Assembly: GCA_030705925.1 (NCBI GenBank)
Contig: JAUZPM010000009.1
Location: 1 to 46,217, forward strand
From: Bacillota bacterium
Lineage (GTDB): Bacteria > Bacillota > Clostridia > Oscillospirales > Feifaniaceae
Reading direction: 5' to 3'
DNA length: 46,217 nucleotides
The notes under the pieces were generated by a model. It searched no databases. It had not been told where the DNA came from and worked only from the letters and a program-made list of their open reading frames with translations. Shown here in pieces: positions 1 to 46,217 of the stretch (within the stretch, counting starts at the first letter, position 1; every line of letters begins with the position of its first letter). Both the position numbers and the translations under genes were made by a program.

Positions 1-2
1 AG

Positions 3-1067
3 TCCTGTAAGATAAAGGGTTCTGTTACAAACAAAGAGGTACTGGATTTTATGGAGGAAACAGACCTCGATGTAAATGATATGGATTCGCTTTATGCGGC
101 ACTGGATAATGCGGGAATAAAGCTCGAACTTGACTATGACGACATCCCTGAAATAGCGGGACTTGACTTTGAGGTTGAACTTGACGAAGCTGAGCCTGAA
201 GTTGATATTGAGAATCTCCTTGCTGCTGAAGGACTTGCAATTTCTGATCCTGTTCGCATGTATTTAAAGGAGATCGGGAAGGTTAAACTCCTTTCAAGTG
301 ATGAGGAAATCGAACTTGCCCAAAAAATGGCTGAAGGCGACGAGGACGCAAAGCGACGTTTATCAGAGGCGAATCTCAGGCTGGTTGTCAGCATTGCGAA
401 GCGTTATGTTGGCCGCGGCATGCAATTTTTGGATCTGATTCAAGAGGGAAACCTCGGACTTATCAAAGCAGTTGAAAAATTCGATTACACCAAAGGCTAT
501 AAATTTTCAACCTATGCGACCTGGTGGATTAGACAGGCCATTACCCGCGCGATTGCTGATCAGGCGCGTACGATCCGAATTCCAGTGCATATGGTTGAAA
601 CAATAAATAAAGTAATGCGCGTTTCACGTCAGCTTTTGCAGGAACTTGGTCACGAGCCAGGCGCTGAGGAGATTGCAAAGGTCATGAATATGTCGGTGGA
701 CAAGGTTCGCGCGATACTCAAAATCGCACAGGAGCCGGTTTCCCTTGAAACGCCAATCGGTGAAGAGGAAGACAGCCACCTGAAAGACTTTATTCCTGAC
801 GATGATGCCCCGGCACCGGTTGAGGCTGCTTCCAGCACATTATTAAAGGAACAGCTTATGAATGTGCTTGGAACATTGACACCGAGAGAGGAAAAGGTTT
901 TGCGTCTGCGCTTTGGCCTTGAAGACGGAAGACAGAGAACTCTTGAAGAAGTGGGAAAAGAATTTAATGTAACTCGTGAACGTATACGTCAGATAGAAGC
1001 CAAGGCACTTCGCAAGCTGCGTCATCCAAGCCGCAGTAAAAAGCTAAAAGATTTTCTCGAGACCTAA
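3..1067 (+). CDS. rpoD: RNA polymerase primary sigma factor RpoD/SigA (5'-truncated by window edge)
   Basis: This is the housekeeping sigma factor, which directs core RNA polymerase to -35/-10 promoters. The frame stays open to the left edge, and the codons before the first ATG (51) read like the end of region 1.1, so the true start lies outside the window. Visible in order: a region 1.1 tail, an acidic linker (about residues 45-75), region 1.2 starting [11 protein letters not shown], region 2 with the aromatic-rich [17 protein letters not shown] segment that melts the -10 element, region 3, and region 4.2 with the helix-turn-helix [20 protein letters not shown] near the C-terminus. In Firmicutes rpoD usually follows dnaG, which would lie just upstream. 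No terminator is evident after the stop, so the next genes may be co-transcribed. Confidence 0.97.
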
Positions 1068-1125
1068 ATTATGCGCCTGCACACAGCAGAACGTCACTTC
1101 ATACACTGTACTGAGGTGATAATTA

Positions 1126-1494
1126 ATGCTGCTTACGATGCTGGTGCTTGTGCTTTTGATTTTCCTCACGGTGTGGGGAACCCTGCTGCTTGTACGGTAT
1201 ACGGCACAATCAATGCTGTTTTCACTCAAGGCAAACGAAGAAAGAATGGTAATTGCGATCCCGCTTGCCGGCAGCGTAGTGGAAGCCGAGTACATAATCA
1301 GAACAGCCCTCAATATGACTCGAGATAAAAACTGCGCTATCGAAATCGTACTTGTAAACTGCGGAGTTGATGAAGAGACCGCCGAAGTATGCGCCAAAAT
1401 GGCTTCGGACTATAGCAACATTGTTGTGCTTGACGCGGATGAATTTGCGGATTATATGCGCGCTAAAGCTCACTGCAGAATTACAACAGATTAG
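1126..1494 (+). CDS. Small membrane-anchored protein of unknown function
   Basis: A 122-residue protein. It begins with one strongly hydrophobic segment (about residues 1-25) and continues as a soluble part with alternating hydrophobic strands (MVIAIPLAG, CAIEIVLVN, IVVLDADEF) that suggest a small alpha/beta fold in the cytoplasm. The start is supported by GAGGTG seven bases before the ATG. I do not recognise a named family. It lies between rpoD and recD2, and its stop is four bases before the recD2 TTG, so translation of the two is probably coupled. A role near the membrane is all that can be inferred. Confidence 0.7.
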   Translation: MLLTMLVLVLLIFLTVWGTLLLVRYTAQSMLFSLKANEERMVIAIPLAGSVVEAEYIIRTALNMTRDKNCAIEIVLVNCGVDEETAEVCAKMASDYSNIVVLDADEFADYMRAKAHCRITTD

Positions 1495-1498
1495 AAAG

Positions 1499-3730
1499 TT
1501 GGAAAAGAAACTGGAAACCCTGACGGGAATAGTAAAATCAGTAAAATATAGAAGTGAGGATAATGCCTACACCGTTATGACCGTTCTGACTGAGGCGGAA
1601 GAGGAAGTAACCGTTGTAGGCTATATTCCGTCTGTCTCAGGGGGGGAAACTATTGAGGCGCAGGGAGAATATACTTTTCATAAAAATTATGGTTCACAGT
1701 TTACTGCGGAGTATGTAGATATTCGATTGCCTCAGAACGCTACAGGCATTTTGGAATATTTGTCAAGCGGTGCTATCCGAGGAATTGGTAAGGCGACAGC
1801 AAAACTGATTGTTGATAAATTTGGCGATGGAACGCTTGAAATTATCGAAAATGAATCGGACAAGCTTTCACAGATAAAGGGCATTTCAAAAGCTAAAGCC
1901 GATGAGATCGGCGAACGGTTTCGGGAACAATCCGGCATCAGGAGGGTTATTGCAGAGCTTTCCGAATTATCAATTGAACCGTTCCTTGCTATAAGGATTT
2001 ATAAAAATCTTGGTCCGGCGGCACTCGACTTTATAAAGCAAAATCCATACATACTATGCGACGAGTTGTTTGATATTCCGTTTGAAGAAGCCGAAAACAT
2101 TGCAAAAAGTCTTGGGATAGCCCAAAACAGCCTTTGCCGCAGATGTGCCGGGATAGAGTATGTACTGCGCCATAACCTTAACAATGGTCATACTTTTTTG
2201 CCTTTTGATGCGCTTGCGGCCGTCTCGGGGAACCTTTTGAATCTATCCGAAGATGAGATGCACGAAGCGGTTGAAGAGATGATTGAGAAGGATATACTCG
2301 AGATATGCGAAATAGCCAACATTACTGCGGTGTATCTTAAACGTTTTTATGACTGCGAGGATTATATTGCAAAAAAGCTTTTGTTTCTTGCTTCATTTGA
2401 GAATAAAGATGATATGGAACAGGCAGTTTCACAGATGGAAAAGGAGCTTAAAATCGAATACGCGGATCTTCAAAGACGCGCGCTTTTAAAAGCGGCACGA
2501 TGCGGAGTATTTGTTTTGACAGGCGGTCCGGGAACAGGCAAAACAACTGCGTTAAACGGCATGATTAGGCTGTTTGAAAAAATGGGACTGGTTGTGCTGC
2601 TCGCGGCGCCTACAGGCCGTGCTGCCAAAAGAATGACAGAGGTTACGGGTCACGAGGCTAAGACTATCCACAGGCTTCTTGAAATGGAGTATGGCAAGGA
2701 CGGATTTCCGATTTTTACGAGAGATGAAAACACACCTCTTGAATGCGATGCTGTAATTATCGATGAAGCGTCTATGGTGGACGTAATGGTCTTTGACGCA
2801 CTGCTTCATGCGGTCAAAGCAGGGACGAAGCTTATTCTTGTGGGTGACGCGGATCAGCTTCCATCTGTCGGAGCAGGTAACGTTCTTCATGATATAATCA
2901 AAAGCGACCTGTTTGAGACAGTTTGCCTTACTGAAATTTTCCGTCAGGCAAAGAACAGTCTTATAGTCGTTAACGCCCACTCTATAAATGCTGGTGAATA
3001 TCCGGACTGCAACAGCACCCAAAGCGACTTTTATTTTGTAAAACGTCAGGATAAGAAAGATATTTTTGACGCTGTAATAAAACTTGCCGTTTCAAGTGTT
3101 CCAAAAAAGTTTTCTCTTGATCCGAGAAATGATATACAGGTGATATCTCCTGTAAGGAAGGGTGAGTGTGGAACCATATCATTAAACCACGCTCTTCAGG
3201 CGGCGCTTAATCCCCCGTCTGATGAAAAAAAAGAATTTCAGTTTAAAGACCGGCTATTCCGTGAGGGAGATAAGGTCATGCAGGTCAAAAATAACTATGA
3301 TCTCCCATTTGTAAGAACTGATACCGGAGAAACCGGAATGGGAATTTATAACGGTGATATCGGAGCTCTCACGTCAATCGATCTTCACAATAAAAAAATG
3401 GTGGTCGATTTTGACGGAAGAAAAACAGACTATCCGTTTGAAAATCTTGACGAGCTTGAGACTGCTTATGCAGTTACCGTTCATAAAAGTCAGGGCAGTG
3501 AATTTCCATGTGTCATAATGCCTGCTTTTTTTGGACCGCCCAAGCTGTGCTGCAGGAACCTATTATACACTGCAGTCACACGCGCAAAAAGTGTTATGGT
3601 TCTGGCAGGCGTTCCTGAAGCTGTATACAAAATGGTAGACAACAACGTCGAATCAAGGCGCTATACAGGGCTTAAATATCTCCTGCTTGAAGAGGCTCAA
3701 AAGTTCGACGGCAACGGGATGGTGGAATAG
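1499..3730 (+). CDS. recD2: ATP-dependent 5'-3' DNA helicase RecD2 (RecD-like)
   Basis: A superfamily 1B helicase of the RecD2/YrrC type, thought to act in repair and replication-fork maintenance independently of RecBCD. The N-terminal part (LTGIVKSVKYRSEDNAYTV) is the family's OB-like domain. It is followed by helix-hairpin-helix repeats (GAIRGIGKATAKLIV, IKGISKAKADEIG), Walker A GGPGTGKTT near residue 342, Walker B VIIDEASMVD, and the C-terminal UvrD_C_2 motif AVTVHKSQGSEFP. An upstream in-frame ATG (1367) lies inside the preceding gene. I chose TTG 1499 because family similarity begins there; its ribosome site is weak. Length from TTG is 743 residues, normal for the family. Confidence 0.93.
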   Translation: MEKKLETLTGIVKSVKYRSEDNAYTVMTVLTEAEEEVTVVGYIPSVSGGETIEAQGEYTFHKNYGSQFTAEYVDIRLPQNATGILEYLSSGAIRGIGKATAKLIVDKFGDGTLEIIENESDKLSQIKGISKAKADEIGERFREQSGIRRVIAELSELSIEPFLAIRIYKNLGPAALDFIKQNPYILCDELFDIPFEEAENIAKSLGIAQNSLCRRCAGIEYVLRHNLNNGHTFLPFDALAAVSGNLLNLSEDEMHEAVEEMIEKDILEICEIANITAVYLKRFYDCEDYIAKKLLFLASFENKDDMEQAVSQMEKELKIEYADLQRRALLKAARCGVFVLTGGPGTGKTTALNGMIRLFEKMGLVVLLAAPTGRAAKRMTEVTGHEAKTIHRLLEMEYGKDGFPIFTRDENTPLECDAVIIDEASMVDVMVFDALLHAVKAGTKLILVGDADQLPSVGAGNVLHDIIKSDLFETVCLTEIFRQAKNSLIVVNAHSINAGEYPDCNSTQSDFYFVKRQDKKDIFDAVIKLAVSSVPKKFSLDPRNDIQVISPVRKGECGTISLNHALQAALNPPSDEKKEFQFKDRLFREGDKVMQVKNNYDLPFVRTDTGETGMGIYNGDIGALTSIDLHNKKMVVDFDGRKTDYPFENLDELETAYAVTVHKSQGSEFPCVIMPAFFGPPKLCCRNLLYTAVTRAKSVMVLAGVPEAVYKMVDNNVESRRYTGLKYLLLEEAQKFDGNGMVE

Positions 3731-4438
3731 GTGGCAATTTCAAAATTACTATCGCTGTTGTATCCGCCACGGTGCCTTTTTTGCAGTTCAATTGTGGACG
3801 AAGGTATATATATGTGCGACAATTGCGCAAAGAGCCTTCCTTTGATAAAGCCGCCCATCTGTAAACGCTGCGGCTGTGAAAAGGCAGACTGCGTATGTAC
3901 TCCCGTACATAATCGTTACAACGGCTGTGTTGCTCCGTTTTATTACACCGGTCCGGCAAAGCGTGCGATTAAAGCACTAAAATTCCGTAACTCGCCTGAA
4001 ATTGCTGAAAAGCTTGCCGGTTTTATGGCTGAATGCGTTAAACAGAATTATAAAAACATAATATTTGATTTTGTCACTTCAGTGCCTGTAGGACGTATGA
4101 CTTACATACGCCGCGGGTATAATCAAGCTGAGATACTTGCAAAAGAGGTTGCAAAAGATATTGGTTCTATTTACATCAGTGGTTTGCGAAAAGCTAAATT
4201 AACCAAACATCAGAGAGAGCTTGCCGCATTTGATCGGCTTGCTAATGTATACGGGGCATTTAAAACCCGTAAAATCGATTTTTCAGGGAAAACGATATTA
4301 CTCGTCGATGATGTCAGAACTACCGGCGCCACTCTTAACGAATGTGCCGCCACCTTAAAAAAAGCAGGAGCTAAAAGCGTTTATTGTCTTACTCTTGCTT
4401 TGACTAAAAAAATAAAAAAACCTTATAAAATGATTTGA
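3731..4438 (+). CDS. comFC: ComF family protein (ComFC-like phosphoribosyltransferase)
   Basis: ComFC homologues are needed for natural transformation in several bacteria and resemble amidophosphoribosyltransferases; their substrate is not established. The N-terminus has zinc-finger-like cysteine pairs (CLFC, CDNC, then CKRCGCEKADCVC). The C-terminus has a PRPP-binding loop LLVDDVRTTGAT near residues 190-201. The start is GTG, immediately after the recD2 stop, so the two are likely translated together. The ComFA helicase partner is not adjacent. Length is 235 residues, typical for the family. Confidence 0.88.
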   Translation: MAISKLLSLLYPPRCLFCSSIVDEGIYMCDNCAKSLPLIKPPICKRCGCEKADCVCTPVHNRYNGCVAPFYYTGPAKRAIKALKFRNSPEIAEKLAGFMAECVKQNYKNIIFDFVTSVPVGRMTYIRRGYNQAEILAKEVAKDIGSIYISGLRKAKLTKHQRELAAFDRLANVYGAFKTRKIDFSGKTILLVDDVRTTGATLNECAATLKKAGAKSVYCLTLALTKKIKKPYKMI

Positions 4439-4462
4439 CATTTTCTGCGGATATTGTACAAT
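4435..4462 (+). promoter_or_regulatory. Predicted SigA promoter of mreB
   Basis: TTGACA (4435-4440), a 16-base spacer, then TACAAT (4457-4462). The -35 overlaps the comFC stop codon. The AT-rich leader of about 70 bases to the mreB start carries GAGGTG before the ATG. The fit to the housekeeping consensus is strong, but the promoter is predicted by eye only. Confidence 0.7.
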
Positions 4463-4535
4463 AATATAATATAAGTATAATAAAAATACATAAGTTGCCG
4501 TTTTTACGGAAAAAAAATAAATTTAGAGGTGCAAA

Positions 4536-5555
4536 ATGTACAGCGAGATAGGAATGGATTTGGGGACAGCAAGTGTTCTTATATACGTAAAAAATAAGGG
4601 TATTGTATTAAGAGAGCCATCAGTTGTTGCCGTTGACAGAAACACTAATCATGTAAAGGCTGCCGGAACAGAGGCTCAGAAAATGCTTGGAAGAACACCT
4701 GGTAACATTATTGCTATTCGTCCGCTCCGTGAGGGCGTTATTAATGATTTCGAAGTTACACAGAAAATGATAAAGGAGTTCATAAAAAAAGTATGCGGGT
4801 TCATGATTTTGCGTCCTAAGATCATGATTTGCATACCAAGCGGTATTACAGAGGTTGAAGAGCGCGCTGTTATTGATGCTGCAAAGCAGGCTGGCGCTAA
4901 AAAGGTGTACTTAATTGAAGAGCCTATCGCTGCAGCTATTGGGGCAGGCGTTGATATATATAAACCAGACGGCAATATGATTGTCGATATCGGTGGCGGA
5001 ACGACCGATGTGGCTGTTATCTCGCTTGGTTCCTCGGTTGTTTCCTCATCAATTAAAACAGCAGGAGATAAATTCGACGAGGCGTTAATTAAATACTGCA
5101 AGAGAAAATACAACGTTCTCATCGGTGAAAGAACTGCCGAACGAGTTAAAATGGAGATCGGATGCATATATCCAATGGAGGAGAAAATGGCTGTTGAAGT
5201 CAAGGGCAGATGCCTTATGACCGGTCTTCCGAAGGTTATTACAATAACATCCGATGAACTTTTAGAGGCGTTTGAAGAATGCGCTTCAAATATTTTAGAG
5301 GCAATACATTCAGTTCTCGAGCGTACTCCTCCGGAGCTTATAGGTGATATTGTTCAAAACGGCATTATCATGACTGGCGGCGGAAGCCTTATTTATGGCT
5401 TTGACAAGCTTGTCGAGTTCAAAACTGGGATAAAAACACGTATTGCAGACGATGCAATTTCCTGTGTCGCCAAAGGAACAGGCAAGTGTCTTGCAAACCT
5501 GAATAAACTGCAGGATGGAACGCTAAATATAGCACGCAATAAAGAGATGTATTAA
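4536..5555 (+). CDS. mreB: MreB/Mbl-type actin homologue, rod shape determination
   Basis: A bacterial actin that forms membrane-associated filaments and guides elongation-phase peptidoglycan synthesis. The nucleotide-binding motifs are present: phosphate-1 MDLGTASV near the N-terminus, phosphate-2 IVDIGGGTTDVAVI, and the adenosine motif GIIMTGGGSLIYG near the C-terminus. The long match to EPSVVAVD and GRTPGNIIAIRPL is typical of the Mbl/MreB group. Length is 339 residues. No mreC or mreD follows. The gene stands alone between its own promoter and a stem-loop, as Mbl-type paralogues often do, so it may be mbl rather than the mreBCD-linked copy. Confidence 0.92.
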   Translation: MYSEIGMDLGTASVLIYVKNKGIVLREPSVVAVDRNTNHVKAAGTEAQKMLGRTPGNIIAIRPLREGVINDFEVTQKMIKEFIKKVCGFMILRPKIMICIPSGITEVEERAVIDAAKQAGAKKVYLIEEPIAAAIGAGVDIYKPDGNMIVDIGGGTTDVAVISLGSSVVSSSIKTAGDKFDEALIKYCKRKYNVLIGERTAERVKMEIGCIYPMEEKMAVEVKGRCLMTGLPKVITITSDELLEAFEECASNILEAIHSVLERTPPELIGDIVQNGIIMTGGGSLIYGFDKLVEFKTGIKTRIADDAISCVAKGTGKCLANLNKLQDGTLNIARNKEMY

Positions 5556-5577
5556 GCACTTAAAAATTTAAAAAAAT

Positions 5578-5640
5578 GAACTGCATCCTTAAGTTTTATC
5601 AGTATTTTTACTGACTTGCTAAAGGAGTGCAGTTCTTTTA
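5578..5640. terminator. Long stem-loop between convergent mreB and cyclase-family gene
   Basis: Arms GAACTGCA (5578-5585) and TGCAGTTC (5628-5635) pair, with further pairing inside (CCTT with AAGG) and a smaller nested hairpin in the loop (TCAGT with ACTGA). TTTT follows on the plus strand and an A-rich run precedes it, so it could terminate both convergent genes. Confidence 0.7.
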
Positions 5641-5651
5641 ATTAAAAAAGA

Positions 5652-6275
5652 TTATAAAACTTGTGCATATGCTCGAATTAAACTTGATTCTGCGTGGATT
5701 TTCAGCGGGACAGCATAAAAAATAAATTGTTTATCAATAAGCTGGCTTAACCCAGTTAAATTTTCTATTATGAAAATATTATTTGAGAGCAGTATCTTGT
5801 GAATAGAAAATGGCGCCAAATCGGGAGAAGGCATATCGATGCCAACAAGTTTTACTTTTTTCGACACCAAAAACTCGGCAAGCCTTGTGCTTAATACCGG
5901 TTGTTCTTCGTAGTAGATTTGACTTCCGTAATGTTTGTCGAATCCTGTATAAAATAAAACAGCATGTTCGCTAATATCAATATTGCCATATTCCTGTTTG
6001 TAATCAATGATCTTTTCGCCTCTCACATCAAATAAAAGTCCCTTTGCAATAAAGTTCGAAAGAGGAAAATCTCCAATAGATCTTTCGTCTGGCAAAAGGT
6101 GTGATGGGGCGTCGATGTGAGTTCCAGAATGCATTCCTGCTTGTATAATCCAAGCATTATATAAGTCTTTTTTAATAAAACATTTCTGTTTTAGAACGAC
6201 AGGGGTATCACCAGGGTAGACAGGCATATCGTTTTCAATATCGTATGATAAGTCTAAAAACTTAGATTCAGTCAA
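5652..6275 (-). CDS. Cyclase family protein (kynurenine formamidase-like metal hydrolase)
   Basis: Belongs to the cyclase/KynB-like family (PF04199): metal-dependent amide or ester hydrolases that include arylformamidase and isatin hydrolase. The signature HSGTHIDAPSH sits at residues 49-59, with His49, His53, Asp55 and His59 as expected metal and active-site residues. The substrate cannot be told from sequence, and no tryptophan-catabolism gene is nearby. The start is TTG, with AAAGGA nine bases upstream on the minus strand. Length is 207 residues, normal for the family. It is a single gene, convergent with mreB and divergent from the diguanylate cyclase. Confidence 0.85.
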   Translation of the reverse strand: MTESKFLDLSYDIENDMPVYPGDTPVVLKQKCFIKKDLYNAWIIQAGMHSGTHIDAPSHLLPDERSIGDFPLSNFIAKGLLFDVRGEKIIDYKQEYGNIDISEHAVLFYTGFDKHYGSQIYYEEQPVLSTRLAEFLVSKKVKLVGIDMPSPDLAPFSIHKILLSNNIFIIENLTGLSQLIDKQFIFYAVPLKIHAESSLIRAYAQVL

Positions 6276-6384
6276 TAGAACATATCCTTTCTGTTATAAT
6301 GTCTTATAATAATACTGGAAATATTTTTATGCTTGTTATATAATATTCTAATTATAAACAAAATGTATTAAAGTGGGTGAAACC

Positions 6385-7467
6385 ATGGAAATCGGCATAT
6401 TTGCAGAGTTTAAAGATAAAGAATTCGAAAGTGAATACTATAACAGTGAGTTATCTTCCAGCCGACGTTTTACACGCCTTATGGTATTGGGATTTGGAAT
6501 ATTATATTTCTTATATGTTATCCCGGATTTTTCAATGTTACATAATAGTAAAGTATTTATAGGCACGTTTATAGACAGGTTATTTATTTTAGTTCTTACA
6601 ATTATATTCTATTTCAGATTTTCCTGTATAAAAAAACCGAAAGCAGCATCTTACTGGCTGACAGCATATAAGCTAATTTTTTCTGCTTCGTATCTTCATA
6701 TAGCTAGTATTTATATTCATCCTAATTTCCTAATCAAATGCTTTGATATTATTTTGATGATCCTCTGCTTTTTGGCTGTATCTAATAAATGGCTAGATAA
6801 TTTTATCTGTTCTCTTATTCTTTACATAGGATATTTTATTCTCGCAAGGACAGTTATGAATGTTACAGACAACGAATATTATGCCGGAGTCGTTTATGTA
6901 AGCGTAATACTCTGTGTAACAGCTGTATATTCGTTCAATTTGAATTGGTATAAACGTCAGCACTATCTTGATATAAAAAAGCTTGAAAAGCTTGCGGCGA
7001 CAGACTCGCTTACATGCATTTTCAATCGGGCACTTTTTAATGATAAACTTTCAGACAGCATTGATTTATGGAAGAAAAACGGGATGGATTTTTCTGTGAT
7101 ATTCTGTGATATAGATAATATGAAAACCATTAATGACACGCTAGGCCATATTATCGGAGATAAGGTCATTGTAGGAATCGTTGATCTCATAAAAAACAAT
7201 TTACGCCCTGGAGATATATTTGCCAGATGGGGCGGCGACGAATTTGTCATACTGCTGTCTGAAACAAATAAAAACACAGCTGTAAAAATAGCCGAAAATC
7301 TCCGTTCGGCTATAGGTTATAAAGTCATTGAAGGTATACAGGCTATTACCTGCAGTTTCGGGGTTGTTTCATCGGAAGATGGTGATTCGATAGAAGAACT
7401 ACTCATAAATGCGGATACATTGCTTTATGAAGCTAAAAACGGGAAAAACATGGTAATGTACAGGTAA
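6385..7467 (+). CDS. Membrane-anchored diguanylate cyclase (GGDEF)
   Basis: Makes cyclic di-GMP from two GTP. The N-terminal half (about residues 30-190) contains roughly six hydrophobic segments forming a membrane sensor of unknown ligand. The C-terminal catalytic domain starts near LAATDSLTCIFNR and has the intact signature GGDEF at residues 283-287. An RPGD inhibitory-site motif (residues 274-277) lies exactly five residues before it, so product inhibition is expected. An in-frame GTG at 6373 would add four residues; I prefer the ATG at 6385, which has GTGGGTG upstream. The stop directly abuts the stop of the convergent DacF-like gene. Confidence 0.93.
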   Translation: MEIGIFAEFKDKEFESEYYNSELSSSRRFTRLMVLGFGILYFLYVIPDFSMLHNSKVFIGTFIDRLFILVLTIIFYFRFSCIKKPKAASYWLTAYKLIFSASYLHIASIYIHPNFLIKCFDIILMILCFLAVSNKWLDNFICSLILYIGYFILARTVMNVTDNEYYAGVVYVSVILCVTAVYSFNLNWYKRQHYLDIKKLEKLAATDSLTCIFNRALFNDKLSDSIDLWKKNGMDFSVIFCDIDNMKTINDTLGHIIGDKVIVGIVDLIKNNLRPGDIFARWGGDEFVILLSETNKNTAVKIAENLRSAIGYKVIEGIQAITCSFGVVSSEDGDSIEELLINADTLLYEAKNGKNMVMYR

Positions 7468-8805
7468 TCAGCGATAACGCTTATAACGTCTGCCACCGTA
7501 TCTGCGCTGACTTCTCTTGCGTTTATTGAGATAGGTAATAATAATGTATCCGATAAATAGTAAAATTGCCGCGACTATCAAAATCCGAAGAGCAATACTA
7601 GTCAGAAAAGCCATTATTTCATGCATTATGAAAAGTATCGTACTGCGGCTTACGTTGGATTGGGATACAAGGGGCGCCCTGCCATATTCAACGCCGTTAT
7701 ATATAAATTCGACCTCGCCCAGCTCGTCGCCTTTTTTAATAGGTGCTTTAACAGGGTGTTCCTTCATTTCAATTTTGCGCTGAAGGCTGTTTTCATCAAC
7801 GCTGTTAGGAAGCAGAGTAGTATAACCGTCCGGCGAAATCAGCACCACGGAATCGGCAAGACTGGATAACGAAACAGGGACTTCTGTGACCGGCTCTTTA
7901 GCCTTTAATACCTGCACACTTTTATAATTATCAAATACCCATGATGAAAGTGCCTTAGCATCTATAAAACAGCTTTTTCGTTTGTTTTCTGAATTTCGTG
8001 TACCGCCCATTACAATGCATATGTAATTTAAATTGTTGGCCTTTACAGCAGTTGCGACGGAATAACCGCTTTCTGGTGTGTAGGAAGCGATTATGCCGCG
8101 TGCGTATTTGTAATAATAATCTGAAACGAAACGGTCAGGAGAACTTACTATTAAATTATTAGTTGAATAATAATTCCTGTCGTCTGTTATATTGGTTGCA
8201 GAAATTCTTTTATATTGAATATTAGCATAATCCATAAATTTAGGGGCTGTATAAGCGGCCTTTGTAATAAGAAACATGTCATATGCTGTTGTATATTGGT
8301 TTGTATCGTCAATTCCGCTTGGGTTTGTAAAATTCGTATCTTTGCAGTTTAATTTTTTGACATAATCGTTCATCATTGGAACAAAATCTTTGACACTCCC
8401 TGCAACATGTTCGGCAAGGGCGTTTGCAGCGTCGCATGCGTTTCGTGTAAACATGCAGTATAGAAGGTTTGAAACGCTTATCTGCTCACCGGGTTTAAGT
8501 GATGCGGTTAGCGCATTTTTATCGTTCGCGACACCATCCTGTACAGAGCTATTTATTGTGACCATAGTGTCAAGATCAGGTACGTTATTAAGCACTATCA
8601 GGGCTGTAACGATCATGTTTAAATTGCCCGGCGCAGTTCTTTCGCGAGCACCCTCTTCGAATAAGACTATATTTGTTTCAAGATTTACTATGATTGCCCG
8701 TTTCGATTCTATCGAAGGCGCAGAAGTATCAGCTGCACCAGCTTTGATCACAGGCTGGAGCAGAACAAAGCACAATATAACAGCTATAAGACGTTTTATT
8801 TGCAT
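7468..8805 (-). CDS. DacF-like serine-type carboxypeptidase homologue lacking catalytic motifs (probable pseudoenzyme)
   Basis: By overall fold this is an S11-family D-Ala-D-Ala carboxypeptidase. It has a signal peptide (residues 1-25), a transpeptidase-like domain (about 30-275), a C-terminal beta domain, a hydrophobic helix near residues 400-425 and a very basic Arg/Lys/Tyr tail. All three catalytic motifs are replaced. SxxK is N61-L-N-M64 within TAPGNLNMIVTA; SxN is N122-A-C within TRNACDAANALAE; KTG is I239-A-S within GIIASYTPESGY. Flanking family residues are well kept and the frame is intact over 445 codons, which argues for retained non-catalytic function rather than decay. The basic tail may bind wall polymers or the membrane face; this is inference. 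Confidence 0.9.
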   Translation of the reverse strand: MQIKRLIAVILCFVLLQPVIKAGAADTSAPSIESKRAIIVNLETNIVLFEEGARERTAPGNLNMIVTALIVLNNVPDLDTMVTINSSVQDGVANDKNALTASLKPGEQISVSNLLYCMFTRNACDAANALAEHVAGSVKDFVPMMNDYVKKLNCKDTNFTNPSGIDDTNQYTTAYDMFLITKAAYTAPKFMDYANIQYKRISATNITDDRNYYSTNNLIVSSPDRFVSDYYYKYARGIIASYTPESGYSVATAVKANNLNYICIVMGGTRNSENKRKSCFIDAKALSSWVFDNYKSVQVLKAKEPVTEVPVSLSSLADSVVLISPDGYTTLLPNSVDENSLQRKIEMKEHPVKAPIKKGDELGEVEFIYNGVEYGRAPLVSQSNVSRSTILFIMHEIMAFLTSIALRILIVAAILLFIGYIIITYLNKRKRSQRRYGGRRYKRYR

Positions 8806-8825
8806 ATATTGAATACACCCGTTCA

Positions 8826-8840
8826 GCCGCTATAAGCGGC
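8826..8840. other. Small palindrome between divergent DacF-like gene and comEA
   Basis: GCCGC and GCGGC flank a five-base loop in the 68-base divergent intergenic region. It could be an operator or a transcript-leader hairpin. No clear -35/-10 pair is recognisable beside it. Confidence 0.3.
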
Positions 8841-8873
8841 AACTATATTAATATTTATCAAGGAAGAACAACA

Positions 8874-9218
8874 TTGAAAAGAATAAAAATTTATTACATT
8901 AGTGTTGCCATTATTACAGCTATATTTGCGGCGGCAATTATTTTTATTAATAACTCTGACAGCCTGTTTGGTTACACTTTTGTGCACAATGAAAGTGTTT
9001 CTGATGCCGATGCCCAAAAGGATTATAGAATAAATATAAATACTGCAGGCGTGGATGAGCTTGATATGATCGACGGTATCGGTGAGGCAACCGCAAAAGA
9101 AATTATAGAATATCGCGAGGAATATGGAAATTTTAAAAATATTGAGGACATTAAAAATGTCAAAGGCATTAAAGACAAGACCTTTGACAAAATAAAAAGG
9201 TACATAAAGACAAATTAA
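8874..9218 (+). CDS. comEA: ComEA-like helix-hairpin-helix protein
   Basis: A membrane-anchored DNA receptor of the type used in natural transformation. One N-terminal transmembrane helix (about residues 6-25) is followed by a short linker and a C-terminal helix-hairpin-helix domain of the ComEA class. That domain has ININTAGVDELDMIDGIGE, then REEYGNFKNIEDIKNVKGI. The start is TTG, with AAGGAAG upstream. At 114 residues it is shorter than Bacillus ComEA (about 205) and lacks the oligomerisation region between anchor and DNA-binding domain. comEC lies about 34 kb downstream rather than next door. Confidence 0.87.
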   Translation: MKRIKIYYISVAIITAIFAAAIIFINNSDSLFGYTFVHNESVSDADAQKDYRININTAGVDELDMIDGIGEATAKEIIEYREEYGNFKNIEDIKNVKGIKDKTFDKIKRYIKTN

Positions 9219-9220
9219 CA

Positions 9221-9427
9221 CTAGACAGAAAAGTCGTCCTTATCGTAAGTTGGAAGACTTGGCCTGCGCATAGGAATACGTTTGAAGACGTCATATCTAA
9301 AACCGCGGCATGTATAATCCTCTCGGACAATACCGCGTTTTTGACATATAAGTTCTTCCCTGCCGGTAATCTTTGTCGCTTTTTCACATAAAGCGCATAT
9401 TTTAGGATGATCTTTTGAAAAAATCAT
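9221..9427 (-). CDS. Small four-cysteine protein, conserved-looking, function unknown
   Basis: A 68-residue protein with CALC near residues 11-14 and further cysteines near positions 28 and 40. This spacing suggests a small zinc-binding knuckle. The charged C-terminal tail ends PTYDKDDFSV. GAGGGA lies seven bases upstream of the ATG on the minus strand. I recall similar short proteins in clostridial genomes but cannot name a family. It lies downstream of ylbJ on the same strand with a 33-base gap, so it may be its operon partner, and its stop is two bases from the convergent comEA stop. Confidence 0.7.
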   Translation of the reverse strand: MIFSKDHPKICALCEKATKITGREELICQKRGIVREDYTCRGFRYDVFKRIPMRRPSLPTYDKDDFSV

Positions 9428-9460
9428 TTCAAATCCCTCTGAAATTTATACTATTAATTA

Positions 9461-10642
9461 TTATACATGCCTTTTATTTCGTTTTCCAGTACTTTTTAAA
9501 AAAGTAATAACAAGAGATAAACCTAAAAATATTAAACAAGCACAGAATATAGATAATGACGATAATAAAGTTGATTTTAGATCCATGCCGCTTAAGTTTC
9601 TTATCGGCATCGACCCTGAGCCGATCACGGGAATCCGGATTGGATAAAATATAGCGGCTGCATACGTGATTGCGGCACCGATCAAAGACTGGGCGAATTT
9701 ACCTAAAATATATGGGGTGGCGGAAAGCCCGCTTCCAGATAAGAAAGACAAAACCTGGCAATGGACGGAAAGTCCAGCCCAGCTGAGGATTGCGCCGGTG
9801 ACAGCAAGCCTTATGGGGATTACCGCAGCACCTTTCCCTGCAAGACGAACGCCGGTTGTGACCTCGAAAAAACCCTTGACTAAGTTGCTGGATATTTCAT
9901 TGCCATAGGGGGTGAATGAGAGCAGACTGGCAAAAACATGACTTATAAAAGGTATAAACTTAAGCTGTGTCAAAAGTTCGATTACAACGGCAAAAAACAT
10001 TATAAAAGCGCATATGTAGAAAACATTTTCAGCAGAAGATTTTACAGCAGTTACAAAAATATCTGACCGTGAACGAAGAGGGGGCTTCCTTTTTTGATGA
10101 AAGGGTGCTCCTGATTTTTGCTTTGAATGATAAAAGCGGAAAATGACGCCGGTTATGACCGAGGCAATGGTTTGACAGGTATAAAGCAGGATACCTACCC
10201 GAACATCTTTCCAGATTCCTGCACCTACAGTGCCGAGAATGAAAGCAGGGCCGGTATTGTTGCAGAAAGCAAGCAGCCTTTCCGCTTCGTTTTTTGTGCA
10301 TTGTCCACTTTGGTACAGGCTTATAGCTGTATTTGCGCCAACCGGATAACCGCTGAGTATCCCAAGAAAAAAGGCAATTCCGCTGCAGCCGGGCAGCCCG
10401 AACACATGCTTCATAAATCCTGAAAAAACAGGACCTATTTTAGCGGCAAAGCCGCTGGTTATAATCATTGACGACAATACAAAAAATGGAAACAAGGAGG
10501 GCAGTATGACATTTCCACAAACGGCAAGTGTATCGATTACGACAGCGCTTACCGGTTTTGGAAAGATAAGAAGTCCCACAAGGAACACTGTAATGGCAAG
10601 ATAAAAAAAGATATCGAAAAGCTTTATAAGCAATTTGCGCAT
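9461..10642 (-). CDS. ylbJ: Sporulation integral membrane protein YlbJ
   Basis: A polytopic membrane protein with nucleoside-recognition (gate) domains. In Bacillus it is a mother-cell protein needed for spore-cortex formation. The sequence shows about ten hydrophobic segments and the family stretches ILPSLFPFFVLSS, GYPVGANTAISLY and EAERLLAFCNNTGPAFILG. A longer reading starts at 10654, but the GAGAGGTG ribosome site lies one base from that ATG and nine bases from the ATG at 10642. I therefore chose the latter (begins MRKLLIKLF). It is divergently arranged with yqfC, placing two sporulation units back to back. Confidence 0.9.
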   Translation of the reverse strand: MRKLLIKLFDIFFYLAITVFLVGLLIFPKPVSAVVIDTLAVCGNVILPSLFPFFVLSSMIITSGFAAKIGPVFSGFMKHVFGLPGCSGIAFFLGILSGYPVGANTAISLYQSGQCTKNEAERLLAFCNNTGPAFILGTVGAGIWKDVRVGILLYTCQTIASVITGVIFRFYHSKQKSGAPFHQKRKPPLRSRSDIFVTAVKSSAENVFYICAFIMFFAVVIELLTQLKFIPFISHVFASLLSFTPYGNEISSNLVKGFFEVTTGVRLAGKGAAVIPIRLAVTGAILSWAGLSVHCQVLSFLSGSGLSATPYILGKFAQSLIGAAITYAAAIFYPIRIPVIGSGSMPIRNLSGMDLKSTLLSSLSIFCACLIFLGLSLVITFLKSTGKRNKRHV

Positions 10643-10740
10643 GAAAACATTCACCTCTCAAAAGTATATGTTAGCAAAGCCTGCATTTAAAACAATTTGC
10701 TTGCATAAAAATTTATAGGAACATAAGAGAGGTGGCACTT
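10643..10740. promoter_or_regulatory. Divergent sporulation promoter region (ylbJ / yqfC), SigE-like -10 candidates
   Basis: On the plus strand GCATAAAAA (10703-10711) lies about 16 bases before the yqfC ribosome site. On the minus strand CATATACT lies just before the ylbJ ribosome site. Both match six of eight bases of the mother-cell SigE -10 (CATACAAT). The -35 elements are weak. In Bacillus both genes are SigE-controlled, which motivates the call, but it is a visual match only. Confidence 0.35.
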
Positions 10741-11040
10741 TTGAAAGATAGCAGCAAAAAGGATTTGAAAAAGACAAAGAGAAGAGCGCCCATAATGTCC
10801 GAAATTTTGGATATGTCACCAGATATTTTCGGACGGCTGCCTCAGATAGAGATGACCGGGAACCGTGAAATTACGGTTGAGGGTCACCATGGAGTAGTTG
10901 AATACGAAAATTCAGTGATAAAACTCAGCTGCGGTAAGATGCTCATGGTGATCTTTGGCGAAAACCTAGTGATCAAAAACTTCAACGATGAGTATTTGAC
11001 AGCTTCGGGTTTTATTACCCGCATAGAATTTTTGGATTGA
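10741..11040 (+). CDS. yqfC: Sporulation protein YqfC
   Basis: A small sporulation protein of the YqfC/YabP family. In Bacillus it is expressed in the mother cell together with YqfD; its biochemical role is unknown. The family core is visible as PQIEMTGNREITVEGHHGVVEYE, then L-x-C-GKMLMVIFGENLVI. A GTG at 10732 lies inside the AGAGAGGTG ribosome site. I therefore use the TTG at 10741, six bases downstream, which gives 99 residues. yqfD follows after 13 bases. Confidence 0.88.
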   Translation: MKDSSKKDLKKTKRRAPIMSEILDMSPDIFGRLPQIEMTGNREITVEGHHGVVEYENSVIKLSCGKMLMVIFGENLVIKNFNDEYLTASGFITRIEFLD

Positions 11041-11053
11041 AGAGGAAAAGAAA

Positions 11054-12274
11054 ATGTTTATTATTCACATTGTCAGGCTTTTTCTTGGATATGTAAATTT
11101 GACTGTGCGGGGACTTTTTACCGAACGGTTTTTGAATATGTGCATGAAATCAGGAGTCAGTGTTTGGAATATAAAAAAGAATTCGACGGATGAACTGACG
11201 CTGTCTACGCTTAGAAAAAATGTAAAAGATATTAATAAAATTGCGGCCGCTTCCGGGAATACTGCAAGCGTTGTTAAAACACGCGGATTGCCATTCATGG
11301 TGAAGAAATATAAAAAGCGTTATGCGTTAGCATTGGGAATGGTTGTCTGCGCTGTTTTGATTTTTACCACGTCTTCTTTTGTATGGTCGATAGAGGTATC
11401 AGGAAACGAAAAAGTTGAATCATCGGCGATTTTGAATTCGCTGCAAAAATACGGCTTTAAAAAGGGCATATTAAAATCGTCAATTCAACATGATTTTCTG
11501 ACACAGTCTGTACTTCTTGATATGCCGGAGCTTTCATGGTTATCACTTAACGTCAAAGGCACTAAAGTCGAAGTCGAGGTAAAAGAACGGGTAAAGGCGC
11601 CTGATATTGTTGACAAAACTACTCCTAGAAACATTGTTGCTAAAGAAACGGGTCAGATTATTTCCATCGAAGCATACGAGGGGCAAAGCGTTGCAACAGT
11701 GGGTGCTGCAGTCAGCAAGGGAGATGTGCTTGTGAGCGGTCAGATAACGAATACAGAGGGAAAGACACGGCTTGTTGCGGCACGGGCAAAGGTCTTGGCA
11801 CGAACGTGGTATACTTTTATGAATACCTGTCCCAAAACAATAGTAGAGCGTGAGAAAACAGGGAAAGTTTACTCAAGGAACACTTTGAAAATTTTTGATT
11901 TTCCAATAAAATTGTTCATAAAGAGTGGTATTCCTGTGACAAACTATGATAAAATTGAAACAAAAAAGGAATTATCTGTAGGTCATGATTTTTATCTTCC
12001 GATAACTCTCTACAAGGAGAGCTTTGAAGAGGTGCGCGAGGTGGAAAGACAGCTTACACCGGATGAGCAAAGGCAGCTCTGCCTTGACAGTCTGAACAAA
12101 GCAAAAAACGAGCATCTCAAGGATGTGAATATCGAATCGGAAAATGTTAAGGAGCGTGACGATAACGGATCACTTATCATGACACTTGAGTGTCAGTGCA
12201 TCGAAAATATCGCTGAAGACGCACCTATCACTCAGACGGAGGTTCCAGAAGATATACCAAAAACACAAGGATAA
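11054..12274 (+). CDS. yqfD: Sporulation protein YqfD
   Basis: A membrane protein of the YqfD family, required for efficient sporulation in Bacillus and of unknown mechanism. The N-terminal cytoplasmic domain (about residues 1-85) ends in a basic stretch KKYKKRYALALG. One transmembrane helix (about 90-112) follows, then a large extracytoplasmic domain starting WSIEVSGNEKVESSAIL that resembles a POTRA-like fold. The C-terminal part carries family-typical VEVEVKERVKAPDIV. Length is 406 residues, normal. It probably forms one transcript with yqfC and phoH. Confidence 0.9.
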   Translation: MFIIHIVRLFLGYVNLTVRGLFTERFLNMCMKSGVSVWNIKKNSTDELTLSTLRKNVKDINKIAAASGNTASVVKTRGLPFMVKKYKKRYALALGMVVCAVLIFTTSSFVWSIEVSGNEKVESSAILNSLQKYGFKKGILKSSIQHDFLTQSVLLDMPELSWLSLNVKGTKVEVEVKERVKAPDIVDKTTPRNIVAKETGQIISIEAYEGQSVATVGAAVSKGDVLVSGQITNTEGKTRLVAARAKVLARTWYTFMNTCPKTIVEREKTGKVYSRNTLKIFDFPIKLFIKSGIPVTNYDKIETKKELSVGHDFYLPITLYKESFEEVREVERQLTPDEQRQLCLDSLNKAKNEHLKDVNIESENVKERDDNGSLIMTLECQCIENIAEDAPITQTEVPEDIPKTQG

Positions 12275-12290
12275 AATAAAGGAGCAGAAT

Positions 12291-13277
12291 ATGGCGGACA
12301 GGATCGTCAGCGTTGACAGGGTCGAGGAGGTCATAAGTGCCTTCGGCAGTCTGGACGAAAATATTGAAAATATCGAGCGTAAATTCGGCGTAAATATTGT
12401 ATTTCGTGGCGGCGAACTGAAAGTTACCGGAGAGGATATCGAAAAAACCGAACAGGCGGCTAAAGCTCTTGAAGGCATATTTCTGCTTGCCAGCCGCGGT
12501 ATGCAGCACCGTGATGTGGATGTGGATTATATCATATCACTTGTAAAAGAGGGGCAGGAGGACAAGATAGCAACACTTGGAACAGACAGTATCTGCCTTA
12601 CTGCAAAGGGCAAACCCATAAAGGCAAAAACGATAGGACAGCAGAAATATATCGCGTCTATACGGGATAATACTATCAGTTTCGGTATCGGCCCCGCAGG
12701 AACAGGAAAAACTTATCTTGCGGTCGCAATGGCGGTTGCAGCATTTCGTGAAAAAACGGTCAACCGGATAATCATAACGCGCCCCGCTGTTGAAGCGGGT
12801 GAAAAGCTCGGCTTTCTGCCGGGTGATTTGCAGAATAAAGTTGATCCTTATCTTCGCCCTCTTCATGACGCGCTTTTTGATATGCTCGGGGTAGAAACAT
12901 ACCAGAAATATCTTGAGCGGGGGAATATTGAGGTTGCTCCCCTTGCGTATATGAGGGGAAGGACACTTGACGATTCGTTTATAATTCTTGACGAGGCGCA
13001 AAATACGACGACGGAACAGATGAAAATGTTTTTGACCCGCCTTGGATTCAATTCTAAAATGGTAATAACCGGAGATATAACACAGACTGATCTGCCATCT
13101 GGAAAGAAAAGCGGACTAATAGAAGCGAAAAAGGTGCTTGAGGGCGTTGATGACATCGGGATATGCATGCTTACTACACGTGACGTAGTTCGCCATAAGC
13201 TTGTACAGCAGATCGTGAATGCCTATGAAAAGTATGAGGCGAAAAAAGCTTCCCACACGCGGAGCATAAAAGTATGA
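12291..13277 (+). CDS. phoH: PhoH-like ATPase
   Basis: A PhoH-family P-loop protein of the kind found next to ybeY, with proposed roles in RNA metabolism. The N-terminal KH-like region (about residues 30-70) is followed by Walker A GPAGTGKT at residues 134-141 and Walker B SFIILDEAQNTT, the PhoH signature. The frame is open farther upstream to 12186, inside yqfD. The ATG at 12291 has AAAGGAG six bases before it and matches the family start. Length is 328 residues. The stop overlaps the ybeY start in ATGA, indicating translational coupling. Confidence 0.94.
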   Translation: MADRIVSVDRVEEVISAFGSLDENIENIERKFGVNIVFRGGELKVTGEDIEKTEQAAKALEGIFLLASRGMQHRDVDVDYIISLVKEGQEDKIATLGTDSICLTAKGKPIKAKTIGQQKYIASIRDNTISFGIGPAGTGKTYLAVAMAVAAFREKTVNRIIITRPAVEAGEKLGFLPGDLQNKVDPYLRPLHDALFDMLGVETYQKYLERGNIEVAPLAYMRGRTLDDSFIILDEAQNTTTEQMKMFLTRLGFNSKMVITGDITQTDLPSGKKSGLIEAKKVLEGVDDIGICMLTTRDVVRHKLVQQIVNAYEKYEAKKASHTRSIKV

Positions 13278-13759
13278 CACACAGATTTAGCTTTGCAAAT
13301 CGTCAGGACAAGCTTAAAACTCCGAAATCACTGCGTGATCTTTTAAGGACATGTTGTACCGCCGCGCTTGAAGCGGAAGGCTTTCCATATCCTGCGGAGA
13401 TCGATATCACTTTTACTGATAACAGAGAGATTCATGATATAAATTCAAGCGAGCGCGGCATAGACAGAGAGACGGATGTGCTCTCTTTTCCTATGCTGGA
13501 ATTTGATGTGCCGGGGGATTTTTCAAAAGTAATCAAAGATCCTTCGGGGCGGGTGCTTCTTGGGAATATTGTTTTGTCCCTAGAAAAGGCGAAAAGTCAG
13601 GCTGAGGAATACGGCCACAGCTTTGAACGCGAGACCGCTTTCCTGACCGTCCATTCCATACTTCACCTCATGGGTTACGATCATATGGAGCCGGAAAGCG
13701 AAAGGGAAATGTTTGAAAAGCAGGAGCAGATACTTCAAAATCTCGGGATTACAAGATAG
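13274..13759 (+). CDS. ybeY: Endoribonuclease / rRNA maturation factor YbeY
   Basis: A metal-dependent RNase needed for 16S rRNA 3'-end maturation and ribosome quality control. The zinc signature HxxxHxxxxxH is intact at His127, His131 and His137 (HSILHLMGYDH). The RETDVLSFP motif lies near residues 65-73. Length is 161 residues, standard. The start overlaps phoH by four bases, and era follows after nine bases. The phoH-ybeY-era order is classic for Firmicutes. Confidence 0.95.
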   Translation: MTHRFSFANRQDKLKTPKSLRDLLRTCCTAALEAEGFPYPAEIDITFTDNREIHDINSSERGIDRETDVLSFPMLEFDVPGDFSKVIKDPSGRVLLGNIVLSLEKAKSQAEEYGHSFERETAFLTVHSILHLMGYDHMEPESEREMFEKQEQILQNLGITR

Positions 13760-13768
13760 GAGAATTAT

Positions 13769-14668
13769 ATGGTTAACCATTCTGGATTTATTGCGATAGT
13801 AGGAAGGCCTAATGTGGGAAAATCAAGCATATTGAATGCGCTTGTTGGGCAAAAAGTCGCTATCGTTTCCAATAAGCCTCAGACCACCCGAAACCGCATA
13901 CTTGCGGTTTTGACTGAGGACACTGCTCAGGCAGTGTTTATGGATACCCCCGGACTTCACAGGCCAAGGACAAAACTCGGCGAATATATGATGAAAGCCG
14001 CAAGCGACGCACAGTCTGAGGTTGACGTCGTCCTGCTTGTAGTTGAACCGACTGGAGAGGCGGGAACAACCGAGCAAAATGTAATAGAACACGCAAAAGA
14101 ATCGGGGTCGTCAATTATCCTTGCGGTTAATAAGATAGACATTAGCAGCAAAGAAAACGTTGCTAAAACTATTGCAGCATACGCTGAAATTGCGGATTTT
14201 ACCGCAGTGATACCCGTTTCCGCAAGAAAGAACGACGGTATCGATATTCTGAAAAAAGAAATCATTAATCTTTTGCCTGAGGGGCCGCAGTATTTTCCAG
14301 AGGACACACTGACTGATCAGCCGGAAAAACAGCTTGCGGCTGAGATATTGCGTGAGAAATCCCTGCAGATACTGCGCGACGAGGTGCCCCACGGAATTGC
14401 GGTTGAGATTGAATCATTCAAGGAAGGCAAGACTAAAGAAAAAGAGGATATTATCCGCATTTCGGCGGCCCTTTATTGCGAAAAAGAATCCCATAAAGGA
14501 ATCATAATAGGCAAAAAAGGTGAAACGCTTAAAAAAATAAGCTCGTTTGCAAGAAAAGATATGGAACAGGTTTTTGACTGCCATGTTTTTCTTGAGGTTT
14601 TTGTTAAAGTGAAGGAAAACTGGAGAGACAGCGACTTTCTTTTAAAAAACTTTGGATATAATAGTTAA
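13769..14668 (+). CDS. era: GTPase Era
   Basis: A ribosome-assembly GTPase that binds the 3' end of 16S rRNA. G1 is GRPNVGKSS (residues 12-20), G3 DTPGLHRP, G4 NKID. The C-terminal KH domain carries GIIIGKKGETLKKIS. Length is 299 residues, standard. The diacylglycerol kinase and cytidine deaminase genes often found between ybeY and era are absent here. An 'aggagaa' ribosome site precedes the ATG. Confidence 0.97.
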   Translation: MVNHSGFIAIVGRPNVGKSSILNALVGQKVAIVSNKPQTTRNRILAVLTEDTAQAVFMDTPGLHRPRTKLGEYMMKAASDAQSEVDVVLLVVEPTGEAGTTEQNVIEHAKESGSSIILAVNKIDISSKENVAKTIAAYAEIADFTAVIPVSARKNDGIDILKKEIINLLPEGPQYFPEDTLTDQPEKQLAAEILREKSLQILRDEVPHGIAVEIESFKEGKTKEKEDIIRISAALYCEKESHKGIIIGKKGETLKKISSFARKDMEQVFDCHVFLEVFVKVKENWRDSDFLLKNFGYNS

Positions 14669-14746
14669 AAAGTAAAAAAAGTGCCGGGTATTAAAAGACT
14701 GTAACAGCAAAAAATGAAATCAGATTTGGTTTTTATGGAGGCTGTT

Positions 14747-14911
14747 ATGAATTCTATATGGAATCTATTTGAAAAAAGCGGAAATATAAACGTATATCTA
14801 CTTTATAAAATGACAGGCGAAAACGATAAACCAGTAAAACTAGTTGGCGATAATAAAATATGCGCAGCCGGACAGGCTGTTTGTCAGAATAAAAGCGGGA
14901 GTGCTGTGTGA
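14747..14911 (+). CDS. yqzL: YqzL-like small protein
   Basis: A 54-residue protein between era and recO, the place of yqzL in Bacillus. Its N-terminus (IWNLFEKSGNINVYLLYK) matches the YqzL pattern of a tryptophan, an SGNI/TGNI turn and YLL. Function is unknown. GGAGG (14737-14741) lies five bases before this ATG, so I prefer it to the in-frame ATG at 14714. The tail holds two cysteines and is longer than the core family. Its stop overlaps the recO GTG (GTGA). Confidence 0.72.
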   Translation: MNSIWNLFEKSGNINVYLLYKMTGENDKPVKLVGDNKICAAGQAVCQNKSGSAV

Positions 14912-15642
14912 ACCTTAAGGTTAAGGGATTTGTGATAAAAGAAACGGCGGTGGGCGAGAGCGATAAAGTGCTCACCGTCTTGGCACAGGGGCTTGGAAAG
15001 ATACAGGCATGGGCGCGGGGCAGCAGGAGACTAAAAAGCCCTCTCATGGCGGCTTCCCAATGTTTCACCTACGCCGATTTCACTTTATTTAAAAACAAGG
15101 ATACATATTCTGTAAACCAGGCTGAAATTATCGCCGGTAATTTTGAACTGCGAAAAAATATTGAAACGCTGGCGCTTGCAAGCTATATAACAGAGCTTGC
15201 CGGTAAAGTCGTGCAGGAAAACGCCGCTGATGATGAAATATTGAAGCTGACACTCAACACGCTTTATCTGCTCGGAAAGGGTGATAGACCTGCCGCACTA
15301 ATCAAAAGCGTTTACGAACTGCGCCTAATGATGCTGTCAGGCTTTATGCCGGAACTGCATGATTGTGTTCTGTGCGGCGGTGAGATCGAAAAGCCGCTTT
15401 ACTTTGACAGCGCCGCAGGCGGCGTTGTGTGCGAAAGCTGCCGGGAGAAGGACGGTGACGCAGTTTCTGTCTCGCCATCCGTTTATAAGGCGCTTTGCCG
15501 CATAATGGGAGAAGAGGGGATATTCAGCTTTTCGCTTTCCGACCATGCGCTTTCAGAGCTTTCTGTAATGGCAGAGGCATTTGTGCTTATGCATACAGAT
15601 TTTGCATTTAAGACACTCGATTTTTACAAAACACTGTGTTAG
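14908..15642 (+). CDS. recO: DNA repair protein RecO
   Basis: The recombination mediator that, with RecR, loads RecA onto SSB-coated single-stranded DNA. The N-terminal OB fold begins VKGFVIKETAVGESDKVLTVL. A helical middle follows, and a C-terminal zinc site is formed by CVLC and CESC (about residues 151-178). Length is 244 residues, normal. The start is GTG, overlapping the yqzL stop by four bases. mutS2 follows after 12 bases. Confidence 0.95.
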   Translation: MNLKVKGFVIKETAVGESDKVLTVLAQGLGKIQAWARGSRRLKSPLMAASQCFTYADFTLFKNKDTYSVNQAEIIAGNFELRKNIETLALASYITELAGKVVQENAADDEILKLTLNTLYLLGKGDRPAALIKSVYELRLMMLSGFMPELHDCVLCGGEIEKPLYFDSAAGGVVCESCREKDGDAVSVSPSVYKALCRIMGEEGIFSFSLSDHALSELSVMAEAFVLMHTDFAFKTLDFYKTLC

Positions 15643-15654
15643 AGGTGAAACATA

Positions 15655-18039
15655 TTGACGGAACTTAACGAAAAATCACTTAATACTCTTGAATATAGAA
15701 AAATAACGGAACAACTTGCGGCTCACGCGGTCTGCGAGGACGCAAAAGAACTTGCGAGAGGCCTTATGCCTGTGACAAGTCTTACGGAAGTCATGCTGAG
15801 ACTTACCGAAACGGAGGATGCAGTAAAACTTGCTGGCAAAAAAGGAAGCCCTGGGTTTGCAGAGATCCGCAGCGTTGACACTGCTCTCAAACGTGCAGAC
15901 AAGGGAGCGGCGCTGTCGCTTCGTGAGCTTTTGGATGTCGCCTATATCCTTAAGACAACGCGAAGACTGCAGGAATACATGGATGACAATATGAATGGCC
16001 TTTCTATAAAAGAGCTATTTTCAGGGCTTGAGGCAGATAGATTTGTCGAGGGGAAGATAGACAGCGCCATTATTTCTGAGGAAGAGGTATCCGATAATGC
16101 AAGTCCAGCGCTTGCCTCCATAAGAAGAAAAATCAGCCGCTCACTCGAAAACGCGCGTGAAGTCTTGCAGAGACTGATAAGATCACAGCAAAACCATAAA
16201 TACCTGCAGGAACCTATCATTACAATGCGCGGCGACCGTTATGTAGTGCCAGTTAAATCAGAATACAGAAGCGAAATACCCGGACTTGTACATGACACTT
16301 CCGGCAGCGGATCTACATTATTTGTCGAGCCCATGCCTGTTGTTGAGGCAAACAACGAACTTCGTATGCTGCGCGCTGAAGAGCAGAAAGAGATCGAACG
16401 GATATTGTTTGAGCTTTCGAGCGATGTCTCAAACATTACGGAGAAAATCAGAAAAGATTATACTATCATAGTCCGGCTTGATTTTATATTTTCAAAAGCA
16501 AAATATGCGTATGCAATAAAAGCTACACGTCCTATCATGAACGACAAGGGCATCATTGACCTGAGACGCTCACGCCATCCGCTTATCGATCCGGCTAAAG
16601 TGGTTCCAACAAACATCAGTCTTGGCGGGGATTATACGACTTTGGTTATTACTGGCCCTAATACCGGCGGCAAAACTGTAACGCTCAAGACGATAGGGCT
16701 GCTGACACTGATGGCTGAGGCGGGGCTTTTCGTTCCGTGTGCGGACGAAAGCAGACTTTCGGTTTTTGACAATGTATTCTGCGATATTGGCGACGAGCAA
16801 AGCATCGAACAGTCATTATCAACGTTTTCGTCACATATGACAAATATCGTGAAAATAATAAATGAGGTGGACAGGGATTCTCTGGTACTCTTTGACGAGC
16901 TTGGCGCGGGAACTGACCCAGTAGAGGGTGCCACGCTTGCGATATCTATTCTTGAAAGGGTTAAGGCTTTCGGGGCAAAGACAGCCGCAACGACCCATTA
17001 CGCTGAGCTAAAAGTATATGCGCTTAAAACCCCAGGTGTTGAAAACGCATCTTGCGAATTTGACGTTGAGACCCTTAAACCGACCTATAAGCTTTTGATC
17101 GGCATTCCGGGAAAATCAAATGCATTTGCAATATCGTCTAAATTGGGGCTTGACGACGATATTATTTCACGCGCTCGTTCCCTTATAGGAAGCGAAAGTC
17201 TGCGTTTTGAAGAGGTGCTGTCCGACCTTGAGGCTAAAAGACAGGCAATGGAAAAACAGCGCGATGAAGCCGAACATATGAAGACGGAAATCGCGCGCAT
17301 GAAATCCGAAATCGAGGAACAGCGAAAAAAGTTTGATCTGAGCCGTGAAAAGGAAATTGAGAAGGCAAGAAACGAGGCAAAACGCGTGCTTGCATCTTCT
17401 AAAAGATTCTATGAAAATATGGTTTCCGAACTTGAGGATATAAGACGTCAGAAGGAAAAAGAGGATTTCGAGTCGCGGCTGAATTCGGCAAAAAAATCCC
17501 TTAAAGCTGGCATTAAACAACTTGACGATACGATAGATCCTGTTGAAAATAAAGAGGATGATTATAAGCTGCCGCGGGCGCTGCGTGTTGGAGACGTCGT
17601 CCGCTTTAAAAAACTCAATAAAGAGGCGGATGTACTTACCCTTCCTGACGATAAGGGGGATATAACTGTACGTGCAGGTCTTATTAAAACGAAAGTCAAT
17701 ATAAGCGATGTCGTGCTTGTTGAAAAAGAGCGGGTAACGGTGAACGGAGCAGGGATGAAGTCTCTTCGCTCTACGAGTTCTAAGATAGACAGAGACGTCA
17801 CTTTAGAGCTTGACCTGCGCGGCAAAATGGTTGATGAATCGGAAATCGAAATCGACAGTTTCCTTGACGGAGCTGTTATGAACGGCTTGTCTACTGTTAC
17901 AATTATTCACGGGAAAGGCACCGGAGCCCTTCGTGCTGGCGTTCATTCATATCTGAAGGGACACCCGCATGTGAGATCGTTCCGCCTTGGCGTATATGGC
18001 GAGGGTGAAAGCGGCGTGACTATCGTGGAGCTTAAATAA
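15655..18039 (+). CDS. mutS2: Endonuclease MutS2
   Basis: A MutS-family ATPase with a C-terminal nuclease domain. It suppresses homologous recombination in some bacteria and acts in ribosome-collision rescue in Bacillus. Walker A GPNTGGKT lies near residue 333 and Walker B LVLFDELGAGTDP follows. A coiled-coil region (about 515-615) and the C-terminal Smr domain LDLRGKMVDESE...IIHGKGTGALR complete the normal 794-residue layout; the mismatch-binding domain is absent, as expected for MutS2. The start is TTG after GAGGTG. It ends the yqfC-to-mutS2 run. Confidence 0.96.
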   Translation: MTELNEKSLNTLEYRKITEQLAAHAVCEDAKELARGLMPVTSLTEVMLRLTETEDAVKLAGKKGSPGFAEIRSVDTALKRADKGAALSLRELLDVAYILKTTRRLQEYMDDNMNGLSIKELFSGLEADRFVEGKIDSAIISEEEVSDNASPALASIRRKISRSLENAREVLQRLIRSQQNHKYLQEPIITMRGDRYVVPVKSEYRSEIPGLVHDTSGSGSTLFVEPMPVVEANNELRMLRAEEQKEIERILFELSSDVSNITEKIRKDYTIIVRLDFIFSKAKYAYAIKATRPIMNDKGIIDLRRSRHPLIDPAKVVPTNISLGGDYTTLVITGPNTGGKTVTLKTIGLLTLMAEAGLFVPCADESRLSVFDNVFCDIGDEQSIEQSLSTFSSHMTNIVKIINEVDRDSLVLFDELGAGTDPVEGATLAISILERVKAFGAKTAATTHYAELKVYALKTPGVENASCEFDVETLKPTYKLLIGIPGKSNAFAISSKLGLDDDIISRARSLIGSESLRFEEVLSDLEAKRQAMEKQRDEAEHMKTEIARMKSEIEEQRKKFDLSREKEIEKARNEAKRVLASSKRFYENMVSELEDIRRQKEKEDFESRLNSAKKSLKAGIKQLDDTIDPVENKEDDYKLPRALRVGDVVRFKKLNKEADVLTLPDDKGDITVRAGLIKTKVNISDVVLVEKERVTVNGAGMKSLRSTSSKIDRDVTLELDLRGKMVDESEIEIDSFLDGAVMNGLSTVTIIHGKGTGALRAGVHSYLKGHPHVRSFRLGVYGEGESGVTIVELK

Positions 18040-18065
18040 ATATCAATAAATTGCGGTATTGATAT
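18040..18065. repeat. Perfect inverted repeat at the mutS2 3' end
   Basis: ATATCAATA (18040-18048) and TATTGATAT (18057-18065) are perfect complements around an eight-base loop. The repeat starts immediately after the mutS2 stop, and its last base is the first base of the ylxM -35. There is no T-run after it, so it is a weak terminator candidate. A regulator-binding site is equally possible. Confidence 0.5.
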
Positions 18066-18093
18066 TGACAATATACATTCTTTTGAGTATACT
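18065..18093 (+). promoter_or_regulatory. Predicted SigA promoter of ylxM-ffh-rpsP operon
   Basis: TTGACA (18065-18070), a 17-base spacer and TATACT (18088-18093): nearly ideal for the housekeeping sigma factor. Transcription would start around 18100, with a short leader before the GGGGGTG ribosome site of ylxM. Confidence 0.78.
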
Positions 18094-18114
18094 GTAAAAG
18101 CAATTTGCTTTACA
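18093..18114. repeat. Inverted repeat over the ylxM transcription start
   Basis: TGTAAAAGCAA, a central T, and TTGCTTTACA are complementary except for one extra A in the left arm. The repeat begins at the last base of the -10 and spans the expected transcription start, the position of a repressor operator. It could instead be a small 5'-end hairpin. Confidence 0.45.
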
Positions 18115-18129
18115 TATGGGGGTGCAAGT

Positions 18130-18495
18130 ATGAAAAGTAAAGATCTTCGCATGGCTCTGCTAATGGATTATTATGGAGCTATGCTTACGGATAAACAGCG
18201 TGAGGTCATGGAATTATATTATGACGAGGATCTTTCACTCGCCGAAATCGCAGAACATGCGCATATCACCCGCCAGGGCGTCAGAGACAGCATCAAACGC
18301 GGAGAGGCATATATACTTGAACTAGAGGAAAAACTCGGGCTTGCGGACAGAATGGCTCTTCTGGAAGAAACCATTGGAGAACTTTCAGAACATCTGTCGC
18401 ATATCAGGCAGCTCAACATTGACTCATACTTCTCCCGCCCAATAGAAGAAACTGTGGCAACAGCGCTTGAAACAGCCGAGAAGGCTTTAAAATAA
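18130..18495 (+). CDS. ylxM: YlxM family DNA-binding protein (SRP operon regulator-like)
   Basis: A 121-residue protein with a sigma-region-4-like helix-turn-helix: LTDKQREVMELYYDEDLSLAEIAEH, then ITRQGVRDSIKR (about residues 18-58). YlxM/p13 proteins are encoded next to ffh, and in some Gram-positives they stimulate or modulate the signal recognition particle. The C-terminal half is helical. Its promoter region holds two inverted repeats, so autoregulation is possible but unproven. ffh follows after 13 bases. Confidence 0.9.
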   Translation: MKSKDLRMALLMDYYGAMLTDKQREVMELYYDEDLSLAEIAEHAHITRQGVRDSIKRGEAYILELEEKLGLADRMALLEETIGELSEHLSHIRQLNIDSYFSRPIEETVATALETAEKALK

Positions 18496-18508
18496 CCGGA
18501 GGAACCTG

Positions 18509-19840
18509 ATGCTCTTTGAATCTTTATCGGATAAATTGAATGCCGCTTTCAAACGGCTTCGCAGCAAGGGCAAGCTGACCGAGGCCGATGTCAAAGAGGC
18601 AATGCGTGAGGTAAAGCTTGCGCTGCTTGCGGCCGACGTCAATATTAAGGTCGTTAAGGAATTCGTAAACAGGACGACTGAGCGTGCTGTTGGCGAACAG
18701 GTACTTGAAAGCCTGACGCCTGCTCAGCAGATAATTAAAATAGTAAATGACGAGCTCTGTGAGATCATGGGAAAAACGCAGAGCAAACTTGAGATATCCC
18801 CTGCACCGCCCACGATCGTTATGATGGTTGGACTTCAGGGCTCGGGAAAGACCACGCATAGCGGCAAACTTGCGCTTCACCTTAAAAAGCAGGGAAAGCG
18901 CCCGCTTCTAGCGGCATGCGACATCTATCGTCCCGCCGCTGTAAAACAGCTTCAGATCGTCGGGGAAAACGCAGGCGTTCCGGTTTTTTCTATGCCGGAG
19001 GGGACGTCAGCTGTAACGATTGCTAAAGAGGCTGTTGCGCATTCAAAAAAACACGGTAATGATATTATCATTTTGGATACTGCCGGACGTCTGCATATAG
19101 ACGAGGCAATGATGAACGAGCTTAAAGATGTTAAGAAAGCTATAAATCCGATTGAAATATTGCTTGTCGTCGATGCGATGACAGGACAGGACGCTGTAAA
19201 TGTATCATCTGCTTTTAACGAGGCGCTCGGGATTACCGGCGTCGTCCTTACAAAAACAGACGGCGATACAAGAGGCGGCGCAGCGCTTTCGGTTAAATAT
19301 GTCACTGGAAAACCGATAAAATTTGTGGGGACTGGCGAAAAGCTGGATAATCTTGAACCGTTTTATCCTGACAGGATGGCTAACCGGATACTGGGCATGG
19401 GTGATGTGCTGACCCTTATAGAAAAAGCAGAACAGGCATTCGATGAAAAGAAAGCTGTAGAACTTGAGAAAAAGATTCGCGAACAGTCTTTTGACCTCGG
19501 CGACTTTTACGAACAGATGCAGCAGATGAAAAATATGGGACCTTTGGATCAGATAGCAGGAATGATCCCAGGCGTGAACTCAGCAGCACTGAAAGATGCA
19601 CAGATAGATAATAATCTGATGAAGAAAGCCGGCGCTATAATAGAGTCAATGACGCCGAAGGAGCGGGCGAACCCCGATTTGATAAATGGCAGCAGGCGTC
19701 TGCGTATCGCAAAAGGCAGTGGAACACAGGTGTCAGATGTAAACCTGCTTCTGAAACGTTTTGATATGATGAAGAAAATGATGAAGCAGTTTGGCGGAGG
19801 GAAAATGCCTAAACGCGGCAAATTCCGTCTCCCGTTTTAA
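18509..19840 (+). CDS. ffh: Signal recognition particle protein Ffh
   Basis: The SRP54 GTPase, which binds signal sequences on ribosomes and delivers them to FtsY and the Sec translocon. The N domain (residues 1-90) is followed by the G domain with VGLQGSGKTTHSGKLA and DTAGRLHIDE, TKTDGDTRGG, and a methionine-rich M domain from about residue 325 to the end that binds SRP RNA and signal peptides. Length is 443 residues, standard. Second gene of the ylxM operon. SRP RNA is not in this window. Confidence 0.97.
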   Translation: MLFESLSDKLNAAFKRLRSKGKLTEADVKEAMREVKLALLAADVNIKVVKEFVNRTTERAVGEQVLESLTPAQQIIKIVNDELCEIMGKTQSKLEISPAPPTIVMMVGLQGSGKTTHSGKLALHLKKQGKRPLLAACDIYRPAAVKQLQIVGENAGVPVFSMPEGTSAVTIAKEAVAHSKKHGNDIIILDTAGRLHIDEAMMNELKDVKKAINPIEILLVVDAMTGQDAVNVSSAFNEALGITGVVLTKTDGDTRGGAALSVKYVTGKPIKFVGTGEKLDNLEPFYPDRMANRILGMGDVLTLIEKAEQAFDEKKAVELEKKIREQSFDLGDFYEQMQQMKNMGPLDQIAGMIPGVNSAALKDAQIDNNLMKKAGAIIESMTPKERANPDLINGSRRLRIAKGSGTQVSDVNLLLKRFDMMKKMMKQFGGGKMPKRGKFRLPF

Positions 19841-19899
19841 TTGATTATACTTGAAATTTTAATAAGTATAAAAGGTATGGAAGTAGGGAGGTGAACTAA

Positions 19900-20142
19900 A
19901 TGGCAGTTAAAATCAGACTTAGAAGAATGGGCGCTAAGAAAACACCGTTTTACCGTGTTGTTGTTGCTGATTCCAGATATCCGCGTGACGGCAGATTTAT
20001 CGAGGAAGTCGGAACATACAATCCTATGGTTGAGCCGAAAGAGTTCAAGGTGGACGCCGATAAGGTGAACACATGGATCAAAAACGGAGCACAGCCGACC
20101 GATACGGTTAAAGTACTGCTCAAGAAAAACGGCATTTTATAA
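19900..20142 (+). CDS. rpsP: 30S ribosomal protein S16
   Basis: An 80-residue S16 protein beginning [26 protein letters not shown], the family signature, with VGTYNPM in the middle. It helps 30S assembly by binding the 5' domain of 16S rRNA. A strong GGAGGTG site precedes the ATG. It lies third in the ffh operon, as is usual in Firmicutes. Confidence 0.98.
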
Positions 20143-20178
20143 TGTTGACGGGTCACTTTTTGCCCGTATGGAGGATTT

Positions 20179-20415
20179 ATGTGTAAGGAACTTCTTGAAA
20201 CGCTTGCAAAAAATCTTGTCAGCGAGCCGGAAGCCGTTAACGTAACTGTCGTGAACAAGGACGACGGAACAGTGGTTTACGAACTGCGTGTCGCGGACGG
20301 GGATATGGGTCGTGTTATCGGCAAACAGGGCCGCATTGCAAAGGCAATAAGATTGCTCATGAAAGCCGCAGCAACAAAGGAAAATGAAAAGGTCATCGTC
20401 GACATTGTCGACTAG
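20179..20415 (+). CDS. khpA: KH-domain RNA-binding protein KhpA (YlqC)
   Basis: A 78-residue single KH domain with the RNA-gripping loop GKQG at residues 48-51 (RVIGKQGRIAKAIR). KhpA proteins bind many RNAs, often with KhpB, and affect cell size and division in streptococci. The start ATG has GGAGG eight bases upstream. ylqD, which follows this gene in Bacillus, is missing; instead a structured intergenic region leads to rimM. Confidence 0.93.
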   Translation: MCKELLETLAKNLVSEPEAVNVTVVNKDDGTVVYELRVADGDMGRVIGKQGRIAKAIRLLMKAAATKENEKVIVDIVD

Positions 20416-20421
20416 GACATA

Positions 20422-20498
20422 GACGGGGGTGGTTTTCCGCCCCCGTCAGACCGTTTCAAAACTGCATTTAATAAAATGCCGCTTTGAAACAGTCTGAC
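20422..20498 (+). promoter_or_regulatory. Two overlapping strong hairpins between khpA and rimM
   Basis: Hairpin 1 (20422-20447) has an 11-bp stem, GACGGGGGTGG with CCGCCCCCGTC, around TTTT. Hairpin 2 has arms at 20445-20460 and 20483-20498 (GTCAGACCGTTTCAAA with TTTGAAACAGTCTGAC, one mismatch) and a nested GCATTT/AAATGC hairpin. The two share bases 20445-20447, so full formation is mutually exclusive. TTGTTTT follows hairpin 2 and the rimM ribosome site comes right after. It could be an attenuator, an RNase-processing site or a mRNA-stability element; I cannot tell which. Confidence 0.55.
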
Positions 20499-20518
20499 TT
20501 GTTTTAGAGGGAGGCAAA

Positions 20519-21025
20519 ATGCAGAAGGCTTACTTGGAATCGGGAAAGATAGTCAACACCCATGGCATACGAGGTGAGGTGCGGATCGAACCATGGTGCG
20601 ACACTCCGGAGTTTTTGCTAAAATTCAAGACGCTTTATCTTAAAGACGGTGTGCCCCTCGGAGTGATGTATTCAAAGGTGCATAAGAATTTTGTGAACGT
20701 AAAGTTCGAAGGCATTGAAAGCATAGACGATGCGCTTCATCTGATTAATAAGATTATTTATATAAATCGTGAGGAAGTTGTCCTTCCAAAAGGCGTATAC
20801 TATGTTAAGGATCTTGTCGGGCTTAGCGTCATAGACGCTGGAACTGAGAGGGAATACGGCAAAATAACAGAGGTGCAGAGCACCGGCTCAAACGACGTGT
20901 ATACTGTTACAGACAATAAGGGAACGGATACACTTATTCCAGGGATCAAGGAAGTTGTCAAAGAGGTCGATATAGAGGGCGGTGTGATGAAAATCACTCC
21001 GCTTGCGGGTCTGTTTGAGTTATGA
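20519..21025 (+). CDS. rimM: Ribosome maturation factor RimM
   Basis: A 16S rRNA processing factor that binds S19 and aids 30S head assembly. The N-terminal beta-barrel (ESGKIVNTHGIRGEVRIEPW) and the C-terminal PRC barrel (YYVKDLVGLSV...LIPGIKEVVKEVD) are both present. Length is 168 residues, standard. Its stop overlaps the trmD ATG by four bases (ATGA), so the two are translationally coupled. Upstream lies the double-hairpin region, which may set rimM-trmD levels apart from ffh-rpsP. Confidence 0.96.
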   Translation: MQKAYLESGKIVNTHGIRGEVRIEPWCDTPEFLLKFKTLYLKDGVPLGVMYSKVHKNFVNVKFEGIESIDDALHLINKIIYINREEVVLPKGVYYVKDLVGLSVIDAGTEREYGKITEVQSTGSNDVYTVTDNKGTDTLIPGIKEVVKEVDIEGGVMKITPLAGLFEL

Positions 21026-21768
21026 GATTCGATTTGATGACACTGTTCCCGTCAATGTGCACCGCATTTACAGAAGAAAGCATCATAGGCCGGGCACAGA
21101 AAAACGGTCATATTGAAGTTAACCTATGGGATATTCGTGATTTTACCGAGGACAAACACCGCAGGGTAGATGATTATCCTTACGGCGGTGGAATGGGAAT
21201 GGTAATGCAGGTGCAGCCTGTTTTCAGTTGCGTCAAGGCTGTGGAAGAAAACCTTGGAGTAAAGCCGTATGTAATTTATCTCTCGCCCAAAGGCAACAAA
21301 TTTACTCAGACTATGGCAGAAAAACTCAGTAAGCATTCGGAAATCGCGCTTCTTTGCGGGCATTATGAAGGAATAGACCAACGGGCAATTGATATGTGCG
21401 TCGATGAAGAGATTTCAATAGGAGATTTTGTCCTGACAGGAGGGGAACTTCCTGCACTCTGCCTTATAGACTGTGTGGCAAGGCTTATACCCGGCGTGCT
21501 TTCCGATGAAGAGTGTTATAAAGACGAAAGCATTTACAGCGGGCTTCTTGAATATCCTCAGTATACACGGCCGGCTTCTTTTATGGAACACGATGTGCCG
21601 TCCGTGCTGCTCAGCGGACACGAAAAAAATATCAATACCTACCGCCGAAAAGAATCCCTTCGGCTCACTATGGAGAGACGTCCAGATTTAATGGACAGGC
21701 TGTGTCCGGATAAAGAGGATTTAAAACTTATTAGTGAAATCAAAATTGAAAAAGAGTGTGGTGATTAG
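21022..21768 (+). CDS. trmD: tRNA (guanine37-N1)-methyltransferase TrmD
   Basis: Methylates G37 next to the anticodon with S-adenosylmethionine, preventing +1 frameshifting. The trefoil-knot SAM site is visible as LLCGHYEGIDQR and ISIGDFVLTGGELP. The N-terminal FDLMTLFPSM and DYPYGGGMGMV motifs are typical. Length is 248 residues, standard. rplS, the usual next gene, is not here; the next start follows directly after the TAG stop. Confidence 0.97.
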   Translation: MRFDLMTLFPSMCTAFTEESIIGRAQKNGHIEVNLWDIRDFTEDKHRRVDDYPYGGGMGMVMQVQPVFSCVKAVEENLGVKPYVIYLSPKGNKFTQTMAEKLSKHSEIALLCGHYEGIDQRAIDMCVDEEISIGDFVLTGGELPALCLIDCVARLIPGVLSDEECYKDESIYSGLLEYPQYTRPASFMEHDVPSVLLSGHEKNINTYRRKESLRLTMERRPDLMDRLCPDKEDLKLISEIKIEKECGD

Positions 21769-23685
21769 GTGAGCATTAATGCAAAAAATACTGCTAGCAA
21801 GATAAAAATGAGCGGGAATAAAATTTTAACAGGTAGTTTTTTTAATAAAATTGGTGGCCGTATTGCTGAGTTTTTTTATGATAAAGCAAATACGTCGGCG
21901 CTTTCAGCATACTTAAATACTGACAGCAGTCTTCATAACCTAAAAGAGGGCAGCGCATTTGCAGCTCTGTTTGCTATGCTTGGGGCAAAATCCGCTGCGT
22001 CTAAAAAGAAATTTGCCAGTCTTGTTGAAGAAAGCGTTTTAATGGCGAAGTTAAAAGCTTTTTTCTTATACTTAATGTCTTTGTCACTTATGTCATGGGG
22101 GATCGGCTGTGTTGTTTATGCTTTTACAGTTTCGGCTGTCACAGTAATTCGGGCTTTAGCTGCCGGACAGCTCGGCAATCTGAATATTGCCATTAATGCT
22201 GTGTATTCAGCGTCTTTCCTGTTCATGGGCATACTTATGATGACTTATAAACACTCACTGTATCAGTCTGTCAGAAGAAGTTTTATTTTAAGCAGACTTC
22301 TGTTTAATGTTGCAGGAATTCGTAATGAACAGCTAGCCGTAAATAAAACGGTTCATTCACCATTGATTCCTTGCCTTTTAGCAGTTTTATCAGCCGCATT
22401 TGCATGGTTTGTTCCTGCTCATTATGTTCCGCTTGCGTTTATTGCGCTTATTGCGGCAGTTCTGGTTTTAAACATGCCTGAGTTCGGAATGATCCTGCTG
22501 CTCTTTACACTTCCCTTTTTATCGACTAAGCTGATGCTGCTTGTTTCGATGCTTGTTATTTTTGCATTTGCGTTCAAACTATTTAGAGGAAAGCGTTCGG
22601 TTACGTTCGATAAGCTTGATGTCGCTGTGCTGATGTTTTTGATCGTAATGCTGCTGCTTGGCTGCGCAACATCCTTAAATCCTATCAAAAGCCTCTATCC
22701 GACAATGCTTTACGCAATCTTTCTTCTGGTATACTTTGTCGCCGCGAACACGATGAGAAGCAAAAGCTGGGCAATGCGTGCAATAATTGCAGGCGTTGCA
22801 TCTGGTACGATTTCGGCAATTGTCGGCGTATACCAGTATTTTTCTGGTTTTAGAAACTCTCTCGTCTGGGTCGATACCAGTATGTTTTCTGATATAACGG
22901 CAAGAGTCATAGGCACGTTTGAAAACCCGAATGTTTTCGGAGAATTTCTGATTCTGCTTATACCGGTTGCATTTGCTCTTTTGATCGGCAAAAAAACAGG
23001 AGGAAGATATGAATGGATAGTTAGTATCTTCTTTATGGGGCTGGCGCTTGTATACACTTATTCGAGGGGCGCATGGCTCGCGTTTATCCTTGCGTTTGGA
23101 TTGTATCTGCTTATTATAAATAAAGTATTTATTAAATTAGCGACGTTATGTCTGTTGGCGGTGCCATTTTTACCCGCAGTACTCCCACATTCCGTTGTAG
23201 GAAGAATTTCAAGTATCGGAAATATGTCCGATACATCTACAGCATATCGTGTGAACATATGGGTAGGAACACTACGTATGCTTAAACATTTCTGGGTCAC
23301 AGGGATTGGAACGGGAACAGACATATTTACACAGGTGTATCCTGCATATGCGCTCAGTGGGGCAGCTTACGCCCTTCACCCACATAATCTGTTTTTAAAT
23401 ATAATTGTTGAAATGGGCTTTTTAGGGTTTATCTGTTTTCTGTTTATTTTGGTTTTTTACTTCAAAAGAGTATTGGGCAGCCGATTCGATATTGATGATG
23501 TAGATACTAAAAACATGATAACCGCGCTTGGAGTTGGAATGTTGGCGTATGTTCTCCAGGGACTTACGGATAACGTATGGTATAACTACAGAATATTTTT
23601 AATGTTCTGGACAATACTTGGACTTACGGTGGGTTTATACCGGGGTTATCTTCTCGAGTGGGGAAGAGCCGAGGATCAAGAATAA
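21769..23685 (+). CDS. O-antigen ligase-like / Wzy-type membrane protein
   Basis: A polytopic membrane protein of the O-antigen ligase family (PF04932), which joins or polymerises undecaprenyl-linked glycans outside the membrane. The first 100 residues are cytoplasmic and of unknown role. About twelve hydrophobic segments follow. The family loop is visible as RVIGTFENPNVFGEFL, TYSRGAWLAF and the extracytoplasmic SDTSTAYRVNIWVG...LHPHNLFLNIIVEMG, where the conserved Arg and His lie. The start is GTG, immediately after the trmD stop, an unusual fusion of a translation operon to an envelope cassette. The exact glycan is unknown. Confidence 0.85.
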   Translation: MSINAKNTASKIKMSGNKILTGSFFNKIGGRIAEFFYDKANTSALSAYLNTDSSLHNLKEGSAFAALFAMLGAKSAASKKKFASLVEESVLMAKLKAFFLYLMSLSLMSWGIGCVVYAFTVSAVTVIRALAAGQLGNLNIAINAVYSASFLFMGILMMTYKHSLYQSVRRSFILSRLLFNVAGIRNEQLAVNKTVHSPLIPCLLAVLSAAFAWFVPAHYVPLAFIALIAAVLVLNMPEFGMILLLFTLPFLSTKLMLLVSMLVIFAFAFKLFRGKRSVTFDKLDVAVLMFLIVMLLLGCATSLNPIKSLYPTMLYAIFLLVYFVAANTMRSKSWAMRAIIAGVASGTISAIVGVYQYFSGFRNSLVWVDTSMFSDITARVIGTFENPNVFGEFLILLIPVAFALLIGKKTGGRYEWIVSIFFMGLALVYTYSRGAWLAFILAFGLYLLIINKVFIKLATLCLLAVPFLPAVLPHSVVGRISSIGNMSDTSTAYRVNIWVGTLRMLKHFWVTGIGTGTDIFTQVYPAYALSGAAYALHPHNLFLNIIVEMGFLGFICFLFILVFYFKRVLGSRFDIDDVDTKNMITALGVGMLAYVLQGLTDNVWYNYRIFLMFWTILGLTVGLYRGYLLEWGRAEDQE

Positions 23686-23701
23686 ATTTTGGAGGATACT
23701 T

Positions 23702-24199
23702 ATGGAAAACGTGGTTAAACGTAAATTCAATGTATTTGACATTCTGATAATAATTGTACTTGTTGCCGCTATTGGCGCAGTGCTATTTGTTGTACAGCAT
23801 GCAAATGCTAAAGTTAATACTTACAAAGTGGATTTCGAGATAGAGGTTAACGATGTAGATGCGGCAATAAAGGATTGCGCAACAGTTGGCGATTCAATTA
23901 AGAATGCCGTTCAGCAGACCGATCTTGGTGTTATAAAAAGCGTTCAGGTAAGCCCATATAAAAAGGAACTTACAAACTACAATTCCGGGCAGAAAGTAAT
24001 GTCCGAAGTACCGGGAAAGTATTCGGTCACACTTCGCTGCACATCGGATAAAGCCACTTTGCAGAACGGAAGAATTACAATTAACGGAACAGTTATGGGC
24101 GTTGGTTCTCAGATTTTTTTCCAATCTAAAGATTTCGCGGGTTCAGGCATAATAACGGTAGTAAACCCTGACAATGCCGGCACAAATAAAGGAGTATAA
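23702..24199 (+). CDS. DUF4330 family membrane-anchored protein (copy 1)
   Basis: One N-terminal transmembrane helix after the family-typical FNVFDILII (about residues 9-32), followed by an extracytoplasmic beta-rich domain of about 130 residues. Function is unknown. A longer reading begins inside the upstream gene; the ATG at 23702 has GGAGG nine bases before it. It lies between the O-antigen-ligase-like gene and a GT4 glycosyltransferase, so a role in glycan export or polymer control is a reasonable guess. It is followed two bases later by a divergent paralogue. Confidence 0.75.
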   Translation: MENVVKRKFNVFDILIIIVLVAAIGAVLFVVQHANAKVNTYKVDFEIEVNDVDAAIKDCATVGDSIKNAVQQTDLGVIKSVQVSPYKKELTNYNSGQKVMSEVPGKYSVTLRCTSDKATLQNGRITINGTVMGVGSQIFFQSKDFAGSGIITVVNPDNAGTNKGV

Positions 24200-24201
24200 A
24201 A

Positions 24202-24708
24202 ATGGACAGAATGAAAAAGAGTAAATTATTCGGCCTGTTTAATATTTTGGATGTTGCGATAATTTTATTTGTTATCGCTGCTCTTGCCGGAATGGCTGCT
24301 AAGACAAACCTTCTAAGTGCTGTGAAATCCGATGTTAAGGATTCTGCTATAGAATTTAAAGTTAAAATATATAAGATTCGCGATTTTTCCTATAATGCCG
24401 TTAATATTGGCGACGTAATTTATGATTCAGAAACAGGCGTTGAGATCGGAACCGTTGCAGATAAAAAAATTGAGCCTAATATGACGCTTATTGAAAATCT
24501 GAACGGCACATTTTCACAGCAGCCATCACCTGAATATTACGATATGACTCTTACTGTCGAGGGCAAAGGCAAATGCAATGAAAACGGGAACTTTCTAAAC
24601 GGGTTCAGGCTTGTAGCACCAGGCGGTACGCTTGGTATAAATACTCAGCGGCTTCAGACTACGAGCACAGTTATTTCGTCAGCTAAAATGGATAAAGGAA
24701 GCAAGTAA
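24202..24708 (+). CDS. DUF4330 family membrane-anchored protein (copy 2)
   Basis: A second protein with the same plan as its neighbour: FNILDVAIILFVIAALAG forms the transmembrane start (about residues 13-32), then a beta-rich outer domain with the internal VNIGDVIYDSETGVEIGTV, which parallels VGDSIKN...DLGVIKSV in copy 1. The pair most likely arose by tandem duplication and then diverged, and may form a heterodimer. The stop overlaps the next ATG by one base (TAATG), showing tight coupling to the glycosyltransferase. Confidence 0.72.
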   Translation: MDRMKKSKLFGLFNILDVAIILFVIAALAGMAAKTNLLSAVKSDVKDSAIEFKVKIYKIRDFSYNAVNIGDVIYDSETGVEIGTVADKKIEPNMTLIENLNGTFSQQPSPEYYDMTLTVEGKGKCNENGNFLNGFRLVAPGGTLGINTQRLQTTSTVISSAKMDKGSK

Positions 24709-25835
24709 TGTATAAAGTTCTTCAAGTATCAAGTGATACTAATATCGGCGGCGCGGGGAAAGTGCTGCTTACATATCTTGATGCGTATGATAAAAAGAAA
24801 TTCAACGTCTCCGTTGTCATGCCTAGAGGAAGTCTTTTAAAGGCACCTGTTTCAGCAAAAAAAGCGAGAATAATTGAAATAGACGGCATGCGTGACAAGT
24901 CGCTTGATCCATCCGCTATAAGAATTTTATATAAGCTGTTCAAAAAGGAAAAGCCTGACATTGTGCATACGCATGCGAGCCTTTCAGCGCGCATAGCTGC
25001 GCGCCTTGCAGGTGTTCCGGCAGTAGTATATACGAGGCACAGCCTTTTTACGCCAACCGGATTTTTTTCGAAGGGATTGGGAAAGGCTTTTAATGCATGG
25101 CTCAATAACTCAACTACCGACGCCGTGATAGCAGTGGCTGATGCGGCAAAGGACGAGCTTATTTCAGCAGGTGTAAAACCTGAAAAAGTGCATGTCGTAT
25201 TAAACGGAGTTGCACCCCTTAGGCCAATTGACGAAAAACGAAGGGATCAGCTCAGAAAAAAATTTGGAATAGGTAAGGATGAAAAATCTGCGGCGATTAT
25301 TGGGCGCCTTTCTGCTGTAAAAGGACATGAATATTTTGTCGAGGCGGCTAGGCTAGTTCTTGAAAAAGGCATCAAGGCAAAATTTCTTATTGCAGGAACG
25401 GGAGAGCGTGAAGCGGAACTTAAGGAACTCGTTAAAGCAAAAGGGCTTGAAGAGAGTGTATTGTTCACTGGCTTTCTGGAAAATATAGGCGAACTCGTGA
25501 ACTGCATTGATATTGAAGTCAACAGCTCTCTATCGGAGGCGACCAGCCTCGCGCTGATCGAGGCTATGAGTCTTGGTAAGCCTTGTGTCGTTACAGATGC
25601 GGGCGGGAACCGCGGCGTGGTGGAAAATGAAGTATGCGGATATGTAGTCCCAGTCGGTGACCCGTATGCACTGGCTGACAAGATCACACTTTTATTTACA
25701 GATAATGAGATTTATAACATGATGAGTATTAACAGCCGGTCACGATATGAAAATGATTTCACAGCACGAGCGATGACAGCATCAATCGAACAGGTTTATG
25801 TTGAAACGTTGAACAAAAAGAGTTTTCATAAGTGA
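24708..25835 (+). CDS. Glycosyltransferase family 4 protein
   Basis: A GT-B retaining glycosyltransferase. The N-terminal acceptor domain has the glycine turn TNIGGAGKVLLTYL and PDIVHTHASLSARIAARLAG. The C-terminal nucleotide-sugar domain has AAIIGRLSAVKGHEYFVEAA, FLIAGTGERE and the E-x7-E motif in EATSLALIEAMSLGKPCV. Length is 375 residues, normal. No membrane segment, so it acts on the cytoplasmic face. Donor sugar and acceptor are unknown; its place after the ligase-like and DUF4330 genes points to a cell-surface polysaccharide. Confidence 0.92.
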   Translation: MYKVLQVSSDTNIGGAGKVLLTYLDAYDKKKFNVSVVMPRGSLLKAPVSAKKARIIEIDGMRDKSLDPSAIRILYKLFKKEKPDIVHTHASLSARIAARLAGVPAVVYTRHSLFTPTGFFSKGLGKAFNAWLNNSTTDAVIAVADAAKDELISAGVKPEKVHVVLNGVAPLRPIDEKRRDQLRKKFGIGKDEKSAAIIGRLSAVKGHEYFVEAARLVLEKGIKAKFLIAGTGEREAELKELVKAKGLEESVLFTGFLENIGELVNCIDIEVNSSLSEATSLALIEAMSLGKPCVVTDAGGNRGVVENEVCGYVVPVGDPYALADKITLLFTDNEIYNMMSINSRSRYENDFTARAMTASIEQVYVETLNKKSFHK

Positions 25836-25886
25836 TCTTAAGTTGAGCAAATTAACTAATAATAATATATGCCAACTAATTTTATA

Positions 25887-25915
25887 TTGACTTTGCACTA
25901 CATTTTTAGTATTCT
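25887..25915 (+). promoter_or_regulatory. Predicted SigA promoter of ptsH
   Basis: TTGACT (25887-25892), a 17-base spacer and TATTCT (25910-25915). Transcription would begin about 35 bases before the HPr ATG. It is well placed after the GT4 gene and before a monocistronic HPr unit that ends in a hairpin terminator. Confidence 0.6.
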
Positions 25916-25956
25916 GTATTTATAATGAAATGTTGATATTGGGAAGGCGTGATAAT

Positions 25957-26220
25957 ATGTTTTCTAAAGAGGTAACCGTTCAAAACCAGGTTGGCTTACA
26001 CGCAAGACCGGCAACCTTTTTTATTCAGAAGGCAAATGAGTTCAAATCATCAATATGGGTCGAAAAAGACGACAGACGTGTTAACGCGAAAAGCCTTTTG
26101 GGTGTTTTATCACTCGGTATCCAAAAGGGAACAAAAATAATGATATGTGCTGACGGCGCTGACGAGGAACTTGCCGTAAACGCTCTTATCGAACTTGTTA
26201 ATTCCAATTTTAACGAATAA
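25957..26220 (+). CDS. ptsH: Phosphocarrier protein HPr
   Basis: An 87-residue HPr that passes phosphate from enzyme I to sugar-specific EII enzymes. The active histidine is His15 in VGLHARPATF. The regulatory Ser46 site is present in NAKSLLGVLSLG, so HPr kinase/CcpA control is possible. Having His15 distinguishes it from Crh. An upstream in-frame start at 25930 lacks a ribosome site. No enzyme I gene is adjacent; the gene has its own promoter and terminator. Confidence 0.93.
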   Translation: MFSKEVTVQNQVGLHARPATFFIQKANEFKSSIWVEKDDRRVNAKSLLGVLSLGIQKGTKIMICADGADEELAVNALIELVNSNFNE

Positions 26221-26245
26221 TTTAACTTTATAATGTAAATAACAG

Positions 26246-26271
26246 GCTGTGTCGTCAGACGCAGCTTTTTT
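26246..26271 (+). terminator. Intrinsic terminator after ptsH
   Basis: GCTGTGTC (26246-26253) pairs with GACGCAGC (26258-26265) around GTCA with one G-U pair, followed by six T. It separates ptsH from uvrC. Confidence 0.85.
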
Positions 26272-26292
26272 ACTATCACTGGAGGGGTGAAC

Positions 26293-28119
26293 TTGGACGG
26301 AGAAACACTGCTGCGGATAAAAGAAAAAGTGAAGAATCTGCCCGAAAAACCCGGCGTATATTTTATGAAGGACAGGGGCGGCAAAATAATATACGTTGGA
26401 AAAGCGAAGATACTGAAAAACCGTGTTTCACAGTATTTCAACGCGCTTGAAAGCCATACTCCTAAAGTTAAACGAATGGTTGCCGATGTGTTTGATTTCG
26501 ACTATATAATTACCGGCAGTGAAATGGAAGCGCTCGTGCTGGAGTGTTCGGAGATCAAGCATTATAAACCCCATTATAACATCCTGCTCAAGGATGATAA
26601 GACCTATCCATATATTAAAATCAACATGAACGATGATTATCCCATGGTTGAAATTACGCGGCGCAGAGGAAACGACAAGGCTCGCTATTTTGGTCCGTAT
26701 ACGGGAAATGCCGGAGAAATAATTAGTATTTTGCGGGCTACTTTCAAGCTGCCCTCCTGTAAACGCAAATTTCCGTCCGATATAGGACGTGGCAGACCGT
26801 GCCTTAACTTTGCAATAGACAACTGCATAGGGCTTTGCTCGGGACAGGTAAGCCGTGACGAATACAAGGCGACGATAGAAAGCGTTATAAGCTTTTTAGA
26901 GGGTAATTATGAAAGCGCTATATGTGAAATGGAACGTCATATGAAAGAAGCCGCTGAAAAGGAACAGTTTGAAAAAGCGGCTAAACTTCGTGACCGTATA
27001 TCTGCTGTTCGCAGGCTTTCAGGGAATCAAAAGGTCGTTGCAGCGCCTTCCGTCAACCGAGATGTGATTGGATATGCCGACAACGAGTTTTGCGCTGTGG
27101 CAACTCTTTTTGTTGTAAGAAGCGGACGCATAATATCAAAGGTAAATTACAGTCTGTTACGGGCGGATTTTGATGACAAGGCGGCGGGGCTTGCGGGGTT
27201 TTTAAAGCAAGTTTATGCAATGCGCGCCGATATACCGCGCGAGGTGTTGCTTCCATTTGAGTGTGAAGATATGGAACTTATAGGGCAGTATCTTTCAGAT
27301 AAGACCGAGGCGAAGGTGCACATTAAAGTGCCACAGCGCGGTGAGCTAAGGGCGACGGTGCATATGGTTTCTGAAAACGCTGCTGAAACTGTGAGGCTTG
27401 CTCTTAAACGTGAGGAAAAGGCGGCAAAGTCGATTGTAGACCTCCAAAATGTACTTTGCCTTGAAAATATTCCGTCACGGATTGAAGCTATCGACATATC
27501 AAATATGGGTGGCGGAGATAACGTAGGAGCGATCGTGCTTTTCTCAAACGGTGAGAAGGACAAAAGCGGATACAGGCAGTTTAAAATAAAATCCTTTGAG
27601 GGTCAAGATGACTATGAATCCATGAGGGAAGTAGTCAGAAGAAGGATCAAGCGTTATCAGGACGGCAGCCGTGGTTTTGAAATGCTGCCCGATCTTTTGC
27701 TTGTTGACGGTGGAAAGGGACAGGTTTCAGCGGTAAAAGGCGTTCTTTCGGAATACGGAATACAACTTACGGTTTACGGAATGGTGAAGGATGATAAGCA
27801 CAAGACGCGTGGGATCACAGACGAGCACGGTGAGGCGCAGCTCAAGATGACGTCTCCGGCGTTTACGCTTGTGGCGACGATTCAGGAAGAGGTGCACCGG
27901 TTTGCTATTGGATTTCAGGCCAAAACGCATAAAAAGAAGGTTGTAAAAACTGAACTTGACAATATTAAGGGGCTTGGACCTAAACGCATAAAAAATCTGC
28001 TTATTAAATTCGGATCGGTGCAGAATATTAAAGAGGCTGATATACGCCAGCTTGCTGATACACCTGGTATGAACAAAGCCGCAGCACTGTCTGTTAAGCG
28101 TTATTTTGAGCAATTATAG
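26293..28119 (+). CDS. uvrC: UvrABC system protein C
   Basis: The excinuclease subunit that makes both incisions in nucleotide excision repair. The N-terminal GIY-YIG nuclease domain (PGVYFMKDRGGKIIYVGKAK) is followed by the UVR motif (EQFEKAAKLRDRI), the RNase H-like domain (EAIDISNMGGGDNVGAIV, LLLVDGGKGQVSA) and a C-terminal double helix-hairpin-helix (IKGLGPKRIKNLLIKFG). A GTG at 26287 lies one base from the GGAGG site. The TTG at 26293, with seven bases of spacing, is preferred. Length is 608 residues, standard. Confidence 0.96.
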   Translation: MDGETLLRIKEKVKNLPEKPGVYFMKDRGGKIIYVGKAKILKNRVSQYFNALESHTPKVKRMVADVFDFDYIITGSEMEALVLECSEIKHYKPHYNILLKDDKTYPYIKINMNDDYPMVEITRRRGNDKARYFGPYTGNAGEIISILRATFKLPSCKRKFPSDIGRGRPCLNFAIDNCIGLCSGQVSRDEYKATIESVISFLEGNYESAICEMERHMKEAAEKEQFEKAAKLRDRISAVRRLSGNQKVVAAPSVNRDVIGYADNEFCAVATLFVVRSGRIISKVNYSLLRADFDDKAAGLAGFLKQVYAMRADIPREVLLPFECEDMELIGQYLSDKTEAKVHIKVPQRGELRATVHMVSENAAETVRLALKREEKAAKSIVDLQNVLCLENIPSRIEAIDISNMGGGDNVGAIVLFSNGEKDKSGYRQFKIKSFEGQDDYESMREVVRRRIKRYQDGSRGFEMLPDLLLVDGGKGQVSAVKGVLSEYGIQLTVYGMVKDDKHKTRGITDEHGEAQLKMTSPAFTLVATIQEEVHRFAIGFQAKTHKKKVVKTELDNIKGLGPKRIKNLLIKFGSVQNIKEADIRQLADTPGMNKAAALSVKRYFEQL

Positions 28120-28176
28120 ATTGATTTTTACGGAAAATCATACTAATATAGAGTAAAGGGAAAAGAAGGTACGCAA

Positions 28177-28731
28177 GTGAGGGTAATAACCGGAACAGCA
28201 AGAGGCGCAAACCTGAAAACGCTCAGCGGGCTTGATACCCGTCCGACCATAGAAAGGGTAAAAGAGGCCATTTTTTCAAGCCTTTTTAATGAGTTGACAG
28301 GCAAACGTGTGCTCGATCTGTTTGCAGGAAGCGGGCAGATGGGTATTGAAGCATTGAGCCGCGGAGCAGCACATGCTGTTTTTATTGATGCGTCAAGAAA
28401 TGCGGCGGATATTGTAAGACAAAATCTGCTTGCGACACATTTAACAGATAAGGCAGAGGTAAAAGTCTGCGACTCTCTGGCTTATCTTAAGACGCTGCGT
28501 GAAAATTCTTTTGATCTCGTTTTTATAGATCCTCCATATGGCAAGGGACTTGTGAATGCTTCTCTGGAACTGCTGAGTAAGACACGCGCGTTATCAGACA
28601 ATGCAGTTGTAATCTGTGAAAGTGACGAGCCTGACGAGGTTTTTTCAGAGTTTGGGAAAATAACGCTTCAGAAGACAGCAAAGTATGGAAGGGTCGTCAT
28701 CCGTTATTTTAGAAACGGTTTGGGGGAATAG
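28177..28731 (+). CDS. rsmD: 16S rRNA (guanine966-N2)-methyltransferase RsmD
   Basis: Methylates G966 of 16S rRNA using S-adenosylmethionine. SAM motif I is VLDLFAGSGQMGIEALSRGA (about residues 45-64) and the catalytic motif IV is FIDPPYGKG. The N-terminus ITGTARGANL and TRPTIERVKEAIFS are family hallmarks. Length is 184 residues; the start is GTG after AGAAGG. It pairs with coaD two bases downstream, the standard Firmicutes arrangement. Confidence 0.96.
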   Translation: MRVITGTARGANLKTLSGLDTRPTIERVKEAIFSSLFNELTGKRVLDLFAGSGQMGIEALSRGAAHAVFIDASRNAADIVRQNLLATHLTDKAEVKVCDSLAYLKTLRENSFDLVFIDPPYGKGLVNASLELLSKTRALSDNAVVICESDEPDEVFSEFGKITLQKTAKYGRVVIRYFRNGLGE

Positions 28732-28733
28732 AT

Positions 28734-29210
28734 TTGGTTACCGCACTTATACCGGGAAGCTTTAATCCGCCGACGAAAGGACATCTTGATATCATAAGCC
28801 GGTGCGCTGATGTTTTTGAAAATGTACGTGTAGTGGTGATAAAAAATACAGCTAAGGTTCAGACATTCACTTCTGATGAGTGCGCAGAAATGCTCAGAAT
28901 TATTACGAAGGATATGCCTAATGTGTCGGTGGACACCGCAGAGGGGCTGGTTGTCGATTATGCAAAAAAAATTGGAGCAGGCGTTATAGTAAAAGGACTT
29001 AGAAATGCCCGCGATCTTGATTTTGAGATACAAATGGCGGAAGCAAACAATCTGATGACCGGCATTGAAACCATGCTTATAGCTTCTCGAGGGGACAATA
29101 TCCATATAAGCTCGAGTCTTGTGCGTGAGATTGCGTCGCTTGGCGGGGATATTTCAAAATTTGTTCCTCCAGAGATCTGTAAAATTATTACCGATAAATT
29201 CAAAAAATAG
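28734..29210 (+). CDS. coaD: Phosphopantetheine adenylyltransferase CoaD
   Basis: Transfers AMP from ATP to 4'-phosphopantetheine, the penultimate step in coenzyme A synthesis. The nucleotidyltransferase signature is PGSFNPPTKGH near the N-terminus. The substrate-binding segment is KGLRNARDLDFEIQMAEANN, and the ISSSLVRE motif is near residue 123. Length is 158 residues, standard. The start is TTG, with the ribosome site inside the end of rsmD (GGGGG). The first motif reads FNPPTKGH rather than the commoner FDPxTxGH. Confidence 0.96.
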   Translation: MVTALIPGSFNPPTKGHLDIISRCADVFENVRVVVIKNTAKVQTFTSDECAEMLRIITKDMPNVSVDTAEGLVVDYAKKIGAGVIVKGLRNARDLDFEIQMAEANNLMTGIETMLIASRGDNIHISSSLVREIASLGGDISKFVPPEICKIITDKFKK

Positions 29211-29273
29211 CATGCTTTTATGAAGCAAAGAGTATAAAATTAATGTGCCGTTTTTCGGCAGAATGGAGCAGGT

Positions 29274-29861
29274 ATGAATACATACGAATATATGGACAAG
29301 CTTGACGAGCTTCTTGACGACAGCTTTAAGGTTCCACTATCAAGTGGAAAATGCGTTGTGGACATGGTAATGCTGACAGAGCTCTTAAATGATATGCGTG
29401 AAAGTCTGCCCGTTGAGCTGAAACAGGCAGAGGCTATCGTGCGCGAAAGAAACGATATCGTTGCAGCTGCTCGCCGTGAGGCTGATATAATCACTAAGAA
29501 CGCGGAAGAAAAGGCGCGCCTGCTCGTTAGTCAGGAGGAAATAATACTGTCAGCTAAACAGCAGGCAAATGAGATGCTTGATGCGGCACGTTCACAGGCT
29601 AACAATATTATGGCGGATGCTAAGAAAAGTGCCGGAGAGGCCATCACAAATGCAAATGAATATGCCGCAAAGCACATTCGTGAAACTCAGGACGAGATCA
29701 CTAAAAGACGCACTGAGCATGAGGCAAAAATGCGTGATGAGATCAGGGCTGCTGAGGAATATGTCGACCTGATTCTTACAAAAACTCAGGAAGTGCTATC
29801 AAGCTCGCTTAAAGACGTGAAAAACACTTATACCGCGGTGAAATCAAAACGGTATTCGTAA
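29274..29861 (+). CDS. Coiled-coil protein downstream of coaD, function unknown
   Basis: A 195-residue, almost entirely helical protein with no membrane segment. From about residue 50 to 170 it is a long alanine- and charge-rich coiled coil (AARREADIITKNAEEKARLL, AKQQANEMLDAARSQANNI) like the stalk of ATP synthase subunit b or DivIVA-type proteins. The first 40 residues (YMDKLDELLDDSFKVP) form a short acidic head. It is probably a cytoskeletal or scaffold protein, but no named family can be assigned with confidence. A strong terminator follows. Confidence 0.75.
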   Translation: MNTYEYMDKLDELLDDSFKVPLSSGKCVVDMVMLTELLNDMRESLPVELKQAEAIVRERNDIVAAARREADIITKNAEEKARLLVSQEEIILSAKQQANEMLDAARSQANNIMADAKKSAGEAITNANEYAAKHIRETQDEITKRRTEHEAKMRDEIRAAEEYVDLILTKTQEVLSSSLKDVKNTYTAVKSKRYS

Positions 29862-29880
29862 TAGCGGCTTTACTGCTTTA

Positions 29881-29907
29881 AACCCCGCTTTACAGTGGGG
29901 TTTTTTT
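29881..29907 (+). terminator. Intrinsic terminator after the coiled-coil gene
   Basis: AACCCCGC pairs with GTGGGGTT around a six-base loop with one G-U pair, followed by a run of T. It ends the uvrC-rsmD-coaD-coiled-coil transcript. Confidence 0.9.
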
Positions 29908-29944
29908 AGGCTAAAATATACATAGTAAAAATTCGGAGGTTATA

Positions 29945-30673
29945 ATGGAAAAAATCAATGTTGCGGGGCTGCTTGTTGGAAATGTGACTATGAGTGAAGC
30001 GGTTGACGCTGTTATAAAATTTGCTCAGGACAGAACGCAGCCATCAGTCGTAGTGACCCCTAACGCTGAAATAGCAAAAGACGCTCTCGATAACAATGAG
30101 TTTTTGCAAACATTAAACAAAGCTGATATGATAGTACCGGACGGTGCCGGCATCGTGCTTGCAGCAAAAATTTTGGGCACGCCCCTCAAATGCAAAGTTG
30201 CAGGCTGTGATCTTGCTGCCGCCCTTCTTCCGGAACTTGAGAAAAATGGGCTTTCACTTTTTCTTTTCGGGTCTGAACCAGGGGTCGCGGAAAAAGCGGC
30301 GGACAATATAAAGGCGAAATGCCCGAAACTCAATATTTGCGGAACGCTCAACGGTTTTTTCAAAAGCGATGATGACGTCATTCCGACCATTTCGGCTGCA
30401 AAGCCTGACGTTCTTTTTGTGTGTCTCGGCGCACCTAAACAGGAACATTTTATGTTCAACAATCGTGACAGGCTGGATGTTGGTGTAATGCTGGGACTGG
30501 GCGGAACAGTGAATGTTATGGCTGGAACAGCTCAGCGCGCGCCGGAATTTTTCGTTAAAATGAACCTTGAGTGGTTCTATAGACTCTTGAAAGAGCCAAA
30601 ACGTTTTAAAAGGATGCTGAAACTGCCCGCTTATATAATCGAAGTAAATAAGATGAAGAATAGAAATAAATAG
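29945..30673 (+). CDS. WecG/TagA/CpsF family glycosyltransferase
   Basis: A GT26 enzyme that adds N-acetylmannosamine (or a similar sugar) to a lipid-linked GlcNAc, as in wall teichoic acid or enterobacterial common antigen linkage units. Family motifs are VVTPNAEIAK near residues 36-46, IVPDGAGIVLAAK and VCLGAPKQEHF. Its C-terminus (RAPEFFVKMNLEWFYRLLKEPKRFKRM) is the basic membrane-binding appendage typical of TagA. Length is 242 residues. No other teichoic-acid gene is adjacent. A ribosome site GGAGG precedes the ATG. Confidence 0.92.
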   Translation: MEKINVAGLLVGNVTMSEAVDAVIKFAQDRTQPSVVVTPNAEIAKDALDNNEFLQTLNKADMIVPDGAGIVLAAKILGTPLKCKVAGCDLAAALLPELEKNGLSLFLFGSEPGVAEKAADNIKAKCPKLNICGTLNGFFKSDDDVIPTISAAKPDVLFVCLGAPKQEHFMFNNRDRLDVGVMLGLGGTVNVMAGTAQRAPEFFVKMNLEWFYRLLKEPKRFKRMLKLPAYIIEVNKMKNRNK

Positions 30674-30687
30674 CTTTGGAGAGTACT

Positions 30688-31461
30688 ATGAAGGTAACAT
30701 TAATTACTCATACGCCTGAACCGGAAAAAATCGTTGCCGCCGCTGCCCGAATATGCTATTCAGCGTGCACAATAGAGGATCTTCAGGGCAAAATAAGTGA
30801 TGAATCGGCGCGCGAATTTGTTGAAATGCTTTCACAGCTAGGCCATGAAAGCCCGATCGAACACGTATCATTTACTTTCGGGATCGAGGGCGTTTCTAGA
30901 GCCCTGCTTGCTCAGATCACACGTCACCGCATTGCCTCTTTCAGTGTGCAGAGCCAGCGCTATGTAAAAGAAGGTCATTTTGAATATGTGCTTCCGCCTG
31001 AGATCGATAAGATTCCTGAGGCAAAAGCTGAGTTTCTTGCTGCAATGGAAGAGGATCAGAGGCATTATGATAATTTGACAGCAATACTGAAGGAAAATCA
31101 TAAAAAATAGCTTATTGCTGGTGGCATGGATGAAAAGGAAGCGGAAAGGGCTGCGGGCAAAAAAGCTATTGAAGATGCGCGCTTTGTTCTTCCAAACGCC
31201 TGTGATACAAAAATGCTTGTAACGATGAACGCAAGGTCATTAATTAACTTTTTCAATCTACGCTGTTGCAACCGTGCACAATGGGAGATCAGAGCGGTTG
31301 CGACTGAGATGCTGAGGCTGGTTAGACAAGTTGCGCCTTCGATATTTAAATTTGCAGGGCCGTCATGCTTAACAAAGCCTTGCCCGGAAGGGAAAATGGC
31401 TTGCGGACAAATGACTGAGGTTAGAAAAAAATTTAAGACGCTTGGTGAGAATCGTGAATAA
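30688..31461 (+). pseudogene. thyX: FAD-dependent thymidylate synthase ThyX interrupted by one in-frame TAG
   Basis: ThyX makes dTMP from dUMP using methylene-tetrahydrofolate and reduced flavin. Codons 1-140 carry the motif RHRIASFSVQSQR (residues 79-91). Codon 141 is TAG (31108-31110). The same frame then stays open for 116 further codons with the rest of the family ([46 protein letters not shown]). So it is a clean single nonsense codon, not a frameshift, in a region that is variable in the family. The total of 257 codons is normal. It could be a disabled gene, a read-through gene, two pieces that reassociate (an ATG at 31126 has only a poorly spaced GGTGG), or a sequencing error. Confidence 0.85.
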
Positions 31462-32131
31462 AAAAGGTTTTTTGATCGTGGTGGATGGGCTTGACGGTAG
31501 CGGCAAATCGACACAGGTTAAGCTGCTCGGCTCACGACTTGCTGATGCCGGGTATAATGTGAGACAAATCGAGTTTCCGACATATACTAAATCATCGGCT
31601 CTTATCGAGATGTACCTTCACGGAGAGTTTGGAAACAAGCCTGAAGATGTCAGCGGATATGCAGCCTCTGTCTTTTACACAGTGGATCGGTATGCGTCCT
31701 TTAAAAAAGACTGGGGAGAAGATTATAATAGTGGTTCAGTTATACTTACCGGTAGATATACGACTTCTAATGCTATACATCAGTGCTCGAAACTGCCACG
31801 TGAAAAATGGAACGAATATCTGAAATGGCTTGAAGAGTTTGAATATGGCATTATGGGGCTTCCAAAACCTGATGCAGTGATATTCCTTGATATGCCGCCG
31901 GAATATTCAGAACAGCTTTTGAATGTTCGTTATAACAGCGACGATGGTAAGAAAGATATTCACGAAAAGGACAAAGACTATCTTAAACGGTGTTATGAAA
32001 CGGCATATGCGGCTGCCCCAAAACTTAACTGGACGATGGTTTCGTGTATTAAAGACGGCAAAATAAAAAACATAAATGAACTTAATGATGAAATTTTTGA
32101 AATGCTCAAAGCTGTATTGGAGAACAGATGA
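31454..32131 (+). CDS. tmk: Thymidylate kinase-like protein
   Basis: A P-loop dNMP kinase that would phosphorylate dTMP to dTDP. The P-loop is [13 protein letters not shown] near residues 10-22. The usual DRY motif appears as [11 protein letters not shown], with Gly in place of Asp, as in a longer Tmk-like subfamily, and the lid segment is atypical. The GTG at 31454 gives the family N-terminus and overlaps thyX by eight bases; a TTG at 31442 is the alternative. Next to thyX it suggests a dTTP-supply pair. It may be a second Tmk, since the housekeeping one often lies with holB. Confidence 0.85.
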
Positions 32132-33012
32132 TAGAGTTTAAGAAGATAACAATTGAAGATAGAGATAAGGTAAACGAATATCTTAGCAAAAGCGGAAGAT
32201 ATAATACTGAGAGTTCTTTTGGCATATTGTATCTGTGGAAGGATGTATATGATACTCATATTGCCTTTATGGATGGGTTCCTTGTTGTAAGACTTTTTAG
32301 GAACGGTGAGATGCTGTTTTATCAGCCATGCGGCTCGGGCAATATTATTTCTGTTATTGAAAAATTAAAAAATTATGCTGAAGAAAAAGGTGAAAAGCTG
32401 CGTATTGTCTGCGCGTCAGCTGAATTTTCAAAGAAAGTTTCAGAAAATTTTCAGGTTGAAGTTACGGAGAAAAGGGATTATTTCGATTATTTATATCTTT
32501 CGAGCGATCTTGCAAACCTACAGGGCAAAAAATTTCATGCAAAACGTAATCATATAAATAAATTTATGACTATCCATACGTCAGAATTCGTACCGATAAC
32601 AGCTGAAAACAAAGGACTTGTCCAGGAAATCAATCGTAAATGGTGCAGGGAAAACGATATGTGCGCAGAAGAAACTATTAAGTTTGAAAGATGTGCACTT
32701 GAGAATCTGATCGATCATATGGACGAACTCAAGGGCAGGGGCCTTATTGCTTTTGTCGACGGGTCGCCAGCAGGGTTTACGGCAGGTACTCCTCAGTATG
32801 ACGGTTCGGATATGTTTATAGTACATTTTGAAAAGGCGCTCAGCGGGTTTGAAGGCACATATGCCGCGATCAACAACCAGTTTGCCTTGGCACTTGAACC
32901 AAATTATAAATATTTAAATAGAGAAGACGATGTTGGGATTGAGGGTCTAAGAAAAGCTAAATTATCATATAATCCTGTAAAGCTAGTCGAAAAATTCGAA
33001 ATTGTTTTTTAG
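32128..33012 (+). CDS. DUF2156 family protein (GNAT-like, phosphatidylglycerol lysyltransferase C-terminal-like)
   Basis: A 294-residue protein of the DUF2156 family, two tandem GNAT-like folds related to the aminoacyl-transferase domain of MprF. Typical stretches are SSFGILYLWKDVYDT near residues 29-43, KKFHAKRNHINKFM in the middle and LNREDDVGIEGLRKAKLSYNP at the C-terminus. No membrane segment is present, so it is not itself an MprF flippase. The aminoacyl or acyl acceptor is unknown. The ATG overlaps the kinase stop by four bases, and an acetyltransferase gene follows. Confidence 0.82.
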   Translation: MIEFKKITIEDRDKVNEYLSKSGRYNTESSFGILYLWKDVYDTHIAFMDGFLVVRLFRNGEMLFYQPCGSGNIISVIEKLKNYAEEKGEKLRIVCASAEFSKKVSENFQVEVTEKRDYFDYLYLSSDLANLQGKKFHAKRNHINKFMTIHTSEFVPITAENKGLVQEINRKWCRENDMCAEETIKFERCALENLIDHMDELKGRGLIAFVDGSPAGFTAGTPQYDGSDMFIVHFEKALSGFEGTYAAINNQFALALEPNYKYLNREDDVGIEGLRKAKLSYNPVKLVEKFEIVF

Positions 33013-33025
33013 ATTAGGAAAGTTT

Positions 33026-34048
33026 ATGACACTTGTTAATGAAAGCGATATTCCAAGTTTAAAGGAAAATTGGAAAAAAATATTCTTTGATTCGGATGAA
33101 TATATAGATTTATTCTTTGAATATTTATTCGATAAAAGTTTATTCTTAAAAAATGATGTTGGCGATAACCTTGTTTCAAGCGCAGCGTTTATAAAAATGA
33201 ACTATCGCCTTGAAAAAGAGGTTTTGCCGGCATATTATATTTATGCTGCAATGACATTACCGGAGTTTCAGGGAAGAGGCCTGATGTCTGGATTAATAAA
33301 GGATGGGCTAATATATTTCGCAGAAAAAGAAATTCCGCTTTGCACGGTTCTTCCGGCAAATACGTCGCTTTACAGATACTATGAAAGATTTGGCTTTACG
33401 GATGCTTTTGAATTAAATTCTTTTCAAATAAAAAGGAAAAAACTTTTTGAGAAGGCTGGTCCTTTACCAACTTTTATATGGCAGAAACAGCCTTCCCGTG
33501 ACGTATTTGATGTATTAAATAAAGGAAAATATTCACTTTTGCGTGATGTGCAAGTGTTCAGATATACTTTTTATGAGAATCAGAATGCAGGCGGCAGGCT
33601 TTATATCGGGCCAAGCGGTTATATGTTTACTAGAAAATCAGGGCTTGGCGTTATCATAAAGGATTATTCTGCTGATGAAAATGATTTTGCAGGTGCAGTT
33701 TCAACGCTGCTCCGTGATTATCCTGATGCGCAGCTATTTACATTCCGTTTTAAACCCGGGCTTATTCATCCCGGACATTCTGTAACAATTCCTTCCGCAC
33801 TTGCCCGTATTGCCGGAGCACTTCCCGCTGTTGCCGGACTTGCCAGGGATAACCCGGAGCTTTCACTTAAATTTGAGCTTGAAGATCCTCTTATTCCTGA
33901 GAATAATGGGGTTTATATAGTTGAAAACGGCACAGCAGCGCAGTGCAGCGGTAAATCCAGCAGACATTTGACCGTGCAGATGCTTACTAAACTTATAATG
34001 TCGGGCGGCGGAAAAGCAGTTCCTTATGCAAATATGATGCTTGATTGA
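33026..34048 (+). CDS. Eis-like GNAT acetyltransferase with C-terminal SCP2-like domain
   Basis: An acetyl-CoA-dependent N-acetyltransferase of the Eis type. The acetyl-CoA loop is MTLPEFQGRGLMSGLI near residues 80-95, and YRYYERFGF is a typical GNAT terminal motif. The C-terminal third (from about residue 235) resembles the sterol-carrier-like domain of Eis. At 340 residues it is shorter than mycobacterial Eis (about 400). The ATG with AGGAAAG upstream is preferred to an in-frame TTG at 33002. Eis relatives acetylate aminoglycosides or peptides; the substrate here is unknown. Confidence 0.82.
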   Translation: MTLVNESDIPSLKENWKKIFFDSDEYIDLFFEYLFDKSLFLKNDVGDNLVSSAAFIKMNYRLEKEVLPAYYIYAAMTLPEFQGRGLMSGLIKDGLIYFAEKEIPLCTVLPANTSLYRYYERFGFTDAFELNSFQIKRKKLFEKAGPLPTFIWQKQPSRDVFDVLNKGKYSLLRDVQVFRYTFYENQNAGGRLYIGPSGYMFTRKSGLGVIIKDYSADENDFAGAVSTLLRDYPDAQLFTFRFKPGLIHPGHSVTIPSALARIAGALPAVAGLARDNPELSLKFELEDPLIPENNGVYIVENGTAAQCSGKSSRHLTVQMLTKLIMSGGGKAVPYANMMLD

Positions 34049-34065
34049 TGAAAGAAGGATAAAAT

Positions 34066-34614
34066 ATGGTTTATATTTTTCTAGCTAATGGATTTGAAGA
34101 TATTGAGGCAATTGCCCCTATTGATATTTTAAGAAGGGCAAAAGTCGAGGTGAAGACTGTCGGCGTTGGAGGAAAAACAATAAAAAGCGCCCGCGGTATT
34201 AGCGTAAACACAGATGTATTGCCTGAAGATGTTGATGTTACAAAAGCGGATATGATTATTCTTCCGGGCGGACCAGGTTGTACAAATCTTGAGGCAAATC
34301 CAATAGTCATGAATGCCCTTCATTATATGAACAAAAACGGTAAACTCATTGCCGCTATCTGCGCCGCACCGTCAATTTTGGGGAAGCGCGGCATGCTGCG
34401 CGGAAAACGAGCTACATGTTTTCCGGGATATGAGGATCAGTGTGAGGGCATGATCTGCTCTGACGAGACGGTCTGCGTAGACGATAATATAATTACTGCA
34501 AAGGGCGCGGGTGCTTCCCTTGAGTTTGGATATAAGCTTGCGGAGATTTTGTGCGGAAAAGAGACAGCGGACAACGTAATGCAGAGAATGCAGTTCCATG
34601 ATACGGATAAATAA
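34066..34614 (+). CDS. DJ-1/PfpI family protein
   Basis: A 182-residue DJ-1/YajL-type protein. The reactive cysteine is Cys99 in LIAAICAAPSIL, and the partner glutamate aligns with Glu14 in GFEDIEAIAPIDILRRA. Members have been proposed as chaperones, glyoxalases or protein/nucleotide deglycases; the deglycase activity is disputed. PGGPG near residue 68 is conserved. It is the last gene before a strong terminator and is probably co-transcribed with the preceding acetyltransferase gene. Confidence 0.92.
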   Translation: MVYIFLANGFEDIEAIAPIDILRRAKVEVKTVGVGGKTIKSARGISVNTDVLPEDVDVTKADMIILPGGPGCTNLEANPIVMNALHYMNKNGKLIAAICAAPSILGKRGMLRGKRATCFPGYEDQCEGMICSDETVCVDDNIITAKGAGASLEFGYKLAEILCGKETADNVMQRMQFHDTDK

Positions 34615-34648
34615 TATAACAAAAGCAGCATTAGCTGCTTTTGTTATA
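34615..34648. terminator. Perfect 15-bp stem-loop terminator after the DJ-1 gene
   Basis: TATAACAAAAGCAGC (34615-34629) and GCTGCTTTTGTTATA (34634-34648) are exact complements around ATTA. The T- and A-rich ends lie within the stem, so it can act in both directions. It begins at the DJ-1 stop codon region. Confidence 0.85.
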
Positions 34649-34687
34649 GGTACACAGTAAAAGTTCTTGATATTTAAATAATATCTA

Positions 34688-34717
34688 TTCACTTTTTAGC
34701 CGTTGTTGTGTTATACT
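34688..34717 (+). promoter_or_regulatory. Weak plus-strand promoter candidate upstream of mltG
   Basis: TTCACT (34688-34693), 18 bases, then TATACT (34712-34717). The -10 is good and the -35 is poor. It would give mltG a leader of about 280 bases running antisense through the small minus-strand gene. The rest of 34649-34785 shows nothing else I can support. Confidence 0.35.
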
Positions 34718-34785
34718 CTTTACGTATTTTTCACAGCATATGATTTGGTATTCTTACCGGCTTGTCTTATATTTCTTTAAATACG

Positions 34786-34820
34786 GCTGGTACAGGCTGT
34801 GAAACCTTGCCTGCACCAGC
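34786..34820 (-). terminator. Stem-loop just downstream of the small Cys-rich ORF
   Basis: GCTGGTACAGGC (34786-34797) and GCCTGCACCAGC (34809-34820) pair with one mismatch around an 11-base loop, 14 bases past the stop of the minus-strand peptide gene. No clean T-run follows on the minus strand, so it may protect the 3' end rather than terminate. Confidence 0.45.
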
Positions 34821-34833
34821 AATGGAAAGTAGA

Positions 34834-34923
34834 CTAATCGTTGCAGCAGCAGCAGATGATGATGATTGTAATAATTGCGATGATCCAAAAGCTGTCATTA
34901 TCACAAAGGTTTCTAAAGCACAT
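34834..34923 (-). CDS. 29-residue membrane micro-protein with CCCC near its C-terminus
   Basis: A minus-strand ORF too short for routine gene calling. ATG at 34923 has GAGGTG six bases upstream. The peptide starts MCFRNLCDND, then has a hydrophobic helix FWIIAIITIIII (residues 12-23) and ends CCCCND, six cysteines in all. Short proteins with a hydrophobic helix followed by a Cys cluster recur in Clostridia under names such as 'high-cysteine' protein; this parallel is from memory. A SigK-like promoter match lies upstream and a stem-loop downstream, so it looks like a complete small transcription unit. A spore-coat or envelope role is inference. Confidence 0.5.
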   Translation of the reverse strand: MCFRNLCDNDSFWIIAIITIIIICCCCND

Positions 34924-34952
34924 ATATTTCACCTCGCTTTTAGTCTCTGCTT

Positions 34953-34979
34953 TATACTATGTCTGCTTACAAATTTGGT
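34953..34979 (-). promoter_or_regulatory. SigK-like promoter match for the micro-protein
   Basis: On the minus strand AC (34979-34978), 16 bases, then CATAGTATA (34961-34953) matches the late mother-cell consensus AC-N16-CATANNNTA. The expected start lies just before the GAGGTG ribosome site. The motif is short and AT-rich, so chance is a real alternative. Confidence 0.35.
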
Positions 34980-35000
34980 TACACAAATAAGGAGAAGTCT

Positions 35001-36143
35001 ATGAGAAAAAGAATGTCAAGACAGGAGATGTCTGCAACAATGGATGTGTCTGCGGTTAACCCGCGGGAACTTCAGAGAAAAAAGGCAGCAAAAGAGATGT
35101 ATGTCCGTACGTTTATCTATGCAATGACTATCCTTCTGATTTCACTGATACTTTCTGTATTTATTATTAGTGTTGCAAATGACGCGCTGGCATTATCAAA
35201 GCCCGACAGCGCAGTAGAGGTAAATATAAACCGCGGTGCATCAACAGGTGAAATTGCATCATCTTTAAAAGACGCCGGGGTCATTAAATATAAGTTTGCT
35301 TTTAAGATATTCACACAAATGACCAAGAATGATGGTAAATTTAAGTATGGCAGATATGAGCTTAATACAAAAATGGACTATCTCGGGATCATTACTGCGC
35401 TTAAAAAGACATCCACAACCAGTGCAGTAAAAGTGCTGATTCCTGAGGGCAAGGAACAGCAAGAGATACTCCAAATACTGGAACAGAACAAAATCTGCAG
35501 TGCTGCGGACCTAAAAAAGACTATTGATACCTATAAATTTGATTATGACTTTTTAAAGGATATTCCCAAAAGAGCAAATTACCTTGAGGGATATCTTTTC
35601 CCGGATACCTATGAATTCAGTGTCGGAGAGGATCCTGTCGTCGTTATAAAGGCATTCCTTGATAATTTTAAAAGTAAATACGATTCTAAACTTTTGGCTT
35701 TGACAAAAGAAAAGGGAATGACTGTCGATCAGGTTGTAACGCTTGCTTCTGTAATCGAAAGAGAGGCAGCTGACGATAAGGACAGGGGAAAGGTCGCATC
35801 AGTATTTACGAACAGACTGAACAGCAAACAATATCCTTACCTGCAGTCATGCGCGACTGTTCAGTACGTCTTAAAAGAAAGAAAAGAAATACTTTCTATA
35901 GAAGATACTAAAATAGACAGCCCTTATAACACTTATAAATACAAAGGACTGCCGGTCGGTCCGATTGCATCACCCGGGATTGCATCTATTAAAGCCGCAC
36001 TTAATCCTGATAAAACAGATTATTATTTCTTTGTTGTAAACAAAGATGGTGTTCACACATTTTCAAAAACACTTGCCGAGCATAACAAGGCTGTCAAAGC
36101 GGCAAATTCTTCGCGCGGCACCGACGCTGTAATTGGTCAGTAG
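35001..36143 (+). CDS. mltG: Endolytic murein transglycosylase MltG
   Basis: Cleaves nascent peptidoglycan strands at the membrane and helps set glycan length. A basic cytoplasmic N-terminus, one transmembrane helix (about residues 36-60), a LysM-like region and the YceG catalytic domain are present. That domain carries YLEGYLFPDTYEF and the catalytic glutamate in LASVIEREAADD, then SPYNTYKYKGLPVGPIASPG. The ATG at 35001 has AAGGAG upstream; the frame is open to 34959 without a ribosome site. Length is 380 residues. The next gene is the U32/TrhP partner seen with mltG in Bacillus. Confidence 0.94.
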   Translation: MRKRMSRQEMSATMDVSAVNPRELQRKKAAKEMYVRTFIYAMTILLISLILSVFIISVANDALALSKPDSAVEVNINRGASTGEIASSLKDAGVIKYKFAFKIFTQMTKNDGKFKYGRYELNTKMDYLGIITALKKTSTTSAVKVLIPEGKEQQEILQILEQNKICSAADLKKTIDTYKFDYDFLKDIPKRANYLEGYLFPDTYEFSVGEDPVVVIKAFLDNFKSKYDSKLLALTKEKGMTVDQVVTLASVIEREAADDKDRGKVASVFTNRLNSKQYPYLQSCATVQYVLKERKEILSIEDTKIDSPYNTYKYKGLPVGPIASPGIASIKAALNPDKTDYYFFVVNKDGVHTFSKTLAEHNKAVKAANSSRGTDAVIGQ

Positions 36144-36151
36144 GAGATATT

Positions 36152-37378
36152 ATGGAAAGAAAAATAGAACTGCTTGCCCCTGCAGGTTCGCTGTTAAAGC
36201 TTAAAGTGGCTGTGACTTATGGGGCGGATGCGGTTTATTGCGGTGGAAAACGTTTTGGGCTTCGAACCGCAAGCGAAAATTTCACAGCAGAGGATTTAAA
36301 AGAAGGGGCACAGTATTGCCATGAGCGCGGGGTTAAACTTTATGTCACGCTGAACACATATCCTCGTTCCGATGAAATAAAAGAAATGCCGGACTATATC
36401 AGAACTTTGTCAGACTGCGGCGTTGATGCTGTGATAGTAAGCGATCTTGGTGTATTCGACCTTGTACGTAAGACTGCGCCATCTTTGTCAATACACGTTT
36501 CAACACAGGCCAATAATGTCAATTATATGTCCTGCTCAAAATGGCATGAGCTTGGAGCTGATAGGGTGGTTTTGGCACGTGAATTGTCTCTCACAGAAAT
36601 GAAACAGATACATGAATTAACACCGCTAGGTCTTGAGCTTGAAGCATTTGTTCATGGAGCAATGTGTGTGTCTTATTCAGGACGCTGTCTTATGTCAAAT
36701 TACCTTGCGGGGCGTGATGCTAACCGCGGAGACTGTGCCCAGCCTTGCCGCTGGAAATATAGCGTTATGGAAGAAACACGTCCCGGACAGTATTTTCCCG
36801 TTTACGAGAATGAACAGGGGACGTTTATCTTTAATTCAAAGGATTTGTGTCTTATTCGGCGAATACCGGAACTAGTTGAAGCCGGAATAATGAGCTTTAA
36901 AATTGAGGGCAGAGTAAAAAGCGAATTTTATGTCGCGACCGTTGTGGGGGCATACCGGAGGGCTATTGACGCATATCTATCGAACCCAGATAAATATACT
37001 TTTAAAGAGGAATGGTATGATGAGATTTTAAAGGTGAGCCATCGTGAATATTATGAAGGCTTCGCCGACGGACTGCCGCAGAATGGGCAGATACAGGCAT
37101 CCAGCAGTTATATAAGAAGCTATGGTATTGTCGCTTATGTTGACGGATATGACGACGATAACAGACTTATTATTGCATCACAGCGCAATAAGTTTTATAA
37201 GGGCGATAAGCTTGAGATCATGATACCAGGCGGTGAGTCAATACCCTTATCAGCCGATATTATATATAATGCAGAAATGAAAGAGATAGACAGCACACCA
37301 AATGCTAATATGCGGCTTTTTATTCCTTTTGACAGAAGGGTTCCGCCAATGTCAATGATAAGAAAACGCTTGGATTAA
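36152..37378 (+). CDS. trhP: U32 family protein, TrhP-type tRNA hydroxylation factor
   Basis: Called peptidase U32 by family name. Characterised members TrhP (YrrN/YrrO in Bacillus) instead take part in prephenate-dependent 5-hydroxylation of U34 in tRNAs. The start IELLAPAGSLLKLKVAVTYGADAVYCGG is the family hallmark. A cysteine cluster (C-V-S-Y-S-G-R-C, then GDCAQPCRW, about residues 171-200) is consistent with an Fe-S site. KIEGRVKSEFYVA is also typical. Length is 408 residues. The order mltG-trhP matches yrrL-yrrN-yrrO, but the O-methyltransferase TrmR gene is missing here. Confidence 0.88.
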   Translation: MERKIELLAPAGSLLKLKVAVTYGADAVYCGGKRFGLRTASENFTAEDLKEGAQYCHERGVKLYVTLNTYPRSDEIKEMPDYIRTLSDCGVDAVIVSDLGVFDLVRKTAPSLSIHVSTQANNVNYMSCSKWHELGADRVVLARELSLTEMKQIHELTPLGLELEAFVHGAMCVSYSGRCLMSNYLAGRDANRGDCAQPCRWKYSVMEETRPGQYFPVYENEQGTFIFNSKDLCLIRRIPELVEAGIMSFKIEGRVKSEFYVATVVGAYRRAIDAYLSNPDKYTFKEEWYDEILKVSHREYYEGFADGLPQNGQIQASSSYIRSYGIVAYVDGYDDDNRLIIASQRNKFYKGDKLEIMIPGGESIPLSADIIYNAEMKEIDSTPNANMRLFIPFDRRVPPMSMIRKRLD

Positions 37379-37449
37379 AAGTTTTAGGGATAAAAAAGTA
37401 AAAATAAACCAAAACTAATGGTATATCTTTTTAAAGGCAGGAAAGAAGC

Positions 37450-39087
37450 TTGTTTGAAAAAAGAGTCACCGGACTGTTTTGGTTTTTTGTTTTAGTAACT
37501 GGAATAGTTATTATGAAGATTTATATTCTTACTGTATCTCAGGGCGACATGTATTCGCAGAAAGCCGTCAGTCAGCAGGAATATATATTTGATATCGCTC
37601 GCCGCAGGGGTATTATTTACGACTGCAATTTAAAAGAGCTGACCTATGATAAAGATGGGTATGCAGCTCTTGTTGAACCTGCGTTTTTTCAGGATAAAAA
37701 TGCGCTTTTGGAACTTCTTACCTCATATGCCGACGAGAAACCAAGCGATATTGATGAAAAGATCAAAAAGGGCAAGCCGTTTACCATACGTTTATGGAAG
37801 ATTCCGGATGAACAGCCGGGCATCACCGTTATAAAAACCCGTGAACAGGATAACAGCGGGCTGCTTTCCCATATAATCGGAACGACAAATTCAGACGGCG
37901 TTGGAGTTAGCGGGCTTGAAAAAGCGTTCGATCGATTTTTATCTCAAAGCGGAGGACGGATTTACGGGGTTACTTCGGTTAATGCCGGCAACATTCAGCT
38001 GAAAGGAACACCTGTCTCATTATTTTCTGAGCATTATTATGACGAGTCAGGCATTATAACGACAATTGACAAGGATATTCAGGAAGTCGCCGAAAAGGCC
38101 GCAGACAGTTATGTTGCAAAAGGAGCCATACTGGTCTCGGATGTAAAGACTGGGGAAATAAAGGCAATGGTGAGCCGCCCGAATTTTGATAAAGATCATT
38201 TGGGTGATTATTTGAATTCTAAGAACGGTGAGCTTGTAAACCGATGCCTTTCACAGTATAACCTTGGCTCTATATTCAAGATAGTAGTGACATCAGCCGC
38301 ACTTGAATCGGGCTCTGATATCGAAACACGGAAACATTTTTGCAATGGTGAGATAATAGTAGACGGGCGATCTTTTTCTTGCCACAAAAAGAACGGACAC
38401 GGTGTAGTTGGACTTGATGATGCGTTCAAATCATCCTGTAATCCATTTTTTATAGATGCGGCTCTCAGACTGGGACTCAACCCAATTGTCGACATGATTG
38501 ATAAATACGGACTGAACGAACGCACGACACTTGCGGAAGGTATGGTAAGCGGCAAAAACTCTTTTCCTGTGCATTTGAAGGATGCTCCGGATTTCCTTGT
38601 TGCGAATACGGCAATAGGTCAGGGCAACATCCTAATAACTCCTTTGGACGTTTTGTCGATCATTAATACAGTTGCAAACAATGGCGTGCAGCCTAAGCTT
38701 TCGCTTGTAAAAGGCTTTTTAAATAAGGATGGAAGCTATGTCCCCTATGAAGCTAAAACAGAAGACAGAAAGGTTATTTCAGCAAAAACTGCACAGCGTA
38801 TACAGCAGCTTATGGTAGAAACCTGCGAAAGCGGAACCGGTACGACGGCGACACCGGGAGAAGGGGGCGCTGGCGGAAAAACTGCAAGCGCTGAAACGGG
38901 ATGGAAGGAGAACGGAGATCCGGTCACACATGCGTGGTTTGCCGGCTTTTATCCTGCTGAAAATCCGCAGTATTCCATCGTGGTGCTTGTTGAAAACGGA
39001 AAAAGCGGGTCAATTGCCGCAGCTCCGGCGTTTAGGCAGATCGCAAACCGGATCGCAGATATAAAAGACATTGACAATGTTGGATAA
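37450..39087 (+). CDS. Class B penicillin-binding protein (SpoVD/PBP2-like transpeptidase)
   Basis: A membrane-anchored D,D-transpeptidase that cross-links peptidoglycan. One N-terminal transmembrane helix (about residues 8-28) is followed by the dimerisation domain (IARRRGIIYDCN) and the transpeptidase domain. The catalytic serine is Ser274 in GSIFK (SxxK with Lys277), and SxN is S329-C-N331. The third motif reads K477-T-A-S instead of KTG-T/S. Length is 545 residues, without PASTA domains. The start is TTG. The division, elongation or sporulation role cannot be fixed from sequence. Confidence 0.9.
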   Translation: MFEKRVTGLFWFFVLVTGIVIMKIYILTVSQGDMYSQKAVSQQEYIFDIARRRGIIYDCNLKELTYDKDGYAALVEPAFFQDKNALLELLTSYADEKPSDIDEKIKKGKPFTIRLWKIPDEQPGITVIKTREQDNSGLLSHIIGTTNSDGVGVSGLEKAFDRFLSQSGGRIYGVTSVNAGNIQLKGTPVSLFSEHYYDESGIITTIDKDIQEVAEKAADSYVAKGAILVSDVKTGEIKAMVSRPNFDKDHLGDYLNSKNGELVNRCLSQYNLGSIFKIVVTSAALESGSDIETRKHFCNGEIIVDGRSFSCHKKNGHGVVGLDDAFKSSCNPFFIDAALRLGLNPIVDMIDKYGLNERTTLAEGMVSGKNSFPVHLKDAPDFLVANTAIGQGNILITPLDVLSIINTVANNGVQPKLSLVKGFLNKDGSYVPYEAKTEDRKVISAKTAQRIQQLMVETCESGTGTTATPGEGGAGGKTASAETGWKENGDPVTHAWFAGFYPAENPQYSIVVLVENGKSGSIAAAPAFRQIANRIADIKDIDNVG

Positions 39088-39099
39088 CAGTAGTAATAT
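39071..39099 (+). promoter_or_regulatory. Predicted SigA promoter of the alaS T-box transcript
   Basis: TTGACA (39071-39076), inside the last codons of the PBP gene, a 17-base spacer and TAATAT (39094-39099). Transcription from about 39106 would start just before the T-box leader. Confidence 0.65.
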
Positions 39100-39105
39100 A
39101 TTTCT

Positions 39106-39350
39106 GTTAAATATTTATAAGGCTATGACAAATGGAGTAACGGGCAGTGTACGCGGCAGAGAGGCGGTTCCAGGCTGAAAGACCGCTCGCGAAACGGCCG
39201 GTGAATGCTGATTTGAGAGCCGCTTTTCCTATAAAGAAAAGACGTTTTTGGGCGCGTTAAGCCCTTAAAGGTGGCACATTTGTGTGCAATTAGGGTGGTA
39301 CCGCGTGATGAACTCTCGTCCCTTGTTTCAGGGGACAGGAGTTTTTATTT
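39106..39350 (+). promoter_or_regulatory. T-box leader for alaS (tRNA-Ala sensing)
   Basis: The conserved T-box AGGGTGGTACCGCG is at 39292-39305. Its TGGT is complementary to the ACCA end of uncharged tRNA-Ala. Stem I shows GGAGTAACG near 39133, CAGAGAGG, GCTGAAAGACCGCT and a specifier region GTGAATGCTGATTTGAGAGC, where GCT (39207-39209) is an alanine codon. Uncharged tRNA-Ala would stabilise the antiterminator and allow alaS transcription. This leader fills the roughly 300-base gap before alaS. Confidence 0.93.
39311..39350 (+). terminator. Regulated terminator of the alaS T-box
   Basis: AACTCTCGTCCC (39311-39322) pairs with GGGACAGGAGTT (39332-39343) with one mismatch and one G-U pair, followed by TTTATTTTTG. 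Its left arm carries CGTCCC, the element shared with the alternative antiterminator fold. Confidence 0.85.
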
Positions 39351-39385
39351 TTGTAAAAATCGATTTATATAAAGGAGAAACATAA

Positions 39386-42019
39386 ATGCAGCGATTAGGG
39401 TTGAATGAGATAAGAGAAAAATTCTTGAGCTTTTATGAGAGCAAGGGACATTACCGGCTGCCGTCTTTTCCGCTGGTGCCTAAGGGTGACAGCAGTCTGC
39501 TTCTCATAAATTCCGGCATGGCGCCACTTAAGCCCTTTTTCACCGGACAGGCTGAGCCGCCGAGCCGCAGGGTCACGACATGTCAGAAATGCATCAGAAC
39601 CCCCGATATCGAGCGTGTCGGAAAAACTGCCCGTCATGGAACGTTTTTTGAGATGCTCGGAAACTTTTCATTCGGAAACTATTTTAAAAGAGAAGCTACG
39701 GCTTGGGCTTGGGAGTTCTGCACCAAAGTTATGGAAATGCCTATAGACAGGCTTTGGGTCTCAATTTATGAGGATGACGACGAGGCCTTTGACATCTGGA
39801 CAAAAGAGGTCGGTGTTTCGCCTGATCATATTGTCCGTCTTGGGCGTGAGGATAACTTCTGGGAGATAGGGACAGGTCCCTGCGGCCCATGCTCTGAGAT
39901 ATATTTTGACCGCGGCGAAGAATACGGCTGCGGCAAGGACACATGCGCCGTAGGCTGTGACTGCGACAGATATGTAGAATTCTGGAACCTTGTGTTCACT
40001 CAGTTTGACAGCGACGGCAAAGGCAATTATTCACGCCTTGCCCATCCAAATATCGATACCGGAATGGGACTTGAGAGACTTGCCTGCATTTCGCAGGGCG
40101 TCGATAACCTGTTTGAGGTGGACACTGTCGCCGAAATATGCGAGGTGGTTTCCGGGTATGCAGGTATTAAATATAAGGAAGACGTGAAGAAGGACGTTTC
40201 TCTGCGAGTCATTACAGACCATGTGAGAGGCACGACCTTTATGATAGCAGACGGTGTCATCCCTTCTAACGAGGGGAGAGGCTATGTTCTGCGCAGACTT
40301 CTGCGCCGTGCGGCAAGGCATGGAAAGCTTCTCGGCATAAACAAGCCGTTCTTGAGCAAAGTTTGCGAAACAGTAATCAAAAATTACGGCGGCGCATATC
40401 CGGAGCTTGTGGAAAAACGCGATTATATAAAGAAGATAATACTTCTGGAAGAAGAACGCTTTAACGAAACGGTCGATCAGGGTCTTAATATTCTGAACGC
40501 TTATATTTCTGAAATGAAGAAAGAAAATGTTAATGAAATTTCAGGAGAAAAGGCATTTAAGCTTTATGATACATTCGGATTTCCTATCGATCTTACCCGT
40601 GAGATCATGGAAGAGCAGGGTTTGACAGTTGACGAAGACGGATTCAACAAAATGATGGCTGAGCAGAAAGCGCGCGCAAGAGCCGCACGTGCCGCAATGG
40701 GCGACGCGGGCTGGAGCGAGAGCGTACTTTCAAAGCTTGACAAGGGAATAAAGACTGATTTTGTTGGCTATGCAGAAGAGAAGACTGATGCCAAGATCCT
40801 CGCAATAATCAAAGATAATGAGATTGCAGAGGCAGCAGGAGAGGGCGACATGGTTACGCTGCTTCTTGACAGGACAACGTTTTATGCCGAAAGCGGCGGT
40901 CAGGTTGGGGATTCTGGTGTTATCACTAAAGACGGCGCGACAGTTACCGTTACCGATTGCAAGAAAGTTAACGGCAGGTTCCTGCATCTCGGTGAAGTGA
41001 CTGAAGGGTCAATTATGGTCGGCGACACTGTTAATACGGCTTTCGATCTTTCACGCCGTCGCGCGATTATGAGAAACCACTCAGCCGCGCACCTTTTACA
41101 GGCAGCACTTCGCCGTGAGCTTGGGACACACGTTGAACAGGCCGGTTCATATGTAGACGAACACCGTGTGCGTTTTGACTTTACACATATGGCAGCTATG
41201 ACCGAGCAAGAGATCAAGAATGTTGAAAACGCCGTGAATGAGTCTATACTTGCCGGACTTGAGGTGGATATCAGTGAAATGCCGATAGACGAGGCTAAAA
41301 AACTCGGCGCTATGGCGCTGTTCGGTGAGAAATACGGCAGTGTTGTCCGTGTCGTTAGAATGGGTGATGTATCAACAGAATTCTGTGGCGGCTGCCACGT
41401 CAGAAACACCGCTCGAGTCGGGCTTTTCAAGATTTTGAGCGAATCTTCTGTTGCGTCAGGAGTACGTCGTATCGAGGGAACCACAGGTTTTGGAGTTCTC
41501 GAGATATTAAAAGAAAAGCAACAGCTGATAGACGAAACCGCATCTGCTCTCAAATCGGGAACAGCGGATATTGCCCATAAAGCGACCACATTGGTTGCTG
41601 AAACCAAGGAACTGACAAAAGAGCTTGACAGCATGAAGGCAAAGCTTGCAGCTGGCGAGATGGACGATATCATGAAAAAAGCCGCCAACATCGGAGGAAT
41701 ACTTGTCGCGGCGGCCCGTGTCGATGCTGACGGAGCAGCCCTTCGTACTATGGGCGATGCCGCGAAGGATAAATATCCAGCAAGCGTTGCTGTTTTTGCG
41801 GGAGTGAAGGACGGAAAAGGCAGTATCGTCGTATCCTGCGGCAAAGACGCAGTGGCAAAGGGCATAAAGGCCGGAAATCTTGTTAAAGAGCTTGCGGCTT
41901 TGACCGGAGGCAGCGGCGGCGGAAGACCGGACAGCGCAATGGGCAGCATCAAAGACGCCGAAAAGCTGACTGACGCGCTAGGGGCGGCGGCTGAGCTTGT
42001 AAAATCAATGCTGAAATAA
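39386..42019 (+). CDS. alaS: Alanine-tRNA ligase
   Basis: Charges tRNA-Ala and edits mischarged serine or glycine. The class II catalytic core occupies the first ~440 residues (FLSFYESKGHYRLPSFPLVP, PNIDTGMGLERL, GRGYVLRRLLRRAARHG). The editing domain carries its zinc residues in HSAAHLL and CGGCH. The C-terminal DHHA1 domain ends GGSGGGRPDSAMGS. Length is 877 residues, full-size. Expression is controlled by the T-box leader. A HIT gene follows 13 bases after the stop and may be co-transcribed. Confidence 0.98.
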   Translation: MQRLGLNEIREKFLSFYESKGHYRLPSFPLVPKGDSSLLLINSGMAPLKPFFTGQAEPPSRRVTTCQKCIRTPDIERVGKTARHGTFFEMLGNFSFGNYFKREATAWAWEFCTKVMEMPIDRLWVSIYEDDDEAFDIWTKEVGVSPDHIVRLGREDNFWEIGTGPCGPCSEIYFDRGEEYGCGKDTCAVGCDCDRYVEFWNLVFTQFDSDGKGNYSRLAHPNIDTGMGLERLACISQGVDNLFEVDTVAEICEVVSGYAGIKYKEDVKKDVSLRVITDHVRGTTFMIADGVIPSNEGRGYVLRRLLRRAARHGKLLGINKPFLSKVCETVIKNYGGAYPELVEKRDYIKKIILLEEERFNETVDQGLNILNAYISEMKKENVNEISGEKAFKLYDTFGFPIDLTREIMEEQGLTVDEDGFNKMMAEQKARARAARAAMGDAGWSESVLSKLDKGIKTDFVGYAEEKTDAKILAIIKDNEIAEAAGEGDMVTLLLDRTTFYAESGGQVGDSGVITKDGATVTVTDCKKVNGRFLHLGEVTEGSIMVGDTVNTAFDLSRRRAIMRNHSAAHLLQAALRRELGTHVEQAGSYVDEHRVRFDFTHMAAMTEQEIKNVENAVNESILAGLEVDISEMPIDEAKKLGAMALFGEKYGSVVRVVRMGDVSTEFCGGCHVRNTARVGLFKILSESSVASGVRRIEGTTGFGVLEILKEKQQLIDETASALKSGTADIAHKATTLVAETKELTKELDSMKAKLAAGEMDDIMKKAANIGGILVAAARVDADGAALRTMGDAAKDKYPASVAVFAGVKDGKGSIVVSCGKDAVAKGIKAGNLVKELAALTGGSGGGRPDSAMGSIKDAEKLTDALGAAAELVKSMLK

Positions 42020-42032
42020 GGAGAGGGACATT

Positions 42033-42353
42033 ATGTCAGACTGCATTTTCTGCAAAATAATCGACGGGTCTATCCCTTCAAACAAGGTTTATGAGGATGA
42101 TAAGGTCGTTGCGTTCCATGACATCAATCCACTTGCAAAGGTGCATATCCTTGTTGTGCCAAAATGCCATATCGAAAGCGCCGACCATATCGACGCCGGA
42201 AATTCCGACTTTGTAAAACACGTCTTCGAGGTTATACCGGGGATTGCTAAAGACGCCGGAGTGACCGATAATTACCAGGTGGTAAACAACTGTGGCGAAA
42301 AGGCGGGGCAGACTGTTAAACACTTGCATTTTCACATCCTTTCAAATAAATAA
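42033..42353 (+). CDS. HIT family nucleotide-binding protein (HinT-like)
   Basis: A histidine-triad hydrolase, typically cleaving adenosine phosphoramidates or aminoacyl-adenylates. The N-terminal CIFCKIIDGSIPS is the HinT signature, and the triad HLHFHIL is at residues 97-103. Length is 106 residues. Its place after alaS fits the proposed role of HinT in cleaning up aminoacyl-AMP, but the link is inference. A GGAGAGGG site precedes the ATG. Confidence 0.95.
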   Translation: MSDCIFCKIIDGSIPSNKVYEDDKVVAFHDINPLAKVHILVVPKCHIESADHIDAGNSDFVKHVFEVIPGIAKDAGVTDNYQVVNNCGEKAGQTVKHLHFHILSNK

Positions 42354-42368
42354 ACGGGGGAAAATCTA

Positions 42369-42914
42369 ATGGACTCTTTCTATACACTTAACGTCGCCGG
42401 TTTAAAGCGCGACCTTCCAATATGCAAAATAAGCGATGAGCTTTCTATTGCAGCATTTGTAATCTTCGGCGATGTTGAACTGACAGTGTCATGCGCACGC
42501 GAGCTTATCAAAAAAGTTCCCGAGCATGATATCATGATAACCGCTGAATCAAAGGGAATTCCGCTTATACATGAAATGGCTCGCCAGATGGGTGTTAACA
42601 AATATATAGTTGCGCGCAAGATGCCAAAGCTTTATATGAAAAATCCTTTTTCTGTCGAGCTTCATTCAATAACCACTGCTAAGAAACAGGTTCTTTATAT
42701 AGACGAGGCGGATGTCAATCTGATGAAGGGCAATCGTGTGCTTATCGTGGATGATGTTATTAGCACAGGCGAATCTGTTAAAGCTGTTGAAAAGCTTATA
42801 AAACAAGCCGGCGGAACTGTTGCCGGGAAAATGGCTATACTCGCTGAGGGCGATGCAGTTCAAAGAGAAGATATAATATATCTTGAGGAACTGCCGCTCA
42901 TAATCAATAAGTAG
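42369..42914 (+). CDS. Phosphoribosyltransferase family protein (adenine PRTase-like)
   Basis: A type I phosphoribosyltransferase with the PRPP loop VLIVDDVISTGES near residues 124-136. The N-terminal half (HDIMITAESKGIPLIHEMARQMG and YIVARKMPKLYM) resembles adenine phosphoribosyltransferase and PurR-like relatives. The base specificity is not certain. Length is 181 residues. It is in a tight row with the HIT gene (15 bases upstream) and the CofE-like gene (11 bases downstream), implying one transcript. Confidence 0.85.
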   Translation: MDSFYTLNVAGLKRDLPICKISDELSIAAFVIFGDVELTVSCARELIKKVPEHDIMITAESKGIPLIHEMARQMGVNKYIVARKMPKLYMKNPFSVELHSITTAKKQVLYIDEADVNLMKGNRVLIVDDVISTGESVKAVEKLIKQAGGTVAGKMAILAEGDAVQREDIIYLEELPLIINK

Positions 42915-42925
42915 AGGAGAAAGAA

Positions 42926-43621
42926 ATGGCTGAAATAAAACCTAACGAAGGCAAAAAAGATATTATCGAGGTCGACGGCGTTAAATATCTCCGTCTGCCT
43001 GTCCGCACAAGTGTTGTAACAGAGAATGATGTTATTGCAGATATTGCTGAGAAGTATGTTAAAGAACATCTGCAGCCCGGCGACATAGTGTTTATAAGCG
43101 AAAAGTCCGTCGCATGTTCACAAAAACGTGCAATACCGCTGACGGAAATACATCCGCGCCCACTTGCAAAATTCCTTACGAAATTTGTATATAAGTCTCC
43201 CTACGGAATAGGACTGGGCATCCCGGAAACGATGGAGATGGCGCTTCAGGAGTGCGGCACACTTCGCATCATGTTTGCGGCGTTCATTTCTGCGATAGGA
43301 AAGCTTTTTGGCGTTCGAGGCTGGTTTTACAAGATAGCGGGCGACCGTGCTGAATCGATCGACGGCCCTACCCCTTACACATTGCCGCCTTATAACAAAT
43401 GCGTCGTTTTAGGCCCGGATAAGCCGGATGAAGTAGCAAAATCAGTTGCGGACCGCATCGGCGTTCAGACTGCAATAGTTGATATCAACGATTTAAAAGG
43501 AAAAATACTCGGCGTTTCAGATCCGTCGATGGATAAAAATAAACTTGTTGCAATTCTTAAGGACAACCCGCTCGGTCAGTCGGGACAGCAGACCCCGATG
43601 GGCATTATAAGAAAAGCATAG
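42926..43621 (+). CDS. CofE-like (F420-0:gamma-glutamyl ligase family) protein
   Basis: A 231-residue protein of the CofE fold family (PF01996). The real CofE adds glutamates to coenzyme F420-0 with GTP. Matching features are LPVRTSVVTENDVIADIAEKY, LQPGDIVFISEKSVACSQ near residues 50-68, and ADRIGVQTAIVDINDLKGKILGVS. No other F420 gene is in the window and F420 is not expected in Clostridia, so the substrate is probably different. It is co-directional with the PRTase gene and 6 bases upstream of comEC. Confidence 0.82.
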   Translation: MAEIKPNEGKKDIIEVDGVKYLRLPVRTSVVTENDVIADIAEKYVKEHLQPGDIVFISEKSVACSQKRAIPLTEIHPRPLAKFLTKFVYKSPYGIGLGIPETMEMALQECGTLRIMFAAFISAIGKLFGVRGWFYKIAGDRAESIDGPTPYTLPPYNKCVVLGPDKPDEVAKSVADRIGVQTAIVDINDLKGKILGVSDPSMDKNKLVAILKDNPLGQSGQQTPMGIIRKA

Positions 43622-43627
43622 CTTCTT

Positions 43628-45952
43628 ATGAAAAAGCCGCTTTTTATATTTTGCATGGCTTTTACGGTGGCAGTAGTCGCCGCAAATTTAACAGGGGTAA
43701 GGATTGCGGCCGTTTTGGCGGCGGCTGCTTTGATTTTTTCTGCTGTTTTCGTTATTGTAAAATATAAAAATTCAGCGGCAATATGTTTATGTCTGGCTTT
43801 CGGCTTTATCTGGTTTGCGGCATTCAATATGCTTTTTTATCAGCCTGTTTTGAACCTGTCTTCACAGAGTGTAAACTTTAATGGCAGGATAGCAGATATG
43901 CCGCAGCAGTTTGGCAAAATCGCGCGGTATATCGTAAACGTATCCGAAGTCGAAAAGGATAAGAAGAGTAAAAAGGTTCATTTCAAGCTGTATGTTTATG
44001 CCGACCCGAAGTTTGTAAATGCATCTGTCGGAGATTTTGTTACATTTTCGGGAAAGCCGGAAATGCCCGATTCAAGTGATAACAGCTTTGACAGCAGGGC
44101 TTATTACCGCTCGAAGGGTATTTACTTGACCCTCTATGACAATGGCAACACGTTTAATGTGACCAAGTCACACGGACTCAGATCCTTAATGTATTATGCT
44201 GTGAAGGTGCGCATTTACACACTGAATGCGCTTAACAGCATAAAATCACAGAACGGAAGAGCACTTTCCAAGGGCATACTGCTCGGTGATAAAACTGAAT
44301 TTTCCGCGGCGTGGAAAGACCTGTTCGCAAGAACGGGTATTACCCACGCCTTTGCTGTTTCCGGAATGCATATAACTTTTCTTACAGGAATATTTGCGTT
44401 TATATTTATTGCGCTTGGCGTGCCGCGGCGCGTATCAGCGGTTATAACTTCGGCGGCAGTTTTGTTTTTTATGGCGGTGATCGGCTTTTCACCTTCTGTT
44501 ACGAGAGCTGGTGTAATGTCGTTTGTGATGCTTTTTGGGATTGTTTTCGGTAAAAAGGGAGAAGTTTTCACTTCGCTTTCATTTGCCGCTGCAGTAATAC
44601 TGCTAATAAACCCGTACTCTGCCGCAGATGTTGGATTCCAGCTTTCGTTTCTGTCAGTTTTCGGAATTATGACTCTCGGGGTCAACCTGAGAACAGCTTT
44701 AAGAAAATTTCTGTCAATTCCTTTCCTGCCACAGAGAATCGTTAATGCTTTTGCCGATTCGATTGCGGCGACGCTTGCCGCAGTATTATTTACTACTCCG
44801 GTTTCGGCATACCAGTTTGGAAATTTCTCGCTCTGCGCCCCGCTTGCGAATTTAGCGGTTTTATGGGCAGTTGAGGGGATATTCTTGCTTTCCGTGCTTT
44901 TTGCCGTTATTGCTAAAATAGGCGGACTAGCATTTTTAATAGGGTTTTTAATAGATATGTTGTCAAAGTATACGCTGTGGATGATAAAGCTTATTGCTGA
45001 CATCCCGTATGCGCAGCTTTATACGAATTACCGTGATGCACTTATAATCATTTTGTTTACAGCAGCAATGGGCACTCTATATATGATTTTCAGAAAAAAC
45101 GGCGCGCGTATTACTGTTCCTATTCTCGCTTTGGCTTTTATTATTATTTTCAGTTCGATATCATATCGTCCGATAGGGGCGGACGGAGATCTCGTTTTTT
45201 CGGCGGTTAACGTTGGGCAGGGAGATGCATTGGTTCTGATGAAGGGGACAAGCGCGGTTGTGGTCGACTGCGGTAGCAGCAACGTTTCAAACCCCGGCGG
45301 TATAGTAGCATCGTTTCTTAGGAAAAACGGAATAAGACGAATAGAGGCTGTCATTATGACGCACCCTCATAAAGATCATGCAAACGGACTTGATGATCTT
45401 ATTGAAATGATGCCGGTTTCTACCGTTTACCTAAGTCCGCATTACGATACGACTGAATACGGCAAGGCGGCAGAGATGGCGGCGATTGAAAACAATACTA
45501 AAGTTATCAATGTGGATTCGGACAAAAGTTTTTCTGCGCTTGACGGGGTGAATTTATACATATACAATACTGATGACGGCGTATCTGATAATCTAAATGA
45601 ATATTCTCTTGTCGTTTTTGCAGACTACAGGGACAGTGAGATTGTAGTTACCGGTGACATTCCATCGTCAGACGAAAGAAAGCTTGTAAACAGCGGAAGA
45701 CTGCTGGACGCAGATATACTTAAGGTTTCACACCATGGCTCAAACACTTCTTCCTGCAACGATTTTTTGCAGGCTGTAACGCCGGAAGCGGCGGTCATAA
45801 GCGTAGGTGAAAACAATTATAACCTGCCTAACTCTGAAGCGCTTGAACGTATCAGACGTTATACAGACAGGGTGTATTCAACACTTCAAAACGGGACAGT
45901 TTCCTTTTTAACAAACGGAGACGGAAGTTATCAAATCAAATGGGGAGAATAA
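43628..45952 (+). CDS. comEC: DNA internalisation protein ComEC/Rec2
   Basis: The channel for uptake of transforming single-stranded DNA across the membrane. The N-terminal DUF4131 region with several hydrophobic segments (residues 1-170) is followed by the competence domain with many transmembrane helices (RTGITHAFAVSGMHITFL, about residues 225-470). A C-terminal metallo-beta-lactamase-fold domain, proposed as nuclease, has HPHKDH at residues 579-584 and SHHGSNTS. Length is 774 residues, full. comEA is not adjacent. holA follows one base after the stop, as in many Firmicutes. Confidence 0.95.
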   Translation: MKKPLFIFCMAFTVAVVAANLTGVRIAAVLAAAALIFSAVFVIVKYKNSAAICLCLAFGFIWFAAFNMLFYQPVLNLSSQSVNFNGRIADMPQQFGKIARYIVNVSEVEKDKKSKKVHFKLYVYADPKFVNASVGDFVTFSGKPEMPDSSDNSFDSRAYYRSKGIYLTLYDNGNTFNVTKSHGLRSLMYYAVKVRIYTLNALNSIKSQNGRALSKGILLGDKTEFSAAWKDLFARTGITHAFAVSGMHITFLTGIFAFIFIALGVPRRVSAVITSAAVLFFMAVIGFSPSVTRAGVMSFVMLFGIVFGKKGEVFTSLSFAAAVILLINPYSAADVGFQLSFLSVFGIMTLGVNLRTALRKFLSIPFLPQRIVNAFADSIAATLAAVLFTTPVSAYQFGNFSLCAPLANLAVLWAVEGIFLLSVLFAVIAKIGGLAFLIGFLIDMLSKYTLWMIKLIADIPYAQLYTNYRDALIIILFTAAMGTLYMIFRKNGARITVPILALAFIIIFSSISYRPIGADGDLVFSAVNVGQGDALVLMKGTSAVVVDCGSSNVSNPGGIVASFLRKNGIRRIEAVIMTHPHKDHANGLDDLIEMMPVSTVYLSPHYDTTEYGKAAEMAAIENNTKVINVDSDKSFSALDGVNLYIYNTDDGVSDNLNEYSLVVFADYRDSEIVVTGDIPSSDERKLVNSGRLLDADILKVSHHGSNTSSCNDFLQAVTPEAAVISVGENNYNLPNSEALERIRRYTDRVYSTLQNGTVSFLTNGDGSYQIKWGE

Positions 45953-45953
45953 A

Positions 45954-46217
45954 ATGGCTTATGACAAGGTTTCTGCAGTAGAACTTTTGAACAGACAGCT
46001 GAAAAGCGGAGATTTTATGCCTGTTTATCTGTTTTATGGCAGCGAGGATTATTTAAAAGACTATTATTTGAAAGCCATTTCAAAAAAACTGGTCGGTAAA
46101 CGGGACGAGTTCAACACGACCGAGTATACTGATATGAATTTCAGCCTAGAAGACTTTCTTGATTCTACTGGCAACCTTTCCTTTAACGCACCGCATAAAA
46201 TAATTCTCATTAAGAAT
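45954..46217 (+). CDS. holA: DNA polymerase III delta subunit HolA (3'-truncated by window edge)
   Basis: The first 88 codons of a HolA protein, the clamp-loader subunit that opens the sliding clamp. The family N-terminus is clear: VYLFYGSEDYLKDYYLKAI and the later LSFNAPHKIILIKN. The start ATG is one base after the comEC stop, with GGGGAG upstream. The gene runs off the right edge. Confidence 0.9.
   Translation, partial: MAYDKVSAVELLNRQLKSGDFMPVYLFYGSEDYLKDYYLKAISKKLVGKRDEFNTTEYTDMNFSLEDFLDSTGNLSFNAPHKIILIKN

Follow-up and report, generated by a model that had tools for sequence, protein, structure and literature searches.

The S11-family protein encoded in the window (the whole stretch of 46,217 nucleotides analyzed here, contig JAUZPM010000009.1 of the Feifaniaceae assembly GCA_030705925.1) has lost the residues of all three catalytic motifs of a D,D-carboxypeptidase and has kept its frame, fold, and membrane attachment. 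We give about an even chance to the interpretation that this protein is a pseudo-carboxypeptidase that is anchored in the membrane and has been retained for a structural or docking role. S11 carboxypeptidases are treated as enzymes, and similar losses found in other related gut bacteria suggest a non-enzymatic job.

Identity and predicted structure of the S11 protein

The ORF of the S11 protein starts with ATG and is open from end to end, which agrees with the absence of frame decay noted in a preliminary description of this sequence. In Pfam searches, the translation matched Peptidase_S11 with 135.1 bits over residues 27-268 (cut-off 27.6) and PBP5_C with 40.2 bits over residues 294-386 (cut-off 21.2), and the protein thus belongs to the S11 family of low-molecular-weight PBPs. 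Its scores against the NCBIfam models PRK10001 (113 bits, cut-off 765), PRK10793 (DacA; 108.9 bits, cut-off 694), and PRK11397 (DacD; 106.5 bits, cut-off 610) stayed below the cut-offs. A hydrophobic leader at the N-terminus and a hydrophobic helix near the C-terminus were both found, as expected from the signal peptide and membrane helix that had been described as intact (Table 1). The basic tail had been called unusual, and we ruled it out as a special feature of this protein because the tails of its orthologues are similarly basic, three of the five others having the KRYR ending. The third-position composition of the gene resembles that of neighboring genes. The ORF cannot be attributed to chance, since five orthologues from the same family align along its length with 34-38% identity and four of them, whose flanks are long enough to show it, are found in the same gene order. 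The genome has a size of 2.25 Mb in 115 contigs and contained three S11 genes, of which that of the window is on contig 9. A scan for promoters and terminators gave values close to those of shuffled controls.

The AlphaFold model (56 relatives from the named genome collection; mean pLDDT 93.9, pTM 0.84) has a PBP5-type fold and was aligned by VIA-align with Escherichia coli PBP5 (1z6f; Z 37.6, 346 residues aligned, rmsd 3.7) and with the S216A mutant of the Streptomyces K15 D,D-transpeptidase (1es5; Z 36.4, 249 residues aligned, rmsd 1.6), results that show compatibility with the PBP5 fold and not proof of it, as the model is steered by the family alignment.

Loss of the catalytic motifs

In serine PBPs, the Ser of SxxK is acylated and the Lys serves as base. 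The replacement of SxxK, SxN, and KTG by NLNM, NAC, and IAS, respectively, was confirmed, and the residue numbers previously given for them are exact. The window protein contains at these positions neither SxxK, nor SxN or SxC, nor KTG or its variants [KH][TS]G, the patterns of a catalytic D,D-carboxypeptidase. The first motif is found in the context A58-P-G-N61-L-N-M64, in which T63 of the family sequence S-x-T-K is also gone, and residues 58-76, the motif-1 helix, contain neither a Ser nor a Lys from which an SxxK in shifted position could be built. As both Ser and Lys of SxxK are missing, canonical acyl-enzyme chemistry has no residues with which to proceed, and we infer from these residues and the established chemistry that activity has been lost.

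Table 1. Positions of the S11 gene, its parts, and its neighbors in the window
Feature	Position	Strand	Basis or remark
Putative S11 (DacF/PBP5-like) pseudo-D,D-carboxypeptidase, 445 aa	7468..8805	-	ORF, translation, PF00768 and PF07943 scores
Motif 1, residues 61-64, NLNM instead of SxxK	8614..8625	-	Nucleophile Ser and base Lys missing
Motif 2, residues 122-124, NAC instead of SxN	8434..8442	-	
Motif 3, residues 239-241, IAS instead of KTG	8083..8091	-	
PBP5_C domain, residues 294-386	7648..7926	-	Pfam; relatively better kept in Ser-less S11 proteins
C-terminal hydrophobic (membrane) helix, about residues 408-426	7528..7584	-	Hydropathy; helix 404-444 in the model
Basic tail, residues 427-445	7471..7527	-	11 K/R in 19 residues; common to orthologues
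ComEA-like gene, divergent neighbor	8874..9218	+	Family search; in relatives also beside intact S11
68-aa Cys-rich ORF	9221..9427	-	Syntenic in four other family genomes and G019
YlbJ-like membrane protein, syntenic neighbor	9461..10654	-	215.6 bits, below the TIGR02871 cut-off of 304.65

Orthologues and the probable order of loss

The family set consisted of eight genomes including that of the window, and an orthologue of the window gene was found in six of them, again including that of the window. The five other orthologues have an intact motif 1 (SLVK or SLAK) but SAA, SAG, or SSA at motif 2 and MTG or MAS at motif 3. None of the six orthologues has the motif-2 Asn or the motif-3 Lys, and SxxK is lost in that of the window alone. 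The three losses had been considered independent, a reading that we reject because two of them are common to the family orthologues. Judging from how the motifs are distributed over these orthologues, the family ancestor probably lacked the motif-2 Asn and motif-3 Lys already, and the Ser and Lys of SxxK were the last to go. The more distant syntenic orthologue of G019 is intact (STTK/SGN/KTG). Intact orthologues in sister species combined with relaxed selection had been proposed as the sign of simple decay; this sign is seen only in part, in the intact but more distant G019 protein, whereas motifs 2 and 3 have already changed in the closest relatives.

The gene order S11-comEA-(68 aa)-ylbJ-yqfC-yqfD-phoH is kept in G001, G003, G005, and G006 and, minus comEA, in G019. 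In G005 and G006, the 68-aa ORF and ylbJ are separated by an extra large ORF, which G001 has in a like place. The matches in G002 and G004 included paralogues only, which does not establish absence of the orthologue, as the G002 contig stops at ylbJ and G004 is 75% complete. A paralogue with intact SxxK, SxN, and KTG is found in all eight family genomes, and in the genome of the window it is on contig 33 (SITK/SGN/KTG). The S11 gene on contig 21 of this genome (G000; L002, 1321-2271) encodes a protein of 317 aa with SLTK/SGA/KTG, a length too short for PBP5_C in its usual placement. The window protein clusters with its family in both trees that were constructed. The neighbors of this group differ between the trees (G017, G049, G030, G040, and G016 in the first, and G038/G014 inside the group in the second), so that its deeper history is unsure.

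Recurrence of broken motifs in the order

Taking one best S11 match per genome from 90 of the 98 genomes of the Oscillospirales-like order yielded 91 proteins (the genomes outside this set were G002, G004, G025, G031, G056, G057, G087, and G093), and 40 further S11 genes among those listed for the same genomes, taken in list order and hence not at random, brought the total to 131. By strict motifs, 47 of the 91 proteins are intact at all three, 13 are broken at all three, 13 retain SxxK only, 11 lack motif 2 alone, and 7 have other combinations. The SxxK pair is absent in 19 of the 91, and the label "D-alanyl-D-alanine carboxypeptidase," if assigned from family membership only, may therefore mislead for a sizeable share of these proteins. 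Among all 131, the Ser is lost in 23, in 9 of which the Lys is lost as well, and the residues found in its place are F, A, G, N, E, V, C, and Y. Motif 2 of K15 is SGC, and for this reason SxC was accepted beside SxN; the number of intact proteins is 73 of 131 by the strict rule and 86 once SxC is counted.

Each of the 23 Ser-less proteins has a C-terminal membrane helix, and all 26 helix-less proteins (one of them, in G070, cut at a contig end) are intact. This association of helix and broken motifs (Fisher p 4e-8, strict calls) is a description and not a test, since the p value ignores relatedness and the state of the helix changes about three times on the tree. Parsimony on the quick tree, where many forks are open and gain is indistinguishable from loss, gave minima of 9 changes for SxxK, 11 for SxN, and 8 for KTG. 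Ser-less S11 proteins are also found in Ruminococcus flavefaciens ATCC 19208 and YAD2003 (PGPLVNIM/LTSSVEAAE/KTA). In the scan of named genomes, all three motifs are broken in 11 of another set of 131 proteins among the matches listed, counts that are unusable as frequencies because the search pattern favors an altered motif 2 and only listed matches are covered.

Several arrangements were noticed in the course of this survey. L094, L096, and L119 carry a tandem S11 pair (at about 4600-7320), both members of which have broken motifs; in L119 these are LSYLANIM/LTDGHDASY/KYA followed by PASLTKIM/VPVGHDSAT/KNG. The Ser-less ELTK/NND/IGG proteins of L180 (G038, 4802-6526) and L182 (G014, 5280-7040) extend 144 and 150 residues, respectively, past the membrane helix, a possible cytoplasmic domain. 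An alternative motif set, SxxK/GAN/NxG or SxG, in which Ser and Lys are kept, is found in L016, L033, L165, L162, L198, L195, and L185, and this group may be an enzyme with altered motifs. The S11 gene is preceded by a ribF-like gene in four of these seven (L162, L185, L195, and L198).

Selective constraint

The dN/dS ratios (Nei-Gojobori, NG86) were calculated for all pairs with >50% identity in which SxxK is broken in both members (n = 8), and varied from 0.037 to 0.19, values that are rough in all pairs but L082/L085 because dS is 1.4-2.8 and near saturation. The R. flavefaciens pair L082/L085 had a dN/dS of 0.043 at a dS of 0.91. The others were G085/G055 (0.037), G038/G014 (0.074), G049/G030 (0.19), the two tandem genes of L094/L096 (0.098 and 0.121), and L102 paired with L082 (0.124) and L085 (0.095); three of the eight pairs thus come from the trio L082/L085/L102. 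The medians for intact pairs were 0.066, 0.209, 0.216, and 0.292 at 80-99, 70-80, 60-70, and 50-60% identity, respectively. Seven of the eight broken pairs had values at or below the intact median of like identity, the exception being one of 0.074 versus 0.066 in the >80% band, which holds three pairs. These results show that the SxxK-broken S11 pairs are under purifying selection.

The eight pairs in which SxxK is kept and motifs 2 and 3 are altered had dN/dS of 0.108-0.615. Five of them, the window-family pairs with >50% identity, ranged from 0.171 to 0.615, which is not low and is contained in the range of intact pairs at 50-70% identity (0.087-0.616). Comparison of the window gene with its nearest relatives, the five family orthologues (34-38% amino-acid identity), gave a saturated pS of 0.81-0.87 and a pN of 0.45-0.48, which shows that the window protein has been under long-term constraint, for part of that time before SxxK was lost. 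The proposal of selection for a non-catalytic job is supported by the recurrence of SxxK loss, the low dN/dS of the other broken pairs, the excess of pS over pN, and the kept fold.

The two domains were compared in disjoint pairs with 25-60% overall identity. The catalytic and C-terminal domains were 49 and 34% identical, respectively, in intact pairs of the helix class (n = 29) and 38.5 and 32% identical in Ser-less pairs (n = 10). The difference, C-terminal minus catalytic, was -0.067 in Ser-less versus -0.156 in intact pairs (Mann-Whitney p 0.004; p 0.02 without the motif surroundings), and the identity of the active-site surroundings in disjoint pairs was 0.43 versus 0.62. Constraint in Ser-less S11 proteins thus moves from the catalytic towards the C-terminal domain, a shift for which simple relaxation of the catalytic domain could account. 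It should be noted that this measure varies for other reasons too, as the two intact classes also differ (-0.274 in helix-less versus -0.156 in helix-bearing proteins). Where Ser and Lys are present but motif 2 or 3 is altered (22 proteins), the difference was -0.158 and the active-site identity 0.59 versus 0.62 in intact proteins; given this intact-like constraint, these proteins may remain enzymes.

Proposed role and alternative explanations

We propose that the window protein is an exported, PBP5-folded homologue of S11 D,D-carboxypeptidases that would have turned pseudoenzyme and for which formation of an acyl-enzyme would be impossible. The C-terminal helix and basic tail would hold it in the membrane, where its most likely role would be non-catalytic structural or docking work at the membrane-wall boundary. 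What function survives would reside in the PBP5_C domain and the anchor, which might, for instance, position or occupy a partner; the cutting would be left to the intact S11 paralogue. Retention of the gene, recurrence of the losses, low dN/dS in other broken pairs, and the shift of constraint suggest that the C-terminal domain and anchor have structural or docking work to do. More tentatively, with somewhat less than an even chance of being right, Oscillospirales-type gut bacteria have repeatedly made the membrane-anchored S11 class into non-enzymatic wall proteins, i.e., pseudo-PBPs that beta-lactams cannot acylate, with their function in the C-terminal domain and anchor, beside an intact paralogue.

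Both the binding of peptidoglycan stems or muropeptides and scaffolding had been offered as examples of a non-catalytic job. Scaffolding appears to fit better than stem binding in the old cleft, which we do not favor because the SxN and KTG residues are lost and the active-site surroundings are under weaker constraint in Ser-less proteins. A remodelled cleft that holds stem peptides or muropeptides uncut, as a sensor or sink, would agree with the kept PBP5 fold and with active-site windows whose conservation in Ser-less proteins slightly exceeds that of the remaining domain (0.43 versus 0.37). The window protein, however, is changed at all three motifs, and replacement of the Ser by eight different residues over 23 proteins is unlike one retained binding site, which makes such a ligand binder unlikely. 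The lower conservation of the catalytic domain in Ser-less than in intact proteins would also be seen if the paralogue sufficed, the function were gone, and the gene were a relaxed remnant drifting to loss, with which the failure to detect the orthologue in two of eight family genomes and the window-family dN/dS of up to 0.62 are consistent. The two genomes concerned are those with the contig ending at ylbJ and the 75% completeness, and the window frame has stayed open despite 34-38% identity and saturated synonymous sites. Together with the retained C-terminal domain and anchor and the low dN/dS in all eight SxxK-broken pairs elsewhere, these observations make a drifting remnant distinctly unlikely.

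It is very improbable that the window protein is still catalytic with re-engineered motifs of unusual residues. Variant motifs do occur in enzymes of the same fold, such as SGC at motif 2 in the published description of K15 (PMC12073871), 13 of the 91 proteins combine a retained SxxK with altered motifs 2 and 3, and active-site constraint is near normal in the 22 that are altered at motif 2 or 3 but not in Ser or Lys; the window protein, however, has neither Ser61 nor Lys64, nor any Ser or Lys elsewhere in the motif-1 helix, and has lost T63 as well. An artefact of assembly or sequencing, conceivable in a draft genome of 115 contigs, is scarcely credible in view of several separate substitutions with zero frame change, five other assemblies of the family in which motifs 2 and 3 are changed as well, and a third-position composition like that of neighboring genes.

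Comparison with known systems

The window protein shares fold, domain order, export, and C-terminal membrane attachment with S11 proteins of the PBP5/PBP6/DacF type (PF00768 and PF07943). Unlike them, it has all three motifs replaced and has a true hydrophobic membrane helix followed by a basic tail, whereas PBP5 attaches to the membrane through an amphipathic helix. Its likeness to the K15 D,D-transpeptidase (1es5, 1skf) includes the low rmsd of the catalytic domain (1.6 over 249 residues) and the Cys in third place of motif 2, SGC in K15 and NAC in the window protein. The motifs given for K15, STTK, SGC, and KTG, differ from those of the window protein (PMC12073871).

Inactive members of the superfamily were already known, as the same report describes an "inactive beta-lactamase group" (5IHV, from B. 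ambifaria; PMC12073871). As described there, this group resembles the window protein in belonging to the same superfamily, in having the nucleophile and base positions changed, and in keeping the fold; it differs in being a beta-lactamase homologue represented by two structures, for which the passages on the group report neither recurrence nor a membrane anchor. Roles independent of catalysis are stated for B. subtilis PBP 2B (PMC5656894) and C. difficile PBP3 (PMC12713402). According to the summaries of this work, these are class B PBPs and not S11 proteins, and they were studied in catalytically inactive form rather than as natural losses. The sections of S11 reports that treat the motifs stress their conservation (PMC4281109), in one case with the exception of two DacB homologues of low similarity (PMC6435803). 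No account of naturally Ser-less S11 proteins was found in the open-access literature searched by title and abstract opening. The recurrence of Ser-less S11 proteins is more surprising than the single gene of the window.

The part that the C-terminal domain and anchor of S11 proteins play beyond catalysis has long been in question. A natural Ser-less class, with members in several lineages, among them R. flavefaciens ATCC 19208 and YAD2003, would make this question testable without engineered mutants.

Neighboring genes

The genes recurring beside S11 genes are comEA, a two-component system with a GerMN-like lipoprotein, a metallophosphoesterase gene, and ribF, of which the window copy of ComEA was named by family search and the others by reading of their sequences. 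The comEA, two-component, and metallophosphoesterase genes adjoin intact S11 genes as well. A ribF-like gene is found beside eight S11 genes, none of them intact, in a region of the tree other than that of the window. Among the flanks compared, no partner gene is constant across the broken S11 members, and with most recurring neighbors also flanking intact S11 genes, no candidate for a dedicated partner was established.

The YlbJ-, YqfC-, and YqfD-like neighbors, together with the presence of Spo0A_C in all eight family genomes, are compatible with a sporulation setting for the window protein. Spo0A_C was found in 87 of the 98 genomes of the order, and 4 of the 11 genomes without it (G058, G073, G080, and G086) have a Ser-less S11 protein. 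Loss of sporulation as the cause of the broken motifs is unsupported, given the presence of Spo0A_C in these 87 genomes, including all those of the family.

A gene for a GGDEF protein (6373-7467, + strand) abuts the stop of the S11 gene in convergent orientation and had no match in the flanks of the relatives compared for synteny. The 68-aa Cys-rich ORF, which had no match in Pfam, encodes a small conserved unannotated protein between ylbJ and comEA/S11. The 68-base gap between the divergent starts of the S11 and comEA genes contains a perfect 6+6 inverted repeat with a 3-base spacer (8826-8840).
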